A stretch of DNA of 10,834 nucleotides from an uncultured Coriobacteriales bacterium (GTDB lineage: Bacteria; Actinomycetota; Coriobacteriia; Coriobacteriales; UMGS124): contig CAKUKJ010000047.1 of the NCBI GenBank assembly GCA_934662525.1, positions 1 through 10,834 on the forward strand, written 5' to 3'. A program made the position numbers and the translations under genes. Position 1 is the stretch's first letter. Each line of letters opens with the position of its first letter. The notes beneath the pieces were generated by a model. That model saw only the letters and a program-made list of their open reading frames with translations. It was not told the DNA's origin and did not search any database. Of this stretch, positions 1 to 10,834 are shown piece by piece.

Positions 1-1521
<1,521 letters not shown>

Positions 1522-1570
1522 GCTGCAGCCTTTCTCTACGTGGTCCTATTCAATAAGTCCAGATGAACCG

Positions 1571-3703
<2,133 letters not shown>

Positions 3704-3721
3704 CTATCTGTGGGGCACTCA

Positions 3722-3750
3722 AACGGCTTATTTCCGGCTTTTCAGCCGTT
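3722..3750 (-). other. Hairpin overlapping the DUF721/DciA stop codon
   Basis: On the minus strand CGGCT-GAAA-AGCCG can form a stem across the TGA stop at 3742-3744. The same 5' arm can alternatively pair with a second AGCCGTT further downstream (AACGGCT at 3744-3750 with its complement at 3722-3728), so two structures compete. No T-run follows, so I do not call it an intrinsic terminator. It may protect the 3' end or merely reduce read-through into gyrB. Confidence 0.3.
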
Positions 3751-4236
3751 GTTGGACTTTTTCCACCTGAGACTTGCCGTCATGGCCTGACGCGCCCTCT
3801 CCTTAAGCCTTGGGTCGGAGATGCACGCGATTTGGGCCTCCACCCACTCCCCTTCGGCCGCGTTGAGGTCGGGAAGGTCGGCCGGCTCATAGGCACGCTC
3901 GACCACCTCGTCGTGCGCAGGCGCGGCATGCACGCGTGAGGAGACCTGAAACCGCAGGTACCTTGCACGCAGATCCGGCTGGGCCCGTTCGGCCCGCATG
4001 TTCCATTCGGCGAGGATGGCAGGGGCGTTGAGCTGAAACTCCTGGGCCCACAGGGCCGAGTCGGTATACAGCACGAGCTCAAGGCCCTGCTTTCTCTGCA
4101 CGGGGTAGCAGCCCACGACATGGGATCGCAGGCGTCTGTCGCGCAGCGCGCGCACGATCCCCATGGCGCGGCCTATCTGGGACGTCGTGCGCCCCTTGCT
4201 CGCGGCGCGGGCCACGACGTCGTCGAACACCGTCAC
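3742..4236 (-). CDS. dciA: DUF721 / DciA-type protein, candidate replicative helicase loader
   Basis: The 164-residue protein has the DUF721 core in its middle (about residues 35-100), with the recognisable stretch LVLYTDSALWAQEFQLNAP followed by a hydrophobic helix and YLRFQV. The family is known as DciA, which helps load the replicative helicase DnaB in bacteria lacking DnaC/DnaI. Actinobacteria carry it between recF and gyrB, exactly as here. The N-terminal 30 residues are basic and the C-terminal 40 are acidic then basic; neither shows a known motif. The GTG start at 4236 overlaps the recF stop as GTGA, with GAGG just upstream inside recF, indicating translational coupling. A later start at Met25 is possible. 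The family call is firm to moderate; the loader role is inferred from the family. Confidence 0.77.
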   Translation of the reverse strand: MTVFDDVVARAASKGRTTSQIGRAMGIVRALRDRRLRSHVVGCYPVQRKQGLELVLYTDSALWAQEFQLNAPAILAEWNMRAERAQPDLRARYLRFQVSSRVHAAPAHDEVVERAYEPADLPDLNAAEGEWVEAQIACISDPRLKERARQAMTASLRWKKSNNG

Positions 4237-5336
4237 GGCAGCCTCACCACCTTTGCGGCGTCAAGCTCGGCATGTGAGAAGTAATCGAGGTTCGTGGTCG
4301 TCACGATCGTCTGGACACCGGCGCCCACCAGGCCCAGCAGACGGCTGCGCCGGTCTGCGTCAAGCTCGCTCATGACGTCGTCGAGCAGAAAGAGCGGATA
4401 CTGCCCCGACATCTCGGCCACCAGCTCAACCTGGGCAAGCTTGACGGCAAGCACAAGCGAGCGCTGCTGGCCCTGCGAGGCAAACGCCCGGGCCGAAATC
4501 TGCGCGATGGTGAACTCCAGGTCGTCGAGGTGGGGGCCCACAAGCGTGGTGCAGCGCCTGCGCTGCTCGGCCATGTCGGCCATAAGCTGCCCAAACAGCG
4601 CATCCTCTATCTGGGGGCGGCCCGTGTCGGCCGTAAGGTCGCAGGCCCAGGAGCTTGCATAGCAGACCTGGGCCTGCTCGCCGGCCGCCAGCTCGGCGTA
4701 AATGCGGACGATGTGGGGCGCAAGACGCGCAAGCAGCGCCTGACGATAAAGAAAGAGGACGGCCCCGGCGCGGGCGGCCGAGGCGCTCCAGGCCTCGACG
4801 AGGGCCTCGTCGGGGTCGACGCCGGCGCGGGCCGCCTCCTTGAACAGGGTGTTTCGCTGGTAGACGGCACGCCGGTAGTCATGCGCGACCTGGGCGTAGC
4901 TCTCCTTGAGCTGCGAGCCGAAGCCGTCGAGCAGCTCGCGCCGACCGGCGGCCGGGCCCTTCACAAGCGCAAGCTCGTCGGGGAAGAAGAGCACGCTCGC
5001 CAGGTCGCACACCTGGCCCTGCACCGAGCGGCGCTTGCCGTTCACGCGGTAGAGCTTGCGGGAGGGATGGATGTCGCATGTCACGTCCAGCTGCCGCTTC
5101 TCCCCCTCCACGTGCATGGAAAGCGCCCCCGCGTCGCATCCCTGGCGCAAGAGCTCGCCGGGGCTTGCATGCTTGAACGAGGACCCGCAGGTCAGCACCT
5201 GCAGGCCTTCGACGCAGTTCGTCTTGCCCACGGCGTTGGGCCCCACGAGCACGGTGAGCCCGTGCGCGGGCTCCAGCACGCGGGTCTCCATGTTTCTGAA
5301 GTTGCGGTACCCGACCCTGGTGACGACGAGCGACAT
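4233..5336 (-). CDS. recF: DNA replication and repair protein RecF
   Basis: RecF is an ABC/SMC-like ATPase that binds gapped DNA and, with RecO and RecR, helps load RecA. The 367-residue length is typical. Walker A is GPNAVGKT (32-39), VGPHLDD lies at 266-272, the signature motif is SQGQQRSLVLAVKLAQ (from 287), and Walker B is LFLLDD (315-320) followed by VMSELD. The ATG at 5336 is preceded by GGAGGG (5348-5353) at an 11-base spacing, a little long, lying in the 27-base gap after dnaN. The 3' end overlaps the next gene by 4 bases. It is very likely co-transcribed with dnaN. Confidence 0.96.
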   Translation of the reverse strand: MSLVVTRVGYRNFRNMETRVLEPAHGLTVLVGPNAVGKTNCVEGLQVLTCGSSFKHASPGELLRQGCDAGALSMHVEGEKRQLDVTCDIHPSRKLYRVNGKRRSVQGQVCDLASVLFFPDELALVKGPAAGRRELLDGFGSQLKESYAQVAHDYRRAVYQRNTLFKEAARAGVDPDEALVEAWSASAARAGAVLFLYRQALLARLAPHIVRIYAELAAGEQAQVCYASSWACDLTADTGRPQIEDALFGQLMADMAEQRRRCTTLVGPHLDDLEFTIAQISARAFASQGQQRSLVLAVKLAQVELVAEMSGQYPLFLLDDVMSELDADRRSRLLGLVGAGVQTIVTTTNLDYFSHAELDAAKVVRLP

Positions 5337-5363
5337 GGCTCAGCAGACCCTCCGGCTCAGGGC

Positions 5364-6470
5364 CTAGTAGCCCATGCGCACGGGCATGACGAGGTAGAGG
5401 AAGTCCACCTTGTTGCCCAGCATCTTGAAGATGCCCGGCTTAGAGGGGTTCTCCATCTGGAAGAGCATCATGTCGTCGTCGCCGGCCTTTTGCACGCAGT
5501 CGTAGATGAAGCGCGAGTTGAACGCGATGGTCTGGCTCTCGCCCTCCACCTCCACAGGAATCTCCTCGCGGGCGCTGCCCTGGTCGGGCAGGTTTGAGGT
5601 GATGACGAGCAGGCTCTCCTCGGCGTCGATCTGGAAGCGGATCTCGGAGTTGGACACCGTCATGGCCTTGATGCGCTGCATGGCCTCGAACAGGTCGTTC
5701 ACCTTCACCTTGACGCCCGTGACGTAGGAGGCGGGAATGAGCTTGCGGTACTTGGGATAGCTGCCCTCGATGCGCCGCGTCACGTACACAACGTCGCCGA
5801 ACAGGAACACGATCTGCGTCTGGTTCGTGCCGATGGTCATCGTGCGCGACTCACTGGCCATGGACAGCACGCTGCGCAGCGTCTTGGCCGGGGCAATGAC
5901 CTCGAAGTCCTCCACGCCGCTCGTGATCTTGGTCTCGGCGACGGCCAGGCGCACCGAGTCGGTCGTGACGAAGCGCACGATCTCGGGCGTGATGTTGACG
6001 AGCACGCCGTTGAGCACCGTGCGGCTCTTGTCGGTGGAGGCGGCCACGGCCACTCGGTTCACCATGTCGTTGAGACTTGCGGTGGGCACCTCCACCATCG
6101 AGTCGATCTGATAGCTGGGGAACTGCGGGAAGTCGCGCGCGGCGAGGGTGTTGATGGAGTAGGAGGAGCTGCCGCAGCGCACGTTGAGCACGGTACCGGC
6201 AAGCTCGAAGGAGATGGCCATGTCGGGCAGGTGTCCCACGACCTCGGCGAGAAGCTTGCAGGGCACGACAAGCTCGCCGGGCTCCTCGACGTTGGCGATG
6301 ACCGTCTGCTTGATGGAGACTTCCATGTTCGAGGTCTCAAGGATGAGCGACTGCCCCTCTGCGGTGATGAGGACACCCGACAGGATGGGGAGGGTGGAGT
6401 TCATGTCCATGCCTTTGATGGAACGGTCGAGTGCTCCCTTGAGGGTGTCTCTGTCGATAACGAACTTCAT
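5364..6470 (-). CDS. dnaN: DNA polymerase III beta subunit (sliding clamp)
   Basis: DnaN forms the ring clamp that tethers DNA polymerase III to DNA. At 368 residues it has the normal length for three clamp domains. Recognisable stretches are MKFVIDRDTLKGAL at the start, NTLAARDFPQFP, the SYPKYRKLIP motif, and the C-terminal YLVMPVRM that forms part of the partner-binding cleft. The ATG at 6470 has AGAAGGG (6480-6486) 9 bases upstream. It follows dnaA across a 205-base spacer that carries the unwinding-type elements described separately. I could not identify a convincing separate promoter in that spacer. recF follows after 27 bases. Confidence 0.97.
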   Translation of the reverse strand: MKFVIDRDTLKGALDRSIKGMDMNSTLPILSGVLITAEGQSLILETSNMEVSIKQTVIANVEEPGELVVPCKLLAEVVGHLPDMAISFELAGTVLNVRCGSSSYSINTLAARDFPQFPSYQIDSMVEVPTASLNDMVNRVAVAASTDKSRTVLNGVLVNITPEIVRFVTTDSVRLAVAETKITSGVEDFEVIAPAKTLRSVLSMASESRTMTIGTNQTQIVFLFGDVVYVTRRIEGSYPKYRKLIPASYVTGVKVKVNDLFEAMQRIKAMTVSNSEIRFQIDAEESLLVITSNLPDQGSAREEIPVEVEGESQTIAFNSRFIYDCVQKAGDDDMMLFQMENPSKPGIFKMLGNKVDFLYLVMPVRMGY

Positions 6471-6490
6471 CTCTTTGGTCCCTTCTTTTT

Positions 6491-6540
6491 CTTATATATA
6501 AAGGTAGTAGTAACAGTAGGTCGGTTTGAAATGTTGAATA
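6491..6540 (-). other. Candidate basal unwinding element of oriC: DnaA-box-like sites, GC patch, DnaA-trios, A+T-rich tract
   Basis: Read in the dnaA-to-dnaN direction (minus strand): TATTCAACA (6532-6540), a degenerate neighbour TTTCAAACC (6523-6531), a GC patch (around 6520-6524), then CTA CTG TTA CTA CTA (6505-6519), then CTTTATATATAAG (6491-6503). On the plus strand the trinucleotides are TAG TAG TAA CAG TAG, matching the published DnaA-trio consensus 5'-TA(A/G)-3' in four of five units, with the middle A kept in all. Element order and orientation equal those of the B. subtilis basal unwinding system between dnaA and dnaN. The elements are seen directly; the function is inferred. Confidence 0.6.
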
Positions 6541-6594
6541 GTCTCACAAATGCCTGGTAGATGATAGAAAACTTTTGCCTTTCAGCCCTTGTTT

Positions 6595-6675
6595 TCTTCA
6601 ACTCGTTTCAACGCGCGTCCAGGTGCCTTTCTGCCTTCGGCAAGTATTGCACAGGCTTTGAACGGCCTTTCAACC
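6595..6675 (+). repeat. TTTCAAC-like sites at the dnaA 3' end and spacer
   Basis: Three degenerate copies of the putative box lie in one orientation: TCTTCAACT (6595-6603), GTTTCAACG (6605-6613) and CTTTCAACC (6667-6675), the last ending just downstream of the dnaA stop. The last also pairs with TTGAA at 6658-6662 as an inverted repeat. Each differs from TTTTCAACA at two positions, so they would be weak sites at best. Together with the site at 6532-6540 they make this spacer the second half of a possible two-part origin. Confidence 0.4.
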
Positions 6676-8367
6676 TCATTTCGACTCATTGCACAGCCTG
6701 TTCTTGAAGTCTTCGAGCTGACGGGCGTAGCCGTGGTCGGCGTTGCGCTTCTCGTTGATGACCTTGATGCCATGCGTGATGGTGGCGTGGTTGAGCCCCA
6801 CGACGTCGCCGATGGACTGGTACGTCTCGTCGGTGAGCTGGTTGGCGAGCCACATGTAGACCTGCCGCGCCTCCTTGATGTCCTTTGTGCGGCTGCGCGA
6901 GGTGATCTGCTCGTATGACACGCCGTACTCCTTCGTGACGGCCTCGATGATCTTGTCGAGGCTGATCTCGGCCGCCACGTTGAACTGGGAGTCGATGTAG
7001 GCCCGAATCCCGTCGGGTGTGAGCAGGTTCGGGTCAAACTCGGCGCGCATCATGATCGAGTTGACGAGCCCTGTCATCTGCCGGGGGTTGTCTGGGCAAT
7101 GTTGTGCGATGACCTCGAAGTTTGCATCCGAGATGCGCGCCCCGCCGATGCCGTTGCGCGTGCGGTAGCGCTCATAGAGGCTCTTGAGGATGGACAGCTT
7201 CATCTCCCAGGTGGGAGCTTGGATGTCGGCGACCATGCCTTGGGAGAACCGTGTGGTGAGGCGCGGGTCGAGGTCGAGGTAGTCGGGCGCCCGGTCGGCC
7301 GCCAGCACGATCTGCTTGTTGCCTGCGAGGATAAAGTTGTTGAATATCTCGAAAAGGGCCGTGACCGACTCCATCTTCTGCTTGAAGAGCTGGATGTCGT
7401 CGAGCAGGAGCACGTCGACGTTGCGCATGCTGCGCAGCACGTCGTTGCCGCGCAGCTTTCTGACCTGCACTTCCTCAACGTACTGGTTGATGAACATCTG
7501 GGCGGAGACGTATTGCACGCGCACGCGCGGCTGGTGCAGCGCGATGTAAGACTGAATCGCGAGCAAAAGGTGCGTCTTGCCGTTGCCCGAGGGCCCCCAG
7601 ATGAAAAGCGGGTTGAAAAGGCTGCCGTCAGGCTGCTCGGCGACGTTCATCGCGAGGCGGTAGGCGATTTGGTTTGAGTCGCCCACGACGTAGGTGTCAA
7701 ACGTGAAGTCGGTGCTGCTTTGGGCTTTGACCTCGTCTTTTTGTTCAATGCCCTCCTCAAGCACCGGGATGGGTTGAGAGGTTGGGGCATTGCTCACACC
7801 CGTGGCGGAGGGGTTTTCAACCAAAGTTGAAACCGGTGATTGAAAACGGTGCGCCCCACCCGCCGTCGGCGCGGCCGATGTGGGCTGACCCACAGGGCTC
7901 GGCATGGGGACCTCGCCCGACAGGATGCGCGAGTGGATGCGCGGCCGACCTGTGCTGGACATCTTTCCAGCCAGCGCGGCGGCGCTCAGGGGTGCGGCGG
8001 CTGCCGTTGCGGGCTGTGCAGCGGATGCGACCGACGCGGGCTCTGCGGGCGGCTGCACGTCCGTGTCGTTCTCGGCGCCCTGGCCGGCGGTGGGCATCTC
8101 GGCCCCGCCCTCCACCTCCACCTCAAGCGAGACGGGCTCCATGGTGATTTCGGCCATGAGGGCCTCGACTGCCTCACGATACCTGCCTGTGAGGTTGCGC
8201 GCGGCCCACTTCTGCTTGGTGGCGAGGCGCATGACCGCACCGTCGAACGACAGGGGGCGCGCCCGCTCAAGCCATGCGATGAGGTCGTCTTGGCCTTTGG
8301 AGCGCGCCTCGTCGAGCATGTCGGCCCACAGGTACTGGGCGTCTTGTTCAAACATCTCCTGGCTCAT
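6676..8367 (-). CDS. dnaA: Chromosomal replication initiator DnaA with divergent DNA-binding domain
   Basis: DnaA binds origin boxes, oligomerises with ATP and melts oriC. The protein has 563 residues, long because of domain II. Domain I is about 1-78; domain II (about 79-215) is Ala/Pro/Ser-rich with a basic island RPRIHSRI near 141-148. Domain III is AAA+ with Walker A GPSGNGKT (258-265), Walker B VLLLDD (319-324), an ADRAP sensor-1 region (357-361), TTRF (371-374) and a sensor-2 segment PRQMTGL. Domain IV (about 465-563) keeps the arginine matching E. coli Arg399 (R493) but has GLNHATITHG (524-533) in place of the usual GGRDHTTVLHA. The ATG at 8367 has GGGAGG 6 bases upstream, overlapping the stop of the preceding gene, which implies translational coupling. 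Identity is sure; altered DNA specificity is inference. Confidence 0.96.
   Translation of the reverse strand: MSQEMFEQDAQYLWADMLDEARSKGQDDLIAWLERARPLSFDGAVMRLATKQKWAARNLTGRYREAVEALMAEITMEPVSLEVEVEGGAEMPTAGQGAENDTDVQPPAEPASVASAAQPATAAAAPLSAAALAGKMSSTGRPRIHSRILSGEVPMPSPVGQPTSAAPTAGGAHRFQSPVSTLVENPSATGVSNAPTSQPIPVLEEGIEQKDEVKAQSSTDFTFDTYVVGDSNQIAYRLAMNVAEQPDGSLFNPLFIWGPSGNGKTHLLLAIQSYIALHQPRVRVQYVSAQMFINQYVEEVQVRKLRGNDVLRSMRNVDVLLLDDIQLFKQKMESVTALFEIFNNFILAGNKQIVLAADRAPDYLDLDPRLTTRFSQGMVADIQAPTWEMKLSILKSLYERYRTRNGIGGARISDANFEVIAQHCPDNPRQMTGLVNSIMMRAEFDPNLLTPDGIRAYIDSQFNVAAEISLDKIIEAVTKEYGVSYEQITSRSRTKDIKEARQVYMWLANQLTDETYQSIGDVVGLNHATITHGIKVINEKRNADHGYARQLEDFKNRLCNESK
7814..7846. repeat. Cluster of three TTTTCAAC-like sites inside dnaA (domain II)
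   Basis: TTTTCAACC (7814-7822, plus), GTTTCAACT (7825-7833, minus) and TTTTCAATC (7838-7846, minus) lie within 33 bases of otherwise G+C-rich coding DNA. The first two form an imperfect inverted repeat. They encode part of the poorly conserved linker (about residues 174-185), where codon choice is free to carry a second signal. Binding is not shown. Confidence 0.4.
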
Positions 8368-8370
8368 GCG

Positions 8371-9744
8371 TTACCTCCCTTGTGCAATCTCGTTGAACAG
8401 GCGCTGGCCTGCCTCGGTCAACACGTACTTTTGTCCCGCCTTCACGATGAACCCAGCTTCAGCCACCTTCTGCAGGCGCCTTCCTGCCGTTGCGTTCGAC
8501 ATGCCCGTGGCCTGTGCGACCTCCGTGCCGCCGACTTTCTCAAAGGTGAGGAAGAGGCTGATGATCTGGGCCTCCTCGGGGTCGACGGTGCTTTGGGCGG
8601 GGGCTGCCTGCGGGTTTGCGGCCGGCATGGAGGGCATGCCCGCGCCTTGCCGCATGGCGGGAGCCTCGCCCACCCCTGTCCCGAAGGGCGCCTGGGGCGT
8701 CATGGGAGCAGGGCCTGCGGGGTTTGTCGGCCATGGTTGGCCGGCTTGCGCCTGGTAGGGGTTCCAGCCAGACACCTGGCACGGCATTCCTTGTGCGGCT
8801 TGCCCGCCCGGCACGGTCATAGCTTGTGCTCCGCCCTGGTTTTGCACTCCGGCGGCTCCATAGGGCGCTTGGCTTGCGGGCCAGGCTTGTTGCCCCGTTC
8901 CTTGCATGTACATGCCGTTTTGCCCGGCAGACATGTAGCCTTGCTGGGGGGAGCACATCCCTTGCTGCTGTTGCGGCATGGTGGCCGGTGCCTGTTGAAA
9001 ACCCTGCGGTATCTGGGGGCTGCCGTACATGGCGTAGGGCTGGGCCTGCGACAACGGCGGCATATAGCCTTGCTGCGCTGCCATGCCGGGCCACAGGCCC
9101 TGTGCCTGGGGTTGGCCCATCCCATATGCGTTCGTTTGTCCCGCCGGCACCCCCGTGCCGGCGCCGACGTTCTGAGAAGCTCCCGAGATGGCGTCGGGCG
9201 CCTTCGCCGCCTCGTCTTTGTGCGCGAGCGACACGGTAATGACGGCGCCCTGCCCAAGGTTGTCTTCTATGGAGATGCTGCCGTGCTGCAGCTTGACCGT
9301 GGCCTCCACCATGGGAAGCCCCGACCCCGTGCCCCTGATGTAGCGCTTCATCGCCTTCGTGGCGCTGGAAAAGGTGGGGCGCAGCGCCGCCTGCTTGTTG
9401 GGGATGCCGGGCCCCTGGTCGGAGAACGAGATGGTCTGACCCTTGTCCATGATGGAAATGGTGGGCTCGATAAACTGGGCGTGGATGTAGTTCTCCACAA
9501 GTTCGCGGATGATGTGCCAGGGCCATTCGCCGCCTTGCTGGGTTGCAAGCTCCCACACGTTCTTGGTGATCTCATCAAGGTACGTGCGCACATCGCTTGG
9601 CGGCACCGTCACCACGCGCGGCGGCACCGTCATCGAGTCATATACGGCTATACGCGCGGGCTGCTTGGGCGCGGCGACGTCATCGTCGTCGCCAGCCTGT
9701 GCATCGCCTGCGTTTTCCACGAATGGGTAGAACGTGTCGGACAA
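8371..9744 (-). CDS. Unnamed GHKL-ATPase / disordered linker / winged-helix-like protein, first gene of the dnaA operon
   Basis: 457 residues; no named family recognised for the whole protein. Residues about 70-175 form a GHKL (Bergerat) ATP-binding domain: N-box ELVENYIHA (E81, N85), DQGPGIP (109-115), GTGSGLPMVEA (138-148) and a DNLGQGAVITVSL end. No histidine-kinase dimerisation domain or phospho-accepting histidine box is apparent, nor a membrane segment or signal peptide. Residues about 185-385 are low-complexity, rich in Gln, Gly, Pro, Ala, Met and Tyr. Residues about 388-455 look like a winged helix-turn-helix (EVAQATGMSNATAGRRLQKV, then a hairpin-like VKAGQKYVLTEAG). The TTG start at 9744 is chosen because GGGAGG lies 5 bases upstream; a nearby ATG is out of frame. 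It ends 3 bases before dnaA. A cytoplasmic nucleotide-sensing, possibly DNA-binding regulator of initiation is a plausible inference only. Confidence 0.85.
   Translation of the reverse strand: MSDTFYPFVENAGDAQAGDDDDVAAPKQPARIAVYDSMTVPPRVVTVPPSDVRTYLDEITKNVWELATQQGGEWPWHIIRELVENYIHAQFIEPTISIMDKGQTISFSDQGPGIPNKQAALRPTFSSATKAMKRYIRGTGSGLPMVEATVKLQHGSISIEDNLGQGAVITVSLAHKDEAAKAPDAISGASQNVGAGTGVPAGQTNAYGMGQPQAQGLWPGMAAQQGYMPPLSQAQPYAMYGSPQIPQGFQQAPATMPQQQQGMCSPQQGYMSAGQNGMYMQGTGQQAWPASQAPYGAAGVQNQGGAQAMTVPGGQAAQGMPCQVSGWNPYQAQAGQPWPTNPAGPAPMTPQAPFGTGVGEAPAMRQGAGMPSMPAANPQAAPAQSTVDPEEAQIISLFLTFEKVGGTEVAQATGMSNATAGRRLQKVAEAGFIVKAGQKYVLTEAGQRLFNEIAQGR
8374..8379 (-). promoter_or_regulatory. dnaA ribosome binding site overlapping the upstream stop region
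   Basis: On the minus strand GGGAGG lies immediately before and abuts the TAA stop (8371-8373) of the upstream gene, 6 bases from the dnaA ATG. Ribosomes finishing the upstream gene would arrive on the dnaA start signal, so the two proteins are probably made in linked amounts. It also fixes the dnaA start. Confidence 0.8.
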
Positions 9745-9749
9745 GGCAT

Positions 9750-9755
9750 CCTCCC
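9750..9755 (-). promoter_or_regulatory. Ribosome binding site that fixes a TTG start
   Basis: Minus-strand GGGAGG sits 5 bases before TTG at 9744-9742. It decides the start of the unnamed GHKL gene, since the ATG at 9749-9747 is in another frame and no closer in-frame ATG or GTG is suitable. Confidence 0.75.
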
Positions 9756-9773
9756 TGAAAACGGTAGAAGGTT

Positions 9774-9805
9774 ATCTTACGCCCTTCTCTTGGTTCTTTT
9801 TTCAA
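9774..9805 (-). promoter_or_regulatory. Weak candidate promoter of the GHKL-dnaA operon
   Basis: Minus strand: TTGAAA at 9800-9805 and TAAGAT at 9774-9779, separated by 20 bases, longer than ideal. The TTGAAA lies within the first DnaA-box-like site (9799-9807), so DnaA bound there would block it. No better promoter was found in the 444-base gap for this direction. Confidence 0.25.
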
Positions 9806-9825
9806 CATTTCATTGATGTTGAAAA
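9799..9825. repeat. Perfect 10-bp inverted repeat made of two box-like sites
   Basis: TTTTCAACAT (9799-9808) and its exact reverse complement (9816-9825) flank a 7-base centre. It is two facing TTTTCAACA sites, suited to a pair of DnaA molecules, rather than a transcription terminator, since no T-run follows on the minus strand in the direction of the adjacent gene. Confidence 0.75.
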
Positions 9826-9864
9826 CTTCTCAACTTCTTGAACTTTCTAACTTTTCATCTTGAA

Positions 9865-9894
9865 AATGAACAATGAACAGTGAAAACAATGAAC
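9865..9894 (+). repeat. AATGAAC heptamer repeats in the origin region
   Basis: AATGAAC occurs at 9865-9871 and 9872-9878 directly in tandem, and again at 9888-9894 after the related AGTGAAAAC. They are interleaved with the TGAAAA core of the box-like sites. They could be degenerate boxes, an unwinding tract or simple sequence drift. Confidence 0.5.
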
Positions 9895-9977
9895 TTTTCG
9901 ACTTACTTTTTCATTTTCGTCTATGAAAAACATCTCTGTTTTCATGTGTGTTGAAAAGTCTTGTGAAAAGTTGAAAA

Positions 9978-10107
9978 GTTTGAACGCCGAGACGGCTGCC
10001 CTTGCCGCTTGATAACCGATGATTGGCGTTCATGGGGCTGTTGGTTTGAATTGTGGAGAGGTTTTACCGTTTTACATGCAGTTTTTGCACGGTACCTTGA
10101 GGCTTTA
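9978..10107. other. Remainder of the origin-side gap, no clear element
   Basis: Between the box cluster and the rpmH promoter I see no gene. There is a 6-bp inverted repeat TACCGT/ACGGTA (10065-10070 and 10089-10094) with an 18-base centre, and one two-mismatch match to a canonical DnaA box on the minus strand (10052-10060). Neither is strong evidence for a function. Confidence 0.5.
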
Positions 10108-10136
10108 TTGACATCATTTGCTGCTGTGAATAGGAT
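10108..10136 (+). promoter_or_regulatory. rpmH promoter (sigma-70 type)
   Basis: Consensus -35 TTGACA (10108-10113), a 17-base spacer, then TAGGAT (10131-10136) as -10. Transcription would begin near 10143, giving a leader of about 46 bases that ends in AGGAGG. This is the strongest promoter in the window, as expected for a ribosomal protein gene. Confidence 0.8.
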
Positions 10137-10188
10137 TGGAAAACTGCTTTACCCGCCATTTGTGCTTTATATATACCAGGAGGATTCG

Positions 10189-10344
10189 ATGAAGCGCACT
10201 TACCAGCCCAACAAGAGGCATCGTGCCAAGGTGCACGGCTTCCGTGCCCGTATGGCCACCAAGAACGGCCGCAAGGTTCTCGCCCGCCGTCGTGCTAAGG
10301 GCCGTGCTAAGCTCACCGTCTCTGACGAGCGCCACACGAAGTAA
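10189..10344 (+). CDS. rpmH: 50S ribosomal protein L34
   Basis: L34 is a small basic protein of the large ribosomal subunit. The 51 residues begin [20 protein letters not shown] and continue through [20 protein letters not shown], the family hallmark. It is a few residues longer than the usual 44-47 because of the C-terminal SDERHTK. The ATG at 10189 has a perfect AGGAGG (10178-10183) 5 bases upstream; a longer in-frame reading from 10009 crosses the promoter and is rejected. It is first in rpmH-rnpA-yidD, the common bacterial order. Confidence 0.98.
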
Positions 10345-10368
10345 CTCTCATTGGATGACCAAGGCTGC

Positions 10369-10698
10369 ATGAACATCATCAAGTCCAGCGAGCAAATCAG
10401 CGAGCTGTTCAGCCAAGGGAAAATGGTTTCTGCCAAAGAGATTCGCATCATCTATAAAAAGCATGACGAGCAACGCGGCCCTAGTGGTCGCGTTGCTTTT
10501 ATTGCGGGCAAAAAGCTTGGCAATGCTGTCGTGCGCAACCGCAGCAAGCGTGTCATGCGCGAAGTGGCCCGTGAGAACGGTCTGCCCGCTGTGGGATACG
10601 ACATCTTGCTGATGGCCACCCCTGCAACACGTCAGGCCGATCATACGATGCTGAGCGCTTCTTTGGCAAAGGCCCTGCGACGCGCGGGCATCGTTTAA
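10369..10698 (+). CDS. rnpA: Ribonuclease P protein component
   Basis: RnpA binds the RNase P RNA and aids 5' maturation of tRNA precursors. With the ATG at 10369 it has 109 residues, the usual size. The early LFSQGKMVS segment and the RNR signature GNAVVRNRSKRVMRE (51-65), preceded by FIAGKKL, are diagnostic; the end AKALRRAGIV is also typical. The start is the less certain part: only AAGG lies upstream of the ATG, and an in-frame TTG at 10351 would add six residues. It follows rpmH by 24 bases. A terminator-like hairpin lies within codons 34-43 and may hold its expression below that of rpmH. Confidence 0.95.
   Translation: MNIIKSSEQISELFSQGKMVSAKEIRIIYKKHDEQRGPSGRVAFIAGKKLGNAVVRNRSKRVMREVARENGLPAVGYDILLMATPATRQADHTMLSASLAKALRRAGIV
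10469..10503 (+). terminator. Terminator-like hairpin inside rnpA
   Basis: AGCAACGCG (10469-10477) pairs perfectly with CGCGTTGCT (10489-10497). Three further pairs (one G-U) close a 5-base loop, giving a 12-bp GC-rich stem. It is followed at once by TTTATT, the last stem T making a run of four. It has the form of an intrinsic terminator but lies in the first half of an intact gene. Ribosomes translating rnpA would disrupt it, so it would act mainly when translation is poor. Confidence 0.55.
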
Positions 10699-10730
10699 CG
10701 ATGCCGTGGGCTGCGGGTATAGGGGAAAGG

Positions 10731-10834
10731 GTGAGGCGCATCCCGCGTTGGTTGGGGATGTGTCTCATCAACTTTTATAGGGGATGCATCTCTCCAAGGT
10801 TTCCCGCTTGCTGCAGATACGTGCCCACGTGTTC
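10731..10834 (+). CDS. yidD: Membrane protein insertion efficiency factor YidD (5' part, runs off the right edge)
   Basis: The 34 codons seen read on to INFYRGCISPRFPACCRYVPTC, the YidD family pattern (short amphipathic start, ISP, then a cysteine-rich CCRY-PTC segment). YidD helps the YidC insertase and usually lies between rnpA and yidC, as the position here suggests. GTG at 10731 is preferred because GGGG (10722-10725) and GAAAGG lie just upstream. An in-frame ATG at 10701, two bases after the rnpA stop, would add ten residues but has no ribosome binding site. The 3' end is outside the window. Confidence 0.88.
   Translation, partial: MRRIPRWLGMCLINFYRGCISPRFPACCRYVPTC

Follow-up and report, generated by a model that had tools for sequence, protein, structure and literature searches.

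The DNA analysed here (the window, 10,834 nucleotides) is arranged around an AT-rich intergenic region, the upstream gap, placed between two groups of divergently transcribed genes (Table 1). To its left, on the minus strand, are found part of a gyrA-like gene, gyrB, a reading frame with a weak match to DciA, recF, dnaN, dnaA and a gene for an ATPase/winged-helix-like protein; to its right, on the plus strand, lie rpmH and rnpA, giving the order dnaN-dnaA-(one gene)-gap-rpmH-rnpA. A second intergenic region separates dnaA from dnaN. The DciA match (3742-4236, between recF and gyrB) falls short of the curated cut-off (22.8 against 24 bits). A promoter-like TTGACA-17-TAGGAT precedes rpmH at 10108-10136; one was found with 0.7 expected from shuffles, which is no excess. 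Rfam gave no match at gathering thresholds. At third codon positions of the coding strand, C exceeds G in every gene, the seven left of the gap as well as the two right of it, a count covering 10.8 kb only, over which local skew is uninformative.

The gene between the upstream gap and dnaA (8371-9744) encodes a product whose C-terminal stretch matched the winged-helix models HVO_A0261_N and HTH_45 below their cut-offs. Two of its weaker homologues are named Atopobiaceae, which lends some support to the original placement of the DNA in Coriobacteriia. Among its 120 listed relatives, ten have a longest contig equal in size to that of a DnaA among P0002-P0054 (e.g. 34772, 29433, 130693 and 40127; compared by eye), and this equality of contig sizes suggests that the gene is linked to dnaA across the group.

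Table 1. Features of the window, from left to right; roles in replication are predicted.
Feature	Position	Strand	Remarks
dnaA-dnaN intergenic region, proposed second sub-origin	6471..6675 (205 bp)	.	4 TTCAAC cores; 43% GC
AT-rich stretch TTATATATAAA	6492..6502	+	adjoins the far side of the DnaA-trio; candidate unwinding start
DnaA-trio array TAGTAGTAACAGTAG	6505..6519	+	fits the published definition
Spacer GTCGGTTTGAAA, trio to box	6520..6531	+	12 nt
Predicted DnaA box TATTCAACA, adjoining the trio	6532..6540	-	position 6 is A; sole mismatch at position 2
Weaker box-like sites TCTTCAACT (6595), GTTTCAACG (6605), CTTTCAACC (6667)	6595..6675	+	
dnaA	6676..8367	-	Bac_DnaA and Bac_DnaA_C domains
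dnaA codons 525-532, L-N-H-A-T-I-T-H	6772..6795	-	aligned to E. coli R432-H439 (1j1v, numbered by hand)
TTTTCAACC copies within dnaA	7611, 7814		absent from the original prediction
ATPase/winged-helix-like gene	8371..9744	-	HATPase_c domain, glutamine-rich middle; between upstream cluster and dnaA
Fourth exact TTTTCAACA	8993..9001	-	inside the 8371-9744 gene, upstream of dnaA; absent from the original prediction
AT-rich intergenic region, proposed upstream sub-origin with DnaA-box cluster	9745..10188 (444 bp)	.	39% GC, window 62%
Predicted DnaA box, exact TTTTCAACA	9799..9807	+	inside left arm of inverted repeat
Predicted DnaA box, exact TTTTCAACA	9817..9825	-	
Two-mismatch sites (four)	9827, 9852, 9895; 9961	+; -	no excess over chance for AT-rich DNA
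Likely weaker box TTTTCAAGA	9858..9866	-	1 mismatch
Predicted DnaA box, exact TTTTCAACA	9949..9957	-	
Predicted DnaA box TTTTCAACT	9969..9977	-	1 mismatch
rpmH (ribosomal protein L34)	10189..10344	+	divergent side of the origin

The upstream gap, flanked by the dnaA-containing operon and rpmH, carries a cluster of DnaA-box-like 9-mers, as an oriC adjoining a dnaA operon should. The original prediction had counted three exact TTTTCAACA sites and two with one mismatch in this region, and both counts are correct (Table 1); the first two exact copies belong to a perfect 10-nt inverted repeat with arms at 9799-9808 and 9816-9825. The further claim of at least five weaker sites holds only in part: four sites of the cluster have exactly two mismatches. 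When the gap (9745-10188) was shuffled 2,000 times with its dinucleotides preserved, three exact copies were never reached (0/2,000; mean 0.04), and the five copies with at most one mismatch were reached once (0.66 expected); these figures are post hoc because the motif derives from the cluster on which it was tested. Within the narrower stretch 9787-9985, three exact copies were reached in 1/2,000 shuffles. Admitting up to two mismatches leaves no excess in the gap (9 copies against 5.0 expected; 122/2,000). The four exact copies score highest in the window with a matrix, but this matrix was derived from sites that differ from TTTTCAACA by at most one base and so is no independent test of the word. 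The DnaA-trio arrangement and the comparison with spirochaetes, both described below, are more independent tests than the shuffles.

Copies of the motif are also present inside genes: TTTTCAAC occurs three times in coding DNA with 0.10 expected (0/400 simulations). The coding copies thus exceed those of simulated coding DNA, and the TTTTCAACA-type motif extends beyond the two gaps. As originally stated, the window holds no perfect TTATCCACA (0 exact copies). Also absent from the whole window is TTTTCCACA, so that the origin holds neither of the two words of which the canonical TTATCCACA box class has at least one; TTWTCCACA is found in neither the upstream nor the dnaA-dnaN gap.

The dnaA-dnaN gap, which the original prediction had passed over, contains four TTCAAC cores in 205 bp with 0.15 expected (0/2,000 simulations). 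None of them belongs to an exact TTTTCAACA; one lies in a one-mismatch site and three in weaker ones. The elements follow one another in the order dnaA - boxes - trio - AT-rich - dnaN. According to the relevant passages of PMC8287927 and PMC6669920, DnaA-trios are repeats of consensus 3′-GAT-5′ that adjoin a DnaA box, and the part of PMC8287927 on spacing places the peak of the trio-box spacer at 10-13 bp, a range that includes the 12 nt of the window. The array TAGTAGTAACAGTAG includes one CAG, and the second tandem box beside it is poor (GGTTTGAAA). As in a basal unwinding system, at least three DnaA-trios lie no more than 16 bp from a box that has the same orientation as elsewhere, and the strand arrangement of trio and box is the same in spirochaete and Clostridia loci.

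The arrangement was formalized as a rule with two parts: at least three triplets from TAG, TAA, CAG and AAG, of which at least two TAG, and, at a distance of 9-15 nt, a 9-mer resembling a box, scored at positions 1-4 and 7-9 only with six of the seven correct. Throughout the window the rule has a single match, in the dnaA-dnaN gap, and it has none in the upstream gap. By chance it matched 11 of 20,000 simulated dnaA-dnaN gaps of the same composition and none of 300 simulated whole windows. Since positions 5 and 6 of the box are ignored by the rule, the A at position 6 (A6) beside the trio is read independently of it. Across the survey 71 of 201 sequences matched, some genomes being counted twice, with 12 nt as the commonest spacer (40/71; 9-15 allowed); position 6 of the trio-adjacent box was C in 42, A in 23, G in 4 and T in 2 of these matches.

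Box clusters therefore flank dnaA on both sides, as in a bipartite origin. The stretch very probably belongs to the chromosomal replication origin, with the TTTTCAACA boxes as its DnaA boxes, and this origin looks bipartite, one half lying on each side of dnaA. Because the sole match to trio and box is in the dnaA-dnaN gap and there is none upstream, opening is predicted in that gap, 3.3 kb from the upstream cluster; the DNA-opening element is thus probably there and not at 9787-9985. What had been called an oriC cluster very probably does consist of DnaA boxes of oriC, with consensus TTTTCAACA, but it is probably just one of the two halves.

We propose the following model. DnaA would bind the TTTTCAACA boxes upstream of the dnaA operon (9799-9977) and, in the dnaA-dnaN gap, TATTCAACA, a box of the A6 type. 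Starting from this second box, a filament of ATP-DnaA would extend across the 12-nt spacer onto the trio TAGTAGTAACAGTAG, and the filament on the trio would open the AT-rich DNA next to it; the precedent is the basal unwinding system of Bacillus subtilis. We assign this reading a probability of about 0.86. The two halves of the origin would cooperate and, since the upstream boxes precede the dnaA operon, they may also serve in its autoregulation. The boxes, the trio, their spacing and the gene order can be read directly from the sequence, whereas DnaA binding, the opening site, the cooperation between halves and the autoregulation are what we infer from it.

The converse assignment, with the upstream cluster as the unwinding half and only accessory boxes in the dnaA-dnaN gap, would explain why all three exact intergenic boxes are upstream, in the gap that is also longer and more AT-rich (39% against 43% GC). 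Yet the same rule that finds the trio and box arrangement in the dnaA-dnaN gap finds it nowhere upstream, and in B. subtilis the order dnaA - boxes - trio - AT-rich - dnaN is the same; we consider this assignment unlikely, though it keeps an appreciable share of the probability. Unwinding in the dnaA-dnaN gap, the preferred reading, also agrees with the overall plan of the B. subtilis origin, which is bipartite (incAB/incC), has boxes to either side of dnaA and contains a basal unwinding system. Such a bipartite layout is described for B. subtilis and Clostridioides difficile in the portion of PMC7561715 that deals with it, and the B. subtilis dnaA-dnaN gap has, like that of the window, a box, a short spacer and a 3′-GAT-5′ DnaA-trio as defined in PMC8287927 and PMC6669920 (passages concerned). 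The window differs from B. subtilis in that its boxes are TTTTCAACA and TATTCAACA instead of TTATCCACA, in the extra ATPase/winged-helix-like gene between the upstream cluster and dnaA, and in the poor quality of the second tandem box beside the trio.

Relatives from Coriobacteriia numbered 0 among the 19 stretches of a first scan of genome contigs, and none of the 99 stretches (52 loci) of a second one was titled Coriobacteriia or any Actinomycetota. Viral contigs gave eight loci, all distant, and plasmids 56 records, all below 60% identity. The scan with Coriobacteriia-like DnaAs led to 15 spirochaete loci (L009-L011, L013-L023 and L042; titled Bullifex, Aphodenecus, Sphaerochaetaceae and Spirochaetales MAGs), each with 3-8 exact TTTTCAACA; a later set of 15 spirochaete loci with this word contains the same DnaAs (last 300 residues identical) and was counted once. 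In these loci TTTTCAACA occurs 76 times in 75.3 kb of dnaA flanks (2.5 kb beside dnaA) against 9 times in 174.8 kb elsewhere, dnaA itself being included in the latter. The controls gave, near and far, 4 and 1 copies of the reversed word and 1 and 1 of TTATCCACA. In one of these spirochaete genomes the dnaA contig carries, in two short clusters, 12 of the 23 copies of TTTTCAACA present genome-wide. Seven of the 15 loci match the trio rule and eight do not; in all seven the adjacent box is A6 (six TTTTCAACA, one GTTTCAACA).

The spirochaete clade hence resembles the window in the TTTTCAACA clusters flanking dnaA (there, with the gap after dnaA), in the A6 box placed 9-15 nt from a DnaA-trio in the seven matched loci, and in the T-H at positions 438-439 of DnaA helix 5; the same box type recurs there in the same arrangement. 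It is unlike the window in belonging to another phylum, in keeping D433 (RDHST) and in having its clusters after dnaA instead of before it. In the open-licence literature searched, to which this statement is limited, we found no description of TTTTCAACA origins in the clade.

A neighbouring group of 15 loci (L106-L120) belongs with the clade to one order, which we take to be Sphaerochaetales. Its boxes are of the TTTTCCACA type, with 5-9 TTWTCCACA and 0-2 TTWTCAACA per locus, and the trio-adjacent box has C at position 6 (C6) in 11 of 11 matched loci, four of the 15 having no match. In a tree of DnaA without domain IV, the TTTTCAACA clade (support 1.0) and the neighbouring group (0.999) each form a single clade, and the node that unites them (0.988; midpoint root) takes in only L139 and L140 besides.

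Two further observations concern spirochaetes. Locus L201 (2083-2391; genome G003, contig C13 near 15.6-15.9 kb) holds a cluster of four TTTTCAACA and two TTTTCCACA about 11 kb from the cluster adjoining dnaA and beside a reading frame that we take to be murA-like; it may serve as a reservoir for DnaA or be another half of the origin. In L121-L125, L137 and L138, whose recognition helix has KNH, only 2-5 TTWTNNACA are present per locus near dnaA, none of them repeated.

The spirochaete comparison bears on the proposal that the upstream cluster is the operator of some other DNA-binding protein, such as the winged-helix protein encoded downstream, and controls the dnaA operon or rpmH with no role as origin. 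The sites do directly precede the winged-helix-like gene, and its product does have a weak C-terminal winged-helix match. But in the spirochaete clade this 9-mer is the repeat that flanks dnaA, at the distance of a DnaA box from DnaA-trios, and the TTCAAC core recurs beside the DnaA-trio in the dnaA-dnaN gap of the window, which leaves the operator proposal very improbable.

The recognition helix of the window DnaA, GLNHATITHG, is odd. The 15 best-matching DnaAs (P0001-P0015) all have GLNH(A/S)TITHG, and the other aligned DnaAs have mostly GGRDH(S/A)TV, with (S/R)RDHSTV in P0016-P0018, P0020 and P0021 (alignment n=33). Numbered by hand after E. coli DnaA (1j1v), the window protein has R399, Q423, L432, N433, H434, A435, T438 and H439. 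The residues that contact bases in E. coli are, in the section of PMC7561715 concerned, R399, P423, D433, H434, T435 and H439; the window has R, Q, N, H, A and H, so that three of the six are substituted and the protein falls outside the canonical class. Least probable of the alternatives is an ordinary DnaA specificity with degenerate canonical sites as true boxes and the TTTTCAACA repeats as AT-rich filler: the cluster is 70% AT, its two-mismatch sites show no excess and T at position 3 (T3) fits the E. coli consensus as far as quoted below, but TTWTCCACA is missing from both gaps, where exact TTTTCAACA occurs three times, and half of the E. coli base-contacting residues listed in that section are replaced. 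An AlphaFold model of the protein (mean pLDDT 68; 81-91 in ten-residue blocks over residues 471-560) has an ordinary helix-turn-helix, with residues 527-543 as helix 5, and is uninformative on specificity.

A link between these substitutions and A6 readily suggests itself, and several residue rules for A6 were considered. The turn before helix 5 is shorter by one residue in the window and in the spirochaete clade. The box of Mycobacterium tuberculosis is C6, and the short turn is found in its DnaA too (3pvp), as well as in seven Acidobacteria loci, six with TTTTCCACA and one (L035) with neither type of box, and in L132 and L158, which have C6 beside the trio. T438-H439 fails because ordinary helices also occur with A6 boxes (L073, L077, L181), and N433 because DnaAs that have it elsewhere lack a consistent box, the trio-adjacent sequences being TTATTGACA in two spirochaetes and TTTTCGACA in one Faecalibacterium-type genome. 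No residue rule for A6 held up in the survey, and all were rejected as sufficient explanations. The Lachnospiraceae DnaA of L024, with a strange helix, was dropped as an apparent second dnaA copy with no box cluster nearby; this divergent DnaA-like gene (7583-9041 of a MAG) has similar repeated DNA on both sides and looks mobile or duplicated. We offer only tentatively, as a conjecture we doubt more than we believe, that the helix of the window DnaA was reprogrammed (R432-D433-H-T435 to L-N-H-A, with T438) and the whole origin, the trio-adjacent box included, shifted to A6, convergently with and independently of the spirochaete clade.

The original prediction held that the box had changed at positions 3 and 6. 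The E. coli consensus TTWTNCACA, as quoted in parts of PMC5043019 and PMC7561715, allows T3, so that A6 alone departs from it. That the box is peculiar to the lineage does not stand: exact TTTTCAACA characterizes the 15-locus spirochaete clade, A6 is met elsewhere, and the mollicute consensus TT(A/T)TC(C/A)ACA, as given in an excerpt of PMC3322544, includes TTTTCAACA as one member. Mollicutes mix C and A at position 6, whereas in the window the three exact intergenic sites and the trio-adjacent box all have A6. In epsilonproteobacteria a one-position shift is class-wide (core TTCAC), and residues 435 and 438-439 of helix 5 have been proposed as its cause (PMC5043019, in the part on these boxes); their boxes have T at position 5 and C at position 6, against C and A in the three exact intergenic sites of the window, which thus does not belong to that class.

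Of the 45 trio-adjacent boxes that come from neither the window nor the two spirochaete groups, 8 have A6, and some of these are poor boxes. Clear cases are TTTTCAACA in L012, L070 and L073 and TTATCAACA in L077, and A6 boxes beside dnaA are present in other spirochaetes as well. TTATCAACA also occurs near dnaA in some genomes from the phylum of a Faecalibacterium (five copies in L141, four in L142) and in one, L181, from that of a Bacteroidaceae genome (three copies). The trio-adjacent box differs from TTATCAACA in L141, L142 and L145, with C6 in the last. As a side observation, L141-L143 and L145, whose helix 5 has EEFG-KDH, carry TTATCAACA and TTATTAACA near dnaA and other sequences beside the trio. 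The box of the window is hence uncommon and not unique to its lineage, and the origin is very probably real, and probably functional.

In the procedure as excerpted from PMC8287927, a published search for unwinding elements takes TTATCCACA as its starting point except in species for which a box of their own is listed, so that it may overlook origins whose boxes are A6, or place them wrongly. A shift of the box requires an essential initiator and several of its sites to change together. The same box in two unrelated lineages, one of them beside a C6 neighbour, makes such a shift testable with small purified domains. If helix and origin did shift convergently, they would provide a natural experiment on how an initiator and all its sites change specificity.
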